This document shows, one piece after another, positions 1-64,000 of a stretch of DNA of 64,000 nt. Origin of the DNA: Agrococcus sp. SL85 (GTDB lineage: Bacteria > Actinomycetota > Actinomycetes > Actinomycetales > Microbacteriaceae); the NCBI RefSeq assembly GCF_026625845.1, contig NZ_CP113066.1:1984001-2048000 (forward strand), read 5' to 3'. The position numbers and the translations under genes were made by a program. Under the pieces are notes generated by a model. That model was given only the letters and a program-made list of their open reading frames with translations, did not search any database and was not told the origin of the DNA. Numbering within the stretch: the stretch's first letter is position 1; every line of letters starts with the position of its first letter.

Positions 1-173
1 AGCCCGAGGGCGCCCTTCCGAAGATCATCGAGGGCCGCCTCACGGGCTTCTTCAAGCAGATCGTCCTGCTCGACCAGGACTACGCTCGCGACAACAAGCA
101 GTCGGTCGCCAAGGTGCTCGAGGCCGCAGGCCTCACGGTCACCGGCTTCGCCCGCTTCAAGGTCGGCGCGTAG
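1..173 (+). CDS. tsf: Elongation factor Ts, C-terminal end (partial)
   Basis: The reading frame enters from the left edge (first full codon at base 3) and stops at TAG 171-173, giving 56 residues. The text [19 protein letters not shown] followed by [12 protein letters not shown] and a [10 protein letters not shown] end is the typical C-terminus of elongation factor Ts, the nucleotide-exchange factor that regenerates EF-Tu-GTP during translation. The order tsf-pyrH-frr that follows is the classical bacterial arrangement, which supports the call. The start and most of the protein lie outside the window. Confidence 0.93.
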
Positions 174-190
174 GCACGATCCGCAGCACC

Positions 191-218
191 AGAGGCCCGG
201 GGGAGACCCCGGGCCTCT
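191..218 (+). terminator. Hairpin terminator after tsf
   Basis: A perfect 12-bp inverted repeat (191-202 with 207-218, loop gaga) begins 18 bases after the tsf stop. It has no T-run behind it, as is common for actinobacterial terminators. It separates tsf from the pyrH promoter. Confidence 0.75.
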
Positions 219-344
219 GCCGCATCCGGGGCCCGGGCCGGGGCGAGTGCAGGCCCGGGCCTCCGTCGTGCGCGGGCACGGCGCGAGGGCGGTCTCGGCG
301 CCGGCGCCCCGCCGAGCACGGGCCGGCGGCCGCGCCCGACAGGG

Positions 345-350
345 TAGGCT
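345..350 (+). promoter_or_regulatory. Probable -10 box of the pyrH promoter
   Basis: TAGGCT at 345-350 lies between the tsf terminator and pyrH and fits the TAnnnT -10 pattern repeated throughout this window. It would give a leader of about 40 bases before the pyrH ATG. No clear -35 element is visible. Confidence 0.45.
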
Positions 351-396
351 CGTGGACGGCCCGCGCCCGGGTCGCCATCCCCGATCTGGAGGACCC

Positions 397-1110
397 ATGC
401 CGACCACCCCGCGCCGCAGAGTCCTCCTGAAGCTCTCGGGCGAGTCGTTCGGCGCGGGCAGCCTGGGCGTCGACCCCGACGTCGTGCAGTCGATCGCCCG
501 CCAGATCGCCGAGGCGAGCGAGACCGTCGAGATCGCGATCGTCGTGGGCGGCGGCAACTTCTTCCGCGGCGCGGAGCTCAGCAAGCGCGGCATTGACCGC
601 GGCCGCGCCGACTACATGGGCATGCTCGGCACCGTCATGAACGCGCTCGCGCTGCAGGACTTCCTCGAGCAGGCGGGCGCCGAGACGCGCGTGCAGTCGG
701 CCATCCAGATGACGCAGGTCGCCGAGCCCTACATCCCGCGCCGCGCCGAGCGCCACCTCGAGAAGGGCCGCGTCGTGATCTTCGGCGCCGGCGCCGGGCT
801 GCCCTACTTCTCCACCGACACGGTCGCGGCGCAGCGTGCGCTCGAGATCGACGCGGTGCAGGTGCTCGTCGCCAAGAACGGCGTCGACGGCGTCTACTCG
901 GCCGACCCCAAGCAGGATCCCGAGGCGACGCGCTTCGACGAGATCACCTACCAGGACGCGCTCGTGCGCGGCCTCAAGGTGGTCGACTCCACGGCCTTCA
1001 GCCTCTGCATGGACAACCGGATGCCGATGCGGGTGTTCGGCATGGAGGGCGAGCGCCAGCTCACGCGCGCGATCCTGGGCGAGCCCGTCGGCACGCTCGT
1101 GCGCGCCTGA
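397..1110 (+). CDS. pyrH: UMP kinase
   Basis: A 237-residue amino-acid-kinase-fold protein that phosphorylates UMP to UDP in pyrimidine nucleotide synthesis, in the cytoplasm. The KLSGESFG motif at residues 12-19 and GGGNFFRG at 51-58 form the phosphate-binding loops, and the length is normal for bacterial PyrH. The ATG at 397 is chosen because GGAGGA sits at 388-393 just before it; the open frame extends further upstream but without homology-like sequence. It lies between tsf and frr, the usual order. Recognition from sequence is secure. Confidence 0.96.
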
Positions 1111-1157
1111 GCATCCAGCCCGCCCTCGCATACACTCGACACGACGGAAGGAACCCC

Positions 1158-1712
1158 GTGATCAGCGACGTTCTGGCTTCGGCCAAGGAGAAGATGGCCC
1201 AGTCGATCGAGGTCGCCAAGGACGACTTCGCGACGGTGAGCGCCGGCCGGGCGAACCCCGCGCTGTTCCAGCGGCTCAACGTCGACTACTACGGCTCGCC
1301 GACGCCGCTCGTGCAGCTCGCCGGCTTCCAGCAGCCCGACGCGCGCACGCTCGTCATCACGCCCTTCGACAAGAGCGCGCTCAAGGAGATCGAGCGCGCG
1401 ATCGTCAACGCGCCCCACCTGGGCGTCAGCCCCTCGAACGACGGCTCGATCGTCCGCGTGGTCATGCCGGAGCTCACCGAGGAGCGCCGCAGGGACTACG
1501 TGAAGATCGTCAAGGACAAGGCCGAGCAGGCCCGCGTCGCGCTCCGCAACGTCCGCCGCCAGGCGATGACCGACCTCGACAAGCTCACGGGCGAGGTGGG
1601 CGACGACGAGATCGCCCGCGCCGAGAAGGAGCTCGAGGCCGAGACGAAGAAGGCCGTCGAGGCCATCGACGACGCCCTGAAGAAGAAGGAAGCCGAGCTC
1701 CTCGAGGTCTGA
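1158..1712 (+). CDS. frr: Ribosome recycling factor
   Basis: A 184-residue protein that, with EF-G, splits the post-termination ribosome. The text KMAQSIEVAKDDFATVSAGRANP, then ALKEIERAI and the C-terminal RRQAMTDLDKL are typical of RRF, and the length matches the family. It starts with GTG at 1158 preceded by GGAAGG at 1146-1151. A TACACT box at about 1131-1136 could provide a promoter in addition to read-through from pyrH. cdsA follows 37 bases later. Confidence 0.96.
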   Translation: MISDVLASAKEKMAQSIEVAKDDFATVSAGRANPALFQRLNVDYYGSPTPLVQLAGFQQPDARTLVITPFDKSALKEIERAIVNAPHLGVSPSNDGSIVRVVMPELTEERRRDYVKIVKDKAEQARVALRNVRRQAMTDLDKLTGEVGDDEIARAEKELEAETKKAVEAIDDALKKKEAELLEV

Positions 1713-1749
1713 CCGACCTGGGGCCAGCACGGTGATCCGGAGGCAGCGC

Positions 1750-2682
1750 GTGCCCAAGGAGCAGCATCGCAGCGCCGCCGAGATCGAGGCGCAGATCCAG
1801 GCGCAGATCCACGCCGCGCGCGACCAGATCGAGGCGACGCGGGCGCGCGTGAACAAGCGCACGGGCCGCGACCTCGCGGCCGCGGTGCTCATCGCGCTCG
1901 CGCTCGGCGGCGGCCTGCTCGCGAGCCTCCTGTGGGTCAAGGCGCTGTTCCTGGTCTTCGCCACAGCCCTCGTGGGCTTCGCGCTGTACGAGCTCGCGAG
2001 CGCGCTGCGCTTCGCCGGGCGCGACGTGCCTCGCATCCCGCTCGTGCTGCTGGGCTGCGCGATCCTGCCGATCACGTACTTCCTGGGCCCGGCGGGCCTG
2101 TGGTGGTCGACGCTCGGCGCGATCGCGGTGGTCGCCGTCGTGCGGCTCGTCGAGCTCGCGGATCCCGCGACGCGCCGGGGCGGGCGCGCGGTGCTGCAGG
2201 ACGTCGCGGGCGGCGCGCTCTGCATCGCCTACGTCGCGGTGCTGGGCGCCTTCGCGGTGCTGCTGACGGCGCAGGACGGCGGCGAGTGGTGGACGCTCGC
2301 GATGATCATCATGACCACGGTCATCGACACCGGAGCGCTCGCGGTCGGCGTGTGGCTCGGGCGCACCAAGCTCGCGCCCCGCATCAGCCCCGGGAAGACC
2401 TGGGAGGGCCTCGCGGGCGGCGCCCTCGCGGCGACCGCCGCCGGCATCCCGCTCTCGATCCTCATGCTGGGCCAGGAGTGGTGGTTCGGCATCGTGCTCG
2501 CCGGGCTGCTCGTCGTGACCGCGACGGTGGGCGACCTCGCCGAGTCGATCATCAAGCGCGACCTCGGCATCAAGGACATCGGCTCGTTCCTGCCGGGCCA
2601 CGGCGGCTTCCTCGATCGCCTCGACTCGATCCTGCCGAGCGCGGTCGTCATGATGGCCCTCTTCCAGATCGTGCACGCCTGA
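1750..2682 (+). CDS. cdsA: Phosphatidate cytidylyltransferase
   Basis: A 310-residue membrane enzyme that makes CDP-diacylglycerol from phosphatidic acid and CTP, the branch point for phospholipids. After a charged N-terminus come about seven to eight hydrophobic segments, then the family signature near the C-terminus: SIIKRDLGIKDIGSFLPGHG continuing into a G-F-LDRLD segment, with the metal-binding aspartates in place. I chose GTG 1750 because GGAGG at 1739-1743 is well spaced to it; an in-frame GTG at 1732 is the alternative. It follows frr in the same direction, as in many actinobacteria. Confidence 0.94.
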   Translation: MPKEQHRSAAEIEAQIQAQIHAARDQIEATRARVNKRTGRDLAAAVLIALALGGGLLASLLWVKALFLVFATALVGFALYELASALRFAGRDVPRIPLVLLGCAILPITYFLGPAGLWWSTLGAIAVVAVVRLVELADPATRRGGRAVLQDVAGGALCIAYVAVLGAFAVLLTAQDGGEWWTLAMIIMTTVIDTGALAVGVWLGRTKLAPRISPGKTWEGLAGGALAATAAGIPLSILMLGQEWWFGIVLAGLLVVTATVGDLAESIIKRDLGIKDIGSFLPGHGGFLDRLDSILPSAVVMMALFQIVHA

Positions 2683-2711
2683 GCCCGCGCGCCGCTGGCA
2701 TGATGGTGACG

Positions 2712-3260
2712 ATGAGCACGTTCCCGAGAGCCCGCCGATCGCAGCCCGGCTACGACATCGAGCAGGTCGAGGACTTCCTCGAGGACGCGCGTCGCGCGTA
2801 CGCGACCGACGTCCGCGCGGCCACGGCCATCGACTCCTCGGCGATCCGCCGCATGAGCTTCTCCATGCAGAAGGGCGGCTACTCGCCCGCCCACGTCGAC
2901 GCCGCGCTCGAGCGCCTCGAGGAGGCCTTCGCGCGGCGCGAGCACGAGCGGGGCGTGCTCGAGCACGGCGAGGCCGCCTGGTTCGCGAAGGTGCGCGAGC
3001 GCGCCGAGGAGACCCTCGCGCTGCTGCGCCGGCCCGACCAGGAGCGCTTCCGCAGGGTCAGCCGCATCTCGCGCGGCTACCGCGTCGCCGAGGTCGACCG
3101 CTTCGCGGCCCGCATCGCCGACTATCTCTCCGACGGGCCCGACATGTCGCCGCGCGAGGTGCGCACGGTGCAGTTCGACCCGCAGTTCGGCGGCTACGAC
3201 GAGGACGAGGTCGACCAGCTGCTCGACACCGTCGTCAGCCTCATGCTCGCGGTGCGCTGA
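2712..3260 (+). CDS. DivIVA-domain repeat protein
   Basis: About 182 residues, probably a cytoplasmic protein linked to pole or septum organisation. Four short DivIVA-type motifs are visible: QPGYDIEQVEDFLEDARRAY near residue 12, KGGYSPAHVDAALERLEEAF near 57, SRGYRVAEVDRFAARIADYL near 120 and FGGYDEDEVDQLL near 163. They look like a pair duplicated in tandem. In classical DivIVA one such motif precedes a long coiled coil; here no long coiled coil follows. ATGs at 2700 and 2703 are alternative starts and no good ribosome binding site decides between them. Its exact partner is unknown. Confidence 0.8.
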   Translation: MSTFPRARRSQPGYDIEQVEDFLEDARRAYATDVRAATAIDSSAIRRMSFSMQKGGYSPAHVDAALERLEEAFARREHERGVLEHGEAAWFAKVRERAEETLALLRRPDQERFRRVSRISRGYRVAEVDRFAARIADYLSDGPDMSPREVRTVQFDPQFGGYDEDEVDQLLDTVVSLMLAVR

Positions 3261-3310
3261 CCGCGCGGGACGCGAGGGGCGGGCGCCCGAGCCCGCCGGC
3301 CCTGGGCGTC

Positions 3311-3331
3311 GTTACCGAACCGTGATACCGT
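3311..3331 (+). promoter_or_regulatory. GTTACC/GATACC direct repeat over the -10 of the transglycosylase-like gene
   Basis: GTTACC at 3311-3316 and GATACC at 3324-3329 are spaced 13 bases apart, and the second overlaps a TACCGT box (3326-3331) that ends 8 bases before the GTG at 3340. Direct repeats of this kind lie before cell-wall hydrolase genes controlled by MtrA in several actinobacteria; assigning it to MtrA here is inference. Confidence 0.35.
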
Positions 3332-3339
3332 CGACGATC

Positions 3340-3978
3340 GTGTTCACCCGTCCCGGAGGCTCCCGCGCGCGCTCGACGCGCACCCGTGGCGTGCTCTCGG
3401 GCCTCGCGCTGCTCGCCGTCGCGGGCATCGCGCTCGTCTCGGTCGCCGCGACGCCCTCCGCGCAGGTGATGGCCGAGCCCGCCTCGCTGCAGAGCGAGCA
3501 GCGTCCCGGCCAGGCCCTCGGCGAGGTCACGGGCGAGCAGGCGGCGTTCGTGCGCGACACCATCGTCGTCCACACCCCGACCCCGACGCCCACGCCGGAG
3601 CCCGTCGCTGCCGCCCCGGCGTCCGGCGGCTCCTCGGCGGCCTCGATCAGCATCCCCGCGGTCGCGGCGCCGGATCCCGGCAGCGCCCAGGCGATCGCGC
3701 GCGATCTCGTGCGCGCCCGCGGATGGGGCGACGACCAGTACTCCTGCCTGTACAGCCTGTGGCAGAAGGAGTCGAACTGGAACGTCTACGCGCAGAACGC
3801 CTCGAGCGGCGCGTACGGCATCCCGCAGGCGCTGCCCGGCTCGAAGATGGGCTCCGTCGGCGGCGACTGGCGCACGAACCCCGTGACGCAGATCCAGTGG
3901 GGCCTCGGCTACATCGCCGGCCGCTACGGCACGCCCTGCGGAGCCTGGGGCCATTCGCAGTCCGTCGGCTGGTACTGA
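3340..3978 (+). CDS. Secreted lytic-transglycosylase-like protein
   Basis: A 212-residue exported protein likely to act on peptidoglycan. An arginine-rich start is followed by a hydrophobic stretch (about residues 18-38) acting as signal peptide or anchor, a threonine-proline-rich linker (HTPTPTPTPEP) and a C-terminal domain with WQKESNWNVYAQNASSGAYG, then IPQALPGSKM and a tail GPCxAW-like segment. The glutamate in WQKESNW matches the catalytic Glu of the small transglycosylase fold seen in many Microbacteriaceae wall proteins. GTG 3340 is preferred because a TACCGT box ends 8 bases before it; GTG 3322 is the alternative. Enzyme activity is inferred from fold only. Confidence 0.75.
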   Translation: MFTRPGGSRARSTRTRGVLSGLALLAVAGIALVSVAATPSAQVMAEPASLQSEQRPGQALGEVTGEQAAFVRDTIVVHTPTPTPTPEPVAAAPASGGSSAASISIPAVAAPDPGSAQAIARDLVRARGWGDDQYSCLYSLWQKESNWNVYAQNASSGAYGIPQALPGSKMGSVGGDWRTNPVTQIQWGLGYIAGRYGTPCGAWGHSQSVGWY

Positions 3979-4262
3979 TGCCCTCGCGGCGCCCCCGCCG
4001 GCGCGGCGGGGAGCACGTGCCGCTCGACGTCGACCGCCTGCTGCAGGGCGTCGCGCGCGTGGAGCACCGCGCGGGCGCCGAGTGGCACGTGCAGCCGATC
4101 GGTGCCCGATCGGCCGTCAAGGACTACGCGTGCCCCGGCTGCGGCGGCACGATCCCGCCGCAGATGCCCCACCTCGTCGTGTGGCGGGCCGACTCGATCT
4201 TCGGCGATCGCGCGATCGAGGACCGGCGGCACTGGCACCCGGGGTGCTGGCGCGCGAGCTGA
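3978..4262 (+). CDS. Small conserved cysteine/histidine protein
   Basis: A 94-residue protein whose ATG overlaps the last base of the preceding stop (TGATG), so the two are probably co-translated. It has a basic N-terminus, then LDVDRLLQGVARVEH, a CPGCGG pair near residue 53 and a C-terminal RRHWHPGCW, a layout that could bind zinc. Homologues in actinobacteria are often labelled ATP/GTP-binding protein, but no P-loop is present, so I do not adopt that function. It ends 18 bases before the convergent permease gene. Confidence 0.7.
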   Translation: MPSRRPRRRGGEHVPLDVDRLLQGVARVEHRAGAEWHVQPIGARSAVKDYACPGCGGTIPPQMPHLVVWRADSIFGDRAIEDRRHWHPGCWRAS

Positions 4263-4280
4263 GGCCCGCGGCGCCCCGCC

Positions 4281-5348
4281 CTACTTCGCGTCCTGCCTCG
4301 GTATGACGACCTCCTTGAGGATCAGCTGCACCGCCGCGGCGACCGGGATCGCGACGAGCGCGCCGAGGATGCCGAGCAGCGTGCCGCCGATGAGCGCCGA
4401 GAGCACGACGACGACGCCCGGCACCTTCACCGCGCGGTTCATGATCTGCGGGCTGATCACGTAGGCCTCGAGCTGCATGTAGATCAGGTACCAGATCGCC
4501 ACGGGCAGCGCGGTCTCGGGGCCGTCGAGCAGCAGCACGAGCAGCGAGATCACGACCGACGCCGAGATGGTGCCGACGAGCGGGATGGTCGAGGCGATGA
4601 GCGCGAGGAAGGCGTAGACGCCCGCCAGCTGCGAGCCGACGATCGAGAGCACCGCGAACGACAGGATGCCGTTCAGGAGGCCGAGCCCGGCCTGGCCGAG
4701 CACGAAGCGGCCGACGGAGCGCATGATCTGCTCGGCGATCTCGATGAACTTCGGGCGCGAGGTCGCCGGGACCAGGCGGTACATGCCCGACTTGAGCGAG
4801 GGCATCGAGCCCGTGAAGTAGAGCATGAGCACGACCACGATGAGGCCGCCGCCGATGGCGAAGGCGACCTGGCCGAGGCCCGTCACGAGGCCCGAGGTGA
4901 TGTTCGCGACCCACGGGGGCAGCGTCGACCAGGTCTCGGGGTCGGTGATCGCGCCCGTGACCTGCTCGATGATGAGATCGATGTCGATGGCGGGGAACGT
5001 CGTCTCGACCCAGTCGCGCACGTTGTCGAGCGCGCCGCCCTCGATCTCGCGCACGATCGACTGCACCAGCGTCGAGAACTGGGCGACGATCGTCGGCACG
5101 ATGAGCCAGATGGCGCCCACGAGCGCGCCGACGATGAGCACGAAGACCGTGAGCACGGCCGCCCAGCGCGGGAAGCGGCGCCGGATGAGGAACTGGATGA
5201 GCGGCTCGATGCCGAGCGCGAGGAAGATGCCCGCGAAGGCCCAGACGAGCACGGTGCTCACCTGCTGCACCGCGACGCCGATGACGATCGCGAGCAGCAC
5301 GCCCAGGCCGCCGACGAGCCCGAGCAGGAAGCCGTTCTTGATCTTCAC
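4281..5348 (-). CDS. AI-2E family transporter (PerM/YdiK type)
   Basis: A 355-residue integral membrane protein with about eight hydrophobic segments. FAGIFLALGIEPLIQFLIRR near the N-terminus and VYAFLALIASTIPLVGTISA and LIGGTLLGILGALVAIPVAA near the C-terminus are typical of the AI-2E transporter family, whose substrates are mostly unknown and may include ions or quorum signals. GTG 5348 is preferred over ATG 5357 because TAGGAT on the minus strand (5361-5356) ends 7 bases before it, a pattern seen at many starts here; the ATG would lie inside that box. It is convergent with the small cysteine protein gene. Confidence 0.85.
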   Translation of the reverse strand: MKIKNGFLLGLVGGLGVLLAIVIGVAVQQVSTVLVWAFAGIFLALGIEPLIQFLIRRRFPRWAAVLTVFVLIVGALVGAIWLIVPTIVAQFSTLVQSIVREIEGGALDNVRDWVETTFPAIDIDLIIEQVTGAITDPETWSTLPPWVANITSGLVTGLGQVAFAIGGGLIVVVLMLYFTGSMPSLKSGMYRLVPATSRPKFIEIAEQIMRSVGRFVLGQAGLGLLNGILSFAVLSIVGSQLAGVYAFLALIASTIPLVGTISASVVISLLVLLLDGPETALPVAIWYLIYMQLEAYVISPQIMNRAVKVPGVVVVLSALIGGTLLGILGALVAIPVAAAVQLILKEVVIPRQDAK

Positions 5349-5535
5349 GCTCGGCATCCTAGGCGCGCGCCCCGGGCGGCCCGCCCAGGCGCGCGGCAGC
5401 GGAGGAGCGCTCTGGCACAGGTGCGGGCTTGGCAGCGCACGGGTGCCGTCGGTACCCTGGAGGCTTGCCCGCTCCGTGCCGTCGCCCGCGACGGCCCGCC
5501 GGACCCGCCGGCGAGCGTGAAAGGACCTCTGACCC

Positions 5536-6204
5536 GTGCGATACGTACTCGCGGCCGTGAGCCTCGTGCTCTCGCTCGTGCTGCTCGGCCTCGGGGTCGC
5601 CCAGCGCACGATCTGGGCCCCGCCGGACACGATCGTCGCGCAGCTCGAGGAGACGGCCGACGTGCCCGTGCTCGTGCTCGGCGGCGACGTCATGAACGCC
5701 CACGACGGCCGCCAGGCGGTCGTCGTGCGCGGCGAGGGCCAGGTCACCGCGGTCGTCGGCCGCGACCACGACGTCGAGGGCTGGGTCGGCGAGTCCGCCC
5801 ACGGCACCGTCGCGATCGACGCCTCCGACCGGCTCGAGCTGCAGCGCTCGGGGGGCGAGGACGCCGAGCTCCCCGCGCTCGCCGGCAACGACATGTGGAT
5901 CGAGGAGCACGTGGGCGACGGCGAGGTGCGCTTCGCGGTCGACCTGCCCGTCGGCTACTCGATCGCGATCGCGGGCGAGCCGGGCGCCGCGGCTCCCGCC
6001 GACGTGCGTGTCGAGTGGCCCTTCGACGCGAAGACGCCGCTCTTCGGGCCGCTCATCACGGCAGGGCTCGTGCTCCTCGCCCTCGCGCTGCTGCTCTTCC
6101 TGCTCGCGCTCCGCAGCCACCGACGCCGTCGCGGCCCGCAGCGCCGCTCGCACCGCGAGCCTGAGCCGCGCGGAGCGCCGCGCGCTGCAGCGCGAGGCCC
6201 GTGA
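5536..6204 (+). CDS. Membrane protein, N-terminal half of a probable 650-residue gene
   Basis: The 222-residue frame starts with GTG and a membrane segment (about residues 2-22), then a predicted external domain of about 160 residues and a second membrane segment (LITAGLVLLALALLLFLLAL, about 175-195). After it the frame becomes arginine-rich and stops. Removing one C from AGCCT at 6158-6162 joins it to the next frame as HRELSRAERRALQREAREGL, which reads as a natural cytoplasmic linker. Related Microbacteriaceae proteins are, as I recall, single chains with this layout. The function is unknown; the downstream neighbour is a thioredoxin-TPR protein. Confidence 0.7.
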   Translation: MRYVLAAVSLVLSLVLLGLGVAQRTIWAPPDTIVAQLEETADVPVLVLGGDVMNAHDGRQAVVVRGEGQVTAVVGRDHDVEGWVGESAHGTVAIDASDRLELQRSGGEDAELPALAGNDMWIEEHVGDGEVRFAVDLPVGYSIAIAGEPGAAAPADVRVEWPFDAKTPLFGPLITAGLVLLALALLLFLLALRSHRRRRGPQRRSHREPEPRGAPRAAARGP

Positions 6205-7489
6205 GGGGCTGCCGCGACCGCAGCGCGCCATCGAGGCGGGTGCCGCGGAGCCCGTCGAGCAGCAGCGCCCGGACGACGCGGACGCCGCGACGCCTGAGGG
6301 CGCAGACGCCGGGACCGCGACGCCCGGGGCACCCGAGGCCGAGGACCCGGCGCAGGGCGCCGAGGCCGACGGCCGCGCCCCCGACGCCGAGCGCCGGGAG
6401 CGCCCGGGCACGGCCGAGCGCCGGGCGGCACGACCGAGCCTCCGCCGCCGCCTCGGGCTCGTCGCGCTGCCGGCCGCCGCCGTCGTCGCGCTCACGGGCT
6501 GCGGGCCGCAGTACTGGCCGAGCGCCGAGCCGTCGACGACCGAGGCGGAGCCCACGCCCACGAGCCTCGAGGACACGCTGCCCCCGGTCGCCGTCACCGA
6601 GAACCAGTTCTCGCGCATCCTCGAGGACACGCGCGAGGTCGCAGCTTCGGCCGATGAGGCCCTCGACGGTGACGCCGCCTCCACGCGGATCGGGGGGCCG
6701 ATGCTCGACGCGCGTCGCACCAACTACGAGGTGCGGGCGGCCGACGGCGAGCTCCCCGCCGCGACGGGCATCCCCGACGGCGAGATCGAGCTGCTGCTGC
6801 CGCAGCAGACGGAGACCTGGCCGCGCACGGTGCTCGCCGTGGTCGGCTGGCAGGACGAGACGCAGACGCAGGCCGCCCTCATGTTCGAGCAGGCGAGCGC
6901 CCGCACGAACTACCGCCTCGTGTACCAGACGAGCCTCGTCTCCGGCGTGCAGCTCCCGCCGGTGGCGAGCCCGACGATCGGCGCGGCGAGCCTCCCGCAG
7001 GACACGCCGCTGCTGCAGCAGCGGCCGAGCCAGGTGACGATGGCCTACGCCGACTTCCTGCTGCGGGGCCAGGACTCCGAGTACGCCGCATGGTTCGCCG
7101 AGGAGGATCCGCTCGACGCGGTGATCGGCAGGACGTTCAAGGACGAGCAGATCGCGAAGCCGGAGTTCGAGCTGTCGAACCTCGAGTGGTCCGCCGCTGA
7201 GGACGAGCAGCCGCCGCTGCTGCTCGTGACGAACGACGGCGGCGTGCTCCTCGCGACCTCCTACGTGGAGACGCAGCGCACCACGCCGAAGGAGGAGGGC
7301 GTCACGATCTCGGCCGGGGCGGGTGCCGGCGTCCTGTCCGGCGTCGAGGACTCAGAATCGGGCATCGAGACGCAGTACCAGGTGCAGCTCCTGCTGTCGA
7401 TCCCGCCCGCCGACGCTCCCGAGGGCGCTCGCGTGCAGGTGGTCGGCTACAGCCAGGCGCTGCTCGCAGCGAGGGAGATGGGACGATGA
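6008..7489 (+). CDS. Extracytoplasmic domain protein, C-terminal half of a probable 650-residue gene
   Basis: This frame overlaps the previous one; the credible part begins at about 6161. It runs through a charged linker rich in Ala, Glu and Pro, then a hydrophobic segment with a lipobox-like end (LVALPAAAVVALTGC) and a C-terminal domain of about 320 residues of unknown function. Read as one chain with the upstream half the topology is consistent: segment 1 outward, domain, segment 2 inward, cytoplasmic linker, segment 3 outward, domain. As a stand-alone lipoprotein it would need a signal peptide about 130 residues inside the protein, which is unlikely. The stop overlaps the next start (ATGA at 7486-7489). 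Confidence 0.65.
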   Translation: MSSGPSTRRRRSSGRSSRQGSCSSPSRCCSSCSRSAATDAVAARSAARTASLSRAERRALQREAREGLPRPQRAIEAGAAEPVEQQRPDDADAATPEGADAGTATPGAPEAEDPAQGAEADGRAPDAERRERPGTAERRAARPSLRRRLGLVALPAAAVVALTGCGPQYWPSAEPSTTEAEPTPTSLEDTLPPVAVTENQFSRILEDTREVAASADEALDGDAASTRIGGPMLDARRTNYEVRAADGELPAATGIPDGEIELLLPQQTETWPRTVLAVVGWQDETQTQAALMFEQASARTNYRLVYQTSLVSGVQLPPVASPTIGAASLPQDTPLLQQRPSQVTMAYADFLLRGQDSEYAAWFAEEDPLDAVIGRTFKDEQIAKPEFELSNLEWSAAEDEQPPLLLVTNDGGVLLATSYVETQRTTPKEEGVTISAGAGAGVLSGVEDSESGIETQYQVQLLLSIPPADAPEGARVQVVGYSQALLAAREMGR

Positions 7490-8427
7490 CCGCAGAGCAG
7501 CAGCTGCCTTCGATGGGGGGCGCGGTCGATCTGTCCGCGCTCGCGGCGCGCCACGCGCAGCCCGCGCAGCCGCAGCAGCAGTCCGCCGAGGGCGGCGCCC
7601 AGGGCGCGCCCGGCGTGATCGTCGACATCGCCGACGCCGAGTTCGGCGCGGTCGTCGAGCTCTCGAACCAGGTGCCCGTCATCGTCGACATCTGGGCCGA
7701 GTGGTGCGGGCCGTGCACGCAGCTCTCGCCCATGCTCGAGCGCCTCGTGGCCGGCTACGAGGGCCGCCTCGTGCTCGCGAAGATCGACGCCGACGCCAAC
7801 CCGCAGCTCGTGCAGGCGTTCCAGGCGCAGTCGATCCCGACGGTCGCCGCCGTCATCGGCGGCCGCCCCGTGCCGCTGTTCACGGAGGCGATCCCGGAGG
7901 AGCAGGTGCGCGACGTGCTCGAGCAGGTGCTCGCCTTCGCCGAGCAGCAGGGCGTGACGGGCCGCGTGCCGGTGGAGGGCGCAGCGGCGCCCGCCGAGCC
8001 CGAGCCGGACCCCGTGCCGCCGCTGCACCAGGAGGCGTACGACGCGCTCGAGGCCGGCGACCTGCCGACGGCGATCGCCGCCTTCGAGAAGGCGATCGCG
8101 CAGAACCCGCGCGACGCGGAGGCGATCGCGGGCCTCGCGCAGGTGCGCCTGCTCGAGCGCCTGCAGGGCAAGGGCGCCGACGAGGTGCGGGCCGCCGCGG
8201 GCGGCGCGCCCGACGACGTCGCGGCGCAGATGCTCGTCGCCGACCTCGACCTCTCCGGCGGCCATGTCGAGGACGCCTTCCTGCGCCTGCTCGACCTCAT
8301 GGCGACGCTCGCGGGCGACGCGAAGCAGGACGTGCGGCTGCGCCTGCTCGACCACTTCGAGATCGTGGGCCTCGACGACCCGCGGGTCGCGGCCGCGCGC
8401 CGGCGCCTCACGACGCTGCTCTACTGA
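7486..8427 (+). CDS. Thioredoxin-domain TPR co-chaperone (YbbN-like)
   Basis: A 313-residue cytoplasmic protein. A thioredoxin domain (about residues 45-155) has the active-site WCGPC at 73-77 and the cis-proline in SIPTVAA. It is followed by helical TPR-like repeats (EAYDALEAGDLPTAIAAFEK and onwards) to the C-terminus. This layout matches the YbbN/CnoX co-chaperone family, which holds oxidised or unfolded clients. Its ATG overlaps the upstream stop by four bases, so it is translated together with the membrane/lipoprotein gene, which hints at a shared role in protein folding or envelope quality control. That role is inference. Confidence 0.88.
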   Translation: MTAEQQLPSMGGAVDLSALAARHAQPAQPQQQSAEGGAQGAPGVIVDIADAEFGAVVELSNQVPVIVDIWAEWCGPCTQLSPMLERLVAGYEGRLVLAKIDADANPQLVQAFQAQSIPTVAAVIGGRPVPLFTEAIPEEQVRDVLEQVLAFAEQQGVTGRVPVEGAAAPAEPEPDPVPPLHQEAYDALEAGDLPTAIAAFEKAIAQNPRDAEAIAGLAQVRLLERLQGKGADEVRAAAGGAPDDVAAQMLVADLDLSGGHVEDAFLRLLDLMATLAGDAKQDVRLRLLDHFEIVGLDDPRVAAARRRLTTLLY

Positions 8428-8440
8428 CCGACGCGCGCGA

Positions 8441-8485
8441 GCATGCGGCGAGGGCCCCGCATCGCGCGGGGCCCTCGCCGCATGC
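8441..8485. terminator. Bidirectional terminator with a 20-bp stem
   Basis: A perfect 20-bp inverted repeat (8441-8460 and 8466-8485, loop atcgc) fills the gap between the thioredoxin-TPR gene and glgB, which converge here. It should stop transcription from both sides. Confidence 0.85.
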
Positions 8486-8487
8486 TG

Positions 8488-10629
8488 TCAGCGCTTCGGC
8501 CGCAGGAGCAGGCCGGCGAGCGGCGGCACGGTGATGGTCGCGGACGCGGGACGCCCGTTCCACGCCTCGTCGCTCGCGCGCACCGAGCCGAGGTTGCCCA
8601 TCCCTGAGCCGCCGAACTCCGTCGCGTCGGAGTTCACGAGCTCCTCCCACTCGCCCGCGAAGGGCAGGCCCAGGCGGTAGCCCTCGATGGGGCGGCCCGA
8701 GAAGTTCACGACCGCCGCGATCGGGTCCTCGCCCTCGCCCCAGCGGAGGAACGCGATGAGGTTGTCGGAGGAGTTGCCGCCGTCGATCCACTCGAAGCCG
8801 CCGGGCTCGTTGTCGCGCTGCCACAGCGCCTCGTGGTCGCGGTAGACCCGGTTGAGCTGCGCCACGAGGCCCATGAGGCCGCGGTGCATCGGCTGGTCGA
8901 GGATCCACCAGTCGAGGCCTCGCGCCTCGCTCCACTCGCTCGGCTGCCCGAACTCCTGGCCCATGAAGAGCAGCTGCTTGCCGGGATGCGCCCACATGAA
9001 CGTCAGGTAGGCGCGCACGGAGGCGAGCTTCTGCCACTGGTCGCCCGGCATCTTGCCGAGCAGCGAGCCCTTGCCGTGCACGACCTCGTCGTGGCTGATC
9101 GGCAGCACGAACTGCTCCGAGAAGGCGTAGAGGAACGAGAACGTGATGTCGTGGTGGTGGTGCGAGCGGTACATCGGGTCGACCGCCATGTACTGGAGCG
9201 TGTCGTGCATCCAGCCCATGTTCCACTTCATGCCGAAGCCGAGGCCGTCGGCGTCCGTGGGGCGGGTGACGCCCGGCCAGGAGGTCGACTCCTCGGCGAT
9301 CATGACGACGCCCGGGTGCCGGCGGTAGACGGTCGCGTTGGTCTCCTGCAGCAGCGCGATGGCCTCGAGGTGCTCGCGGCCGCCGTGGACGTTCGGCAGC
9401 CACTCGCCGTCCTTGCGGGAGTAGTCGAGGTAGAGCATCGACGCGACGGCGTCGACGCGCAGGCCGTCGACGTGGAACTCCTCCATCCAGTAGACGGCGT
9501 TCGCCACGAGGAAGTTCTTCACCTCCGGGCGGCCGAAGTCGAACACGTGCGTGCCCCAGTCGGGCTGGTCGCCGCGGCGCGGGTCCGGGTGCTCGTAGAG
9601 CGCGCGGCCGTCGAAGCGGGCGAGGGCCCACTCGTCCTTCGGGAAGTGGCCGGGCACCCAGTCGACGAGCACGCCGTAGCCGGCGCGGTGGAGGCGGTCG
9701 ATGAGGTAGCGGAGGTCGTCCGGGTGGCCGAAGCGGCTCGTGGGGGCGTAGTAGCCCGTCACCTGGTAGCCCCACGAACCGCCGAAGGGGTGCTCGGCGA
9801 GCGGCAGGAACTCGACGTGGGTGAAGCCCGTGGCCTCGAGGTGCTCGATGAGCGCGTCGGCCATCTCGCGGTACGAGAGGCCGGGGCGCCACGAGCCGAA
9901 GTGCAGCTCGTAGATCGACATCGGGGCGTCGTGCGGGTCGCGCGCGGCGCGCGAGCGCATCCAGTCGTCGTCGCTCCACGCGAACCGGCTGCGGCCGATC
10001 TTCGACGCCGTCGCGGGCGGCACCTCCGTGTAGCGGGCCATCGGGTCGGCCCGGCTGACCCAGCCCTCGTCGGTGAGGATCTCGTACTTGTACGCGTGGT
10101 GCTCGAGGTCGCCGGGCACGAAGAGCTCCCACACCCCGCTCGAGCCCATCGTGCGCATCGGGTGGGCGCGGCCCACCCAGTCGTTGAAGTCGCCGACGAT
10201 GCGCACCGCGTGCGCGTTGGGCGCCCAGACGGCGAAGGCGACGCCCGCGACGCCCTCGTGCTCGCGCAGCCGCGAGCCGAGCACCTTCCAGACCTCCTCG
10301 TGGCGGCCCTCCCGCCACAGGTGCAGGTCGAGCTCGCCGAGGGTCGGCGTGAAGCGGTAGGGGTCGTCGGCCTCGACCACGGTGCCGTCGTCGTACTCGG
10401 TGCGCAGGCGGTAGGGGCCCACGGGCCCATCGAGGCGCGCCTCCCACAGCCCGTGCCCGACGTGCGCCATCGCGGCCTCGGTCGCGCCGAGGACCGTGAC
10501 GGCCCGCGCGAGGTGGCGCGTCGCGCGCACGACGTGGCCGTCGCCGTCCTGGTGGGCGCCCAGCGTGTCGTGCGGCTGCGGGTCGGCGCCGCCGGTCAGC
10601 CGCTGGATCGCGTGCTCGTCGAGGATCAT
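8488..10629 (-). CDS. glgB: 1,4-alpha-glucan branching enzyme
   Basis: A 713-residue GH13 enzyme that forms alpha-1,6 branches in glycogen-like glucans. The order is an N-terminal domain, a CBM48 module (YRLRTEYDDGTVVEADDPYRF and VWAPNAHAVRIVGDFNDW) and the catalytic barrel. Catalytic residues are visible: nucleophile Asp in HVDGLRVDAVASMLYLDY, acid/base Glu in MIAEEST and the transition-state Asp in ISHDEVVHG. The length is normal. Its ATG overlaps the stop of the glgE gene by four bases, so the two form one unit. Confidence 0.96.
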   Translation of the reverse strand: MILDEHAIQRLTGGADPQPHDTLGAHQDGDGHVVRATRHLARAVTVLGATEAAMAHVGHGLWEARLDGPVGPYRLRTEYDDGTVVEADDPYRFTPTLGELDLHLWREGRHEEVWKVLGSRLREHEGVAGVAFAVWAPNAHAVRIVGDFNDWVGRAHPMRTMGSSGVWELFVPGDLEHHAYKYEILTDEGWVSRADPMARYTEVPPATASKIGRSRFAWSDDDWMRSRAARDPHDAPMSIYELHFGSWRPGLSYREMADALIEHLEATGFTHVEFLPLAEHPFGGSWGYQVTGYYAPTSRFGHPDDLRYLIDRLHRAGYGVLVDWVPGHFPKDEWALARFDGRALYEHPDPRRGDQPDWGTHVFDFGRPEVKNFLVANAVYWMEEFHVDGLRVDAVASMLYLDYSRKDGEWLPNVHGGREHLEAIALLQETNATVYRRHPGVVMIAEESTSWPGVTRPTDADGLGFGMKWNMGWMHDTLQYMAVDPMYRSHHHHDITFSFLYAFSEQFVLPISHDEVVHGKGSLLGKMPGDQWQKLASVRAYLTFMWAHPGKQLLFMGQEFGQPSEWSEARGLDWWILDQPMHRGLMGLVAQLNRVYRDHEALWQRDNEPGGFEWIDGGNSSDNLIAFLRWGEGEDPIAAVVNFSGRPIEGYRLGLPFAGEWEELVNSDATEFGGSGMGNLGSVRASDEAWNGRPASATITVPPLAGLLLRPKR

Positions 10630-12792
10630 GCGCGCGCCTTCCGGACGTGGATGATGTGGGCCGGCTCGACGAACGCGTCGAGGCGGACGAAGTCGTGGTC
10701 GCTCCAGGTCCAGGTCTGGCCCGTGATGAGGTCGTGCGCCTCGAACTGCTCGCCCGGCTGCAGGCCCAGCTTCGTCAGGTCGAGGTGCACGGTGGTCTCG
10801 CGCACCGAGTGCGGGTCGACGTTCGCGACGACGAGGATGACGTCATCCTCGCCGCTCTCGGTGAAGCGCCCCTCGACGCGCTTCGAGTAGACGAGCACGC
10901 TGTCGTCGTCCGACCAGTGCACGTCGAGCGCCCACAGCTGCCGGATCGCGGGGTGCGCCGCGCGGATCTCGTTGAGCTTCGCGATGTACGGGGCGATCGT
11001 CGTGCCGTTGCGGGCGGCCTTCGCCCAGTCGCGCGCCTTGTACTCGTACTTCTCGTTGTCGATGGCCTCCTCGGCACCGGGCCGCGCGACGTCCTCGATG
11101 AGCTCGTAGCCCGCGTACATGCCCCACGTCGGCACCGCGGTGGCCGCGATCGCGGCGCGCACCTTGAAGGCGGGCACCCCGCCGAACTGCAGGTACTCGG
11201 TGAGGATGTCGGGCGTGTTCACCCAGAACGCGGGCTTGAACCACGCCGCCTGCGGCCCGGTGACCTCGCGCAGGTACTCCTCGAGCTCGGCCTTCGTGTT
11301 GCGCCACGCGAAGTACGTGTAGGACTGCTGGAAGCCGACCTTGCCGAGCGCCTGCATCATCGCCGGGCGCGTGAACGCCTCGGCGAGGAAGACGATGTCC
11401 CCGTGGCGGGCGTTCGTCTCGCGGATGACGAGCTCCCAGAACCACAGCGGCTTCGTGTGCGGGTTGTCGACGCGGAAGATGCGCACGCCGCAGCCGATCC
11501 ACTGGTCGAGGATCCGCCGCACCTCGGCGACGATGCCCTCGGGGTCGTTGTCGAAGTTGACGGGGTAGATGTCCTGGTACTTCTTCGGCGGGTTCTCGGC
11601 GAAGGCGATCGTGCCGTCGGGGAGCGTCGTGAACCACTCGGGGTGCTCGCGCACCCAGGGGTGGTCGGGCGCGGCCTGCAGCGCGAGGTCCATCGCCACC
11701 TCGAGGCCGAGGTCGGCCGCGGCGCCGACGAACGCGCGGAAGTCGTCGACCGTGCCGAGGTCGGGGTGGATCGTGTCGTGCCCGCCGTCCTTGGAGCCGA
11801 TCGCCCACGGGCTGCCGGGGTCGCCGGGCTGCGGCGTGAGGGTGTTGTTCGGGCCCTTGCGGTTGACCTCGCCGATGGGGTGCACGGGCGGCAGGTAGAC
11901 GACGTCGAACCCCATCTCCTTGACCGCGGGCAGGCGCTGCGCCGCCGTGCGGAAGGTGCCGGAGGTCCACGTGCCGTCGGGGTTCCGCACCGCCCCCTCG
12001 GAGCGCGGGAAGAGCTCGTACCAGGCGCCGACGGCCGCGCGCGTGCGCTCGACGCGCAGCCGCAGCGTCTCGGAGGCCGTGACGAGCGAGCGCGGCCTGC
12101 GGCGCTCCATGGCGTCGAGCACGTCGGGCGCGTTCACCGCGGCCCAGCGCTCGAGCACGGGATGCGTGCGGTCGGCGAGGCGGTCGGCCGCGGCGCGCAG
12201 CACCTCGGCGTCGCGCACGGCGGCCCCGTCGGCCAGGGGCGCGGCCGCGGGCCGTGCCGCGGTGGCGGCGCTCGCTGCGGGCTTGGGCGCGCCCTGGCGC
12301 TGCCCGCTCGCGCGCAGGCCGAGCCGCGGAGCGGCCGCCGGCGCTGCCGCTGCGGCTGCGGTAGGCTGCGGGCGCCGCGGGCGCCGCCTCGTCGGCGGCG
12401 CGGCGCAGCAGCTGCGCGCCGATCGTCGCCATGAGCTCGGCGTCGATGTCCGCGGCGATCTTGATCTCGGCGTTGTGGTGCCAGGTCGCCCACTCGTCGG
12501 CCCACGCCTCGACGTGCCACGACCACACGCCCTGCTCGTCGACGCGCGCGAGCGCGCGGTGCCGGTCGAGGCCGTCGCCGAGCGGCAGCATCGGGTGGCG
12601 CTGCTCGTGGCCGGCGGGGGAGCGCAGCACGAGGGTCACGCCGATGCGGTCGTGGCCCTCGCGGAACGCCGCGGCCTCGAAGGGCACGACGTCGCCGACC
12701 ACCGCCTTCGCCGGGAACCGGTCGCCCGGCTGCTGCGGGGACAGGTCGAGCACGGGGATCCGGCCGGACAGGACATCCATCTGCTTCGCCAC
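10626..12792 (-). pseudogene. glgE: Alpha-1,4-glucan:maltose-1-phosphate maltosyltransferase, split by one extra base
   Basis: GlgE transfers maltose from maltose 1-phosphate to a glucan chain. The N-terminal domain (RIPVLDLSPQQPGDRFPAKA, FREGHDRIGVTLVLRSP) reads from GTG 12792; the GH13 domain (GAWYELFPRSEGA, nucleophile Asp in IFRVDNPHTKP, Glu in LAEAFTRP) is in another frame and ends at 10626. The frames part in an Ala/Pro linker. Removing one base from AGGCT at 12363-12367 restores an uninterrupted 721-residue protein reading AAPAATAAAAAP there, a usual length for GlgE. It may be a sequencing error and the gene intact. A TAGGGT box 6 bases before the GTG suggests a leaderless start. treS and pep2 are not in this window. 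Confidence 0.85.
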
Positions 12793-12851
12793 GATCCGAC
12801 CCTAGCGAGCGCGCCTGCATGCGGACACCAGCCGCCACTAGGCTCTGGCGC
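12793..12851. promoter_or_regulatory. Divergent glgE/glgP promoter region
   Basis: This 59-bp gap holds two outward-facing -10 boxes: TAGGGT on the minus strand (12804-12799), 6 bases before the glgE GTG, and TAGGCT on the plus strand (12839-12844), 7 bases before the glgP GTG. Both starts would be leaderless. Glucan synthesis and glucan phosphorolysis are thus driven from the same short region. I see no clear operator. Confidence 0.55.
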
Positions 12852-15389
12852 GTGAGAGCGATCCGCAAGTTCACCGTCCGCACGTCCCTCCCCGCCCGCC
12901 TCGCGAGGCTCGACGCGCTCGCGTCGAACCTGCGGTGGTCGTGGCACGAGCCCACGCGCGAGCTCTTCCGCGAGATCTCGCTCGAGGGCTGGCGCGCCAC
13001 GGGGCACGACCCCGTGCAGCTGCTCGGCTGGGTCGGCTCCGAGCGCCTCGAGGCGCTCGCCGCCGACGAGGCCTTCGTCGCGCGCGTCGACGCCCTCGCC
13101 GACGACCTCGACGACTACCTGTCGCAGGCGCGGTGGTACCAGTCGCTCGAGGGCGCGCCGGAGTCGATCGCGTACTTCTCGCCGGAGTTCGGCATCACGA
13201 GCGCCCTGCCGCAGTACTCGGGCGGCCTCGGCATCCTCGCGGGCGACCACCTCAAGGCCGCGAGCGACCTCGGCGTGCCGATCGTCGGCGTCGGGCTCTT
13301 CTACCAGGCGGGCTACTTCCGCCAGGCGATCAGCCGCGAGGGATGGCAGCAGGAGTCCTACCCCGTGCTCGACCCCGACGGGCTGCCGCTCACGATCCTC
13401 CGCGAGGCCGACGGCCGCCACGCGACCGTCGCGCTCGCGCTGCCGGGCGGGCGCACCCTGCACGCGCGCATCTGGCAGGCGACGGTCGGGCGCGTGCCGC
13501 TGCTGCTGCTCGACACGAACATCCACGAGAACGCCGACGAGCTGCGGCTCGTCGCCGACCGCCTCTACGGCGGCGCGGGCGAGCAGCGGCTCGAGCAGGA
13601 GCTGCTGCTCGGCATCGGCGGCGTCCGCGCGCTCGCGGTCTGGGCGCGCCTCACGGGCGCCGCAGCGCCGACCGTCTTCCACTCGAACGAGGGCCACGCC
13701 GGCTTCCTGGGCCTCGAGCGCATCTCGCAGCTCGTGCAGCAGGGGCTCGCGTTCGACGAGGCGCTGCGGGTCGTGCGCGCGGGCACGGTCTTCACGACCC
13801 ACACGCCGGTGCCCGCGGGCATCGACCGCTTCGACGCGGGCCTCGTGCGTCGCCACCTCACCGAGGAGCTGCTGCCTGGCGTCGACGTCGAGCGCGCCCT
13901 CGCGCTCGGGGCCGAGGAGGATCCGGGCATCTTCAACATGGCGCAGCTGGGGTTCTCGATCGCGCAGCGCGCGAACGGCGTCTCGAAGCTCCACGGCGCG
14001 GTCAGCCGCTCGATGTTCCAGGACCGGTGGCCCGGCTTCGACGCCGAGGAGGTGCCGATCACGTCGGTGACGAACGGCGTGCACGCCCCCACCTGGACCT
14101 CGCCCATCCTCAAGCACCTCGCCGAGCGCGAGCTCGGCACGCAGGACACGACGCGCTGCGACTGGGCCTCGGAGACGGTCTCGGACGAGACCATCTGGGC
14201 CGCGCGCCGCGAGATGAAGCAGCACCTCGTCGACGAGGCGCGCGAGCGCACGCGCCGCAAGCACGAGCGCAACGAGGGCGCCGCGCCCGCGTGGATCGAC
14301 GAGCTGCTCGACCCGGAGGCGCTCACGATCGGCTTCGCGCGCCGCGTGCCCACCTACAAGCGCCTCACGCTCATGCTCCACGACCGCGAGCGGCTGCGGG
14401 CGATCCTCACGAACCCGGAGCGCCCGGTGCAGCTCGTCGTCGCCGGCAAGTCGCACCCCGCCGACGAGGCGGGCAAGGCGCTCATCCAGGAGCTCGTGCG
14501 CTTCTCGCAGGAGCCCGCGGTGCGCGGCAGGATCGTCTTCCTCGAGAACTACGACATCAGCATGGCGAAGACGCTCTACCCCGGCTGCGACGTCTGGCTC
14601 AACAACCCGCTGCGCCCGCTCGAGGCTTGCGGCACGAGCGGCATGAAGGCGGCGCTCAACGGCTCGCTCAACCTGTCGATCCTCGACGGCTGGTGGGAGG
14701 AGTACTTCGACGGCCAGAACGGCTGGGCGATCCCCTCGGCGCACGAGCAGATGGACGCCGCCGAGCGCGACGCGTTCGAGGCGAACGCGCTCTACGACCT
14801 CATCGAGCGCCAGGTGGCGCCGCGCTTCTACGAGCGCGACCACCGCGGCCTGCCGACGGCGTGGATCGCCTCGATCCGCCACACGCTCGGCACGCTGAGC
14901 CCCGCGCTCTCGGCCGAGCGCATGCTCGCCGAGTACGTCACGCGGCTCTACGCGCCCGCGGCCGCCGCCGTCGCGGTCGCCTCGGCCGACGGCGCCGCGG
15001 CCGCGAAGGGCTTCGCGGCGTGGGCGAGCCGCGTGCGCGACGGCTTCGGCGCCGTCGAGGTGCACCACGTCGAGGTCGAGGGCGTCGATCGCTCGCCTGT
15101 CGTGGGCGACGACGTGCGCGTGCGCGCCTTCGTGGGCCTCGGCGCGCTGCGCCCGGAGGACGTGACCGTCGAGGTGGTCGCCGGCGCCATCACCGAGGAG
15201 GGCGAGCTGCGCGGGGCGCGCCACCACGAGCTGCTCCCGGCGGGTGCCGAGGAGGGCACGCACGCCTTCGAGGCGACGATCGCGATGGACCGCGCCGGCA
15301 CCTTCGGCTACACGGTGCGCGTCGTGCCGCGGCACGCGATGCTCGCGTCGCCCGCCGAGCTCGGCCTCGTCGCGCACGCGCGGGCCTGA
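12852..15389 (+). CDS. glgP: Alpha-glucan phosphorylase, DUF3417-containing type
   Basis: An 845-residue GT35 enzyme that releases glucose 1-phosphate from glycogen. The N-terminus (LARLDALASNLRWSWHEPTR) is the DUF3417 region of the actinobacterial glgP type; FHSNEGHAGFLGLERI, FTTHTPVPAGIDRFD and the pyridoxal-phosphate lysine in ACGTSGMKAALNGSLNLS follow. The C-terminal part carries an extra beta-rich domain. GTG 12852 is chosen because it follows a TAGGCT box by 7 bases. It faces away from glgE-glgB and converges with glgX. Confidence 0.93.
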   Translation: MRAIRKFTVRTSLPARLARLDALASNLRWSWHEPTRELFREISLEGWRATGHDPVQLLGWVGSERLEALAADEAFVARVDALADDLDDYLSQARWYQSLEGAPESIAYFSPEFGITSALPQYSGGLGILAGDHLKAASDLGVPIVGVGLFYQAGYFRQAISREGWQQESYPVLDPDGLPLTILREADGRHATVALALPGGRTLHARIWQATVGRVPLLLLDTNIHENADELRLVADRLYGGAGEQRLEQELLLGIGGVRALAVWARLTGAAAPTVFHSNEGHAGFLGLERISQLVQQGLAFDEALRVVRAGTVFTTHTPVPAGIDRFDAGLVRRHLTEELLPGVDVERALALGAEEDPGIFNMAQLGFSIAQRANGVSKLHGAVSRSMFQDRWPGFDAEEVPITSVTNGVHAPTWTSPILKHLAERELGTQDTTRCDWASETVSDETIWAARREMKQHLVDEARERTRRKHERNEGAAPAWIDELLDPEALTIGFARRVPTYKRLTLMLHDRERLRAILTNPERPVQLVVAGKSHPADEAGKALIQELVRFSQEPAVRGRIVFLENYDISMAKTLYPGCDVWLNNPLRPLEACGTSGMKAALNGSLNLSILDGWWEEYFDGQNGWAIPSAHEQMDAAERDAFEANALYDLIERQVAPRFYERDHRGLPTAWIASIRHTLGTLSPALSAERMLAEYVTRLYAPAAAAVAVASADGAAAAKGFAAWASRVRDGFGAVEVHHVEVEGVDRSPVVGDDVRVRAFVGLGALRPEDVTVEVVAGAITEEGELRGARHHELLPAGAEEGTHAFEATIAMDRAGTFGYTVRVVPRHAMLASPAELGLVAHARA

Positions 15390-15417
15390 GCGGACCGCCG
15401 CGCCGTCGGGGGCTCGT

Positions 15418-17541
15418 CTAGCGCGGGCCGTCGACGGGCGGCGAGGCGGGGGAGCGCACGACGCTCAGCGTCGCCGCGGGCGGCCCGGCGGCCGGCAGGC
15501 CGTGCACCGCGTACACCTGCATGCTCATGCCCGCCATCGGCACCTGGGCGCCCGGTGCGACGCGCGCGTGCGCGGGCCGGTCGTCGGCGGAGTCCCAGAG
15601 CAGCTCGAGCTCCGTCGCGCCGTCGGGCGCGGGCGTCGTGACGAGGGTGTCGTGGGGCGAGCCGTGGAAGACGACGAGCACGCGCGAGTAGGCCTCCTCG
15701 ATCGGCGTCGACTCCGCGAGCATCTGGAGCGTGCGGTCGAGCGAGTGGTCCCAGTCGTCGATCGTCATGTGCGCGCCCTGCGCGTTGTACCAGTCGAGGC
15801 GATTGGAGCCCGCGACGCGCTCGCCCGTGCGGCCGTGCTCGAGCGGACGGAGGGCCGGATGGTCACGGCGCAGCTGCAGCAGCCGCCGCGTCTGCAGGAG
15901 GAACGCCTCCTGCCACTCCTTGCGCTGCCAGGGCATCCACGTGAGCGCCGAGTCCTGGCAGTAGGCGTTGTTGTTGCCGCGCTGGGTGCGCCCGAACTCG
16001 TCGCCCATCGTGAGCATCGGCACGCCGGCCGAGACGAGCAGGGTGCCGAGCAGGTTGCGCATCGAGCGCCGACGGTCGAGCTGGATCTCGGTGTCGTCGG
16101 TGCGGCCCTCGACGCCGTGGTTCCACGAGCGGTTGTCGCTCGCGCCGTCGCGGTTGTCCTCGCCGTTCGCCTCGTTGTGCTTGTGGTCGTAGCGCACGAG
16201 GTCGGTGAGCGTGAAGCCGTCGTGCGCCGTGATGAGGTTGACGCTCGCGAGCGGGCCGCGCTCGGCCGCGAAGAGGCCCTCGGAGCCCGACACGGCGTGC
16301 GCGAGCGGGCCGACGCCCGTCGAGGCCGGCTGCCCGTGGCGCAGCGACCTGCGATCGCTCAGCCAGAACTGCCGCACCGTGTCGCGGTAGCGGTCGTTCC
16401 ACTCGCTGAACCCCGAGGGGAAGCGGCCCGTCTGCCAGCCGTCGGCGCCGACGTCCCACGGCTCCGCGATCATCACGGCGCCCGCGAGCTCGGGATCCGC
16501 GAGGATGCGCCGCAGCAGCGGGTGCTCGGGGTCGTACATGCCGTCCGCGCCGCGGCCGAGCACGGGCGCGAGGTCGAAGCGGAAGCCGTCGACCTGCATC
16601 TCTCGGTACCAGTAGCGCAGCGAGTCGATGACGAGGTCCTGCGCGGCGGGCAGGGAGTAGTCGACGGTGTTGCCGCACCCGGTGCTGTCGAGCATCCGGC
16701 CCTCGTCGTCCTGCCGGTAGTACGACGAGCCGTCGATGAGCCGCAGGCTCGAGGGCGGACCGCCGCGGCCCTCCTCGGCGGTGTGGTTGTAGACGACGTC
16801 GAGCAGCACCTGGATGCCGGCCTCGTGCAGCAGGCGCACCATGCCCTTGCACTCGCGGAGCACGCCGCCCGTGCCGTCGAACTGGGCGCGCCGCGAGGCG
16901 TAGGCGCTGTGCGGCGCGAAGAAGCTGAGGGTGTTGTAGCCCCAGTAGTTGACGCGGCCCTGCGCGATGAGGCGCTGCTCCGAGACGAACAGGTGGATCG
17001 GCAGCAGCTGCACCGCCGTGACCCCGAGCTCCTGCAGGTAGCGGATGGTCGAGGGATGCGCGAGGCCCGCGTAGGTGCCGCGGAGCTCCGCGGGCATGTG
17101 GGGGCTCAGCTTGGTCAGCCCCTTGACGTGCGCCTCGTAGACCACCTGGCGGTCGAGCGGGACGACGGGCCGCCCCACGCCGCCCCAGTCGAAGGCGTGG
17201 TCGACGATGGTGGCGCGGTGCTGGCCGTGCGGGGTGCGGACGACGCCGTGGGCGTGCGGCGGCAGCGCGTGGCGGCTCCAGTCGAAGTCGTGGCGCGGGC
17301 CGCTCGGCCCGTCGACGCCGACGGCGTAGGGGGTGCCGACCTGCAGCAGCGCCGAGTCGATCGTGAAGACCTCGCCCTCGCGGGCCATGAGCTCCGCGTG
17401 CAGCAGCCAGTCGGGGTCGTCGCGGTCGAAGACGCGCAGCTCCATGCGCTCGGCGTGCCGGGACCACACAGTGAGGCGGTGGCCGCGCTCGGTGGGCTCG
17501 AGGCCCGGCGCGGGCGCCTGCTTCCGCTCGGGGGTCCCCAC
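15418..17541 (-). CDS. glgX: Glycogen debranching enzyme GlgX
   Basis: A 707-residue GH13 isoamylase-type enzyme that hydrolyses alpha-1,6 branches of limit dextrins. An N-terminal CBM48-like domain is followed by the barrel with [10 protein letters not shown], nucleophile Asp in [13 protein letters not shown], Glu in MIAEPWDVG and Asp in [13 protein letters not shown], then [18 protein letters not shown], which is typical of GlgX. The length matches the family. The GTG at 17541 lies 7 bases after a minus-strand TACCCT box and only 20 bases from the divergent cysteine desulfurase gene. With glgB, glgE and glgP it completes an alpha-glucan turnover set. Confidence 0.94.
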
Positions 17542-17561
17542 GCGCTCTAGGGTAGGGGAGC
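17542..17561. promoter_or_regulatory. Twenty-base divergent promoter between glgX and the cysteine desulfurase gene
   Basis: Only 20 bases separate the two divergent starts. TAGGGT on plus (17548-17553) and TACCCT on minus (17554-17549) overlap in a single 7-base block, so the two -10 boxes occupy the same DNA. Any -35 elements must lie inside the opposite coding sequence. Confidence 0.5.
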
Positions 17562-18698
17562 ATGCGGCTGTTCGATCACGCGGCGGCCACGCCCCTGCGC
17601 GTGTCGGTCCGCGAGGCGCTCGCGGCGGCCGAGCCGCTCGCGAACCCGTCGTCCACCCACCGCGCGGGGCAGCGCGCCCGTGCCGTGCTCGAGGACGCGC
17701 GCGAGCGCATCGCCGCGGCGCTCGGCGCGCATCCGACCGAGGTCGTGCTCACCTCCGGCGGCACCGAGTCGGCCAACCTCGCGCTCAAGGGCGCGTGGTG
17801 GGCCTCGGGGCCCGTCGGCGCCCGCGGCGCGCTCGTCGTGCCGGTCGGCGAGCACCACGCGACGCTCGACGCCGTCGAGTGGCTCGAGCGCGAGGGCGCC
17901 GAGGTGCGTCGCATCGGGGTGGACGCCCGCGCCGTCACCGACGCCGCGGCGCTCGCGGCGGCGCTGCCGGGCGCCGCCGTCGCGACGATGCTGTGGGCGT
18001 CGAACGAGCTGGGCTCGCTGCAGCCGGTGGCCGAGGTCGCCGCGGCGGCGGCCGCAGCCGGCGTGCCGCTGCACCTCGACGCGGTCGGCGCGGTGGGTCA
18101 CGTGCCCGTCGACTTCGCCGCCAGCGGTGCAGCGATGCTCAGCGTCGCGAGCCACAAGCTCGGCGGCCCGCACGGGGTGGGCGCGCTGCTGGTGCGCCGA
18201 GACGCCCGCCTCGAGGCGCTGCACCACGGCGGCGGCCAGCAGCGGGGCCTGCGCTCGGGCACGCAGGACGCGCTGGGGGCGTCGCTCTTCGCGCTGGCGC
18301 TCGAGGAGGCCGTCGCCGAGCTCGCCACGGAGGCCGAGCGCCACCGCAGGCTCACCGACCGGATCCTCGCGGCGGTGCGGCCGCTGCCCGGCGTGCGCGT
18401 GCCGGCCGCCGAGGACCGCCTCCCGCACATCGCCCACCTCGTCGTCGAGGGGGAGGGCGGCAGGGCGGCGCAGGGCGAGGCGCTGCAGTTCCTGCTCGAC
18501 GAGGCCGGCTTCGCCGTCTCGAACGGCTCGGCCTGCTCCGCGGGCGTCGCGCGCGAGTCGCACGTCGTGCGCGCGTGCGGGCTCGAGGGCGTCGCGCCGC
18601 TGCGGCTCTCGCTCGGCCGCACGACCGCCGAGGAGGACGTCGACGCGCTCATCGCCGTGCTTCCCGGAGCGATCGCGCGGGCGCGGGCGCTCGGCTGA
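17562..18698 (+). CDS. Cysteine desulfurase (NifS/IscS class)
   Basis: A 378-residue class V aminotransferase that removes sulfur from cysteine as enzyme-bound persulfide. It has [15 protein letters not shown], the stacking histidine in [11 protein letters not shown], the PLP lysine in [14 protein letters not shown] and the catalytic cysteine in [10 protein letters not shown], a class I (IscS/NifS) pattern. It lies 80 bases upstream of mnmA, so its sulfur probably serves tRNA 2-thiouridine formation, and possibly Fe-S clusters. The start ATG follows a TAGGGT box by 8 bases. Confidence 0.92.
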
Positions 18699-18778
18699 CG
18701 CGGGCGCCCGGCCGACGCCGATGCCGGCGCCGGCGCCCTGCCGCCGAGGCCTGCGCCCGCCTCGGTAGCCTGGAGGGC

Positions 18779-19888
18779 ATGAAGGTGCTCGCGGCGATGT
18801 CCGGAGGGGTGGACTCCGCGGTGGCTGCCGCGCGCGCCGTCGACGCGGGCCACGAGGTCGTCGGCGTGCACCTCGCGCTCAGCCGCATGCCCGGCACGCT
18901 CCGCACGGGCAGCCGTGGCTGCTGCACGGTGGAGGACGCCATGGACGCCCGCCGCGTGGCCGACGCGCTCGGCATCCCCTTCTACGTGTGGGACTTCTCG
19001 GAGCGCTTCGCGGACGCCGTCGTGCAGGACTTCGTCGACGAGTACGCCGCGGGCCGCACCCCCAACCCGTGCCTGCGCTGCAACGAGCGCATCAAGTTCG
19101 AGGCGCTCCTCGACCGTGCCGTCGGCCTCGGCTTCGACGCGGTGGTCACCGGCCACTACGCGCGCGTCGAGCAGACGCCCGAGGGGCCGCAGCTGCACCG
19201 CGCCGCAGACTGGGCGAAGGACCAGTCCTACGTGCTGGGCGTGCTCACGGCCGAGCAGCTCGCGCACTGCTGGTTCCCGCTCGCGAGCACGCCGTCGAAG
19301 GCCGAGGTGCGCGCCGAGGCCGAGGCGCGCGGCTTCCTGCTCGCGCAGAAGCCCGACAGCCACGACATCTGCTTCATCCCCGACGGCGACACGCGCGGCT
19401 TCCTCGCCGAGCGCATCGGCTCGGAGCCGGGCGAGATCGTCGACCGCGAGGGCGCAGTCGTCGGCAGCCACGAGGGCGTGCACGGCTACACGGTGGGTCA
19501 GCGGCGCGGGCTCGCGCTCGGCGTGCCCTCGCCCGACGGCCGCCCGCGCTTCGTGCTCGAGGTGAAGCCATCCACGAGGCAGCTGGTGGTCGGCCCGAGG
19601 GAGGCGCTCGCGGTGCGCACGATCGCGGGCTCGCGCGTCTCGCACGCCGGGGCGCCGCATCCGGGGCTCGCGGAGGGCCTCGACGTCGAGGTGCAGATCC
19701 GCGCGCACGCGGACCCCGTGCCGGCGAGGGCGCGCATGGAGGGCGACGAGCTCGTCGTCGAGGCCGAGGCCCCGCTCCTGGGCGTCGCGACGGGGCAGTC
19801 CGCGGTGCTGTACGTCGGCACGCGCGTGCTCGGGCAGTGCACGATCGACCGGACGGTCGCCGCCGACGCGGCGGTGCCGGCGGGCTGA
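18779..19888 (+). CDS. mnmA: tRNA 2-thiouridylase MnmA
   Basis: A 369-residue ATP-dependent enzyme that thiolates U34 of tRNA-Lys, tRNA-Glu and tRNA-Gln. The PP-loop [10 protein letters not shown] is at residues 8-17, the nucleophilic cysteine in [16 protein letters not shown] and the sulfur-carrying cysteine in [13 protein letters not shown]. The YTVGQRRGL segment of the central domain and a C-terminal beta-barrel follow. The start follows a TAGCCT box (18766-18771) by 7 bases, so it may have its own leaderless promoter besides read-through from the desulfurase gene. Confidence 0.96.
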
Positions 19889-19928
19889 GCGCTCCCGCTG
19901 TCGCGCGGACGGCGGACCGCCCTGTCGT

Positions 19929-20441
19929 CTAGTGGCCGGAGTGCTCGTCGAGCGCGAGGCCGTGCTCGCCGTGCGGCACGGCGAGGGATCCCGCGTGGGT
20001 GCCGGCGAGCGCCGGGGTCGCTACGGCGGCGACGACGGTCGCGACGGCAGCGAGCGAGAGCAGCGCCGCGAGGGGCCGCGGCTCGGGGGTGCCGTCCTCG
20101 GGGTCGGTGGCCATCCGGCGGTCCGCGAGGAGGGCGGCGATCGCGCCGAGCGCGAGCAGCCCCTCCGCGAGCATGGGCCCGATCGGCACGCTCGCGGCGG
20201 CGGCCGGCGAGGCCAGCAGCGCGACGAGCCACAGCGCGGTCGGGGCGGCGACGATCGCGACGACCGCGCCGAGCCTCCACCGCCAGCCGCGCAGGGCGGC
20301 GACGGCGACGGCGAGCTGGCCGACGCCGGCCGCGACGAGCGGCACGGCGAGCCAGGGGACGGCGGCGGCGCCCACCGCGATCGCGATGAGCGCCGCGCCG
20401 AGCGCTGCCACGGCTCCGGAGATCCGCATCAGCGCATCCAT
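19929..20441 (-). CDS. Small multi-pass membrane protein
   Basis: A 170-residue protein with about five hydrophobic segments, a loop ADRRMATDPEDGTPEPRP near residue 107 and a histidine-rich tail (LAVPHGEHGLALDEHSGH) that could bind metal or reflect exposure to solvent. I do not recognise a named family. It starts 11 bases downstream of the DUF4383 gene and is probably co-transcribed with it. Confidence 0.6.
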   Translation of the reverse strand: MDALMRISGAVAALGAALIAIAVGAAAVPWLAVPLVAAGVGQLAVAVAALRGWRWRLGAVVAIVAAPTALWLVALLASPAAAASVPIGPMLAEGLLALGAIAALLADRRMATDPEDGTPEPRPLAALLSLAAVATVVAAVATPALAGTHAGSLAVPHGEHGLALDEHSGH

Positions 20442-20452
20442 GGGTCGGTCGC

Positions 20453-20863
20453 TCAGACCGCCGGGCGGGCGGTCGCCGAGCTCTTGTCGAGCGCGAGGCC
20501 GGCACCCAGGAGCACGATCGCCGAGGCGAGGTGCAGGATGTGGTCGGCCGTGTTGAGCGCGAGGATGTTGACGGCGGTGCCGGCGATGAAGAAGCCGAGG
20601 ATGCCGAGGAGCAGGTAGACCGCGCCGACGGTGGTGTTGGTGCCCTTCGCGGCGGGGGTGCTGCGGAGGCCCGCGGCGAGCAGCGCGGCACCGATGAGCA
20701 GGTGCGCGATGTTGTGCAGGTGGTTCACCTGGAAGATGCCGAGCAGCAGGCCGCCCTCCTGGCCGACGAAGTTGCCTCCGGCGACGAAGAGGCCGAGGAC
20801 GCCGACGAGCAGGTAGACGGCGCCGAAGACCGTGGCGACGATGCGGTTGGGGGACTGGGACAT
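20453..20863 (-). CDS. DUF4383 membrane protein
   Basis: A 136-residue protein with four hydrophobic segments. The paired text FGAVYLLVGVLGLFVAGGNF and GAVYLLLGILGFFIAGTAVN, and NHLHNIAHLLIGAALL with TADHILHLASAIVLL, show an internal duplication and match the DUF4383 family, whose role is unknown. AGGAGG lies just before the ATG. It is the first gene of a two-gene unit that diverges from ligA. Confidence 0.82.
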   Translation of the reverse strand: MSQSPNRIVATVFGAVYLLVGVLGLFVAGGNFVGQEGGLLLGIFQVNHLHNIAHLLIGAALLAAGLRSTPAAKGTNTTVGAVYLLLGILGFFIAGTAVNILALNTADHILHLASAIVLLGAGLALDKSSATARPAV

Positions 20864-20875
20864 GACTCCTCCTAG

Positions 20876-24519
<3,644 letters not shown>

Positions 24520-24551
24520 GCGCGCCGCGCGGTCGCCAGGAGCGCTCGCCG

Positions 24552-25640
24552 CTAGAACAGGGTCGCCGCGAGCATCGGGGCGCCCTCGGTCGAGGGCAGC
24601 TGGCGCGCCCGCCGGGCCTCGACGGCCCGGTTCGACGGTGCGACGGCGGAGAGGCCGGTGCCGGGCGCCACGACGGTGCGCGAGAGCCCGTGGTGCACCT
24701 GCAGCGGCCGGATGCGCTCGCGCAGCCACTGCCGGTACTCCGGGTGCGCGTAGGAGCCGAACCGGCCGCGCTCGTCGCGGTAGACGCGGTCGTAGAGCGG
24801 CACGAGCCGCGGGTGCTCGGCCCGCAGCCACTGCAGGTACCACTCGCGAGCGCCGGGCCGCAGGTGCAGCGCGCTCGCGATCGCGCTCGTCGCGCCGGCC
24901 TCCGCGATGGCGGCGAAGGCGCCCTCGAGGTGCGCGCGGGTGTCGGTGAGGCCGGGCAGGATCGGCATGGCGAAGACGGCGCAGTCGAGGCCCGCGTCGC
25001 GCACCGCCCGGACGGCGTCGAGGCGGGCCCGTGTGCTGGGCGTGCCGGGCTCCACCGCCTGCTGCAGCTCGTCGTCGAAGATCGCGATCGACATCGCGAT
25101 CGAGACCGGCACGTCGCGCGCGATCGAGGCGAGCAGCGGCAGGTCGCGCCGCAGCAGCGTGCCCTTCGTCAGGATCGAGATCGAGGCGCCATGCTCCGCG
25201 AGCGCGCGCAGGATGCCCGGCAGCAGCCGGTAGCGGCCCTCCGCGCGCTGGTAGGGGTCGGTGTTCGTGCCGAGCTGCACCGCGTCGACCTCGCGCCGGG
25301 GGCCCGCGAGCTCGCGCCGCAGCACCTCCACGACGTTCGCCTTGACGACGATGCGGCGGTCGAAGTCGGCGCCCGCGTCGAGGTCGAGGTAGGTGTGGGT
25401 CTGCCGCGCGAAGCAGTAGCGGCACGCGTGCTGGCAGCCGCGGTAGGGGTTGATCGTCCACGCGCCGCGCATGAACCCCTGGCCCGGCACGCGGTTGAGC
25501 GCGCTCCGCGCGGTCACCTCGAGGAACGATGCGCCGTCGAAGCCCGGCGTCGGCCAGCGCTCGAGCACGCTCCCGCGCTCCTCGAGCCCCGGGAGCGCGT
25601 CCGCGTCCTGGTGCTGCGCCGTCTGCCCGTCCCACCGCAT
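24552..25640 (-). CDS. Rv2578c family radical SAM protein under SOS control
   Basis: A 362-residue radical SAM protein. The cluster motif is C-x3-C-x2-C in YRGCQHACRYCFAR near residue 68, followed by LGTNTDPYQRAEGRYRL and ISILTKGTLL, matching the SplB-related group of mycobacterial Rv2578c. The reaction is unknown; spore photoproduct lyase in the wider group repairs thymine dimers. A perfect mycobacterial-type SOS box begins 9 bases upstream of the ATG, so LexA probably controls it. Rv2578c itself belongs to the M. tuberculosis LexA regulon, as I recall. It is convergent with the AAA ATPase gene. Confidence 0.88.
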   Translation of the reverse strand: MRWDGQTAQHQDADALPGLEERGSVLERWPTPGFDGASFLEVTARSALNRVPGQGFMRGAWTINPYRGCQHACRYCFARQTHTYLDLDAGADFDRRIVVKANVVEVLRRELAGPRREVDAVQLGTNTDPYQRAEGRYRLLPGILRALAEHGASISILTKGTLLRRDLPLLASIARDVPVSIAMSIAIFDDELQQAVEPGTPSTRARLDAVRAVRDAGLDCAVFAMPILPGLTDTRAHLEGAFAAIAEAGATSAIASALHLRPGAREWYLQWLRAEHPRLVPLYDRVYRDERGRFGSYAHPEYRQWLRERIRPLQVHHGLSRTVVAPGTGLSAVAPSNRAVEARRARQLPSTEGAPMLAATLF

Positions 25641-25648
25641 GCCTGCAT

Positions 25649-25664
25649 TCGAACACACGTTCGA
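25649..25664. promoter_or_regulatory. LexA (SOS) box
   Basis: TCGAACACACGTTCGA is a perfect match to the actinobacterial SOS consensus TCGAAC-N4-GTTCGA. Read on the minus strand it ends 8 bases before the ATG of the radical SAM gene at 25640, placing LexA over the transcription start. Confidence 0.85.
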
Positions 25665-25727
25665 TCCATGCGCAAGGGCGCGCGCCGCGCATCGGGCGCC
25701 CACGGGCCGCGCGGCTAGGGTGCCAGC

Positions 25728-26697
25728 GTGAGGACGGGGCGACGGATGCGGCTGCTGGCGCCCGCCCTCCGCTCGGCCGTCCTCGTGGCGCTGCTCGTGC
25801 TGCTCCTCGCCCGCCTGCTCCTCGCGCTCGGAGCGGCGCCCGCAGGCGCCGTGCTCCCCGGCGCCTGGTCGCTGCTCGCGGCCGCGGCGATCGTGGGCGG
25901 GGCTGACCTCGGCGGCGGCGGCCTGTGGCACGCGCTCATGCTGCCGCGGCTCGTGCGGGTGCGCGCCATCGATCGCCTCATCGCCGCGCTCGGCGTCGGC
26001 GTCGCCGCGCTCGCCGTCGCGATCATCGTCTCGGCCGTGCTCGCGCCCGAGGCTCGCGCGCGCCCTGCTCGCGGCCGCGACGCCGCTCTGGTCCGCGGGC
26101 CTCGCGACGGCCGCCCTCGTGCTCGCGATGCTGCAGCACGCGCGGCGCTCGCAGCGCCACCCCGCGCCGGCGACGATCCTGATCCTCGGCGCGGGCCTGC
26201 GCGGCACCCGCGTGGGGCCGCTGCTGCGGCGCCGCGTCGAGCGGGGCGCGGAGGTGTGGCGCGCGGCCCTCGCGGCACGGCCCGACGCCCGCATCCTCGT
26301 CTCCGGCGGCCAGGGGCCGGACGAGGTGCGCACCGAGGCGAGCGCGATGGCCGAGCACCTCGTCGAGGCGTGCGGCGTGCCCGCGGCCGCGATCGACCTC
26401 GAGGAGGCGTCGACGACGACACGCGAGAACCTCGCGCTCTCGCGGCCGCTCGTGACGGCGCCCGGTCGCGCGCCGCTCGTCGTGGTCACGAGCGAGTACC
26501 ACGCCTACCGCACCGCGTGGCTGCTCGCCGAGGCGGGTATCGACGGCACGGTCGTGGGCGCGTGGACGCGCCCGTCCTACCGACCGGGGGCGACGGTGCG
26601 CGAGGCGCTCGCCGTCGCCGCGGACCTGCGCTGGTGGTGCGTCGCCGGCGCGGCGATCGCCTGGGGGCTCGCGCTCTGGCTGCTCGCGGCCTCCTGA
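25728..26697 (+). pseudogene. YdcF family membrane protein, split by one extra base
   Basis: The N-terminal frame from GTG 25728 encodes three hydrophobic segments; the C-terminal frame carries the YdcF/DUF218 domain with ILGAGLRGTRVGPLLRRR, ILVSGGQGPDEV, STTTRENLALSRPL, VVTSEYHAYRTAWL and a last membrane segment. Removing one G from AGGCT at 26050-26054 joins them as APELARALLAAATPLW, giving 322 residues, a normal length. YdcF proteins are linked to envelope polysaccharide metabolism but the reaction is uncertain. A TAGGGT box (25716-25721) lies 6 bases before the start. It is probably intact in the living cell if the extra base is an error. Confidence 0.8.
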
Positions 26698-26725
26698 GCC
26701 GCCCCGCCGCGCCGAGCGGTCGGGC

Positions 26726-27604
26726 TCAGCCGGCGCGCCGCGGCGGCCGCGGCACCAGGACCGGCGTCGCGTCCCGGTAGGCGCGGTAGTCGGCGCGGTC
26801 GCCCCAGCGCTCCTCGGCGGAGCGCTCGAGCTGCGGCAGCCCGCTCACGCGCACGAGCAGCAGCACGACGAACGCGGGGGAGACGAGGGTCGCCCACTGC
26901 CAGCCCTCGAGGGCGGGCAGCGCCGCGATCGCGACACCGACCCACAGCAGGATCTCGCCGAAGTAGTTGGGGTGCCGCGACCAGGCCCAGAGTCCGGAGC
27001 GGATGAACTCGCCCTCTTGCGCGGGATCGGCCCGGAAGGCGCGCTTCTGCGCGTCCGCGACCGCCTCGATCGCGAAGCCCATGAGCCACAGCAGGCCGCC
27101 GACCACAAGGAAGGCGTCGATGCCGCCCGCGCGGCCGCTCGTGATCGCGGCGAGCGCGGCGCCCGAGGTGATCGCGACCCAGAGCCCCTGCATCGTCCAG
27201 GCGACGAGGAAGCGCGAGGGATCCGCCTTGATCTCGTCGAAGCGGCGGTCGGGCGCGCGGCGCACCCGCAGCGCGAGGAACGTGCCGAGCCGCGCCGCCC
27301 ACACGACGACGAGCAGCGCGAGCACGACCGGCCGCGGCTGCCAGCCGGCCTGCGCCGCCGACGCGACGAGGCCGAGCGCGGCGACGGCGACGAAGGTCGC
27401 GGAGCCGATGAGGTCGTAGCCGCGCTCGGTGCGCAGGATCGCCGCGGGGATCCACGCGATCCACTGCACGACGAGCGCGAGCGCGACGCCGAGCGCGAAG
27501 ATCGGCCAGCCCCCGATCGACAGGCCCGTGTGCGAGCCCGCGAGCGCGAGCAGCGCCCCGATGAGCGCCGCCGCGGCGACGACGGCGATCCGCTTCCCGA
27601 GCAT
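26726..27604 (-). CDS. DUF1295 membrane protein (steroid-reductase-like)
   Basis: A 292-residue membrane protein with about seven hydrophobic segments. [48 protein letters not shown] and [20 protein letters not shown] are typical of the DUF1295 family, related to 3-oxo-5-alpha-steroid 4-dehydrogenases and isoprenylcysteine methyltransferases. The substrate is unknown. GGAGGAGG precedes the ATG at 27604. It is divergent from gatC. Confidence 0.88.
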
Positions 27605-27671
27605 CCCGACCTCCTCCGGTCCGCCGCCATCCTGCACCGCCGGGGCGCCCGGGAGGCCTCCGCCCCGCCGG

Positions 27672-27677
27672 TAGGAT
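27672..27677 (+). promoter_or_regulatory. Probable -10 box of the gatCAB promoter
   Basis: TAGGAT at 27672-27677 lies 32 bases before the gatC ATG in the divergent gap between the DUF1295 gene and gatC. It fits the TAnnnT pattern used throughout this window and would leave room for the GAGGAG ribosome binding site at about 27699-27704. Confidence 0.45.
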
Positions 27678-27709
27678 CGAGCAGACCCCCGCAGACGACG
27701 AGGAGACGC

Positions 27710-28009
27710 ATGTCCGAGATCACTCGCGAGCAGGTCCAGCACCTCGCTGGGCTCGCGCGCATCGAGCTCACCGACGACGAGGTGACGAGCCTCACGAGCG
27801 AGCTCGGCGCCATCGTCGACGCGATCGCGAAGGTCAGCGAGGCCGTCGGGCCCGAGGTGGCCGCGACGAGCCACCCGGTGCCGCTCGCGAACGTGACGCG
27901 CGCCGACGTCGAGGGCGAGACCCTCACGCACGAGCAGGCCTTCGCCGGGGCGCCGAGCCACGACGGCGAGCGCTTCCGCGTCTCGGCCATCCTGGGGGAG
28001 GAGCAGTGA
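27710..28009 (+). CDS. gatC: Asp-tRNA(Asn)/Glu-tRNA(Gln) amidotransferase subunit C
   Basis: A 99-residue subunit that holds GatA and GatB together in the amidotransferase that makes Gln-tRNA(Gln) or Asn-tRNA(Asn). The text [17 protein letters not shown] and the [14 protein letters not shown] end are typical. GAGGAG precedes the ATG. The gene overlaps gatA by four bases (GTGA), and gatCAB form one operon. Confidence 0.95.
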
Positions 28010-29523
28010 CCGCGAGCGACCTCACCCGCCTCGCCGGCCACGAGCTCGCGGGCCTCCTCGCCTCGGGCGAGGTCTCGTCGGTCGAGGCCACGCAGGCGCA
28101 CCTCGACCGCATCGCCGCGGTCGACGGCGAGCTGCACGCCTTCCTCCACGTCAACGCGGGCGCCCTCGACGAGGCGCGCCGCATCGACGAGCGCCGCGCG
28201 GGCGGCGAGCAGCTGCACGAGCTCGCGGGCGCGCCCGTCGCCATCAAGGACGTGCTCTGCACCATCGGGATGCCGTCGACCTCCGGCTCGCGCATCCTCG
28301 AGGGCTGGGTGCCGCCCTACGACGCGACGCCCGTCGCGCGCCTGAAGGCCGCGGGCCTCGTCGCGCTCGGCAAGACGAACATGGACGAGTTCGCGATGGG
28401 CTCCTCCACCGAGCACTCCGCCTACGGCCCCACGCGCAACCCCTGGGACGTCGAGCGCATCCCCGGCGGCTCCGGCGGCGGCTCGGCCGCTGCGGTCGCG
28501 GCCTTCGAGGCCCCGTTCGCGCTCGGCTCCGACACGGGCGGCTCGATCCGCCAGCCCGCGGCCGTCACCGGCTCGGTCGGCGTCAAGCCCACCTACGGCG
28601 GCGTCAGCCGCTACGGCGCGATCGCGCTCGCCTCGAGCCTCGACCAGGTCGGCCCCGTCTCGCGCACCGTGCTCGACTCGGCGCTCCTGCACGACGTCAT
28701 CGGCGGCCACGACCCGCACGACTCCACCTCGCTGCAGCGCGAGTGGCCGTCGTTCGCGGCGGCCGCGCGCGAGGGCTCCGCATCGGGCTCGCTCGCGGGC
28801 CTGAAGGTCGGCGTCATCAGGGAGCTCGAGAGCGAGGGCATCGCGCCCGACGTCGCCGCGCGGTTCCGCGAGACCGTCCGGCTCATCGAGGGCGCGGGCG
28901 GCGAGGTCGTCGAGGTGTCGGTGCCGAGCATCGAGTACGCCGTCGCCGCGTACTACCTGATCCTGCCGGCCGAGGCATCGAGCAACCTCGCGCGCTTCGA
29001 CTCGGTGCGCTTCGGCCTCCGCGTCGAGCGCCCGGGCCAGACGGTCGAGGAGGTCATGGCCGCGAGCCGCGAGGCCGGCTTCGGCCCCGAGGTCAAGCGC
29101 CGCATCATCCTCGGCACCTACGCGCTCTCCGCGGGCTACTACGACGCCTACTACGGCTCGGCGCAGCAGGTGCGCACGCTCATCCAGCGCGACTTCGACG
29201 CCGCCTTCGCCGAGGCCGACGTGCTCGTGAGCCCGGCGGCGCCCACGACCGCGTTCCGCTTCGGCGAGAAGGTCGACGACCCGCTCGCGATGTACGCGAA
29301 CGACATCACGACGATCCCCGCGAACCTGGCCGGCATCCCCGGCATGGCGCTGCCCATGGGCCTCGGCGACGACGGCCTGCCCGTGGGTCTGCAGCTGCTC
29401 GCGCCGCTGTTCGAGGACGAGCGGCTCTACCGCGCGGGCGCGACGATCGAGGCGCTGCTCGCCGAGCAGTGGGGCGGCATCCTCGCCCACCAGGCACCCC
29501 AGCTGACGGAGGTCGCACGATGA
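28006..29523 (+). CDS. gatA: Asp-tRNA(Asn)/Glu-tRNA(Gln) amidotransferase subunit A
   Basis: A 505-residue amidase-signature enzyme that releases ammonia from glutamine for the transamidation reaction. The Ser-cisSer-Lys triad is visible: lysine in [10 protein letters not shown], the glycine-serine stretch [13 protein letters not shown] and the nucleophile region [12 protein letters not shown]. The length is normal. The GTG start overlaps the gatC stop, and the stop overlaps the gatB start, so the three subunits are made in step. Confidence 0.96.
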
Positions 29524-31031
29524 AGGACCGCCTGATGGACTTCGACGCCGCCCTCGAGCGGTACGAGCCGGTGCTCGGCTTCGAGGTGCACGTCGAGCTC
29601 GGCACGCGCACGAAGATGTTCTCGGCCGCGCCGAACCCCGCGCACCCGGACCACCACGACGCGGCGCCCAACACGCTCATCGACCCGCTCTCGCTCGGCC
29701 TGCCGGGCAGCCTCCCGGTCGTGAACGAGGAGGCCGTGCGGTACTCGATCTCGCTCGGCCTCGCGCTCGGCTGCGAGATCGCCGAGTCGAGCCGCTTCGC
29801 CCGGAAGAACTACTACTACCCGGACGTGCCGAAGAACTACCAGATCTCGCAGTACGACGAGCCCATCGCCTTCGAGGGGTCGGTCGAGGTGCAGCTGGCC
29901 GACGGCCGCCTGGTGACGATCCCGATCGAGCGCGCGCACATGGAGGAGGACGCCGGCAAGCTCACGCACGTGGGCGGCGCCACCGGCCGCATCCAGGGCG
30001 CCGAGTACTCGCTCGTCGACTACAACCGCGCGGGCGTGCCGCTCGTCGAGATCGTCACGAAGCCGATCTTCGGCGCCGAGCACGACGCGCCCGAGCTCGC
30101 GAAGGCGTACGTCGCCGCGATCCGCGACATCGTGCTCGCGCTCGGCATCTCCGAGGCGCGCATGGAGCGCGGCAACCTCCGCTGCGACGCCAACGTCTCG
30201 CTCCGCCCCCGCGGGCAGGAGCGACTCGGCACGCGCACCGAGACGAAGAACGTCAACTCGCTGCGCTCGGTGGAGCGCGCGGTGCGCTACGAGATCCAGC
30301 GCCAGGCCGCGATCCTCGAGGCCGGCGGCACGATCGTGCAGGAGACCCGGCACTGGCACGAGGACACCGGGCGCACGAGCGCCGGGCGCCCGAAGTCGGA
30401 CGCCGACGACTACCGCTACTTCCCGGAGCCCGACCTGCTACCGGTGCAGCCGGAGCGCGCGCTCGTCGAGCAGCTGCGCGCGGCGCTGCCCGAGCAGCCC
30501 GTGGCCCGCAAGCGCCGCCTGAAGGCCGAGTGGGGCTTCACCGACCTCGAGCTCCAGGACGTCGTGAACGCCGACCTGCTCGACGCCGTGGAGGCCACGG
30601 TCGCGGCGGGCGCCGCGCCCGGCGCCGCGCGCAAGTGGTGGACGGGCGAGATCGCCCGCCTCGCCAACGAGCGAGGCGTCGCGGCGACGAGCCTCGTCTC
30701 GCCCGCGCACGTGGCCGAGCTGCAGCGCCTCGTCGACGAGGGCTCGCTCACCGACCGCCTCGCGCGGCAGGCGCTCGAGGGCGTCGTGGCGGGCGAGGGC
30801 GGCCCTGCCGAGGTCGTCGCGGCGCGCGGGCTGCAGGTCGTCAGCGACGAGGGCGCGCTCGTCGCCGCCGTCGACGAGGCCCTCGCCGCGCAGCCCGACG
30901 TGCTCGCGAAGATCCGCGACGGCAAGGCGCAGGCCGCGGGCGCCGTGATCGGCGCGGTCATGAAGGCCATGCGCGGCCAGGCGGACGCCGCACGTGTGCG
31001 CGAGATCGTGCTGGAGCGCGCGAGCAGCTGA
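29520..31031 (+). CDS. gatB: Asp-tRNA(Asn)/Glu-tRNA(Gln) amidotransferase subunit B
   Basis: A 503-residue subunit that activates the misacylated tRNA with ATP and completes amidation. [20 protein letters not shown] at the start, [36 protein letters not shown] and the GatB/YqeY tail ([18 protein letters not shown]) are all present. The ATG overlaps the gatA stop as ATGA. It is the last gene of the operon. Confidence 0.97.
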
Positions 31032-31174
31032 TCGCGGCGCCGCCGATGCGGGCTGAGCAAGTTCCCAGATACCTCCCAGGGTGGGGGACAACCCTTGGGG
31101 GTGGAGCGACACCATCGCTCTACCGCGGGGCCTGACCCCTTGCACCGCGGTCCTTCTTGGAAAGGACGCACATC

Positions 31175-31447
31175 ATGGGAATCCTCGGTTGGATCGTGCT
31201 CGGCCTCATCGCCGGTGCCATCGCGAAGCTCATCCTCCCCGGCCGTCAGGGCGGCGGATGGCTCATCACGCTGATCCTCGGCGTGGTCGGCGCCCTGCTG
31301 GGCGGCTGGATCGGATCGGCGATCTTCAACGTCGGGCTCGAGGGCTTCTTCGACCTCACCACCTGGCTCCTCGCCATCGGCGGCTCGATCATCGTGCTGC
31401 TCATCTGGGGCCTCATCACGCGCAACCGCGGCAAGTCGCGGGCGTAG
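31175..31447 (+). CDS. GlsB/YeaQ/YmgE family stress membrane protein
   Basis: A 90-residue protein with three hydrophobic segments: ILGWIVLGLIAGAIAKLILP, then GGGWLITLILGVVGALLGGW, then a C-terminal segment before a basic tail. This matches the transglycosylase-associated YmgE family, small membrane proteins often induced by stress. GGAAAGGA precedes the ATG. The 143-base gap upstream holds GTT and GGGTGG spaced about 15 bases apart (about 31060-31085), weakly like an actinobacterial sigma-B promoter; that is speculative. Confidence 0.88.
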   Translation: MGILGWIVLGLIAGAIAKLILPGRQGGGWLITLILGVVGALLGGWIGSAIFNVGLEGFFDLTTWLLAIGGSIIVLLIWGLITRNRGKSRA

Positions 31448-31459
31448 CAGGAGACGACG

Positions 31460-31487
31460 AGAGGGGCGGCCTGCGGGCCGCCCCTCT
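31460..31487. terminator. Hairpin terminator after the YmgE-type gene
   Basis: A perfect 12-bp stem (31460-31471 with 31476-31487, loop tgcg) begins 12 bases after the stop. It is the first of three related hairpins in the gap to the convergent oxidoreductase gene. Confidence 0.8.
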
Positions 31488-31556
31488 TCGCGTGCGCGGC
31501 CTGCGGGCCGCGCCTCCTCGCGTGCGCGGCGCGCGGGCCGCGCCCCCTCGCGTGCG
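31467..31556. repeat. Three tandem 30-bp GC-rich units
   Basis: Three consecutive 30-base units (31467-31496, 31497-31526, 31527-31556) share cggc-tgcgggccg and end in cgcgtgcg. Units 1 and 2 differ at two positions, unit 3 at a few more. The first two can each fold into a hairpin (gcgcggcc-tgcg-ggccgcgc in the second), so the array looks like a duplicated terminator between two convergent genes. Confidence 0.75.
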
Positions 31557-31561
31557 CGGAC

Positions 31562-32470
31562 CTAGAGGACGAGCGCCGCGAGGGCATCGAGGTGCTCGAG
31601 GTCGCGGAGGTCGAGCACCTGCAGGTAGACGCGCTCGACGCCGTCCGCAGCGAGCGCGCCGAGCCGGTCCTGGAGCTCCTGGCCCGAGCCTGCGAGGCCG
31701 TGCGCCCGCAGCTCGTCGGGCTCGCGCCCGATGGCGGCCGCGCGGCGGCGCAGCGTGGCCTCGTCGTCGCCGAGGCACGCGACGAGCGCGACGGAGCGGA
31801 CGACAGGGCGCGTGCGCTCGGCGCGCTCGATGGCCTCGTCGAGGGCCGCGAAGAGCGGCCGGACGCGGTCGAAGGCGGGGAACGGCAGGTTGTGCTCGTC
31901 GGCGAACTGCGCGGCCAGGCGCGGCGTGCGGCGCTCGCCGAGCCCGCCGACGATGACGGGCAGGCGCTCCTGCACGGGCTTCGGGAGCGCGGGGGAGTCC
32001 TCGATCGCGTAGTGCTCGCCCTCGAACGAGAAGCGCGCGCCCGCGGGGGTCTCCCACATGCCGGTGACGATCGCGAGCTGCTCCTCGAGCAGGTCGAAGC
32101 GGCGCGCGGGGAAGGGGATGCCGTAGGCGCGGTGCTCCTGCTCGAACCAGCCGGTGCCGAGGCCGAGCTCCGCGCGGCCGCCCGACATCTGGTCGACGTT
32201 CGCCGCCTGCACGGCGAGGATGCCCGGAGGCCGGTAGGTGACCGAGGAGACGAGCGTGCCCAGGCGCACGCGCTCCGTGTCGCGCGCGAGGCCCGCGAGG
32301 CTCGTCCACGCGTCGGTGGGGCCGTAGCCGGGGTCGCCGTCGCCCATGCGGAGGTAGTGGTCGGAGCGGAAGAAGCCGTCGAAGCCGAGCTGCTCGGTGC
32401 GCAGCGCGACCGCGAGCAGCTCGTCGTAGGACGCGCCCTGCTGGGGCTCGGTGAAGATGCGGAAGTCCAT
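31562..32470 (-). CDS. LLM class oxidoreductase, probably F420-dependent
   Basis: A 302-residue luciferase-like monooxygenase-fold protein. FRIFTEPQQGASYDELLAVA at the start, LGFDGFFRSDHY, VQAANVDQMSGGRAELGLGTGW and LPVIVGGLGERRT are typical of the F420-dependent LLM group (TIGR03560-like). The substrate is unknown. No F420 biosynthesis gene is in this window, so F420 rather than FMN use is inferred from family resemblance. It is convergent with the YmgE gene and divergent from the DUF3097 gene. Confidence 0.85.
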   Translation of the reverse strand: MDFRIFTEPQQGASYDELLAVALRTEQLGFDGFFRSDHYLRMGDGDPGYGPTDAWTSLAGLARDTERVRLGTLVSSVTYRPPGILAVQAANVDQMSGGRAELGLGTGWFEQEHRAYGIPFPARRFDLLEEQLAIVTGMWETPAGARFSFEGEHYAIEDSPALPKPVQERLPVIVGGLGERRTPRLAAQFADEHNLPFPAFDRVRPLFAALDEAIERAERTRPVVRSVALVACLGDDEATLRRRAAAIGREPDELRAHGLAGSGQELQDRLGALAADGVERVYLQVLDLRDLEHLDALAALVL

Positions 32471-32533
32471 GGCCGCAAGCCAAGCACAGCGAGCCTCGTC
32501 GACGCCCTGCGGCCGCGCGCCTAGGCTCGTGCG

Positions 32534-33409
32534 GTGCCGAACGACAGGAGCCGCGACCGCATGGCCACCGACTGGGGATCGTGGGGAGGCGACGTGCTCT
32601 CCGCCGAGGCGAAGGCGGCCCGGCAGGCGCCGCCGCCCGACCGCGTGCCCGCGACGCGCGGGCTCGTCGTCGAGCGGCACGACGGCTTCGTGGGCGCGGT
32701 CCTGCGGGTCGAGGGCGGGCACGTGCACCTCGAGGACCGCCGCGGTCGCGCCCGGCTCTTCCCGATGGGGCGCGGCTTCCTGCTCGACGGCGTCGAGGTG
32801 GAGCTCGTCGCGCCCGTCGCCCGGGCCGCGGCGCCCGCGCGCACGGCCTCCGGATCCCGGGCCGTCGCCGACCACCGGGCGCGCGTCGCCCTGCCGAGCC
32901 GCATCCTCGTCGAGGGCACCCACGACGCCGAGCTCGTGGAGCAGGTGTGGGGGCACGACCTGCGCGTCGAGGGCGTCGTCGTCGAGCCGCTGCACGGCGT
33001 CGACGACCTCGCGGCCGTCGTCGCGGCGTTCGCGCCCACGGCCGAGCGGCGGCTCGGCGTGCTCGTCGACCACCTCGTGCCTGGCTCGAAGGAGTCGCGC
33101 ATCGCCGAGGCGGTGCAGCGCGGCCCCCACGGCGCGCACGTGCGCGTCGTCGGCCACCCGTTCATCGACATCTGGCAGGCCGTGAAGCCCGCGCGGCTCG
33201 GCATCGCCGGGTGGCCGGAGGTGCCGCGCGGCGAGGACTGGAAGCAGGGCACGCTGCGGCGGCTCGGCATGCCGAACGGCGACCAGGAGTCGGTGGCGCG
33301 GGCGTGGCAGCGCATCCGCTCGCGCGTGCGCGACTGGAACGACCTCGATCCGGCGCTCCTCGCGCGCGTCGAGGAGCTCATCGACTTCGTGACGACCAGC
33401 CGGCACTGA
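32534..33409 (+). CDS. DUF3097 family protein
   Basis: A 291-residue cytoplasmic protein of unknown role that is widespread in actinobacteria. SRILVEGTHDAELVEQVWGHD, VVVEPLHGVDDLAAVVAAF, LGVLVDHLVPGSKESRIA and GHPFIDIWQAVKPARLG are family hallmarks. The first of these resembles a TOPRIM-type segment (EG-D), which suggests nucleic-acid chemistry, but that is inference. GTG 32534 follows a TAGGCT box (32522-32527) by 6 bases, so a leaderless start is likely. Confidence 0.85.
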   Translation: MPNDRSRDRMATDWGSWGGDVLSAEAKAARQAPPPDRVPATRGLVVERHDGFVGAVLRVEGGHVHLEDRRGRARLFPMGRGFLLDGVEVELVAPVARAAAPARTASGSRAVADHRARVALPSRILVEGTHDAELVEQVWGHDLRVEGVVVEPLHGVDDLAAVVAAFAPTAERRLGVLVDHLVPGSKESRIAEAVQRGPHGAHVRVVGHPFIDIWQAVKPARLGIAGWPEVPRGEDWKQGTLRRLGMPNGDQESVARAWQRIRSRVRDWNDLDPALLARVEELIDFVTTSRH

Positions 33410-33438
33410 GCGCGGCGGTCGGCACCGCGCTGCGGCGA

Positions 33439-33511
33439 CGCCGGATCAGCACGCCAGCGCCTCGTCGAGCGCACATCGCGGCCGGCGCCCCGCTCGGGTG
33501 CTGATCCGGCG
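33439..33511. repeat. Inverted repeat between convergent genes
   Basis: CGCCGGATCAGCAC (33439-33452) and its exact reverse complement (33498-33511) flank a 45-base GC-rich loop. It occupies most of the 116-base gap between DUF3097 and the SGNH hydrolase genes, which converge here. It may be a terminator or a small repetitive element; no transposase is near. Confidence 0.55.
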
Positions 33512-33525
33512 CGGTCGCCCGTGCG

Positions 33526-34296
33526 TCAGCCGAGCGACGGCAGCGGCGCAACCTCGACGAGCTGCGCGAGCTTCGGGCCGCGCCCGTCGCCCGACGAGCG
33601 GCCCGTGAGCCGCCGGCCGATCCACGGCACCACGAACTCCCGGTAGTACGCGGTCGTGCGACGCCCCTCCGCGGTCGAGAGCGCCGTGAGGTCGCGCCAG
33701 TGCGGCGGCGCGTCGACGCCGAGGGCGCGGAGCACGTTCGTCGCCGCGTGCGCGTGCCCCGCCGCGTTCAGGTGCAGGCGGTCCTGCGACCAGAAGCGGG
33801 GGCTGCGCAGCTCCGGATCCGACCAGTTGTCGACGTAGGGCGCGTCGAGGTCGGCCACGCGCGACTCCACGGCCCGCGCGAGCGCGTCGCCGCGGCGCTG
33901 GAAGACCGCGCCGATGGGCATGACCTCGCTCGGGTTGCCGCCCGAGAGCAGGATGGGACGGATGCCGGCGGCCGCGATGCGGTGCGCGGCGTCGGCGAGC
34001 GCCGCACCCACCTCGTCGATCGAGACGCGGGGGCGCAGGATGTCGTTGCCGCCGCCGTTGAGGCTGATCGCGTCGGGCGCGAGCGCGATCGCCGCGTCGA
34101 GCTGCTCCGAGAGGATGCCGCCGAGCTTCCGGCCGCGGATCGCGAGGTTCGCGTAGCGGATCGGCCGCCCCTGCGCCGTCGCGAGCCCGGCGGCCACGAA
34201 GTCGGCCCAGCCGCGCACCGAGCCGTCGGGCAGCTCGTCGCCGACGCCCTCCGTGAAGCTGTCGCCGATGGCCACGAACGATCGGATCTCCTGCAC
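33526..34296 (-). CDS. SGNH/GDSL hydrolase
   Basis: A 256-residue esterase-fold protein without signal peptide, so probably cytoplasmic. Block I has the nucleophile in FVAIGDSFTEGVG (about residue 12), block III is LNGGGNDIL and block V carries Asp and His in SQDRLHLNAAGH. The natural substrate is unknown; related enzymes cleave acyl or acetyl esters. The GTG start follows a minus-strand TAGGCT box (34308-34303) by 6 bases. Confidence 0.88.
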   Translation of the reverse strand: MQEIRSFVAIGDSFTEGVGDELPDGSVRGWADFVAAGLATAQGRPIRYANLAIRGRKLGGILSEQLDAAIALAPDAISLNGGGNDILRPRVSIDEVGAALADAAHRIAAAGIRPILLSGGNPSEVMPIGAVFQRRGDALARAVESRVADLDAPYVDNWSDPELRSPRFWSQDRLHLNAAGHAHAATNVLRALGVDAPPHWRDLTALSTAEGRRTTAYYREFVVPWIGRRLTGRSSGDGRGPKLAQLVEVAPLPSLG

Positions 34297-34365
34297 CGCG
34301 ACAGCCTACGACCCTCGCCCCGGGGCCCCGCCGCATCCGGGCGCGCCTTCGCACGCGCGGCGCAC

Positions 34366-34371
34366 TAGACT
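34366..34371 (+). promoter_or_regulatory. Probable -10 box of the thiamine transporter operon
   Basis: TAGACT at 34366-34371 lies about 11 bases before the start of the TPP riboswitch, so transcription would begin just ahead of the aptamer. Confidence 0.5.
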
Positions 34372-34381
34372 CGCTGCGAAC

Positions 34382-34470
34382 AACACGGGAGTCCGGTGCG
34401 CCGGGCTGAGAGGGAGGCCGAAGCCTCCGACCGTCGAACCTGATCCGGATCATGCCGGCGCAGGGAGGAC
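34382..34470 (+). promoter_or_regulatory. TPP (thi-box) riboswitch
   Basis: The conserved THI elements are present in order: GGAGtc near 34388, GGGCTGAGAGGGA near 34403-34415, then GAACCTGATCCGG (34436-34448) and an ATGCCGGCGCAGGGA end (34452-34466). It lies 40 bases before ykoE and should lower expression of the transporter when thiamine pyrophosphate is plentiful. The GC-rich context suits control of translation, since the ribosome binding site is at 34496-34504. Confidence 0.93.
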
Positions 34471-34510
34471 ACTCATCACCCGTGCCGTCTCGCAACGAGG
34501 AAGGCACAGC

Positions 34511-35131
34511 ATGACCACCACCGCACCCGCGGCCACCACGGCCGCCCGCCCCCGCACGAGCCGCTGGCGCGTCGTCGACATCGTCGTCGCCGCGGTCCTC
34601 GGCGTCGCCACGGGCCTCCTGTTCGTCGTCTGGAACGGCGTCGGCGGGGCCTGGTTCGGCATCATGGACGCCGTGACGCCCGGCTTCGGCGGCCTCGCCG
34701 TCGGCATCTGGCTCATCGGCGCCGTGCTCGGCGGGCTCATCATCCGGAAGCCCGGCGCCGCGCTCTTCGTCGAGCTGCTCGCCGCCACCGTGTCGACGCT
34801 GCTCGGCAGCCAGTGGTCGATCGAGACGCTCTACTCGGGCCTCGCGCAGGGCCTCGGCGCCGAGCTGATCTTCGCGGCCTTCGCCTACCGCCGCTTCGGG
34901 CTCCCGACGGCGATGCTCGCGGGCATCGGCGCGGCCGTCGCCGCCTGGACCCTCGAGCTCTTCCTCTCGGCGAACCTCGCGAAGGGGCCCGAGTTCCTCG
35001 GCATCTACCTGGGCAGCGTCGTGGTCTCCGGCGCGCTGCTCGCCGGCCTCGTCGGCTGGCTGCTGACCCGCGCGCTCGCCGCCACGGGCGTGCTCGACCG
35101 CTTCGCCGCAGGCCGCGCGCGCCGCGCGTGA
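34511..35131 (+). CDS. ykoE: ECF transporter S component YkoE (thiamine precursor)
   Basis: A 206-residue membrane protein with about six hydrophobic segments, the substrate-binding unit of the YkoEDC transporter for hydroxymethylpyrimidine-type thiamine precursors. WRVVDIVVAAVLGVATGLLF, WFGIMDAVTPGFGGLAVGIW and GAALFVELLAATVSTLLGSQ are family-like. A TPP riboswitch lies directly upstream and the ATPase and permease genes follow with four-base overlaps, which fixes the role. GAGGAAGG precedes the ATG. Confidence 0.92.
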   Translation: MTTTAPAATTAARPRTSRWRVVDIVVAAVLGVATGLLFVVWNGVGGAWFGIMDAVTPGFGGLAVGIWLIGAVLGGLIIRKPGAALFVELLAATVSTLLGSQWSIETLYSGLAQGLGAELIFAAFAYRRFGLPTAMLAGIGAAVAAWTLELFLSANLAKGPEFLGIYLGSVVVSGALLAGLVGWLLTRALAATGVLDRFAAGRARRA

Positions 35132-36610
35132 CCGGCTCCCGCATCCGCGCCCGCGGATGGGGATGGCAGCACGCGGGCCGCAGGGCCCCCGCCGTCGCCG
35201 GGCTCGACCTCGACGTCGAGCCCGGCGAGCGGATCCTCCTCCTCGGCCCCTCCGGCGCGGGCAAGTCGACCCTCCTCGCCGCGCTCGCCGGCGTCCTCGG
35301 CGGGCACGACGAGGGCGACGAGACGGGCGAGCTCGCCGTCGACGGCGCGCATCCCTCGCGGCTGCGCGGCACGGCGGGCCTCGTGCTGCAGGACCCGGAG
35401 GCGAACACGATCCTGTCGCGGGTCGGCGACGACGTCGCCTTCGGCTGCGAGAACCTCGCGGTGCCGCGCGACGAGATCTGGCGGCGCGTCGCCGAGGCGC
35501 TCGACGCCGTCGGCCTCGACGTCGCGCTCGACCGCTCCACCGCGGCGCTCTCCGGGGGCCAGCGGCAGCGGCTCGCGCTCGCGGGCGTGCTCGCGATGCG
35601 CCCGGGGCTCCTCCTGCTCGACGAGCCGACCGCGAACCTCGACGCCGAGGGCGTCGTGGAGGTGCGCGACGCCGTCGCGCGCGTCGCGGCCGAGACCGGC
35701 GCGACGCTCGTCGTCGTCGAGCACCGCGTCGAGACCTGGCTGCCCGTCGTCGACCGCGTCGTCGTGCTGGAGCCCGGCGGCGGTGCCATGGCCGACGGCG
35801 CGCCGGACGCCGTGCTCGGGGCCCACGGCGCCGCCCTCGCCGACCGAGGCGTCTGGGTGCCGGGCGCGCCCGTCGACGTGCCGCGCCCGCCGCGTCGGCC
35901 CGGTGAGGCGCTGCTGCGGGCCGAGGGTCTGCGATCCGGCAGGCGCGCCGCCGTCCACGCGCCCGTCGCGCTCGAGCCTCGCCGCGGGGGAGGCGCTCGT
36001 CGTCACCGGCCCGAACGGCGCGGGCAAGTCCACGCTCGCCCTCACGCTCGCCGGCCTCCTGCCGCCCGTCGAGGGCGCGGTGCTCGCCTCGCCCGCGCTG
36101 CGCGGCCCGGACCTCACGGAGCCCGCGCCGATCCGCTGGCGCCCGCGGCAGCTCGCGACGCGCATCGGCACGGTGCTCCAGCAGCCCGAGCACCAGTTCG
36201 TCGCCGCGCGCGTGCACGACGAGGTCGCGGCGGGCCTGCGGGCGCTGCGACGTCCCGCGGCCGAGGTCGACGCCGCCGTGGACGCCCTCCTCTCGGCCCT
36301 CCGCCTCGAGCACCTGCGCGACGCCAACCCCTTCACGCTCTCCGGCGGCGAGCAGCGGCGGCTGTCGGTCGCGACCGTGCTCGCGCCCGCGCCACGCCTC
36401 TGCGTGCTCGACGAGCCCACCTTCGGGCAGGACCGCCGCACCTGGGCGGAGCTCGTGCGCCTCATTGCCTCGCTCGTCGACGAGCGCGGCTGCGCGGTCG
36501 TCGCGGTCACGCACGACGCCGACGTCGTGCGCGTGCTCGGCGACCGCGTGCTGCGGCTGGAGGCCGGATCGGGCGCCGAGGGCGCCGGACCGACGGGGGA
36601 GGGCGCATGA
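35128..36610 (+). pseudogene. ykoD: ECF transporter double ATPase YkoD, split by one extra base
   Basis: Two ABC ATPase domains in one gene. Domain 1 (GPSGAGKSTLLAAL, signature ALSGGQRQRLALAG, Walker B LLLLDEPTANLD) reads from GTG 35128; domain 2 (GPNGAGKSTLALTL, FTLSGGEQRRLSVA, LCVLDEPTFGQD) is in the next frame. Removing one C from AGCCT at 35975-35979 restores HAPVALELAAGEALVVTGPN and a 493-residue protein, the usual length of the fused YkoD. It energises YkoE and YkoC. The start overlaps ykoE (GTGA) and the stop overlaps ykoC (ATGA). It is probably intact in the cell if the extra base is an error. Confidence 0.87.
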
Positions 36611-37383
36611 GGCTCCTCGACCGCGTGAACCCCGTGACGCCCTTCGCCGCCGCGGTGCTCTACTCCCTCCCGATGCTGCTCACGGTCGACGTCGTGAGCG
36701 CCGCCGTCGCGCTCGGCGCGTGGCTCGTGCTCTTCGCCGCGGCCGGGATCGGGCCCCGCACCGTGCTCCGCCGCTCCTGGCCGCTGCTCGTCGCCGCGCC
36801 GCTCTCGGCCGTGAGCATGCTGCTCTACGCCGAGCCCTCGGGGCGCGTCCACGCGCAGGTGTGGCTCGCGACCATCAGCGACGGCTCGATCGAGCTGGCG
36901 CTCGCGATCCTCCTGCGCGTGCTCGCGATCGGCGTGCCGACGCTCGTCGGCATCGTCGGCGTCGACCCGACGAGGCTCGCCGACGGCCTCGCGCAGGTCG
37001 CGCGCCTCCCGCACCGCTTCGTGCTCGCCGCGCTCGCGGGCGTGCGGCTGTTCGGGGTGCTGCAGGAGGACTGGCGGCAGATCGCCCTCGCCCGTCGCGC
37101 GCGCGGCCTCGGCGACACCGGCCGGGTGCGCCGCGCCCTGCAGGCCGCGTTCGCGCTGCTCGTCGTCGCGCTGCGCCGCGGCGGCACGCTCGCGACCGCG
37201 ATGGAGGCCCGCGGCTTCGGCGGCCCCGAGGAGGGGCGCGGCGAGCGCACCTGGGCCCGGCCCTCCGCCCTCTCGCGCGCCGACCTCGTGCTCGTGCTGC
37301 TCGTGCTCGCCGTCGCGGCGCTCGCGATCGGGGCCGCGGTCGCGGCAGGATCGTTCCGACCGCCGTGGGCGGCCGCGCCGTGA
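36607..37383 (+). CDS. ykoC: ECF transporter T component YkoC
   Basis: A 258-residue membrane protein with about five to six hydrophobic segments, the coupling subunit of the energy-coupling-factor transporter. NPVTPFAAAVLYSLPMLLTV, the coupling motif ALARRARGLGDTG and AMEARGFGGPEEG (both with the A-R-G signature) are typical of EcfT proteins. The ATG overlaps the ykoD stop. Third gene of the TPP-regulated operon. Confidence 0.92.
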   Translation: MRLLDRVNPVTPFAAAVLYSLPMLLTVDVVSAAVALGAWLVLFAAAGIGPRTVLRRSWPLLVAAPLSAVSMLLYAEPSGRVHAQVWLATISDGSIELALAILLRVLAIGVPTLVGIVGVDPTRLADGLAQVARLPHRFVLAALAGVRLFGVLQEDWRQIALARRARGLGDTGRVRRALQAAFALLVVALRRGGTLATAMEARGFGGPEEGRGERTWARPSALSRADLVLVLLVLAVAALAIGAAVAAGSFRPPWAAAP

Positions 37384-37409
37384 GCGCGAGGGGCGACGAG
37401 GAGGCGCGG

Positions 37410-37886
37410 ATGCCACCGGTGCTGTGGATCGTCGACGGGCGCTCCGGCGCCGGGAAGACGCGGCTCGCCGAGCGCCTCGCCGCCGAGGCGGGTGCGCGCG
37501 TCATCCACATGGACGACCTGTACGCAGGATGGCACGGCCTCGCCACGGGCTCCCGGCTGCTCGAGCGGGGCATCCTCGCCCCGCTCGCCGAGGGCCGCGA
37601 GGCCGTGTGGCGGCGCTGGGACTGGGCCGAGGGGGACTGGGGGCCCGAGGATCGCGCGCTGCCCGGCGAGGCGCTCGTCATCGAGGGCTGCGGCTCGCTC
37701 ACGCTCGCCTCGAGCGCCCACGCGACGCGCGCGATCTGGCTCGACGCGCCCGAGGAGGTGCGCCGCGCCCGGGCGCTCGCGCGCGACGGCGACGACGCGT
37801 GGTGGGAGCTGTGGCGCGCCCAGGAGGACCAGCACATCGCCGCGAACGACCCTGCCTCGCTCGCCGACGAGGTGCGTCGCTCCTGA
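37410..37886 (+). CDS. Small P-loop kinase-like protein
   Basis: A 158-residue protein with Walker A DGRSGAGKTR at about residues 8-17, an IHMDDLYAGWHGLA segment and a DWAEGDW acidic stretch, resembling uridine-kinase-type nucleoside kinases. A C-terminal RRARALARDGDDAWWELWRAQ follows. The substrate is unknown; its place behind ykoC may mean a role in thiamine-precursor phosphorylation, but it could simply be read through. GAGGAGG (37398-37404) supports ATG 37410; a GTG at 37380 overlapping the ykoC stop is an alternative. Confidence 0.75.
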   Translation: MPPVLWIVDGRSGAGKTRLAERLAAEAGARVIHMDDLYAGWHGLATGSRLLERGILAPLAEGREAVWRRWDWAEGDWGPEDRALPGEALVIEGCGSLTLASSAHATRAIWLDAPEEVRRARALARDGDDAWWELWRAQEDQHIAANDPASLADEVRRS

Positions 37887-38003
37887 GGCTGGACGTCGAC
37901 CGGGGAGGCCCATGGGAGGCAGGCGTAGGCTGAGCGGCCGGCGCCGCCGAGGCGCCGCATCGGGCGCGCGCCCGACTCCCGTCTCATCACCAAGGAGGCA
38001 CCC

Positions 38004-39068
38004 ATGCCCATCACCTCGAAGGCGCTCCAGAAGACCGCGGCCGACCAGCCGTACCGCGTCGCGACGATCGAGCGCCGCGACCCCCGCCCCCACGACGTCG
38101 TCATCGCGATCAAGGCGGCCGGCATCTGCCACTCCGACATCCACACCATCCGCGACGAGTGGGGCGAGGCGCCCTTCCCGCTCACGGTCGGCCACGAGAT
38201 CGCCGGCGTCGTCGAGGCGGTCGGCGACGCCGTCACGCGCCACGCGGTCGGCGACCGCGTGGGGGTCGGCTGCATGGTCGACTCCTGCGGCGAGTGCGAG
38301 CAGTGCGTCGCCGGCGAGGAGCAGGACTGCCTGAACGGCAACGTCGGCACCTACGCGTCGATCGACCGCGACGGCACCGTCACGCAGGGCGGCTACGCCG
38401 AGAAGGTCGTCGTCGACGAGCGCTTCGTGCTCTCGATCCCCGAGGGCATCGAGCTCGACGTGGCGGCGCCGCTGCTCTGCGCCGGCATCACGCTCTACTC
38501 GCCCATCGACCGCTGGGGCGTCCACGAGGGCACCAAGGTCGCCGTCGTCGGCCTCGGCGGGCTCGGCCACATGGGCGTGCAGCTCGCGGCCGCGAAGGGC
38601 GCCGAGGTCACCGTGCTCTCGCGCTCCCTCGCCAAGGAGGAGACGGCGAAGAAGCTGGGCGCCGCACGCACCGTCGCCACGGGCGAGGAGGGCTGGGCGG
38701 AGGCCCACAAGGGCGAGTTCGACCTCATCCTCAACACCGTCTCGGCCGACCTCGACCTCGGCACCTACCTGTCGATCCTCAAGCCGCACGGCGCGATGGT
38801 GAACGTGGGCCTGCCGCCCGCGCCGCAGCCGCTGCACCTGGGCTCGCTCATCATGGGCGGCAAGGTGCTCGCGGGCTCGAACATCGGCGGCATCCGTCAG
38901 ACGCAGGAGATGCTCGACTTCTGCGCCGCGCACGGCATCGGCGCGGTCATCGAGAAGATCGGCGTCGACGACGTGGATGCGGCCTACGACCGCGTGGTCG
39001 AGGGCGACGTGCGCTTCCGCTTCGTCATCGACACGGCGACCTTCGCCGACGCCGAGGCCGTCGCCTAA
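38004..39068 (+). CDS. NAD(P)-dependent alcohol dehydrogenase, zinc type
   Basis: A 354-residue medium-chain dehydrogenase of the YahK/cinnamyl-alcohol group. The catalytic zinc ligands are in GICHSDIHT (Cys about 39) and VGHEIAG, the structural zinc cysteines in CGECEQCVAGEEQDC, and the dinucleotide fold in VVGLGGLGHMGVQLA. The substrate is probably an aldehyde or primary alcohol. AAGGAGG precedes the ATG, and a TAGGCT box at about 37926 may be the promoter. A strong hairpin follows the gene. Confidence 0.92.
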   Translation: MPITSKALQKTAADQPYRVATIERRDPRPHDVVIAIKAAGICHSDIHTIRDEWGEAPFPLTVGHEIAGVVEAVGDAVTRHAVGDRVGVGCMVDSCGECEQCVAGEEQDCLNGNVGTYASIDRDGTVTQGGYAEKVVVDERFVLSIPEGIELDVAAPLLCAGITLYSPIDRWGVHEGTKVAVVGLGGLGHMGVQLAAAKGAEVTVLSRSLAKEETAKKLGAARTVATGEEGWAEAHKGEFDLILNTVSADLDLGTYLSILKPHGAMVNVGLPPAPQPLHLGSLIMGGKVLAGSNIGGIRQTQEMLDFCAAHGIGAVIEKIGVDDVDAAYDRVVEGDVRFRFVIDTATFADAEAVA

Positions 39069-39086
39069 GCCGTCCGTCGGCCACGA

Positions 39087-39121
39087 CGAGGCCCCGCCCG
39101 GCGCGAGCCGGCGGGGCCTCG
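39087..39121. terminator. Bidirectional terminator
   Basis: A 12-bp stem (39087-39098 with 39110-39121) closes an 11-base loop in the gap between the alcohol dehydrogenase gene and the zincin gene on the other strand. It touches the zincin stop codon at 39122 and should serve both. Confidence 0.8.
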
Positions 39122-39457
39122 CTACGCCCAGCCGAGCTCGTGCAGCTGGTCGTCGTCGATGCCGTAGAAGTGCGCGATCTCGTGCACGAGCGTCGTGCGC
39201 ACCTCGTTGCGCAGCTCCTCCTCGTCGTCGCAGGCGTCGAGGTGGGGGAGGCGGTAGACCATGATGCGGTCGGGCAGCTCGCCGAAGCCGTACTGGCCGC
39301 GCTCGGTGATCGCGACGCCCTCGTAGAGCCCCATGAGGTCCTCCTCGGGGTGCGCGTCCTCCACGAGGAACACGACGTTGTCGAGCCCCTCCACGATCTC
39401 GTCCTCGAGGTCGTCGAGCACCTCCGTGACCAGCGCCTCGAAGGCCTCCGCCGTCAT
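39122..39457 (-). CDS. Zincin-like metallopeptidase family protein
   Basis: A 111-residue acidic protein with the zinc motif HEIAH in TTLVHEIAHFYGIDDDQLHE near the C-terminus, typical of the small metallopeptidase family of actinobacteria and firmicutes (DUF1025 type). The protease activity of these proteins is not established. GGTGGAG lies just before the ATG. It converges with the alcohol dehydrogenase gene. Confidence 0.87.
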   Translation of the reverse strand: MTAEAFEALVTEVLDDLEDEIVEGLDNVVFLVEDAHPEEDLMGLYEGVAITERGQYGFGELPDRIMVYRLPHLDACDDEEELRNEVRTTLVHEIAHFYGIDDDQLHELGWA

Positions 39458-39515
39458 CTCCACCCCTCGATCCTGCCGCATCCGGCCTGAGCGGCGATCG
39501 CCGCCGGATCGCAGG

Positions 39516-39543
39516 TTAGGGTCGCCTAACCCGGTGCTAGCGT
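39516..39543 (+). promoter_or_regulatory. Iron box (IdeR/DtxR-like) and -10 of the siderophore reductase gene
   Basis: TTAGGGTCGCCTAACCCGG at 39516-39534 matches 14 of 19 positions of the DtxR/IdeR consensus and contains the dyad GGTTAGG-gtcg-CCTAACC. A TAGCGT box at 39538-39543 follows, 8 bases before the ATG. Iron-loaded IdeR bound here would cover the promoter. Confidence 0.65.
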
Positions 39544-39551
39544 GGATCCCG

Positions 39552-40406
39552 ATGAGCACCGCCGAGCGCCTCCGCACCGACCCCGACCCGCGTCCCGCGC
39601 GCCCGCAGCACGTGCTGGAGGTGCTCTCGACCGAGCGGCTGGGCGCGCGGATGGTGCGCGTGCGGCTCGGCGGGGAGGGGCTCGCGACGTTCGCGCCGAA
39701 CGGCTGGACCGACGCGTACGTGAAGCTGCTGTTCGTGGCCCAGGAGCTCGGCCTCGAGCCGCCGTACGACCTCGCGCACCTGCGCGCCTCGCTGTCGCCC
39801 GAGCAGCGGCCCGTCACGCGCACCTACACGGTGCGCGCCGTCGAGGAGGCCGCGATCGTGCTCGACGTCGTCGTGCACGGCGACGCCGGCCTCGCGGGGC
39901 CGTGGGCCGCCTCGGCGCGCCCCGGCGATCGCATCGCGCTGCACGGCCCGGGCGGCGGCTACGCGCCCGACGCGAGCGCCGACTGGCACCTGCTCGTCGG
40001 CGACGAGTCTGCGCTGCCGGCGATCGCGGCCGCGCTCGAGGCGCTGCCGGCCGATGCGCGCGGCGTCGCGCTCGTCGAGGTGCACGACGCCGACGACGAG
40101 CTGACGATCGCGCACCCCGCGGGCGTCGACCTCCGCTGGCTCCACCGCGGCGAGCCGGCGCCCGAGACCGTCCGCACGCTCGCCGACGCCGTCGCGGCGC
40201 TCGAGTGGCCCGAGGGCCGAGTGCACGCCTTCGTGCACGGCGAGCGGGAGTCGGTGAAGGCGCTCCGCGACGAGCTCTTCGCCCGGCGCGGCCTCGCCCG
40301 CGCGCAGGTCTCGATCTCCGGCTACTGGGCGCAGGGCCGCACCGAGGACCGCTTCCAGGCCGAGAAGCGTGAGCCGATCGGCGTCATCCTGCCGCCGGAG
40401 GCCTGA
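39552..40406 (+). CDS. Siderophore-interacting protein (ferric-siderophore reductase)
   Basis: A 284-residue FAD-dependent reductase that frees iron from imported siderophores. The FAD motif RTYTVR lies near residue 95, then HGDAGLAGPWAASARPGD and GPGGGY; the SIP C-terminal domain ends with SGYWAQGRTED. The iron box over its promoter fits induction under iron shortage. No siderophore uptake genes are next to it in this window. Confidence 0.93.
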   Translation: MSTAERLRTDPDPRPARPQHVLEVLSTERLGARMVRVRLGGEGLATFAPNGWTDAYVKLLFVAQELGLEPPYDLAHLRASLSPEQRPVTRTYTVRAVEEAAIVLDVVVHGDAGLAGPWAASARPGDRIALHGPGGGYAPDASADWHLLVGDESALPAIAAALEALPADARGVALVEVHDADDELTIAHPAGVDLRWLHRGEPAPETVRTLADAVAALEWPEGRVHAFVHGERESVKALRDELFARRGLARAQVSISGYWAQGRTEDRFQAEKREPIGVILPPEA

Positions 40407-40489
40407 GGTCCGCGCGCGGAGGTGAGGCCGGAGGCGGCAAGGTCCGGGAGCGCGCGGGCGCAGCCCGTTCGCGTCACGAGACCCCAGCG

Positions 40490-40753
40490 ATGCAGACTGC
40501 TCCTATGGTCGACGATCTCGAGACCGCCATCCTCCGCCTCCTCGCAGCGCGCCGCGAGGGCGCGACGATCTGCCCGAGCGACGCCGCCCGCGCGGTCGCG
40601 GGCGATGACGAGGCCGACTGGCGGCCGCGCATGGACGACGCGCGGGCCGCGGCCGCCCGGCTCGTCGAGCGGGGCGAGGTCGTCATCACGCAGGGCGGTG
40701 CGGTCGTCGACCTCGCGACCGCCCGGGGGCCCATCCGCATCCGACGGGCCTGA
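40490..40753 (+). CDS. DUF3253 family protein
   Basis: A small protein of 87 residues from ATG 40490, or 82 from ATG 40505. LETAILRLLAARREGATICP, SDAARAVAGDD and ARLVERGEVVITQGG match the DUF3253 family, a small winged-helix-like fold. The role is unknown. Neither start has a clear ribosome binding site. Confidence 0.75.
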   Translation: MQTAPMVDDLETAILRLLAARREGATICPSDAARAVAGDDEADWRPRMDDARAAAARLVERGEVVITQGGAVVDLATARGPIRIRRA

Positions 40754-40826
40754 GCGGCAGCGCGGCGCGGCGGATCGTCGTCGCCCCTGGCAGCGCGTGC
40801 ACAGCAGGGCGGCGCATCCTTGGCCC

Positions 40827-40943
40827 ATGCGACACATCTGGAGCTTCCTCGTCAACCTCGTCGCGGGCGTCGCCGGGCAGCCCGGCGCGCACACGGTCGT
40901 CGACACGGGGCCGGAGGGTCGGCGCTCGCGTCGTCGCCGCTGA
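40827..40943 (+). CDS. Possible 38-residue membrane-associated peptide
   Basis: A short frame from ATG 40827 encodes a hydrophobic start (IWSFLVNLVAGVAG) and a basic tail (GRRSRRRR). The layout resembles a tiny membrane-anchored peptide, but there is no clear ribosome binding site and no homologue I can name. It fills the otherwise empty stretch between the DUF3253 gene and the tRNA-His terminator. It may be chance. Confidence 0.2.
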   Translation: MRHIWSFLVNLVAGVAGQPGAHTVVDTGPEGRRSRRRR

Positions 40944-40990
40944 CGCGCGGAGGTCGCGGCTGCGAGGCGAGATCCGGCCCGCAGACGACA

Positions 40991-41018
40991 GAAGCCCCGG
41001 TCCGAGGACCGGGGCTTC
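40991..41018. terminator. Terminator of tRNA-His
   Basis: A near-perfect hairpin with a 12-13 bp stem (40991-41003 with 41006-41018) lies directly downstream of tRNA-His on the minus strand. It would also stop plus-strand transcription arriving from the DUF3253 side. Confidence 0.8.
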
Positions 41019-41022
41019 GTGC

Positions 41023-41099
41023 TGGGGTGAGTAACGGGGCTTGAACCCGCGACCTCCTCGACCACAACGAGGCGCTCTACCAGCTGAGCTATACCCACC
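41023..41099 (-). tRNA. tRNA-His (GTG)
   Basis: Read on the minus strand it folds into a full cloverleaf: acceptor GTGGGTA with TACTCAC, D-arm GCTC-GAGC, anticodon GTG at 41065-41063, T-arm GCGGG-TTCAAGC and an encoded CCA end. An extra G at position -1 opposite C73 is the histidine identity mark. A hairpin terminator follows within 5 bases. Confidence 0.95.
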
Positions 41100-41176
41100 A
41101 TGTGCGCGCGAAGCGCAACCAGGACAGCATACGACATCCCGCGGCCATCCGTGACATCGGGGCCCGGGACGGCGCG

Positions 41177-41800
41177 TCAGCCGGGCAGGTGCTGCGCGAA
41201 GCCGCTCGTGACCTCGGCCGAGATCGCCTGCAGCTCCTCGCTCGTGCGGTCTGCGGCGTCGCCGAAGAGCGCGGCGCGGTAGTACCGCAGCTCGCGGATC
41301 GACTCGAGGATGTCGGCGAGCGCGCGGTGGCCGCCCGCCTTCGCCGGGGCCTGGAAGTAGGCGCGCGGGGCCCAGCGGCGGGCGAGCTCCTTGATGCTCG
41401 AGACGTCGATGGAGCGGTAGTGCAGGAAGCCGTCGAGCGAGGGCATGTAGCGCGCGAGGAACATCCGGTCGGTGCCGATGGTGTTGCCGCCGAGCGGGGC
41501 GGTGCGCTCGAGGGGCACGAAGCGCTGCACGTACGCGAGCACCTGCAGCTCGGCCTCCGCGAGCGCGACGCCGTGCGGGATCTCCTGGTCGAGGCCGCTC
41601 GTGGCGTGCATCTGGCGCACGAAGTCGCCCATGTGGTCCATCGCCGCATCGCTGGGCTTGATCACGACCTGGAAGCCGGGGTCGAGCACCTGCAGCTCGA
41701 AGTCGGTGACGACGACCGCCACCTCCACGAGCTCGTCGATCGACGGGTCGAGGCCCGTCATCTCGCAGTCGATCCACACGATCCGGTCCGCAGCAGCCAC
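41177..41800 (-). CDS. orn: Oligoribonuclease
   Basis: A 207-residue DEDDh 3'-5' exonuclease that degrades 2-5 nt RNA and pGpG. The first catalytic motif is VWIDCEMTGLD (about residues 8-18), with GGNTIGTDRMFLARYMP and the last motif in GGHRALADILESIRELRYY. The length is slightly above the family norm. The GTG start follows a minus-strand TAGGGT box (41812-41807) by 6 bases. The short stretch to tRNA-His (41100-41176) holds nothing else that I can see. Confidence 0.95.
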   Translation of the reverse strand: MAAADRIVWIDCEMTGLDPSIDELVEVAVVVTDFELQVLDPGFQVVIKPSDAAMDHMGDFVRQMHATSGLDQEIPHGVALAEAELQVLAYVQRFVPLERTAPLGGNTIGTDRMFLARYMPSLDGFLHYRSIDVSSIKELARRWAPRAYFQAPAKAGGHRALADILESIRELRYYRAALFGDAADRTSEELQAISAEVTSGFAQHLPG

Positions 41801-41854
41801 GCGACGACCCTATCCGTCACTCGCACGTGTGCGGAGGGAGGGGCGGGAGGCGGG

Positions 41855-42508
41855 TCAGCCGAGGGCGTCGAGGATCTCGTCGGGGCTCGCGTCGGCGAGC
41901 GTGCCGAGGGTGCGCTCGGCGGGCACGGGGGAGGCGGGGAGCTGCGTCGTGAGGAACCAGAGGCGCGCGCCGGCGGCGACGGCCGAGCGGGCGCCCGAGC
42001 CGGAGTCCTCGAACGCGATCGAGCGCGCGGCGTCGGCGCCGAGCCGCGCGATCGCCGTCGCGTAGGGCTGCGGGTCGGGCTTCGAGCGCTCGACGTCGTC
42101 GGAGGAGACGGCGAAGCGCAGCGCGCCCTCGGGCGCCGCAGCGAGGAGGCCGCGCGCGTTCACGGCGGCGGCGTTCGTCACGAGCGCCGCAGGCACGCCG
42201 CGCTCGGCGATCCGCTCGAGCAGTGCGAGGCTGCCGGGCAGCCACGGCACGTCGGCGCGCACCGCCTCCGCGACCTCGGCCGCGATGCGCTCGACGATCG
42301 CCGCCGGCGCGAGCCCTGCGCCGCGCTCGTGCATGACGGCGGCCCACTCGAGCATCGGGCGCCCCGTCGTCCAGTGGAGGTCCTCGGTCGTCCACGCGAA
42401 GCCGCGCTCGCGGGCGAAGGCCCGCATGCGCTCGTGCCACAGGGGCTCCGAGTCGACGAGCGTGCCGTCCATGTCGAGCAGGATCGCGGGCTGCAGGGGA
42501 GCGGGCAT
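41855..42508 (-). CDS. HAD family phosphatase (beta-phosphoglucomutase-like)
   Basis: A 217-residue HAD hydrolase with motif I in LLDMDGTLVDSEPLWHERM, motif II in ALVTNAA, motif III in RSKPDPQPYATAI and motif IV in FEDSGSGARSAVAAGA. The cap is the helical type of phosphoglucomutase-like and sugar-phosphatase members. The substrate is unknown. A weak CAGGCT box lies 6 bases upstream of the ATG. It is divergent from the NRAMP-like gene. Confidence 0.9.
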   Translation of the reverse strand: MPAPLQPAILLDMDGTLVDSEPLWHERMRAFARERGFAWTTEDLHWTTGRPMLEWAAVMHERGAGLAPAAIVERIAAEVAEAVRADVPWLPGSLALLERIAERGVPAALVTNAAAVNARGLLAAAPEGALRFAVSSDDVERSKPDPQPYATAIARLGADAARSIAFEDSGSGARSAVAAGARLWFLTTQLPASPVPAERTLGTLADASPDEILDALG

Positions 42509-42620
42509 GGGGACAGCCTGGCATGCCCCCTCCCAGCCGATGGATAGGTTGGAGGGGCGCCGCCGGCCCGCACCGGCCCGCGGCGGCACGCGACGCGCAC
42601 GACGACACGACGGAGTGGAC

Positions 42621-43898
42621 ATGGCACAGCAGAGCACGACGATGACGCCGCGGAAGTGGCGGATCATCGGCCCCGGCATCGTCGTCGCGGCCACCGGCGT
42701 GGGCGCGGGCGACCTCGTCGCCACCCTCGTCGCAGGCTCCAACTACAACTACCTGCTGCTGTGGGCCGTCGTCGTGGGCACCATCTTCAAGATCGTCCTC
42801 GTCGAGGGCGCCGGGCGCTACTCGCTCGCGACCGGCAGGACGATCTTCTCGGGCTGGCGCACGCTCGGCCGCTGGACCACCTGGTACTTCGGGCCCTACA
42901 TCCTCGTCTGGGGCTTCGTCTACGGCGCGACCGCGATGCTGTCCTCCGCCCTGCCGCTCGCCACGCTCATGCCGGCGATCCCGCTCGAGGCGTGGGCCAT
43001 CGGCACGGGCCTCATCGGCTTCGCGCTCGTGTGGTGGGGCCGCTACGCCCTCGTCGAGAAGGTCATGGCGCTCTTCGTCGGCATCATGTTCGTCACCGTC
43101 GTGGGCGCCGCGATCATGACGCTCCCGAACCTCGGCGACGTGCTCTCGGGCCTGCTCCCCGTGATCCCCGAGGGCGGCCTCATCACCACGCTCGCGCTCG
43201 CCGGCGGCGTCGGCGGCACGATCACGCTCGCCGCCTACGGCTACTGGCTGCGCGAGAAGGGCTGGAGCGACGCGAGCTGGATGCGCGTCATGCGCCTCGA
43301 CAACGCGGTCGCGTACGCGATCACGGGCGTCTTCGTCATCGCGATGCTCATCGTGGGCGCGGAGCTGCTCTACTCGGCGAACATCGCGATCTCCACGGGC
43401 GACCGCGGCCTCCTCGACCTCTCGGGCGTGCTCGCCGAGCGCTACGGCGCGGTCTTCGGCGCCGTCTTCCTCGTCGGCTTCTGGGCCTCGTCGTTCTCGT
43501 CGCTCATCGGCGTCTGGAACGGCGTGAGCCTCATGTTCGCGGACTTCGTCGGCACGACGCGCGGTCTCGAGCTCGACGACCGCCGCATGCACGCGGGCGG
43601 CACCTACTATCGCGCCTACGTGCTGTGGCTCACGTTCCCGCCCATGATCCTCGTCTTCCTCGGCCAGCCGATCGCCGTGATCCTCGCCTACGGCGTGCTC
43701 GGGGCGCTCTTCATGCCGTTCCTGGCGCTGACGCTCCTGGGGCTGCTCAACACCGACCGCACGCCGAAGGAATGGCGCAACGGGTGGCTGGCGAACGTGC
43801 TGCTCGGCATCTGCGCGCTCGTCTTCCTCGCGCTCGGCGCGAACGAGCTCGTCAAGGCGATCACGAACTTCGTCACGAACCTGCAGGGCGGCGCCTGA
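42621..43898 (+). CDS. NRAMP-like transporter lacking the DPGN metal motif
   Basis: A 425-residue membrane protein with about eleven hydrophobic segments of the SLC11/NRAMP family. Segment 1 reads GPGIVVAATGVGAGDLVATL, so the metal-binding D-P-G-N is replaced by G-A-G-D. Segment 6 reads GGVGGTITLAAYGYWLRE, lacking the usual M-P-H. It is therefore unlikely to be a standard Mn/Fe transporter; a relative with altered motifs carries Mg. The substrate is unknown. GTG 42615 is an alternative start. A TAGGTT box at about 42545 may be the promoter. A paralogue lies at 53494. Confidence 0.85.
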   Translation: MAQQSTTMTPRKWRIIGPGIVVAATGVGAGDLVATLVAGSNYNYLLLWAVVVGTIFKIVLVEGAGRYSLATGRTIFSGWRTLGRWTTWYFGPYILVWGFVYGATAMLSSALPLATLMPAIPLEAWAIGTGLIGFALVWWGRYALVEKVMALFVGIMFVTVVGAAIMTLPNLGDVLSGLLPVIPEGGLITTLALAGGVGGTITLAAYGYWLREKGWSDASWMRVMRLDNAVAYAITGVFVIAMLIVGAELLYSANIAISTGDRGLLDLSGVLAERYGAVFGAVFLVGFWASSFSSLIGVWNGVSLMFADFVGTTRGLELDDRRMHAGGTYYRAYVLWLTFPPMILVFLGQPIAVILAYGVLGALFMPFLALTLLGLLNTDRTPKEWRNGWLANVLLGICALVFLALGANELVKAITNFVTNLQGGA

Positions 43899-43930
43899 CC
43901 GCTCGGGGCGCCGCACCGCGCCGCGGCTCC

Positions 43931-43936
43931 TAAGAT
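43931..43936 (+). promoter_or_regulatory. -10 box of tRNA-Arg
   Basis: TAAGAT at 43931-43936 ends 9 bases before the tRNA-Arg 5' end, a suitable distance for a start of transcription just ahead of the tRNA. Confidence 0.55.
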
Positions 43937-43945
43937 CGAGGGCGC

Positions 43946-44021
43946 GCCTCCGTAGCTCAGTGGATAGAGCAACAGCCTTCTAATCTGTCGGTCGCTGGTT
44001 CGAATCCAGCCGGGGGCACCA
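43946..44021 (+). tRNA. tRNA-Arg (TCT)
   Basis: A 76-base cloverleaf with acceptor GCCTCCG paired to CGGGGGC, D-arm GCTC-GAGC, anticodon TCT after T33, T-arm GCTGG-TTCGAAT-CCAGC and encoded CCA. The anticodon stem has a C31-T39 mismatch beside the loop, where most relatives have A-T, which may lower its quality. The 3' part from base 27 is repeated four times directly downstream. Confidence 0.92.
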
Positions 44022-44215
44022 CAGCCTTCTCATCTGTCGGTCGCTGGTTCGAATCCAGCCGGGGGCACCACAGCCTTCTCATCTGTCGGTCGCTGGTTCG
44101 AATCCAGCCGGGGGCACCACAGCCTTCTCATCTGTCGGTCGCTGGTTCGAATCCAGCCGGGGGCACCACAGCCTTCTCATCTGTCGGTCGCTGGTTCGAA
44201 TCCAGCCGGCGCACC
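44021..44215 (+). repeat. Tandem array of four tRNA-Arg 3' parts (49-bp period)
   Basis: Four copies follow the tRNA head to tail at 44021-44069, 44070-44118, 44119-44167 and 44168-44215. Each covers tRNA nucleotides 27-75: anticodon arm, variable loop, T-arm and acceptor 3' strand with ACC. The first three are identical; the last differs in the acceptor part (CGGCGC for CGGGGGC) and is one base shorter. All four carry C instead of A at position 37. No copy has the D-arm or acceptor 5' strand, so none can fold as a tRNA. There is no spacer and no integrase gene nearby. Confidence 0.95.
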
Positions 44216-44257
44216 CCACGACAGGGGCGCCACAGCGCGGGCCCGTAGCCTGTCGTC

Positions 44258-44932
44258 GTGCTCGACCTCATGCTGCAGACCGCTCCCGACAGCTCCGAGC
44301 TCACCGGCGTCGCCGCGTGGGCGGTGGGGCTCATGGAGACGGTCGGCGCACCCGGTGCCGGCCTCGCGATCGCGGCCGAGAACCTCTTCCCGCCCATCCC
44401 CAGCGAGGTGATCCTGCCGCTCGCGGGCTTCACGGCCGCGGCGGGCGGGTTCACGCTCGTCGAGGCGATCCTCTGGACGACGATCGGCTCGGTCGTGGGA
44501 GCGTTCGCGCTCTACGCGCTGGGCCGCCTGCTCGGGCACGACCGCCTCGCGGCGATCGCCGGTCGGATGCCGCTCGTGCGCGCCTCCGACATCACGAAGA
44601 CGACGGCGTGGTTCGCGAGGCACGGTACGAAGGCGGTCTTCTTCGGCCGCTTCCTGCCGATCTTCCGCAGCCTCATCTCGATCCCCGCGGGCATCGAGCG
44701 CATGTCGATCCCGCTGTTCCTGCTGCTGACGCTCATCGGCTCCGCCATCTGGAACACGCTCTTCATCATGGTCGGCTACACGCTGGGCCAGAACTACCAC
44801 GTGATCGAGCCCTACATGGACACGCTGCAGTGGGTCATCATCGGCCTGGTGCTCGTCGCGATCGTCTGGTGGGTGGTCGCGCGGATCCGCCTGAACCGGC
44901 GCGAGGGCAAGCACCTGCTGCACGGCGAGTAG
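44258..44932 (+). CDS. DedA family membrane protein
   Basis: A 224-residue membrane protein of the DedA/SNARE-associated superfamily, proposed lipid scramblases. AENLFPPIPSEVILPLAGF near residue 40, the acidic and arginine-containing signature FFGRFLPIFRSLISIPAG and TLIGSAIWNTLFIMVGYTLG are conserved family elements. GTG 44258 follows a TAGCCT box (44246-44251) by 6 bases, so it probably has its own leaderless promoter right behind the tRNA-Arg array. Confidence 0.92.
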   Translation: MLDLMLQTAPDSSELTGVAAWAVGLMETVGAPGAGLAIAAENLFPPIPSEVILPLAGFTAAAGGFTLVEAILWTTIGSVVGAFALYALGRLLGHDRLAAIAGRMPLVRASDITKTTAWFARHGTKAVFFGRFLPIFRSLISIPAGIERMSIPLFLLLTLIGSAIWNTLFIMVGYTLGQNYHVIEPYMDTLQWVIIGLVLVAIVWWVVARIRLNRREGKHLLHGE

Positions 44933-44996
44933 CCGCCGACGCGCCGCGCGAGATCCGTCGGACGGATCGGGAATGGATCGGCTCGACATCGAGTTG

Positions 44997-45026
44997 TTCG
45001 AATCTGAAGCACTTCAGCTCTTCGAA
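44997..45026. promoter_or_regulatory. Palindromic operator upstream of the YceI gene
   Basis: A perfect dyad CTGAAG-ca-CTTCAG (45004-45017) is flanked by TTCGAA on each side (44997-45002 and 45021-45026). The stretch is AT-rich for this genome and ends 9 bases before the ATG. It looks like a binding site for a MarR- or TetR-type repressor. No such regulator gene is adjacent. Confidence 0.5.
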
Positions 45027-45035
45027 AGGACCGCC

Positions 45036-45596
45036 ATGCTGCAGAACATCCCCGGCTACCTGCCCGGCACCTACGCCATCGACGGCGCCCACTCCAACGT
45101 CACCTTCTCGATCCGCCACATGATGGTCGCGAAGGTCCGCGGCGAGATCGAGGGCCTCGAGGGCACGATCGTGCTCGCCGAGCAGCCCGAGGACTCGACG
45201 ATCGAGGCGACGGTCGACCCCACGACCATCAACACCAAGAACGCCGACCGCGACCAGCACCTCCGCTCGGGCGACTTCTTCGCCACCGAGGAGCACCCGG
45301 CCTGGACCTTCCGCTCGACCGGCGCCCGCGTCGAGGGCGACGACCTCTTCGTCGACGGCGACCTGCAGATCAAGGGCGTGACCAAGCCCGTCTCGCTGCT
45401 CGTCGAGTTCGGCGGCATCGGCCCCGACACCTGGGGCGGCACCCGCGCCGGCGCCTCGGCGCGCACGCGCATCAAGCGCAGCGACTTCGGCATCACCTGG
45501 AACGTCGCGATCGAGTCGGGCGGCGTCATGCTCTCGGACGACGTCGACGTCGAGATCGAGATCTCCTCGGTGCTGCAGGTGCCCGCGGAGGCCTGA
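45036..45596 (+). CDS. YceI family protein
   Basis: A 186-residue lipocalin-like barrel protein; relatives bind isoprenoid lipids and respond to alkaline or oxidative stress. PGTYAIDGAHSNVTFSIRHM, NADRDQHLRSGDFF and ASARTRIKRSDFGITWN are family hallmarks. No signal peptide is present, so it is cytoplasmic. GAAAGGA lies 5 bases before ATG 45036; an in-frame ATG at 44973 would put the operator inside the gene and is unlikely. Confidence 0.92.
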   Translation: MLQNIPGYLPGTYAIDGAHSNVTFSIRHMMVAKVRGEIEGLEGTIVLAEQPEDSTIEATVDPTTINTKNADRDQHLRSGDFFATEEHPAWTFRSTGARVEGDDLFVDGDLQIKGVTKPVSLLVEFGGIGPDTWGGTRAGASARTRIKRSDFGITWNVAIESGGVMLSDDVDVEIEISSVLQVPAEA

Positions 45597-45622
45597 ACCG
45601 CGAGGCGCGCGGCATCGCCGCA

Positions 45623-45656
45623 GCGCGGGGCCGGGGCTGGTGCCCCGGCCCCGCGC
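45623..45656 (+). terminator. Terminator after the YceI gene
   Basis: A perfect 15-bp stem (45623-45637 with 45642-45656, loop tggt) lies 26 bases after the stop and just ahead of the promoter of the next gene. Confidence 0.85.
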
Positions 45657-45682
45657 GCGTGCGCGGCACGTATCGTCGGAGG

Positions 45683-46468
45683 GTGATCGAGGAGGAGCTC
45701 TCCGGCGGCAACGCGAGCGGCCGGGTGGTGCGCGTGGGGACCACGGTGCGCAAGGCACGGCCCTCGTCCTGGGAGGCCGTGGCCGCGCTGCTCGCCGAGC
45801 TGCGCTCCCGCGGCGTCCCCGCGCCCGAGCCAATCGGCGTCGACGACCAGGGCCGCGCCGTGCTGGAGTTCGTGCCCGGTGCGCTCGCGATGGACGTCAT
45901 GCCGCTCGGCCGAGCGGACCTCGCTCGCGTCGGCCGGCTCGTGCGCGCGATCCACGACGCGAGCGTCGGCTGGCGCCCGCCCGTCGGTGCCGCCTGGGAT
46001 CCCGTCATCGCCGCGCCGGGGGCGGAGCTCGTGTGCCACAACGACCTCGGTCCGTGGAACCTCGTGCTCGGCGATCGGTGGACCTTCATCGACTGGGACG
46101 GCGCCGCGCCGAGCACCCGCCTGTGGGACCTCGCCTACGCCGCGCAGGCGTTCGCGCTCTCCGACCCCGCGCGCGAGCCGGTGGAGGCGGCTGCGGACCT
46201 CGCCGCCCTCGTCGACGGGTACGGCGCCGACGGCGACCTGCGCCGCGACCTCCCCGAGGCGCTGGGCGCCCGCGCCGGCGCGATGCTGGAGCTGCTGCGC
46301 TCGAGCCGCCGCACCGGGCGCGAGCCGTGGGCGACGATGCACGACGCTGGCCACGGCGCGCACTGGGCGGCGGTCACGGCGTACGCCGTGCAGCACCGCG
46401 ATGCGTGGGCGGCGGCGCTGCTGCCCCCGGACCTCGGCGCGGCCGGGCCGCGGCCTAGGGCCCGGTGA
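45683..46468 (+). CDS. Phosphotransferase (aminoglycoside/choline kinase-like)
   Basis: A 261-residue APH-family protein. The Brenner motif is LVCHNDLGPWNLVL near residue 115 and the metal-binding DxD region is FIDWDGAAPSTRLWDLAY. The start EEELSGGNASGRVVRVGTTV is typical of actinobacterial members whose substrates are unknown; an antibiotic-resistance role cannot be assumed. GTG 45683 follows a TATCGT box (45671-45676) by 6 bases. Its end overlaps the convergent small-protein gene by 14 bases. Confidence 0.85.
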   Translation: MIEEELSGGNASGRVVRVGTTVRKARPSSWEAVAALLAELRSRGVPAPEPIGVDDQGRAVLEFVPGALAMDVMPLGRADLARVGRLVRAIHDASVGWRPPVGAAWDPVIAAPGAELVCHNDLGPWNLVLGDRWTFIDWDGAAPSTRLWDLAYAAQAFALSDPAREPVEAAADLAALVDGYGADGDLRRDLPEALGARAGAMLELLRSSRRTGREPWATMHDAGHGAHWAAVTAYAVQHRDAWAAALLPPDLGAAGPRPRAR

Positions 46469-46706
46469 AGCAGGCCAGCGCGTCCTCCACCGACCAGCCG
46501 CCGCCGATCGGCAGCATCGTCGTGGAGCCGGGCACGAGCCTCCGCGCCTCGTACGACGGACCGACGGGCCCCTCGAGGCGCGCGACGTAGCCGAGCGCGA
46601 TGCCCGTGGTGCTCGACACGCGCCAGAGGTCGTCGCGCACGCGCCGCGTGCTGACGTGGGGCGCGGTCGGCGCCGCGCGCCGCGCCCGTGGGGTCATGAT
46701 CGCCAT
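46455..46706 (-). CDS. Conserved small protein of unknown function
   Basis: An 83-residue basic protein containing RRVRDDLWRVSSTTGIALGY, a central GPVGPSYEARRLV and a C-terminal GGWSVEDALACF. As I recall, similar small proteins occur in other Microbacteriaceae; no function is known. GGAAGGGA precedes the ATG. It overlaps the end of the phosphotransferase gene on the other strand and diverges from msrA. Confidence 0.6.
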   Translation of the reverse strand: MAIMTPRARRAAPTAPHVSTRRVRDDLWRVSSTTGIALGYVARLEGPVGPSYEARRLVPGSTTMLPIGGGWSVEDALACFTGP

Positions 46707-46800
46707 GGTCGCTCCCTTCCTCGTCTCCGACGCTAGGCGCGGCCACCCACACGGTCGCGCGCAGAGCCCGCCCATAGGGCGCCGGAGTAGGCTCGTGGAC

Positions 46801-47325
46801 ATGCAGGAGATCGTGCTCGCCGGTGGTTGCTTCTGGTGCCTGGACGCCGCGTACCGCATCGTCGACGGCGTCGAGGACGTCGTCTCCGGGTACACGGGGG
46901 GCCGGCTCTCGCACCCGACGTACGAGCAGGTGTGCACGGGCACCACGGGCCACGCGGAGGCCGTCAAGGTCGTCTACGACGAGTCGCGCGTGCCCACCGA
47001 GGTCGTGCTCGACATGTTCTTCACGATGCACGACCCCCGGCAGCTGAACCGCCAGGGCAACGACGTCGGCACGCAGTACCGCTCGGCGATGTTCTACCGG
47101 GACGAGGCCGAGCGCGCCGTGTTCGAGGCGGCCATCGCGCGGGCCGGGGAGTGGTGGCCGGGCACGATCGTCACGACGCTCGAGCCGCTCGGCGAGTGGT
47201 TCGACGCCGAGGACTACCACCAGGACTTCTTCGCCAAGAACCCCACGCAGGGCTACTGCCTCGCGGTCGCCGTGCCGAAGGTCAACAAGATCCGGGCGGG
47301 CTTCGCGCCCTACCTCACCGCCTGA
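46801..47325 (+). CDS. msrA: Peptide-methionine (S)-S-oxide reductase
   Basis: A 174-residue repair enzyme that reduces methionine S-sulfoxide. The catalytic cysteine is in AGGCFWCLDAAY (about residue 10), followed by VVSGYTGG, TGHAEAVKVVYD and the EDYHQDFFAKNP motif. A second cysteine sits near the end (GYCLAV). The ATG follows a TAGGCT box (46788-46793) by 7 bases. Confidence 0.95.
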   Translation: MQEIVLAGGCFWCLDAAYRIVDGVEDVVSGYTGGRLSHPTYEQVCTGTTGHAEAVKVVYDESRVPTEVVLDMFFTMHDPRQLNRQGNDVGTQYRSAMFYRDEAERAVFEAAIARAGEWWPGTIVTTLEPLGEWFDAEDYHQDFFAKNPTQGYCLAVAVPKVNKIRAGFAPYLTA

Positions 47326-47362
47326 CGCGCAGGATCGCGGCGGCGCTGCCCGCCGAGGCGGC

Positions 47363-47560
47363 TCAGAGCCGGCAGAGCGGCGTGCAGAACGCGCAGCCGT
47401 TCGCGGTGCCGTAGCGGGCCACGGCGAGCGCGAGCGCGCTGCGGCAGCCGCGGTGCGAGCCGAGCGAGAGCTGCTCGGCGGGCGCGGGGTGGCAGCCGCG
47501 GCGGATGTCCGCGTCGTGCACGACGTGCTCGTTGCTGGTGTCGACGATGAAGCGCGGCAT
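47363..47560 (-). CDS. Small cysteine-rich conserved protein
   Basis: A 65-residue protein with five cysteines arranged as RRGCHP, SHRGCRSA and a C-terminal GCAFCTPLCRL, a pattern that could bind zinc or an Fe-S cluster. Similar small proteins occur in actinobacteria, as I recall, without known function. GGAGG lies just before the ATG. It is transcribed away from ssb, with a 288-base gap between them. Confidence 0.6.
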   Translation of the reverse strand: MPRFIVDTSNEHVVHDADIRRGCHPAPAEQLSLGSHRGCRSALALAVARYGTANGCAFCTPLCRL

Positions 47561-47622
47561 GGGAGCCTCCCGACAGCTGGTCCTGGGGCCGACGCTAGGC
47601 GGCCGCGACCGGCTGCGGCGGG

Positions 47623-47765
47623 TGTTTGATCACAGCGTTCTCGAATGCTGAGGGATCCTGCAGGATGCTCAGGGCGCCCTGCGGTCGCGCTCGGTGCGGG
47701 ATGAGGGATCGAGGCCCGGCCGGTCGAGCCCCTGCGGGTGGGCGCTCCACGTATGGGCGCTCCAC
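47623..47765. promoter_or_regulatory. Non-coding stretch with a dyad and direct repeats between the cysteine-rich protein gene and ssb
   Basis: The 288-base gap 47561-47848 has no credible gene. It contains an interrupted dyad, CTGAG-gg-ATCCTGCAGGAT-gc-TCAG (47648-47672), in a locally AT-richer patch, and a direct repeat of TGGGCGCTCCAC at 47739-47750 and 47754-47765 with a weaker third copy near 47783. These may be regulator sites for either divergent gene. Confidence 0.4.
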
Positions 47766-47848
47766 CGGTCCCCTCTCCGCCGGCCCGCTCTCCACAGCCC
47801 GCGCTCCTGCCGCTGCGGCACGGGCCGCCGATGCCGCACCCTCGCGGC

Positions 47849-48355
47849 ATGCACGACACCATCACCGTCATCGGCGCCGCTGCGGCGGAGCCCGTCCTCA
47901 AGACCGTCCACGGCGAGCAGGTCGCCGAGCTCCGCATCGCGAGCACCGCCCGTCGCAAGCGCCCCGGCTCCGAGGAGTGGGAGGACGCCTACACCAACTG
48001 GTACGGCGTCGAGGCCTGGGGCCGCCTCGCTGCGAACGTCGCCGCGTCGGTGGCGAAGGGCGACCAGCTCATCGTCGTCGGCCGCCTGCGCGTCGAGCAG
48101 TGGGAGTCGGGGGAGCGGCGCGGCACGAGCATCCGCATCCGCGCCGAGCACGTCGGCCACTCGATGCGCTTCGCCCGCACGCAGCGCGAGCGGATCGCCC
48201 GCGACGCGCACGCAGCCGCGGGCGAGCGGCAGGGTGCGCCGGAGGCTCGCGAGGGCCGCGACGAGGCGGCGGCGGACGCCGTGCCGGTCGCCGCCGGCGC
48301 GGAGCCGCAGGTCGCGTGGGCGAGCCCGGGCGAACCCGGGCAGACGCCGTTCTGA
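47849..48355 (+). CDS. ssb: Single-stranded DNA-binding protein
   Basis: A 168-residue OB-fold protein. VLKTVHGEQVAELRIASTAR, WYGVEAWGRLAANVAASVAKGDQLIVVGRL and SIRIRAEHVGHSM match SSB. The C-terminus ends GEPGQTPF, a shortened version of the acidic tip that binds repair and replication proteins. It is not next to rpsF and rpsR, so it is probably a second SSB rather than the essential one. The start is uncertain; an in-frame ATG lies 18 bases upstream and neither has a good ribosome binding site. Confidence 0.88.
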   Translation: MHDTITVIGAAAAEPVLKTVHGEQVAELRIASTARRKRPGSEEWEDAYTNWYGVEAWGRLAANVAASVAKGDQLIVVGRLRVEQWESGERRGTSIRIRAEHVGHSMRFARTQRERIARDAHAAAGERQGAPEAREGRDEAAADAVPVAAGAEPQVAWASPGEPGQTPF

Positions 48356-48397
48356 CCCCTAGGCTGGGGGCGTCCGCTCCCGTCACGAGGAGGCGCC

Positions 48398-48898
48398 GTG
48401 CGCCAGCCCGCCATCACCGGCCGCCGTGCCGCGGCGCGCCTGGCCGCGCTCGGTGGCGCTGCCGCGCTCGTGCTCGGCCTCGCCGGCTGCGGCGACGCGG
48501 GCCCGCTCACGCCCGCTCCCACCTCCGCCGAGCCCGCGCCCGCGCCCGCGGGCAGCGGCAGCCCGGCGCCGACCGCCCCGTCGGGCGAGGAGCCGGCAGG
48601 CGACGAGGCGGCCGACGATCCCGAGCTCGCGGCCTTCCGCGCCGCGCTCGAGGGGCGCGTCGTGAGCGACCCCGCGGGGCTCGTCGACGCCATCGAGGCC
48701 GCGGGGTTCGACCGCGCCGCCATCGAGCGCACGCGCGAGCTCGACTCCCTCGGCGCACCCGTGACCTTCGTGGAGGTCGCGGTGCGGCTCGACGGCTCGT
48801 GCCTCGTGGGCCAGATCGGCGACGGCGAGCCGATGGCGATGCGCACGGGCGTCCTCGGCGGCGGCCGCTGCCTGATCGGCTCGCTCGCGGCCCCCTAG
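48398..48898 (+). CDS. DUF6993-type lipoprotein
   Basis: A 166-residue secreted lipoprotein: arginine-containing start, hydrophobic core and lipobox LGLAGC (Cys about residue 31), then an Ala/Pro/Ser-rich linker and a compact C-terminal domain with two cysteines (DGSCLVGQIGDG and GGRCLIGSLA) that could form a disulfide. It matches the DUF6993 domain, as I recall; function unknown. GAGGAGG precedes the GTG. A TAGGCT box at about 48361 may be its promoter. Confidence 0.75.
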   Translation: MRQPAITGRRAAARLAALGGAAALVLGLAGCGDAGPLTPAPTSAEPAPAPAGSGSPAPTAPSGEEPAGDEAADDPELAAFRAALEGRVVSDPAGLVDAIEAAGFDRAAIERTRELDSLGAPVTFVEVAVRLDGSCLVGQIGDGEPMAMRTGVLGGGRCLIGSLAAP

Positions 48899-48907
48899 AC
48901 TGGAGGA

Positions 48908-50589
<1,682 letters not shown>

Positions 50590-50590
<1 letters not shown>

Positions 50591-51042
50591 TGCGCCTGGA
50601 GGTCCGGGTCCAGGTCCGCTGGGCGGACCTCGACGCGTACGGCCACGTCAACAACGCCTCGCTGCTGACGCTGCTCGAGGAGGCGCGCGTGCACGCCTTC
50701 TGGGCGGGCGGGCCGGAGGGCTCGCCCGCGACGGCGATCATCGACGCGGGCCCCGGCGCCTCCTCGGTGACCGTCATCGCGCGCCAGGAGTCCGAGTACC
50801 TCGCGCAGATCCCGCACCACCGCGAGCCCATCGTCGTCGATGTGTGGGTGGGCCGGATGGGCGGCGCCAGCATGGACATCTGCTACGAGGTGCTGGCGCC
50901 GGACCGTGCGGTCGTCTACGCCCGCGCGGCGACGACCGTCGTCATGCTCGACGCGGCCTCCGGTCGCCCACGGCGGCTCACCGACGCCGAGCGCGAGGCG
51001 TGGGAGCCGTACCTCGAGGAGCCGGTGGCCTTCCGCCGCTGA
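50590..51042 (+). CDS. Hotdog-fold acyl-CoA thioesterase
   Basis: A 150-residue 4HBT-type thioesterase. VRWADLDAYGHVNNASLLTL with the catalytic Asp region and EEARVHAFW is typical, and VGRMGGASMDICYEV follows. The substrate is probably an acyl-CoA. The ATG overlaps the last base of the ettA stop (TGATG), so the pair is translationally coupled, an arrangement that I recall from other actinobacteria. Confidence 0.88.
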
Positions 51043-51143
51043 GCGGATCGCGCAGCGCCGCGGCGGGCGCTCGCCGGTCGGCGGACGCGCGATCAGACAC
51101 CGCTAGGCTGGCCGCGCAAGGACGCACCGCCTGGAGGGCACCC

Positions 51144-52658
51144 ATGACCGACACCGTCGTCGAGACCACCGCCACGACCCGCATCCCGCACTGGATCGCG
51201 GGCGCCCGCAGCGACGGGAGCGGCCGCACCGCGCCCGTCTTCAACCCCGCGCTCGGCGTCGCGACGCACGAGGTGCCGCTCGCGAGCGAGGCGGAGGTCG
51301 CCGAGGCGATCGCGACGGCGACGGCGGCGTACCCCGCGTGGCGCGACCTCTCGATCGCGAAGCGCCAGGCGATCATGTTCCGCTTCCGCGAGCTGCTCGT
51401 GGGCCGCCAGGACGACCTCGCCCGCATCATCACGCGCGAACACGGCAAGGTGCACGCCGACGCGCTCGGCGAGATCGCCCGCGCCATCGAGGTGGTGGAG
51501 CTCGCGACCGCCTTCCCGCTCATGACGAAGGGCGAGTACTCCGAGAACGCCTCGACGGGCGTCGACGTCTACTCGCTGCGCCAGCCGCTCGGCGTCGTCG
51601 GCATCATCAGCCCCTTCAACTTCCCGGCGATGGTGCCGCTGTGGTTCGCGCCGATCGCGCTCGCCTCCGGCAACTGCGTGGTGCTGAAGCCGAGCGAGAA
51701 GGACCCCTCGGCCGCCGTCTTCATCGCCGAGCTCTACCAGGAGGCGGGCCTGCCCGACGGCGTGCTCACGGTCGTGCACGGCGACAAGGAGGCGGTCGAC
51801 ACGCTGCTCACGCACCCGGACGTCGCCGCGATCTCGTTCGTCGGCTCGACCCCGATCGCCCAGCACGTCTACGAGACGGGCTCGAAGCACGGCAAGCGCG
51901 TGCAGGCCCTCGGCGGCGCGAAGAACCACATGCTCGTGCTGCCCGACGCCGACCTCGACCTCACCGCCGACGCCGCCGTCAACGCGGGCTTCGGCTCGGC
52001 GGGGGAGCGCTGCATGGCGATCTCCGTCGTCGTCGCGGTCGACGCGATCGCCGACGAGCTGCAGGCGCGCATCGCCGAGAAGATGCAGCAGATCCGCACG
52101 GGCGACGGCACGCGCGACAACGACATGGGCCCGCTCATCACCGGGCAGCACCGCGACAAGGTGGCCGGCTACATCGGCACCGCGGCGGACGACGGCGCGG
52201 AGGTCGTGGTCGACGGCCGCGATCCTGACGTCGACGGCGACCCGAACGGCTTCTGGCTGAAGCCGACGCTGCTCGACAGGGTGCCGACGACCTCCGCCGC
52301 GTACCGCGAGGAGATCTTCGGACCGGTGCTGTCGATCGTGCGCGTCGCCTCCTACGAGGAGGGGCTCGCGCTCATCAACGACAACCCCTACGGCAACGGC
52401 ACGGCGATCTTCACGAACGACGGCGGTGCCGCCCGCCGCTTCCAGAACGAGGTGCAGGTGGGCATGGTCGGCATCAACGTGCCGATCCCGGTGCCGGTCG
52501 GCTACCACTCCTTCGGCGGCTGGAAGCAGTCGATCTTCGGGCAGGGCAAGGCCTACGGCCGGCACGCGTACGAGTTCTACACGCGCGAGAAGGTCGTCAC
52601 GAGCCGCTGGCTCGACCCGAGCCACGGCGGCCTGAACCTCGGCTTCCCCTCCAACTGA
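51144..52658 (+). CDS. mmsA: CoA-acylating methylmalonate-semialdehyde dehydrogenase
   Basis: A 504-residue aldehyde dehydrogenase. IISPFNFPAMVPLWFAPIAL, FVGSTPIAQHVYETG and the catalytic cysteine in FGSAGERCMAISVVVAVD are the pattern of MmsA/IolA, which converts malonate or methylmalonate semialdehyde to acetyl- or propionyl-CoA in valine, beta-alanine or inositol breakdown. GGAGGG precedes the ATG and a TAGGCT box (51104-51109) gives a short leader. An 18-bp terminator overlaps its stop. No other valine or inositol genes are adjacent. Confidence 0.88.
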   Translation: MTDTVVETTATTRIPHWIAGARSDGSGRTAPVFNPALGVATHEVPLASEAEVAEAIATATAAYPAWRDLSIAKRQAIMFRFRELLVGRQDDLARIITREHGKVHADALGEIARAIEVVELATAFPLMTKGEYSENASTGVDVYSLRQPLGVVGIISPFNFPAMVPLWFAPIALASGNCVVLKPSEKDPSAAVFIAELYQEAGLPDGVLTVVHGDKEAVDTLLTHPDVAAISFVGSTPIAQHVYETGSKHGKRVQALGGAKNHMLVLPDADLDLTADAAVNAGFGSAGERCMAISVVVAVDAIADELQARIAEKMQQIRTGDGTRDNDMGPLITGQHRDKVAGYIGTAADDGAEVVVDGRDPDVDGDPNGFWLKPTLLDRVPTTSAAYREEIFGPVLSIVRVASYEEGLALINDNPYGNGTAIFTNDGGAARRFQNEVQVGMVGINVPIPVPVGYHSFGGWKQSIFGQGKAYGRHAYEFYTREKVVTSRWLDPSHGGLNLGFPSN

Positions 52659-52697
52659 TCTGAGGGCGCCGCGGCGGCGCCGCGGCGCCCTCAGATC
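52657..52697. terminator. Bidirectional terminator overlapping two stop codons
   Basis: A perfect 18-bp inverted repeat (52657-52674 with 52680-52697, loop cggcg) includes part of the mmsA stop on one side and the stop of the GntR gene (52693-52691) on the other. It leaves no spacer between the coding ends and the hairpin. Confidence 0.87.
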
Positions 52698-53395
52698 GTC
52701 TCCGAGCTCTGTGCGTCGACGAGCGCGAGGATCGAGCCGATGTGCTCCGCCATCGCGGCACGCGCGGCGTCCGCGTCCCCGGCGCGGATCGCCGCGAGGA
52801 TGGCGTCGTGCCCCGCGAGCGACGTCGCGGTCCGCTCCCGGCTCGCGAAGCCGAGCCGGCGGGAGGAGCCCGCCCAGTCGCTCACCTGTCCCATGAGGTC
52901 GACCAGCAGGTCGTTGCCGGACATCGCAGCGACCTGCGTGTGGAAGTCGACGTCGAGCTCCGCGAGCCGGGTGGCGCTGACGGTGCCGGCCGCCTCGGCG
53001 AGGATCGCCTCGAGGCGGTCAACGCCCGCCGCGTCGCCGCGAGCGGCCGCCAGGGCCGCGATCCCGGGCTCCACGACGCTCCGGAGCTCCATCGTCTGCC
53101 CGAGCGTCGCGCGCGCCTCGGTGAGCACCGATCGTCCCGCGCCGGCGTCTGCGGGCTCAGCGGCGAGCACGATCGTGCCCCGACCCGGCCTCCGGCTCAC
53201 GAAGCCGCGCAGCTCGAGCGCGAGCAGCGCCTCCCGCAGCGTCGTGCGGGAGACCCCGAGCTTCTCGGCGAGCTCCCGCTCGGCCGGCAGCTTCTCGCCG
53301 ACGGGCAGCACGCCCCGGCCGATCATGAGCTCGATCTCTGCGGCGAGGTTGCCGCCGATCGACGACCACCGCTGCGATGCGCTCGACCAGTCCAT
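52691..53395 (-). CDS. GntR family regulator, FadR subfamily
   Basis: A 234-residue repressor. The winged helix includes GEKLPAERELAEKLGVSRTT and LREALLALELRGFVSRRPGR (about residues 33-75), followed by an all-helical FCD ligand domain with the metal-binding Asp and His residues in LDVDFHTQVAAMSGN and GHDAILAAIRAGD. FadR-type regulators sense carboxylic acids. It diverges from the NRAMP-like transporter gene with a matching operator between them, so it probably controls the transporter-gamma-glutamyltransferase unit and itself. Confidence 0.9.
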   Translation of the reverse strand: MDWSSASQRWSSIGGNLAAEIELMIGRGVLPVGEKLPAERELAEKLGVSRTTLREALLALELRGFVSRRPGRGTIVLAAEPADAGAGRSVLTEARATLGQTMELRSVVEPGIAALAAARGDAAGVDRLEAILAEAAGTVSATRLAELDVDFHTQVAAMSGNDLLVDLMGQVSDWAGSSRRLGFASRERTATSLAGHDAILAAIRAGDADAARAAMAEHIGSILALVDAQSSETI

Positions 53396-53430
53396 GGGCT
53401 CCCTCGCTCGTGCTCGACCGCAACGAAGCC

Positions 53431-53456
53431 TATCGTGTGGCATGCTGGTCGGACCA
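53431..53456. promoter_or_regulatory. FadR-type operator and -10 box for the NRAMP-like transporter unit
   Basis: TATCGT (53431-53436) is a likely -10 box on the plus strand. Ten bases later TGGTCGGACCA (53446-53456) is a perfect dyad of the TGGTC-n-GACCA type bound by FadR-group GntR regulators. It lies in the divergent gap between the GntR gene and the transporter gene, where binding would block transcript start. Confidence 0.72.
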
Positions 53457-53493
53457 ACAGACCAAATGGGTCCCACGCATGCAACGGAGCATC

Positions 53494-54750
53494 ATGAACG
53501 ACACCATCGCATCACCCAGACCGACCTCGCGCGGGCTGCGCCGCGTCCTCGACGTCGCCGGGCCGGGCCTCATCGTGGCCGCGGCAGGCGTCGGCGCGGG
53601 CGATCTCATCGCGTCGCTGAACGCGGGCGCGAGCTTCGGCCTCACGTTCGCGTGGGCGATCATCATCGGCTGCGGCGTGAAGTACGTCGTCACCGAGTGC
53701 ATCGGCCGCTGGTCGCTCGCCACCGGCACGAGCCCGATCCTCGGGTTCCACCGCCTCTCGAAGCTCTTCACGGGCTACTTCGGCATCTACTCGGTGATCC
53801 TCGGCTTCTTCTACGGCGCGGCGATCGCCGCAGCGCTCGGCCTCACGATCAACGCCATGTTCCCCGCGGTCGACAGCCGGATCGGCGCGATCGTGGCCGT
53901 CCTCGTCGGCCTCTCGGTGCTGTGGATCGGTCGGTACGGCGTGTTCGAGCGCATCATGGCGGGCTTCGTGGTCGTCATGTTCGTCTCCATCGTCGGCGCC
54001 GCGCTGCTGACGCTGCCCTCGCTCGACCTCGGCGCGCTCTTCGTCGGCACGGCACCGGAGGGCGGCGCGTTCTACGTGCTCGGCATCATCGGCGGCGTCG
54101 GCATGTCGATCGGGCTGCTCTCCTACGGCAGCTGGCTCCGCGAGCGCGGCTGGACGGACCCGAGCCGCGTCGGCGCCATGCGGCTCGACATCGCCATCGG
54201 CTACGCGATGACCTTCGTCTTCATGCTCGCGATGATGGTCGTCGGCGCCGCCTTCCTCTACGGCTCCGGCACCGAGGTCTCCGGGCTCGCCGACCTCGGC
54301 CAGCTGGCCGCGCCCTTCGCGGACCGCTTCGGTCAGCCGGCCATGTGGCTGCTGCTCATCGGCATGTTCTCGGCCGTGTACTCCTCGCTCATCGGCGGCT
54401 ACAACGCGCTCGCGCACGTGTTCACCGACATCGTCGGCGTCGCCCGCGGCGGCAGCGGCGACCGCGTCGACGGCGCCCAGCGCAGCCTGCCCTTCCGCGG
54501 CTACCTCGTGTGGATGTCGATCCCGCCGCTCGCGATGCTGTTCCTCGACCGCCCCGTCATGCTCGTCCTGGTCTACGCGGCGCTCGGAGCGCTGCTCATG
54601 CCCGTGCTCATGGCCGGCCTGCTGTGGCTCATGAACTCGCGGCACATGCCGGCGGCGCATCGCAACCGCTGGCCCATGAACGTCGCGCTCGTCCTCGGCC
54701 TCGCCGTCTTCGCGAGCCTCGGCGTGCACGAGCTGCTGCACCTGGGCTGA
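53494..54750 (+). CDS. NRAMP-like transporter lacking the DPGN metal motif (paralogue)
   Basis: A 418-residue membrane protein with about eleven hydrophobic segments, paralogous to the product of 42621-43898. Segment 1 reads GPGLIVAAAGVGAGDLIASL (G-A-G-D in place of D-P-G-N), and segment 6 reads GGVGMSIGLLSYGSWLRERG. GRWSLATGT, MRLDIAIGYAM and SSLIGGYNALAHVFTD line up with the paralogue. The missing metal ligands and its place between a FadR-type regulator and a gamma-glutamyltransferase gene suggest a substrate other than Mn or Fe; an organic anion or peptide-like compound is speculation. GGAG precedes ATG 53494. Confidence 0.83.
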   Translation: MNDTIASPRPTSRGLRRVLDVAGPGLIVAAAGVGAGDLIASLNAGASFGLTFAWAIIIGCGVKYVVTECIGRWSLATGTSPILGFHRLSKLFTGYFGIYSVILGFFYGAAIAAALGLTINAMFPAVDSRIGAIVAVLVGLSVLWIGRYGVFERIMAGFVVVMFVSIVGAALLTLPSLDLGALFVGTAPEGGAFYVLGIIGGVGMSIGLLSYGSWLRERGWTDPSRVGAMRLDIAIGYAMTFVFMLAMMVVGAAFLYGSGTEVSGLADLGQLAAPFADRFGQPAMWLLLIGMFSAVYSSLIGGYNALAHVFTDIVGVARGGSGDRVDGAQRSLPFRGYLVWMSIPPLAMLFLDRPVMLVLVYAALGALLMPVLMAGLLWLMNSRHMPAAHRNRWPMNVALVLGLAVFASLGVHELLHLG

Positions 54751-54832
54751 CCTGCGCACGCGCGCACCACGCACCGCCCGGCACGCGCGAGCCGGCGCGG
54801 CCACCCGACGACCGCGTCCCGAGGAGGACCGC

Positions 54833-56635
54833 ATGACCGATACCTTCCAGACCAGGCCCGAGCTCCGGGGCGATCTCGGCATGGTCTCGTCCACCCATTG
54901 GCTGGCCTCGCAGGCGGGCATGCGCCAGCTCGAGCTCGGCGGCAACGCGTTCGACGCCGCCGTGGCCGCGGCCTTCGTGCTGCAGGTCGTCGAGCCGCAC
55001 CAGAACGGCCCGGGGGGCGACATGACCGGGGTGCTCTCGGCGGGCCCGGGTGCAGACCCGCAGGTGCTGTGCGGGCAGGGCGTCGCGCCCGCCGCGGCCA
55101 CGATCGATGCGTTCGAGGCGCTCGGCCTCGACATGGTGCCGGGCACCGGCACCACCGCTGCGGCGGTGCCGGGTGCCACCATGGCGCTCCTGCTGCTCGC
55201 GCGCGACCGCGGCACCGCCTCGGTGCGGGGCCTGCTGGAGCCCGCCGCCTTCTACGCGCGAGACGGCTACCCGGTGACCGAGCGCATCGCTGCCTACATC
55301 GCGCGCGTCGCCGCGCTGTTCCGCGAGCACTGGCCGACGTCGGCGGCGACCTATCTCCCCGGCGGCAGGCCGCCGAAGGAGGGGGAGCGGCTGCGCAACC
55401 CGGCTCTGGCGCGCACCTACGAGCGCCTCATCGACGCGGCCGACGCCGCGCCGGGCCGCGAGGCAGGATTCGATGCCGCGATGGCGGCGTGGAGCCGGGG
55501 CTTCGTCGCGGAGGCCGTGGACGCCTTCGGTCGCATCGCCTGGATGGACTCGAGCGGCAGCCCGCATCGCGGCATGCTCACGGGCGACGACATGGCCGGC
55601 TGGCGGCCCTCCTTCGAGGCGCCCGTCAGCATCCGGCACGAGGGTCTGACGGTGTGCAAGCCGGGATTCTGGAGCCAGGGCCCCGTCTTCCTGCAGCAGC
55701 TCGCGCTCCTCGAGGGGCTCGGCGCCGATCCGGCCACGGCCGATGGGATCCACGCGATCGTCGAGGCGTCGAAGCTGGCCTTCGCCGACCGCGAGGCCTG
55801 GTACGGCGACGAGCCGGGCCTGCCGCACGCGGCGCTGCTCGACGAGGCGCGGACGGCCGAGCGGCGGGCGCTGCTGGGCGAGACCGCATCGTACGAGAGC
55901 CGGCCCGGCACGCTCGAGGGGCGTCGCCCCAGGCTGCCGGACCTGGTGGCACGGCACGAGGTCGATCCGACCGGGCTCTCCGGCGTCGGCGAGCCCAACG
56001 CGGTGGCTGCCCTGCTCGACAGCGGCCCTGACGCGACCGGCGAGGCTCGCAGCGACACCGTGCACGTCGACGCGGTCGACAGCACGGGCGCCATGGTCGC
56101 GCTCATGCCCAGCGGCGGGTGGCTGCACTCGTCGCCGATCATCCCCGAGCTGGGCTTCCCGCTGGGCACGCGCCTGCAGATGGCGTGGCTCGACCGAGAC
56201 CACCCGAACGCGCTGCGGCCGGGCAAGCGTCCCCGCACGACGCTCTCGCCCACGCTCGTGCTCGACGACGACGTGCCGGTCCTCGCCTTCGGCAGCCCAG
56301 GCGGCGACCAGCAGGACCAGTGGGCGCTCCACTTCCTGCTGCACCGGATCGTCGGCGGGCGCGGGCTGCAGGAGGCCATCGACATGCCCGCCTTCCACTC
56401 GACCCACACGCCGAGCTCGTTCTACCCGCACGAGTTCCAGCCCGGGGTCGTGCTCATCGAGTCCAGGGCGGAAGGATCGACGATCGCGAGCCTGCGCGCG
56501 CGCGGCCACCGCGTCGGGGTCGCGGGGCCGTGGGAGATCGGCCGCATGTGCGCCGTCGGGCGCGACCTCGGCACCGGCTGGCTCCTCGCAGGGGCGAACG
56601 CGCGCGGGATGCAGGGCTATGCCGTCGGCCGCTGA
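54833..56635 (+). CDS. Gamma-glutamyltransferase family protein
   Basis: A 600-residue Ntn-hydrolase. The N-terminal part has GGNAFDAAVAAAFVLQVVEP and NGPGGDMTGVL; the self-cleavage and catalytic threonine is in SDTVHVDAVDSTGAMVALMP, and SPGGDQQDQWALHFLL lies near the end. No signal peptide is visible, so it is probably cytoplasmic, unlike classical periplasmic enzymes. It acts on gamma-glutamyl or related amide bonds; some family members are cephalosporin or amide hydrolases. It follows the NRAMP-like gene by 82 bases with GAGGAGGA before the ATG, and is probably under the same GntR control. Confidence 0.88.
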   Translation: MTDTFQTRPELRGDLGMVSSTHWLASQAGMRQLELGGNAFDAAVAAAFVLQVVEPHQNGPGGDMTGVLSAGPGADPQVLCGQGVAPAAATIDAFEALGLDMVPGTGTTAAAVPGATMALLLLARDRGTASVRGLLEPAAFYARDGYPVTERIAAYIARVAALFREHWPTSAATYLPGGRPPKEGERLRNPALARTYERLIDAADAAPGREAGFDAAMAAWSRGFVAEAVDAFGRIAWMDSSGSPHRGMLTGDDMAGWRPSFEAPVSIRHEGLTVCKPGFWSQGPVFLQQLALLEGLGADPATADGIHAIVEASKLAFADREAWYGDEPGLPHAALLDEARTAERRALLGETASYESRPGTLEGRRPRLPDLVARHEVDPTGLSGVGEPNAVAALLDSGPDATGEARSDTVHVDAVDSTGAMVALMPSGGWLHSSPIIPELGFPLGTRLQMAWLDRDHPNALRPGKRPRTTLSPTLVLDDDVPVLAFGSPGGDQQDQWALHFLLHRIVGGRGLQEAIDMPAFHSTHTPSSFYPHEFQPGVVLIESRAEGSTIASLRARGHRVGVAGPWEIGRMCAVGRDLGTGWLLAGANARGMQGYAVGR

Positions 56636-57374
56636 GGCGCCCAGACGGCAGCTCGTCGCAGTGATGCTGCTGCTCACGGCGTCCACCGGGATCGTCGACG
56701 CCGTGGGGTTCCTCGGGCTCGACCGCGTCTTCACGGGCAATATGACCGGCAACGTCGTGCTGCTCGGCATGGGGCTCAGCGGCACGACCGACCTGCCGGT
56801 GCTCGGCCCCGTCGTGGCGCTCGCCGCATTCGTGGTCGGAGCGGCGATCGGCGGTCGGGCCGTGCGGGGTCGCGCTGCTGCCTGGAGCGACGCCGTCACG
56901 ATCGCCATCGGCGCGGTGGCCCTGTCGCTCGCGGCGACGGCTGCCTGGATGCTGGTCGCCCCGCCGTCGCCGATGGCAGGGGCGGCCCCGTCGCCGGTCC
57001 TCACCGGCGCGACGGCGATCCTCGGGCTCATCATGGGGGTGCAGGCCGCAGTCGCCCGCCACGTGCGGGTCGCCGACCTCACGACCGTCGTCGTCACCTC
57101 CACCCTCACGGGGGTCGCGGCCGACTCGTGGATCGGTGCCCGGCTGCCGCAGCCCTGGCTGCGGCGGCTCCTGGCGATCGGCACGATCGGCGTCGGCGCG
57201 CTGGCGGGTGCGCTCCTGCTGGCCCTCGGGCTCTGGGCGGCGATCGCTGCAGCGGCCGCGGTCACCGGCTCCGCAGCGCTGTGGGGGCATCTGCTGCTGC
57301 GCGCGGAGCGGCGCAAGGCGAGGGCCGCTCAGGTCGCCGACGATGCGCGGTCCCGCGCGGCGGCGACTGCCTAG
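56619..57374 (+). CDS. YoaK/DUF1275 family membrane protein
   Basis: A 251-residue membrane protein with six hydrophobic segments. STGIVDAVGFLGLDRVFTGN and MTGNVVLLGMGL are the DUF1275 hallmark, and LGLIMGVQAAVARHVRVADL and TTVVVTSTLTG follow. The role is unknown. Its start overlaps the end of the gamma-glutamyltransferase gene by 17 bases, so it belongs to that unit. Its stop overlaps the convergent acetyltransferase stop (ctag). Confidence 0.85.
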   Translation: MPSAAEAPRRQLVAVMLLLTASTGIVDAVGFLGLDRVFTGNMTGNVVLLGMGLSGTTDLPVLGPVVALAAFVVGAAIGGRAVRGRAAAWSDAVTIAIGAVALSLAATAAWMLVAPPSPMAGAAPSPVLTGATAILGLIMGVQAAVARHVRVADLTTVVVTSTLTGVAADSWIGARLPQPWLRRLLAIGTIGVGALAGALLLALGLWAAIAAAAAVTGSAALWGHLLLRAERRKARAAQVADDARSRAAATA

Positions 57375-57940
57375 GGGCGGACGGCGAGGATGAGCGAGGT
57401 GCCGTACTCGCCGGTGGCGGGGTTCACCTCGTCGTCGACCATGCGCGACTCGACCACCATCCCGAGGCGCTCCGCGACGCGGCGCGAGGCGACGTTCTGC
57501 TCGTCGAGGTGCGCGACGACGCGATGGGCGCCCATCGCGACGGCGAGGTCGAGCGCTGCGCGGGCCGCCTCGGTCGCGATGCCGCGGCCCTGCACCTCGG
57601 CCGCGGTCATCCAGCCGAGCTCCATCTGGCGCGAGCCGAGGCTCGTGACGCGCAGCATGAGGTCGCCGACGAGCGCGCCGTCGTGCTCGATGCCCACCTG
57701 GTGCGCATCGCCGTCGCGCAGGAACGTGGCGGCGCCGCCCGCCGTCCATGCCATGAGCTCCGCCTCGGTCTGGTCGCGGTTGTACGTCCAGCGGCGCTGG
57801 CCGGGCGCGTTGCGGTAGGCGCGCACCGCCTCGAGGTCGGCGGGGCGGAGGTCGCGCAGCACGAGCCGCTCGGTGCGCAGCGGCAGGGCCTCGCGCAGCG
57901 TGCGCATGAGGCGCGCGGGCTCGAGGGGCGCGACCGCCAT
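57371..57940 (-). CDS. GNAT family N-acetyltransferase (RimJ-like)
   Basis: A 189-residue acetyltransferase. TERLVLRDLRPADLEAVRAY, the acetyl-CoA loop in AAEVQGRGIATEAARAALDL and HLDEQNVASRRVAERLGM are typical of the RimJ/RimL group. The acceptor is unknown. Its ATG overlaps the stop of the upstream tesB gene (TGATG), so the two are co-translated. Confidence 0.88.
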   Translation of the reverse strand: MAVAPLEPARLMRTLREALPLRTERLVLRDLRPADLEAVRAYRNAPGQRRWTYNRDQTEAELMAWTAGGAATFLRDGDAHQVGIEHDGALVGDLMLRVTSLGSRQMELGWMTAAEVQGRGIATEAARAALDLAVAMGAHRVVAHLDEQNVASRRVAERLGMVVESRMVDDEVNPATGEYGTSLILAVRP

Positions 57941-58812
57941 CAGCCGGCCTCCGGCACCCGGACCATGCCCTCCTGGGCGATGGTCGCGACGTGCGTGCCG
58001 TCGGCGGTGAAGACGTAGCCCTGCGCGAGGCCGCGGCCGCCGCCGGAGGAGGTGGTCTCGAGCTCGAGGAGCAGCCACTCGTCGACGCGCACGGGGCGGT
58101 GCCACCACACGGCGTGGTCGAGGCTCGCGGCCTTCAGCCCGGGCGTCGCCCACGCGGCGCCGTGCATGCGCACGATCGGCTCGAGGATCGCGTAGTCGGA
58201 GAGGTAGGCGAGGGCCGCGCGGTGCAGCGCGTCGTCGTCCGGCAGCGCGTCCTTCGCGCGCAGCCACAGGTGCTGCTTCCCGGTGCGGGGGCGCGCGGGA
58301 TCGGGCAGGTAGACGGGGCCCTCGACGTGGCGGAAGTCGAACGGCCGCGCGATGACCGCGCGCGCCTGCGGGTGCTCGCTGTAGGGCGCGAGCAGGCTGT
58401 CGTCGCTCGGCAGCGACTCGGGGTGCGGCAGCCCCTCGGGCATCGCGCGCTGCGACGAGGGGCCGTCGTCGACCATCTGGAACGACGAGATCATCGACAT
58501 GATCGGCACGCCCGACTGGTAGGCCTGCACGCGCCTCGTCGAGAAGGAGCGGCCGTCGTGGATGCGCTCGACCGCGAAGGTGATCGGCAGCTCCACGTCG
58601 CCCGGCCGCACGAAGTAGCCGTGCACCGAGTGGATGGGCCGGTCGTCGCCTACGGTGCGCTGCGCGGCGACGACGGCCTGCGCCATGACCTGGCCGCCGA
58701 AGACGCGGCCGTAGGGCATGGGATGGCTCGGGCCGGTGAAGATGTCCTCGCTCGTGCGCGCGCCGGTCTCGGCGAGCGTCAGCGTCTCGAGCAGCAGGCG
58801 GATGCGCTCCAT
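57940..58812 (-). CDS. tesB: Acyl-CoA thioesterase II
   Basis: A 290-residue double-hotdog thioesterase. VFGGQVMAQAVVAAQRTVGD, VHGYFVRPGDVELPITFAVE, DGRSFSTRRVQAYQSG and DHAVWWHRPVRVDEWLLLEL match TesB, with the catalytic Asp in the last segment. It releases free fatty acids from acyl-CoA. It diverges from the hypothetical gene at 58857 with 44 bases between the starts. Confidence 0.93.
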   Translation of the reverse strand: MERIRLLLETLTLAETGARTSEDIFTGPSHPMPYGRVFGGQVMAQAVVAAQRTVGDDRPIHSVHGYFVRPGDVELPITFAVERIHDGRSFSTRRVQAYQSGVPIMSMISSFQMVDDGPSSQRAMPEGLPHPESLPSDDSLLAPYSEHPQARAVIARPFDFRHVEGPVYLPDPARPRTGKQHLWLRAKDALPDDDALHRAALAYLSDYAILEPIVRMHGAAWATPGLKAASLDHAVWWHRPVRVDEWLLLELETTSSGGGRGLAQGYVFTADGTHVATIAQEGMVRVPEAG

Positions 58813-58856
58813 GGGGTCCTTCCGGGCAGGGCGGGCCGCTCTAGTCTAGGGAGCGC

Positions 58857-59471
58857 ATGCACCCCATCCTCGCCCTCGACGACCGCGCCCGCGCCGACCT
58901 CGTGCTGCTGCTCGATCGCGCCGCCGTCTTCGGCGACGGCACCGTGCGGCTCGTGGCCGACGGCCCCGTCGCCCTCCTCACGACGCCCATGACCGCGTCG
59001 AGCGGCCTGCTCGACACCGGCCCCACGATCCTCGTGGCCCGCGCCGCCCGGATGCGCGAGCCTGCCGCCTTCGACGGCGTGGTCGCGCTGCCCGCGCTCC
59101 GCGACGCGCTCCGCGAGGGCGCCGACGTCGAGGTGCCGGCGGGCGTCGGGCGTCCCGCCTGGGCGGCGGTGTCGCCGCCGCGCGGCGGCTGGGCGCCCGT
59201 GGGCGAGGTCTCGCCCGACGAGGTGCGCCGCCTCGCCGCGCAGGCGGCGGAGGACGTCGAGGCGCTCCTGCCGCGCTCGCCGGGCGAGGCCGTGCGCCGC
59301 CGCGCCGAGCGCTCGGTGTGGGGCCGCGAGGCGCACGCGAGTGGCATGACGATGGGGCAGGCCGCCGCGCTCGTGGCGATGCGCTTCCTGGGCGACGAGC
59401 CCGTGCGCGTCACCGCGGCGGGCGGCTGGGTGCGCGCGAGCGGCCGCGCCGGCGAGGCGCTCGCCCGCTAG
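58857..59471 (+). CDS. Conserved hypothetical protein
   Basis: A 204-residue soluble protein with no domain I can name. It contains MHPILALDDRARADLVLLLD, then DGPVALLTTPMTASSGLLDT and a C-terminal ERSVWGREAHASGMTMGQAA. It looks like a real gene: codon third positions are as GC-rich as the neighbours and a TAGTCT box (58842-58847) lies 9 bases before the ATG. The stop overlaps that of the convergent symporter gene by three bases. Confidence 0.65.
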   Translation: MHPILALDDRARADLVLLLDRAAVFGDGTVRLVADGPVALLTTPMTASSGLLDTGPTILVARAARMREPAAFDGVVALPALRDALREGADVEVPAGVGRPAWAAVSPPRGGWAPVGEVSPDEVRRLAAQAAEDVEALLPRSPGEAVRRRAERSVWGREAHASGMTMGQAAALVAMRFLGDEPVRVTAAGGWVRASGRAGEALAR

Positions 59472-60432
59472 CGAGGCTCGTCGCGCAGCGGCGCGAGCCG
59501 CGGCAGCAGCCGCACGAGCACGACGAGCACCACGAGGCTCGACGAGCGTCTGCGCGACGACCGCGAGCGGTGCGAGCCCGAGCGCCGGCGGCAGCGCGAG
59601 CGCGAGCGGCAGCACCACGAGGGAGTTGCGGGTGACGCCGCTGAGCGCCACGGCACGCGCGCGGCGCGGGCCGAGCCCGAGGCCCCGCGCCACGAGCAGG
59701 CCCGCCGCGACCATGGCGGCGGCGAACACGAGGTACAGCGGCACGAGGCGCCACAGCGAGGCGGCCTCGGCGCCCACGGCCGGCAGCTGCGCGGCGACGA
59801 CGATCGCGATCGTGAGCGCCGTGAGCGGCACGAGCGAGGCCTCCGCCGCGGGCGGCACGGAGCGCAGCGGCGGCACGCGGCGCGCGAGCAGGCTGCACCG
59901 CGGCCGCGATCGCGAGCGGCAGCAGCACCATCAGGCCCAGCGCCTGCAGGAAGGGCGCAGGTTCGATCGCCGCGGCGGCGCTGCCGCCCACGAGCGAGAG
60001 CAGCAGCGGCAGCAGGGCCACCTGGAGGAGCATGAGGATCGGCGTCGCGGCGAGCAGCCGCACCGCGTCGCCGCCGGCCAGTCGCGTGAACGCGACCACG
60101 TAGTCGATGCACGGCGCGAGCAGCACGAGCGCGACGCCCACGAGGAGCCCGGCGTCGTCCGCGACGAAGCGCGTGAGCCCCAGCACGACCAGCGGCGCGA
60201 CGACGAAGCTGCCGACGAGCACCGCGAGCAGGAAGCGGCCGTCGCGCAGCGCCGTCCGGAGGCCCTCGAGCGGCACGCCGAGGAAGGTTGCGACGAGCAG
60301 GAGCACGAGCACGGGCGTGGTCGCCGCCTCGAGCGCTGGCGTCGCGCCCGGCGCCAGCAGGCCGACGAGGGCGCCGCTCGCCGCGGCGCCGAGCAGCACC
60401 CAGAGCTGGTGGCGCTCCAGCCAGGCGGTCAT
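59468..60432 (-). pseudogene. Bile acid/arsenite-type symporter, split by two extra bases
   Basis: A BASS/ACR3-like membrane transporter with about ten hydrophobic segments, read in three frames. Frame 1 holds LLVATFLGVPLEGLRTAL and LLAPCIDYVVAFTRLAGGDA, frame 2 LTALTIAIVVAAQLPAVG and ALSGVTRNSLVVLPLALALP, frame 3 LVVLVVLVRLLPRLAPLRDE. Removing one base from AGGCT at 59890-59894 and one from AGGCT at 59535-59539 restores a 320-residue protein. NRNS-like and PCIDYV segments favour the arsenic-resistance-related group; the substrate is unknown. The ATG overlaps the NUDIX gene stop (ATGA). Confidence 0.8.
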
Positions 60433-60884
60433 CGCTCCAGCAGGCGCAGGAGCCCCGCGGGCACGAGGTCGATCGTCGGGTCGTCGAAGCGCGAGGCCGG
60501 CAGCCACCACACCGGATGCCCCGCATCCGTCGTCTCCGGCAGCACGACGCCGGCCGGCAGCGCCACCCGATGCACGAAGACGTGCTCGTGGAAGGGCCGG
60601 CCCGCGTAGGCGAACAGGTTCTCGACGACGTCGAGCAGCCGCGGCGCCGAGGCCTCGACGCCCAGCTCCTCGCGCAGCTCGCGCACCACGGCCTCCGCGG
60701 CGCGCTCGCCCGGCTCGATGCCGCCGCCGGGCGGGCGCACGTAGGTGCGGCCAGTGGCAGGGTCGACGGCGCTCGTGACGAGCAGCGCGCCGTCGTCGCG
60801 GCGCACGACGGCGATCGCGATCGGGCGGATCGCGTCGGGCACGGGGCAACCGTCGGGCACGGGGCGGCCGTCGAGCGCGGTCAC
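60429..60884 (-). CDS. NUDIX hydrolase
   Basis: A 151-residue pyrophosphohydrolase. The Nudix box is visible around GGIEPGERAAEAVVRELREE with the preceding RTYVRPPG, at about residues 55-77. It cleaves a nucleoside-diphosphate-linked compound of unknown identity. The GTG start overlaps the stop of the App1 gene (GTGA) and its stop overlaps the symporter start (ATGA), so all three genes are tightly coupled. Confidence 0.9.
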   Translation of the reverse strand: MTALDGRPVPDGCPVPDAIRPIAIAVVRRDDGALLVTSAVDPATGRTYVRPPGGGIEPGERAAEAVVRELREELGVEASAPRLLDVVENLFAYAGRPFHEHVFVHRVALPAGVVLPETTDAGHPVWWLPASRFDDPTIDLVPAGLLRLLER

Positions 60885-61918
60885 AGCGGCTGCAGCTCGC
60901 CGATCGCGCGGAGCTCCTTCGCGAGCCCGCCGCCGTTCGGCGACCAGACCCACGGATGGTTCGAACGGGTCTCGGCGTGCGTGCGGCCGCCCGCGAGCAC
61001 CGCCTCCTGCGCCGTCAGCTGCCGGATCGCCACGGCGCGCACGTGCTCGGGATGCGCGTTCGCGAACTCGCCGTAGAGCTCCTCGTCGTGCTGGCCGTCG
61101 TCGCCGACGAGCAGCCACTGGATCTGCGGGAACTCGCGCGCGAGTCGCCGCAGCTGCGTGCGCTTGTGCTCCTTGCCCGAGCGGAAGAAGCGATCGTGCG
61201 TGGGCCCCCAGTCGGTCAGGAGCAGCGAGCCGGAGGGGTAGAGGTTGCGCGAGAGGAAGCGGGTGAGCGCGGGCGCCGCGTTCCAGGCGCCGGTCGAGAG
61301 GTAGAGGAACGGGCTCTCGGGGTGCTGCTGCGCGATGCGCTCGTACAGCACGGCCATGCCGGGCACGGGCGTGCGGCCGTGCTCGTCGAGCACGAAGGCG
61401 TTCCAGGCGGCGAGCATGGGGCGGGGGAGCGAGGTGACCATGACGGTGTCGTCGATGTCGCTCACGACGCCGAAGCGCGTGGCCGGGTCGACGACGAGCA
61501 CGGGGGCCGCGACGGGCGGCGAGCCGGCGACCTCCAGCGTCACCTCCTGCCAGCCGGGCTCGAGCCGGATGGGCACGATCGCGTCGACGATGCCGCCGCG
61601 GTCGGCCGTCACGACGTGCCGAGCGCCGCCGGCGGCGACGGTGACGTCGACGTCGTTGAGCGCGATCGAGGTGAACGAGCGCCAGCCTCGCACGTCCTCG
61701 TACTGCGCCTTGCGCTCGGCGCCGGGCTCGACGAGCAGCACGCGCGCGAGCACGCGGATCCAGCCCTCGCCGCCGTAGCCGGCGTAGGCGACGACCGTGG
61801 GGAGGCGCCCGCGGCGCAGCGCGTGGGCCTCGCGCTGCTCGTGGATCCAGTCCTCGATGCGCGCGGCGGTGTGCTTGATCGGCTCGGGGATGCGGGCGAG
61901 CGGATCGAGCTCCTCCAC
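60881..61918 (-). CDS. App1 family phosphatase (DUF2183)
   Basis: A 345-residue HAD-like lipid phosphatase. The catalytic motif is in VVSDIDDTVMVTSLPRPMLA, followed by PFLYLSTGAWNAAP, LSRNLYPSGSLLLTDWGP and LLVGDDGQHDEELYGEFA. In yeast App1 is a phosphatidate phosphatase; the bacterial substrate is unknown. AGGAGG at the right distance supports GTG 61918. It heads a three-gene unit with the NUDIX and symporter genes. Confidence 0.9.
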   Translation of the reverse strand: MEELDPLARIPEPIKHTAARIEDWIHEQREAHALRRGRLPTVVAYAGYGGEGWIRVLARVLLVEPGAERKAQYEDVRGWRSFTSIALNDVDVTVAAGGARHVVTADRGGIVDAIVPIRLEPGWQEVTLEVAGSPPVAAPVLVVDPATRFGVVSDIDDTVMVTSLPRPMLAAWNAFVLDEHGRTPVPGMAVLYERIAQQHPESPFLYLSTGAWNAAPALTRFLSRNLYPSGSLLLTDWGPTHDRFFRSGKEHKRTQLRRLAREFPQIQWLLVGDDGQHDEELYGEFANAHPEHVRAVAIRQLTAQEAVLAGGRTHAETRSNHPWVWSPNGGGLAKELRAIGELQPL

Positions 61919-62001
61919 GGCGACCTCCTGGGCTCGGGTGCTGTCGTCCGCGACGACCCTACCGGGCCTCCCGCGAGCCCGTGCCGGGACGCCCGCGGCC
62001 G

Positions 62002-62691
62002 TCAGGGCGCGGGCGCGACGAGCTCGGGACCGTTCGCGCGCACGTTGCCGACCGCGCGGCCGACGGCGTGCATCGCCAGGCCGCCCGCGGCCTCCGGGGC
62101 CTCGGCGACCACGGCCTCGAGCGCAGCCTCGCCGTCCTCCTCGGGGTCGAGCCAGGCATCGCGCATCGCGGGCGCGACGACGACCGGCATGCGCTCGTGG
62201 ATCGCGGCGAGCGGCCCCTCGGCGGCGGTGGTCAGGATCGTCGCCGACAGCAGCCACGAGCCGTCGGGCTGCTTCCACCACGCGTAGAGGCCCGCGAGCG
62301 AGAGCGGCGCCTCGCCGTGCACGTAGTGCGGCACCTTCGCCTCGGCGCCCTGCTGCCACTCGTACCAGCCGTCGGCGGGCACGAGCGCGCGGCGCGACCG
62401 CACGCCGTCGCGGAACATCGGCTTCTCGGCCGCCGACTCGACGCGCGCGTTGAACGCGCGCTGACCGACCGAGACGTCCTTCGCCCACGCCGGCACGAGG
62501 CCCCAGCGGGCCGCCTCGAGACGGCGGATCGGCGGGCGCTCGTCGCGGGGCGCGGGCTCGACGACGACCGCCACGCGCGTGGTGGGGGCGATGTTCCAGC
62601 TGGGCTCCGGGAGGCCCTCGCCGATCTCGTCCACCTCGAACAGCGCCACGAGATCGGTCGACGGGGTCGCGAGCACGTACCGACCGCACAT
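62002..62691 (-). CDS. SRAP family protein (HMCES/YedK)
   Basis: A 229-residue protein that protects abasic sites in single-stranded DNA by covalent attachment. It starts M-C-G-R-Y with the essential Cys2, followed by PSWNIAPTTRVAVV, WGLVPAWAKD, NARVESAAEKPMF, WYEW and the histidine in AIHERMPVVV, all conserved. The length is normal. It is divergent from the TetR gene, with overlapping promoters. No SOS box is visible in the 23-base gap. Confidence 0.95.
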   Translation of the reverse strand: MCGRYVLATPSTDLVALFEVDEIGEGLPEPSWNIAPTTRVAVVVEPAPRDERPPIRRLEAARWGLVPAWAKDVSVGQRAFNARVESAAEKPMFRDGVRSRRALVPADGWYEWQQGAEAKVPHYVHGEAPLSLAGLYAWWKQPDGSWLLSATILTTAAEGPLAAIHERMPVVVAPAMRDAWLDPEEDGEAALEAVVAEAPEAAGGLAMHAVGRAVGNVRANGPELVAPAP

Positions 62692-62714
62692 GCAGGGGAT
62701 ACTCTCATGACCAG

Positions 62715-63428
62715 GTGGACCTCAGCAGGAAGGCGGCGCCGGTGGACGAGCACGACGCGGGCGGCACGACCGGCGGCACAGGGGGATCCCCCGACGCCGC
62801 GAGCTGGCAGTCCGCAGCCGTCACCGTGCGCAACGAGCCCGTGCAGGCGCGCGCCGCGCAGCGCATCGAGGCGCTGCTCGACGCCGCGGCGGCGGTGGTC
62901 GAGTCCCACGGCATCGAGCACCTGACGACCGCGCTGGTCGCCGAGCGCGCGGGCGCCTCGATCGGCACCGTCTACCGCTACTTCCCCGACCGCGTCGCGG
63001 TGCTCGTGGCGCTCGCGGCGCGCAACCAGGAGCGCATGCGCCTCGCGCTCGAGCGGGTGGCGCAGGACGAGCACGCGACGTGGCTGCACGCGATCGACGC
63101 CATGATCGACGCGATGGTCGAGGTCTGCCGCACGGAGCCCTCGTTCCGCACGGTGCGCGCGGGGGAGTCGCTCGACCTCGGCCCCGCGGTCAAGGAGCCC
63201 GTGACGGCGCCCATCCTCGAGGACGTCGAGCGCTACCTCGCGCTGCGGTGGTCGCTGCCCTTCGATCCGGCGAAGCGGGAGGCGCTCGAGCTCTCGATCG
63301 GGGCGGTCGACGCGTTCGTCTCCTACGCCTTCCTGCGGGCCGCCGACGGCGACGAGCGCTACATCGCGCTCGCGCACGAGTGCGCCCGCACGCATCTCTT
63401 CACGGCCTGGCCCGACCCCACCGCCTGA
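62715..63428 (+). CDS. TetR family regulator
   Basis: A 237-residue repressor with a disordered N-terminal stretch of about 35 residues and a helix-turn-helix in LVAERAGASIGTVYRYFPDR (about residues 76-95). The C-terminal ligand domain has no recognised ligand. GTG 62715 follows a TACTCT box (62700-62705) by 9 bases; GTG 62742 and GTG 62826 are alternatives that would remove the long tail. It lies directly upstream of cydA, and a dyad over the cydA promoter is its most likely target. Confidence 0.88.
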   Translation: MDLSRKAAPVDEHDAGGTTGGTGGSPDAASWQSAAVTVRNEPVQARAAQRIEALLDAAAAVVESHGIEHLTTALVAERAGASIGTVYRYFPDRVAVLVALAARNQERMRLALERVAQDEHATWLHAIDAMIDAMVEVCRTEPSFRTVRAGESLDLGPAVKEPVTAPILEDVERYLALRWSLPFDPAKREALELSIGAVDAFVSYAFLRAADGDERYIALAHECARTHLFTAWPDPTA

Positions 63429-63486
63429 GGTCCGAGCCCGGCCGCCCGGCCCGGCCGCCCGGAGCGGGCGCCGAGGCTTATGGATT

Positions 63487-63502
63487 CGCTATCAGATAGC
63501 GT
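63487..63502 (+). promoter_or_regulatory. Operator dyad over the cydA promoter
   Basis: CGCTATC-A-GATAGCG (63487-63501) is a perfect 7+7 dyad that overlaps a TAGCGT -10 box (63497-63502). It lies in the 133-base gap between the TetR gene and cydA. Its symmetry suits a dimeric repressor such as the TetR protein next door. Confidence 0.6.
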
Positions 63503-63561
63503 CTCCGGCTTGCTCCACGCCACCTGTGAGAGTTGGATGGAACTGTCGAAAGGTGGCCCCG

Positions 63562-64000
63562 TTGAGCTCCGTCGTCCCGCTCGCCCAGCAGCTCGATCCG
63601 CTCGTCCTCTCGCAGTGGCAGTTCGGCCTCACGACGGTCTACCACTTCCTCTTCGTGCCCATCACGCTCGGCATGGTGTGGCTCGTGGCCGGCTTCCAGA
63701 CCGCGTGGGTGCGCACGGGCAACGCCGAGTGGCTGCGGCTCACCCACTTCTTCGGCAAGCTCTTCCTCATCAACTTCGCGATCGGCGTCGCGACCGGCAT
63801 CGTGCAGGAGTTCCAGTTCGGCATGAACTGGTCCGACTACTCCCGCTTCGTCGGCGACGTCTTCGGCGCCCCGCTCGCGTTCGAGGGCCTCATCGCCTTC
63901 TCGTTCGAGGCGACCTTCATCGGCCTCTGGATCTTCGGCTGGGACAAGCTCTCGCCCAAGGTCCACCTGCTGACGATCTACATGGTCGCGCTCGGCACGA
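63562..64000 (+). CDS. cydA: Cytochrome bd ubiquinol oxidase subunit I (partial)
   Basis: The first 146 residues of CydA, the haem-carrying subunit of the high-affinity bd oxidase; the gene runs off the right edge. DPLVLSQWQFGLTTVYHFLF, the histidine in that segment as haem ligand, NFAIGVATGIVQEFQFGMNW and FEGLIAFSFEATFIGLWIFG are diagnostic. TTG 63562 is preferred because AAAGGTGG precedes it; GTG 63553 is the alternative. A dyad over the promoter suggests control by the neighbouring TetR protein. Confidence 0.93.
   Translation, partial: MSSVVPLAQQLDPLVLSQWQFGLTTVYHFLFVPITLGMVWLVAGFQTAWVRTGNAEWLRLTHFFGKLFLINFAIGVATGIVQEFQFGMNWSDYSRFVGDVFGAPLAFEGLIAFSFEATFIGLWIFGWDKLSPKVHLLTIYMVALGT

Follow-up and report, generated by a model that had tools for sequence, protein, structure and literature searches.

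The tRNA-Arg(UCU) gene of the window (the whole 64,000-nucleotide stretch of DNA analysed here) is followed by a tandem array of four copies of its own 3' part, all of which carry C instead of A at tRNA position 37 (C37 and A37 below). Comparison of sequences indicates that this array is a real inherited feature and part of a family-wide set, since similar arrays, with an identical base change, are present in related bacteria. The original observation is confirmed and enlarged by the present analysis: the most likely explanation is a recombining duplication that is old in the lineage and bears the mark of its founder, and there is a real chance that the array has a selected function.

Table 1 The tRNA-Arg(UCU) gene and the array behind it (positions in the window)
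Feature	Position	Strand	Basis
Intact tRNA-Arg(UCU) gene, A37 at 43982	43946..44021	+	ARAGORN; Rfam tRNA, 68.1 bits
Copy 1 of tRNA positions 28-76, C37 at 44031	44022..44070	+	Sequence, Tandem Repeats Finder
Copy 2 of tRNA positions 28-76, C37 at 44080	44071..44119	+	Sequence, Tandem Repeats Finder
Copy 3 of tRNA positions 28-76, C37 at 44129	44120..44168	+	Sequence, Tandem Repeats Finder
Copy 4, C37 at 44178, 3' end divergent	44169..~44209	+	Sequence, Tandem Repeats Finder
Possible hairpin GGGGGC-ACCACA-GCCTTC, tRNA 3' acceptor strand and copy 1; recurs between copies	44012..44029	+	Predicted, weak

Tandem Repeats Finder reports the array as a repeat from 43972 to 44209 with a period of 49 and 4.9 copies (99% matches, 0% indels), and its score of 469 is the highest among the 26 rows for the window. 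The whole of the exact 49-bp unit is tRNA-derived, and no spacer is present between the tRNA and the copies, or between the copies themselves. An earlier sequence-only reading had described an apparently intact tRNA-Arg(UCU) followed by an array with this exact period, four spacerless copies, three of them identical, and C for A at position 37 in all four, and each of these points was borne out by ARAGORN, Tandem Repeats Finder or the sequence itself. The identical copies are the first three, while copy 4 diverges near its 3' end, and the phase given earlier, 27-75, is equivalent to 28-76, because the A at the junction can be counted as either A27 or A76. The D-arm and the 5' acceptor strand are missing from every unit, again as first described. 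In the cloverleaf test the copies are accordingly incomplete and a single tRNA, tRNA-Arg(tct) at 43946-44021, is called at the locus (ARAGORN); the copies cannot be tRNAs. The hairpin listed in Table 1 has a predicted energy of −8.1 kcal/mol and a weak z of −2.6 against simple shuffles.

The genome of the window (G000), one contig of 2.7 Mb, contains this one array, which lies with its tRNA between an upstream gene with an Nramp domain and a downstream gene with a VTT domain. These three are co-oriented in G000; in G008, another genome of the genus, both neighbours oppose the tRNA and their sides are swapped, so that the tRNA and array are flipped relative to their neighbours (window 42285-44932 against L005). 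Two minus-strand open reading frames, 44128-44454 and 44177-44989, run into the array and encode DSNQRP- and AGFEPATDR-like peptides; they resemble artefacts of annotating antisense tRNA. The second highest repeat score in the window, 153, belongs to a 30-bp tandem repeat of 3.1 copies at 31466-31559.

To place the array among relatives we counted C37 copies at tRNA-Arg(UCU) with an exact C37 pattern, which gave 27 of 398 family genomes and 9 of 85 genera, and none of the 398 with the reversed pattern; genome counts of this kind are lower bounds, as exact patterns miss G008 and degenerate copies. A first-copy pattern with base 37 left open matched in 20 of 398 family genomes (7 of 85 genera), and all 20 carry C37, base 37 of G023 having been read separately. 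In an order-wide sample of 347 genomes, 29 from the same family and 318 from others, G000 was the sole match, and the C37 pattern was found in none of the 318 genomes of other families; the reversed pattern matched once in this sample (G516), and twice in a spacer-motif search of genus g65, where the pattern was one base short for the g65 copies. With base 37 open, extra exact copies were found in 8 of 28 genomes of genus g70 (14 copies, 14 with C37), other genomes of that genus having degenerate copies alone (G748, G749) or, in G336, no more than a remnant of the spacer. In the same type of search, three of five genomes of genus g78 gave 12 extra copies, of which 11 carry C37 and the twelfth, with A37, is one end of an inserted element.

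A DNA search of 40 genomes, that of the window among them, revealed two further arrays within its genus, all with C37: in G008 the copies number nine and measure 48-49 bp, and G023 has four copies with a 76-bp period. A pattern search of 24 genomes of this genus matched G000 and G023, plus two unrelated matches, and failed to detect G008 owing to additional changes in its copies. Degenerate or further copies are also present in G748, G749, G100, G217 and G371, and the copy spacing, where readable, ranges from 48 to 103 bp. The copy-number variation that the sequence-only reading had proposed to look for in related strains is indeed seen, with three copies in G335 and one each in G087 and G258, relatives that have the same spacer. 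In one genus (L001, L006, L025, L024) there are four types of tRNA-Arg(UCU), with 9-16 differences in 73 positions, most of them within 27-65; tRNA-His compared across four genomes, one of another genus, shows 1-8 differences in 72.

In most genera the unit consists of a spacer ending in approximately TCTCGCGGTG, followed by CTTCTCAT and then by tRNA positions 39-76. Extraction with base 37 open gave C37 in 85 of 85 copies from 35 genomes; most of these loci had originally been found with C37 patterns, and the genuinely open tests are the 20 family first copies, the 14 g70 copies and the 12 extra g78 copies. For the count per position, 16 of the 85 copies were dropped (10 without a readable adjacent tRNA, and 6 shifted by indels or N). 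Position 37 differs from the tRNA of the same genome in 69/69 copies, and the next most variable position in 7/69. The own tRNA is the nearest, or tied for nearest, for 68 of 69 copies, 48 are identical to it over 38-73, and the mean distance of the 69 copies is 0.59 to the own tRNA versus 3.70 to other types. From position 38 on, the copies follow the tRNA of their own genome, a pattern of concerted evolution.

We give about an even chance to the account in which part of the tRNA was duplicated long ago, the array has recombined since, and C37 goes back to the founding copy; the array may form a structured trailer. The 3' part of tRNA-Arg(UCU), in most genera with a short 3' flank, would have been duplicated in tandem inside this bacterial family, and later lost or shortened in many lineages. 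Unequal recombination or slippage would add and remove units, and copy positions 38-76 would be kept gene-like through exchange with the tRNA gene itself, as the observed pattern suggests. C37 would most simply be a mutation of the founding copy. In most genera it stands at the leftmost end of what copy and gene share, where exchange would seldom reach because homology stops five bases to the left of C37; a tRNA receiving C37 would probably work badly. If transcribed, the copies would form the 3' trailer of the tRNA, from which we would expect at most a mild effect in cis, on trailer structure, 3' processing or termination, and no product of their own.

Several observations bear on this account. 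At least eight arrays (G264, G741, G317, G308, G745, G748, G749 and G023) end in a partial spacer, which points to tandem duplication of the 3' part plus flank and not to leftovers of integrating elements, and the finding of the same spacer with different copy numbers fits a duplication followed by unequal exchange. The exact, degenerate and remnant states in g70, and the lack of a PF00589 match in the window, also appear to support duplication. It is weakened by several arrays without a terminal partial spacer, G000, G008, G335, G173, G414 and G750 among them. The founder origin of C37 is in turn weakened by its presence without exception in the searches with base 37 open, and by TCTCGCGGTG being more conserved than most other parts of the spacer and the upstream flank. 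Moreover, the simple left-edge explanation fails for three genomes whose copies match the own tRNA on both sides of C37, over 15 bases to the left in G023, and over 4-5 bases in G000 and G008, in which the leftward match goes a few bases past five. A founder effect, selection in RNA and selection at the DNA level all remain as candidate accounts of the constant C37.

The array is very improbable as an assembly or sequencing artefact. Some draft assemblies are broken, or contain N, inside such arrays (G308, G317, G210, G179, G364), but the genome of the window is a single contig, the C37 difference is consistent, and the presence of similar arrays in many separate genomes makes an artefact unlikely. 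In one of these drafts (G364, L306) the N stands at tRNA position 37, as if reads from the tRNA and a copy had been merged. A selected trailer element, in which the motif TCTCGCGGTG-CTTCTCAT, or a shortened form in the genus of the window, acts in the transcript, we consider rather unlikely; it might work through tandem hairpins that stop transcription or shape 3' processing of the pre-tRNA, or through repeated CUUCUCAUC binding sites. A trailer with tRNA-like half structures, or a decoy for tRNA enzymes, had been suggested by the sequence-only reading and is likewise a candidate role. The invariant C37 is in its favour, and so is the motif, the ten bases preceding the loop (TCTCGCGGTG) being conserved at 0.62-0.99 across 8 genera, above most other spacer and upstream flank. 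Predicted hairpins point the same way, as pairing of the tRNA 3' end with GGTGC before the loop beats shuffled spacers in g51, g95, part of g70 and G217, with P ≤ 0.05 at 9 of 42 junctions, and array-free g70 relatives often have other inverted repeats behind the tRNA, as judged by eye. However, the hairpin signal is weak overall (mean z −0.82 over 42 of the 47 distinct junctions, five from G000 and G008 being too short) and absent from g65, g18 and the single testable g1 junction. The most stabilising base at position 37 is G in 56 of 75 cases and C in 19, and in 33 of 75 the gain of C over A exceeds 0.05 kcal/mol; in addition, most of the family lacks arrays. Neither a classical terminator nor a promoter was found in 43700-44500, where a search for intrinsic terminators (a GC-rich hairpin plus a T run) gave none, while hairpins are predicted in part of the relatives. 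Hairpin energy was rejected as a general cause of C37, the clear gain being limited to tRNA acceptors reading GAGGGC. The idea that C37 abolishes an internal −10-like TAATCT is, by reasoning, not general either, because the tRNA of G023 reads TAATCC. Folding of the whole array gave a probability of ~0 for the tRNA acceptor stem in the few cases computed, and was set aside.

The sequence-only reading had also proposed that the copies are attachment sites left by an integrating element, with position 37 marking the element's version. Such remnants, or decoy sites made unusable by C37, which an integrase would bind without recombining, are to our judgement improbable, and element leftovers as the direct origin of the array are unlikely. 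tRNA-Arg is a known kind of phage target, as in the attP of Mbo4 and the putative attP annotated in epsilon34, and comparison of relatives revealed one element at the array locus. In G304, a ~17-kb prophage-like element (L314, 227-17700) is inserted in the A37 tRNA and shares the core TAATCTCTTGGTCGC; by its far end, two C37 copies remain untouched. In addition to an integrase (PF00589), a prohead protease domain is encoded in the element, which has its own intact tRNA-Arg(UCU) beside the integrase gene and splits the host tRNA-Arg(UCU), whose T-arm is not restored. This one case fits C37 copies being poor integration targets. Against an origin from elements, the locus of G304 is the only one with an insertion, no element DNA lies between the copies, and a search for PF00589 gave no match in the window; the six matches in its genome lie outside, the nearest ~46 kb from the array. 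Just before the window (contig 1 of G000, 1981157-1981632) there are two adjacent PF00589 pieces, possibly a broken integrase gene. A search for the C37 pattern gave no viral contig, none of 21 viral stretches with CGCGGTGCTTCTCATC continues into the T-arm, and no attachment-like extra A37 copy was seen in 28 g70 genomes with a pattern that misses some forms. A BLAST search with one copy returned 278 phage and 70 plasmid records; among the best 20 of each, those from phages are mostly tRNA-Arg genes or annotated attP, and base 37, read among all these records in Mbo4 alone, is not C there. These results speak mostly against the attachment-site proposal, and position 37 as the element's version is disfavoured by the use of an A37 site by the sole integrated element found. 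The importance given to position 37 nevertheless stands, in that C37 is present in every array copy seen.

Other identities were rejected. The exact 49-bp period without unique spacers does not correspond to a CRISPR array, and a shared antisense reading frame is discarded because several of the periods (49, 62, 64, 67, 70 and 76) are not divisible by 3. A reverse-transcribed tRNA is rejected as well, since the copies of relatives contain 3' flank sequence. The motif is not a mobile-element mark, as CGCGGTGCTTCTCAT occurs in 16 of 239 family genomes, in 10 arrays and 6 single stretches that are not tRNA-like; this search revealed a new array in G371, with two readable copies, both C37. In Rfam searches of 43800-44400 with E up to 1, the tRNA alone reaches its gathering score, weak antisense matches remaining below theirs.

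In many genera the tRNA gene and its broken copies seem to undergo concerted evolution, apart from a single base. This offers a natural experiment that bears on how much of a fragment can be overwritten through exchange with its gene, and on the question whether base 37 signals 'not a tRNA' to integrases or RNA enzymes. A bolder possibility, which we hold tentatively and regard as somewhat unlikely, is a selected family-wide element made from a tRNA gene, in which tandem half-tRNA trailer units with base 37 kept different from the tRNA would act in RNA (trailer, termination, binding) or in DNA (as non-recombining integrase decoys) without being taken for a tRNA. Were selection acting on it, the array would represent a cis element of a new kind, located at a tRNA also used by phages for integration. 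The arrays also matter for genome assembly and for annotation, as they break or blur draft genomes and antisense reading frames with tRNA-like peptides begin inside them.

No description of such arrays was found among the matches listed in the literature searched, many subscription journals being outside its scope, and in PMC9897764, which deals with fragments of tRNA genes, the passages matched are about a CRISPR spacer or belong to the references. The suggestion that no case had been described holds to this extent; as an arrangement, however, the array is common to many relatives. The nearest described kind is the tyrT repeat of enterobacteria, with a unit of ~178 bp that includes only ~19 bases of tRNA-Tyr. 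Like the array here, tyrT/rtT has tandem repeats directly behind a tRNA gene, including its 3' end; here, in contrast, the unit is 49 bp and all tRNA-derived, base 37 is changed, and the tRNA and the phylum are different. Copy number is variable there as well as here, one 175-bp VNTR at rtT RNA being reported between Salmonella strains in PMC2658671. The tRNA 3' fragments at attachment sites of islands and prophages are of similar extent, and tRNA-Arg is a target, but the array here is contiguous and multi-copy, with no element between the copies and no PF00589 match in the window. In unrelated bacteria, partial-tRNA repeats also occur behind tRNA-Ser in a Prevotellaceae MAG (L138, 49 bp), tRNA-Leu in a Holophagales MAG (L128, 91 bp), tRNA-Arg(CCT) in Curtobacterium aurantiacum (L077, 47 bp) and tRNA-Asn (L127). 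T-arm-pair scans gave at least 118 and at least 120 stretches; the first three cases, single examples from such a scan, repeat 3' tRNA parts as here, but with other tRNAs and without the shared C37.
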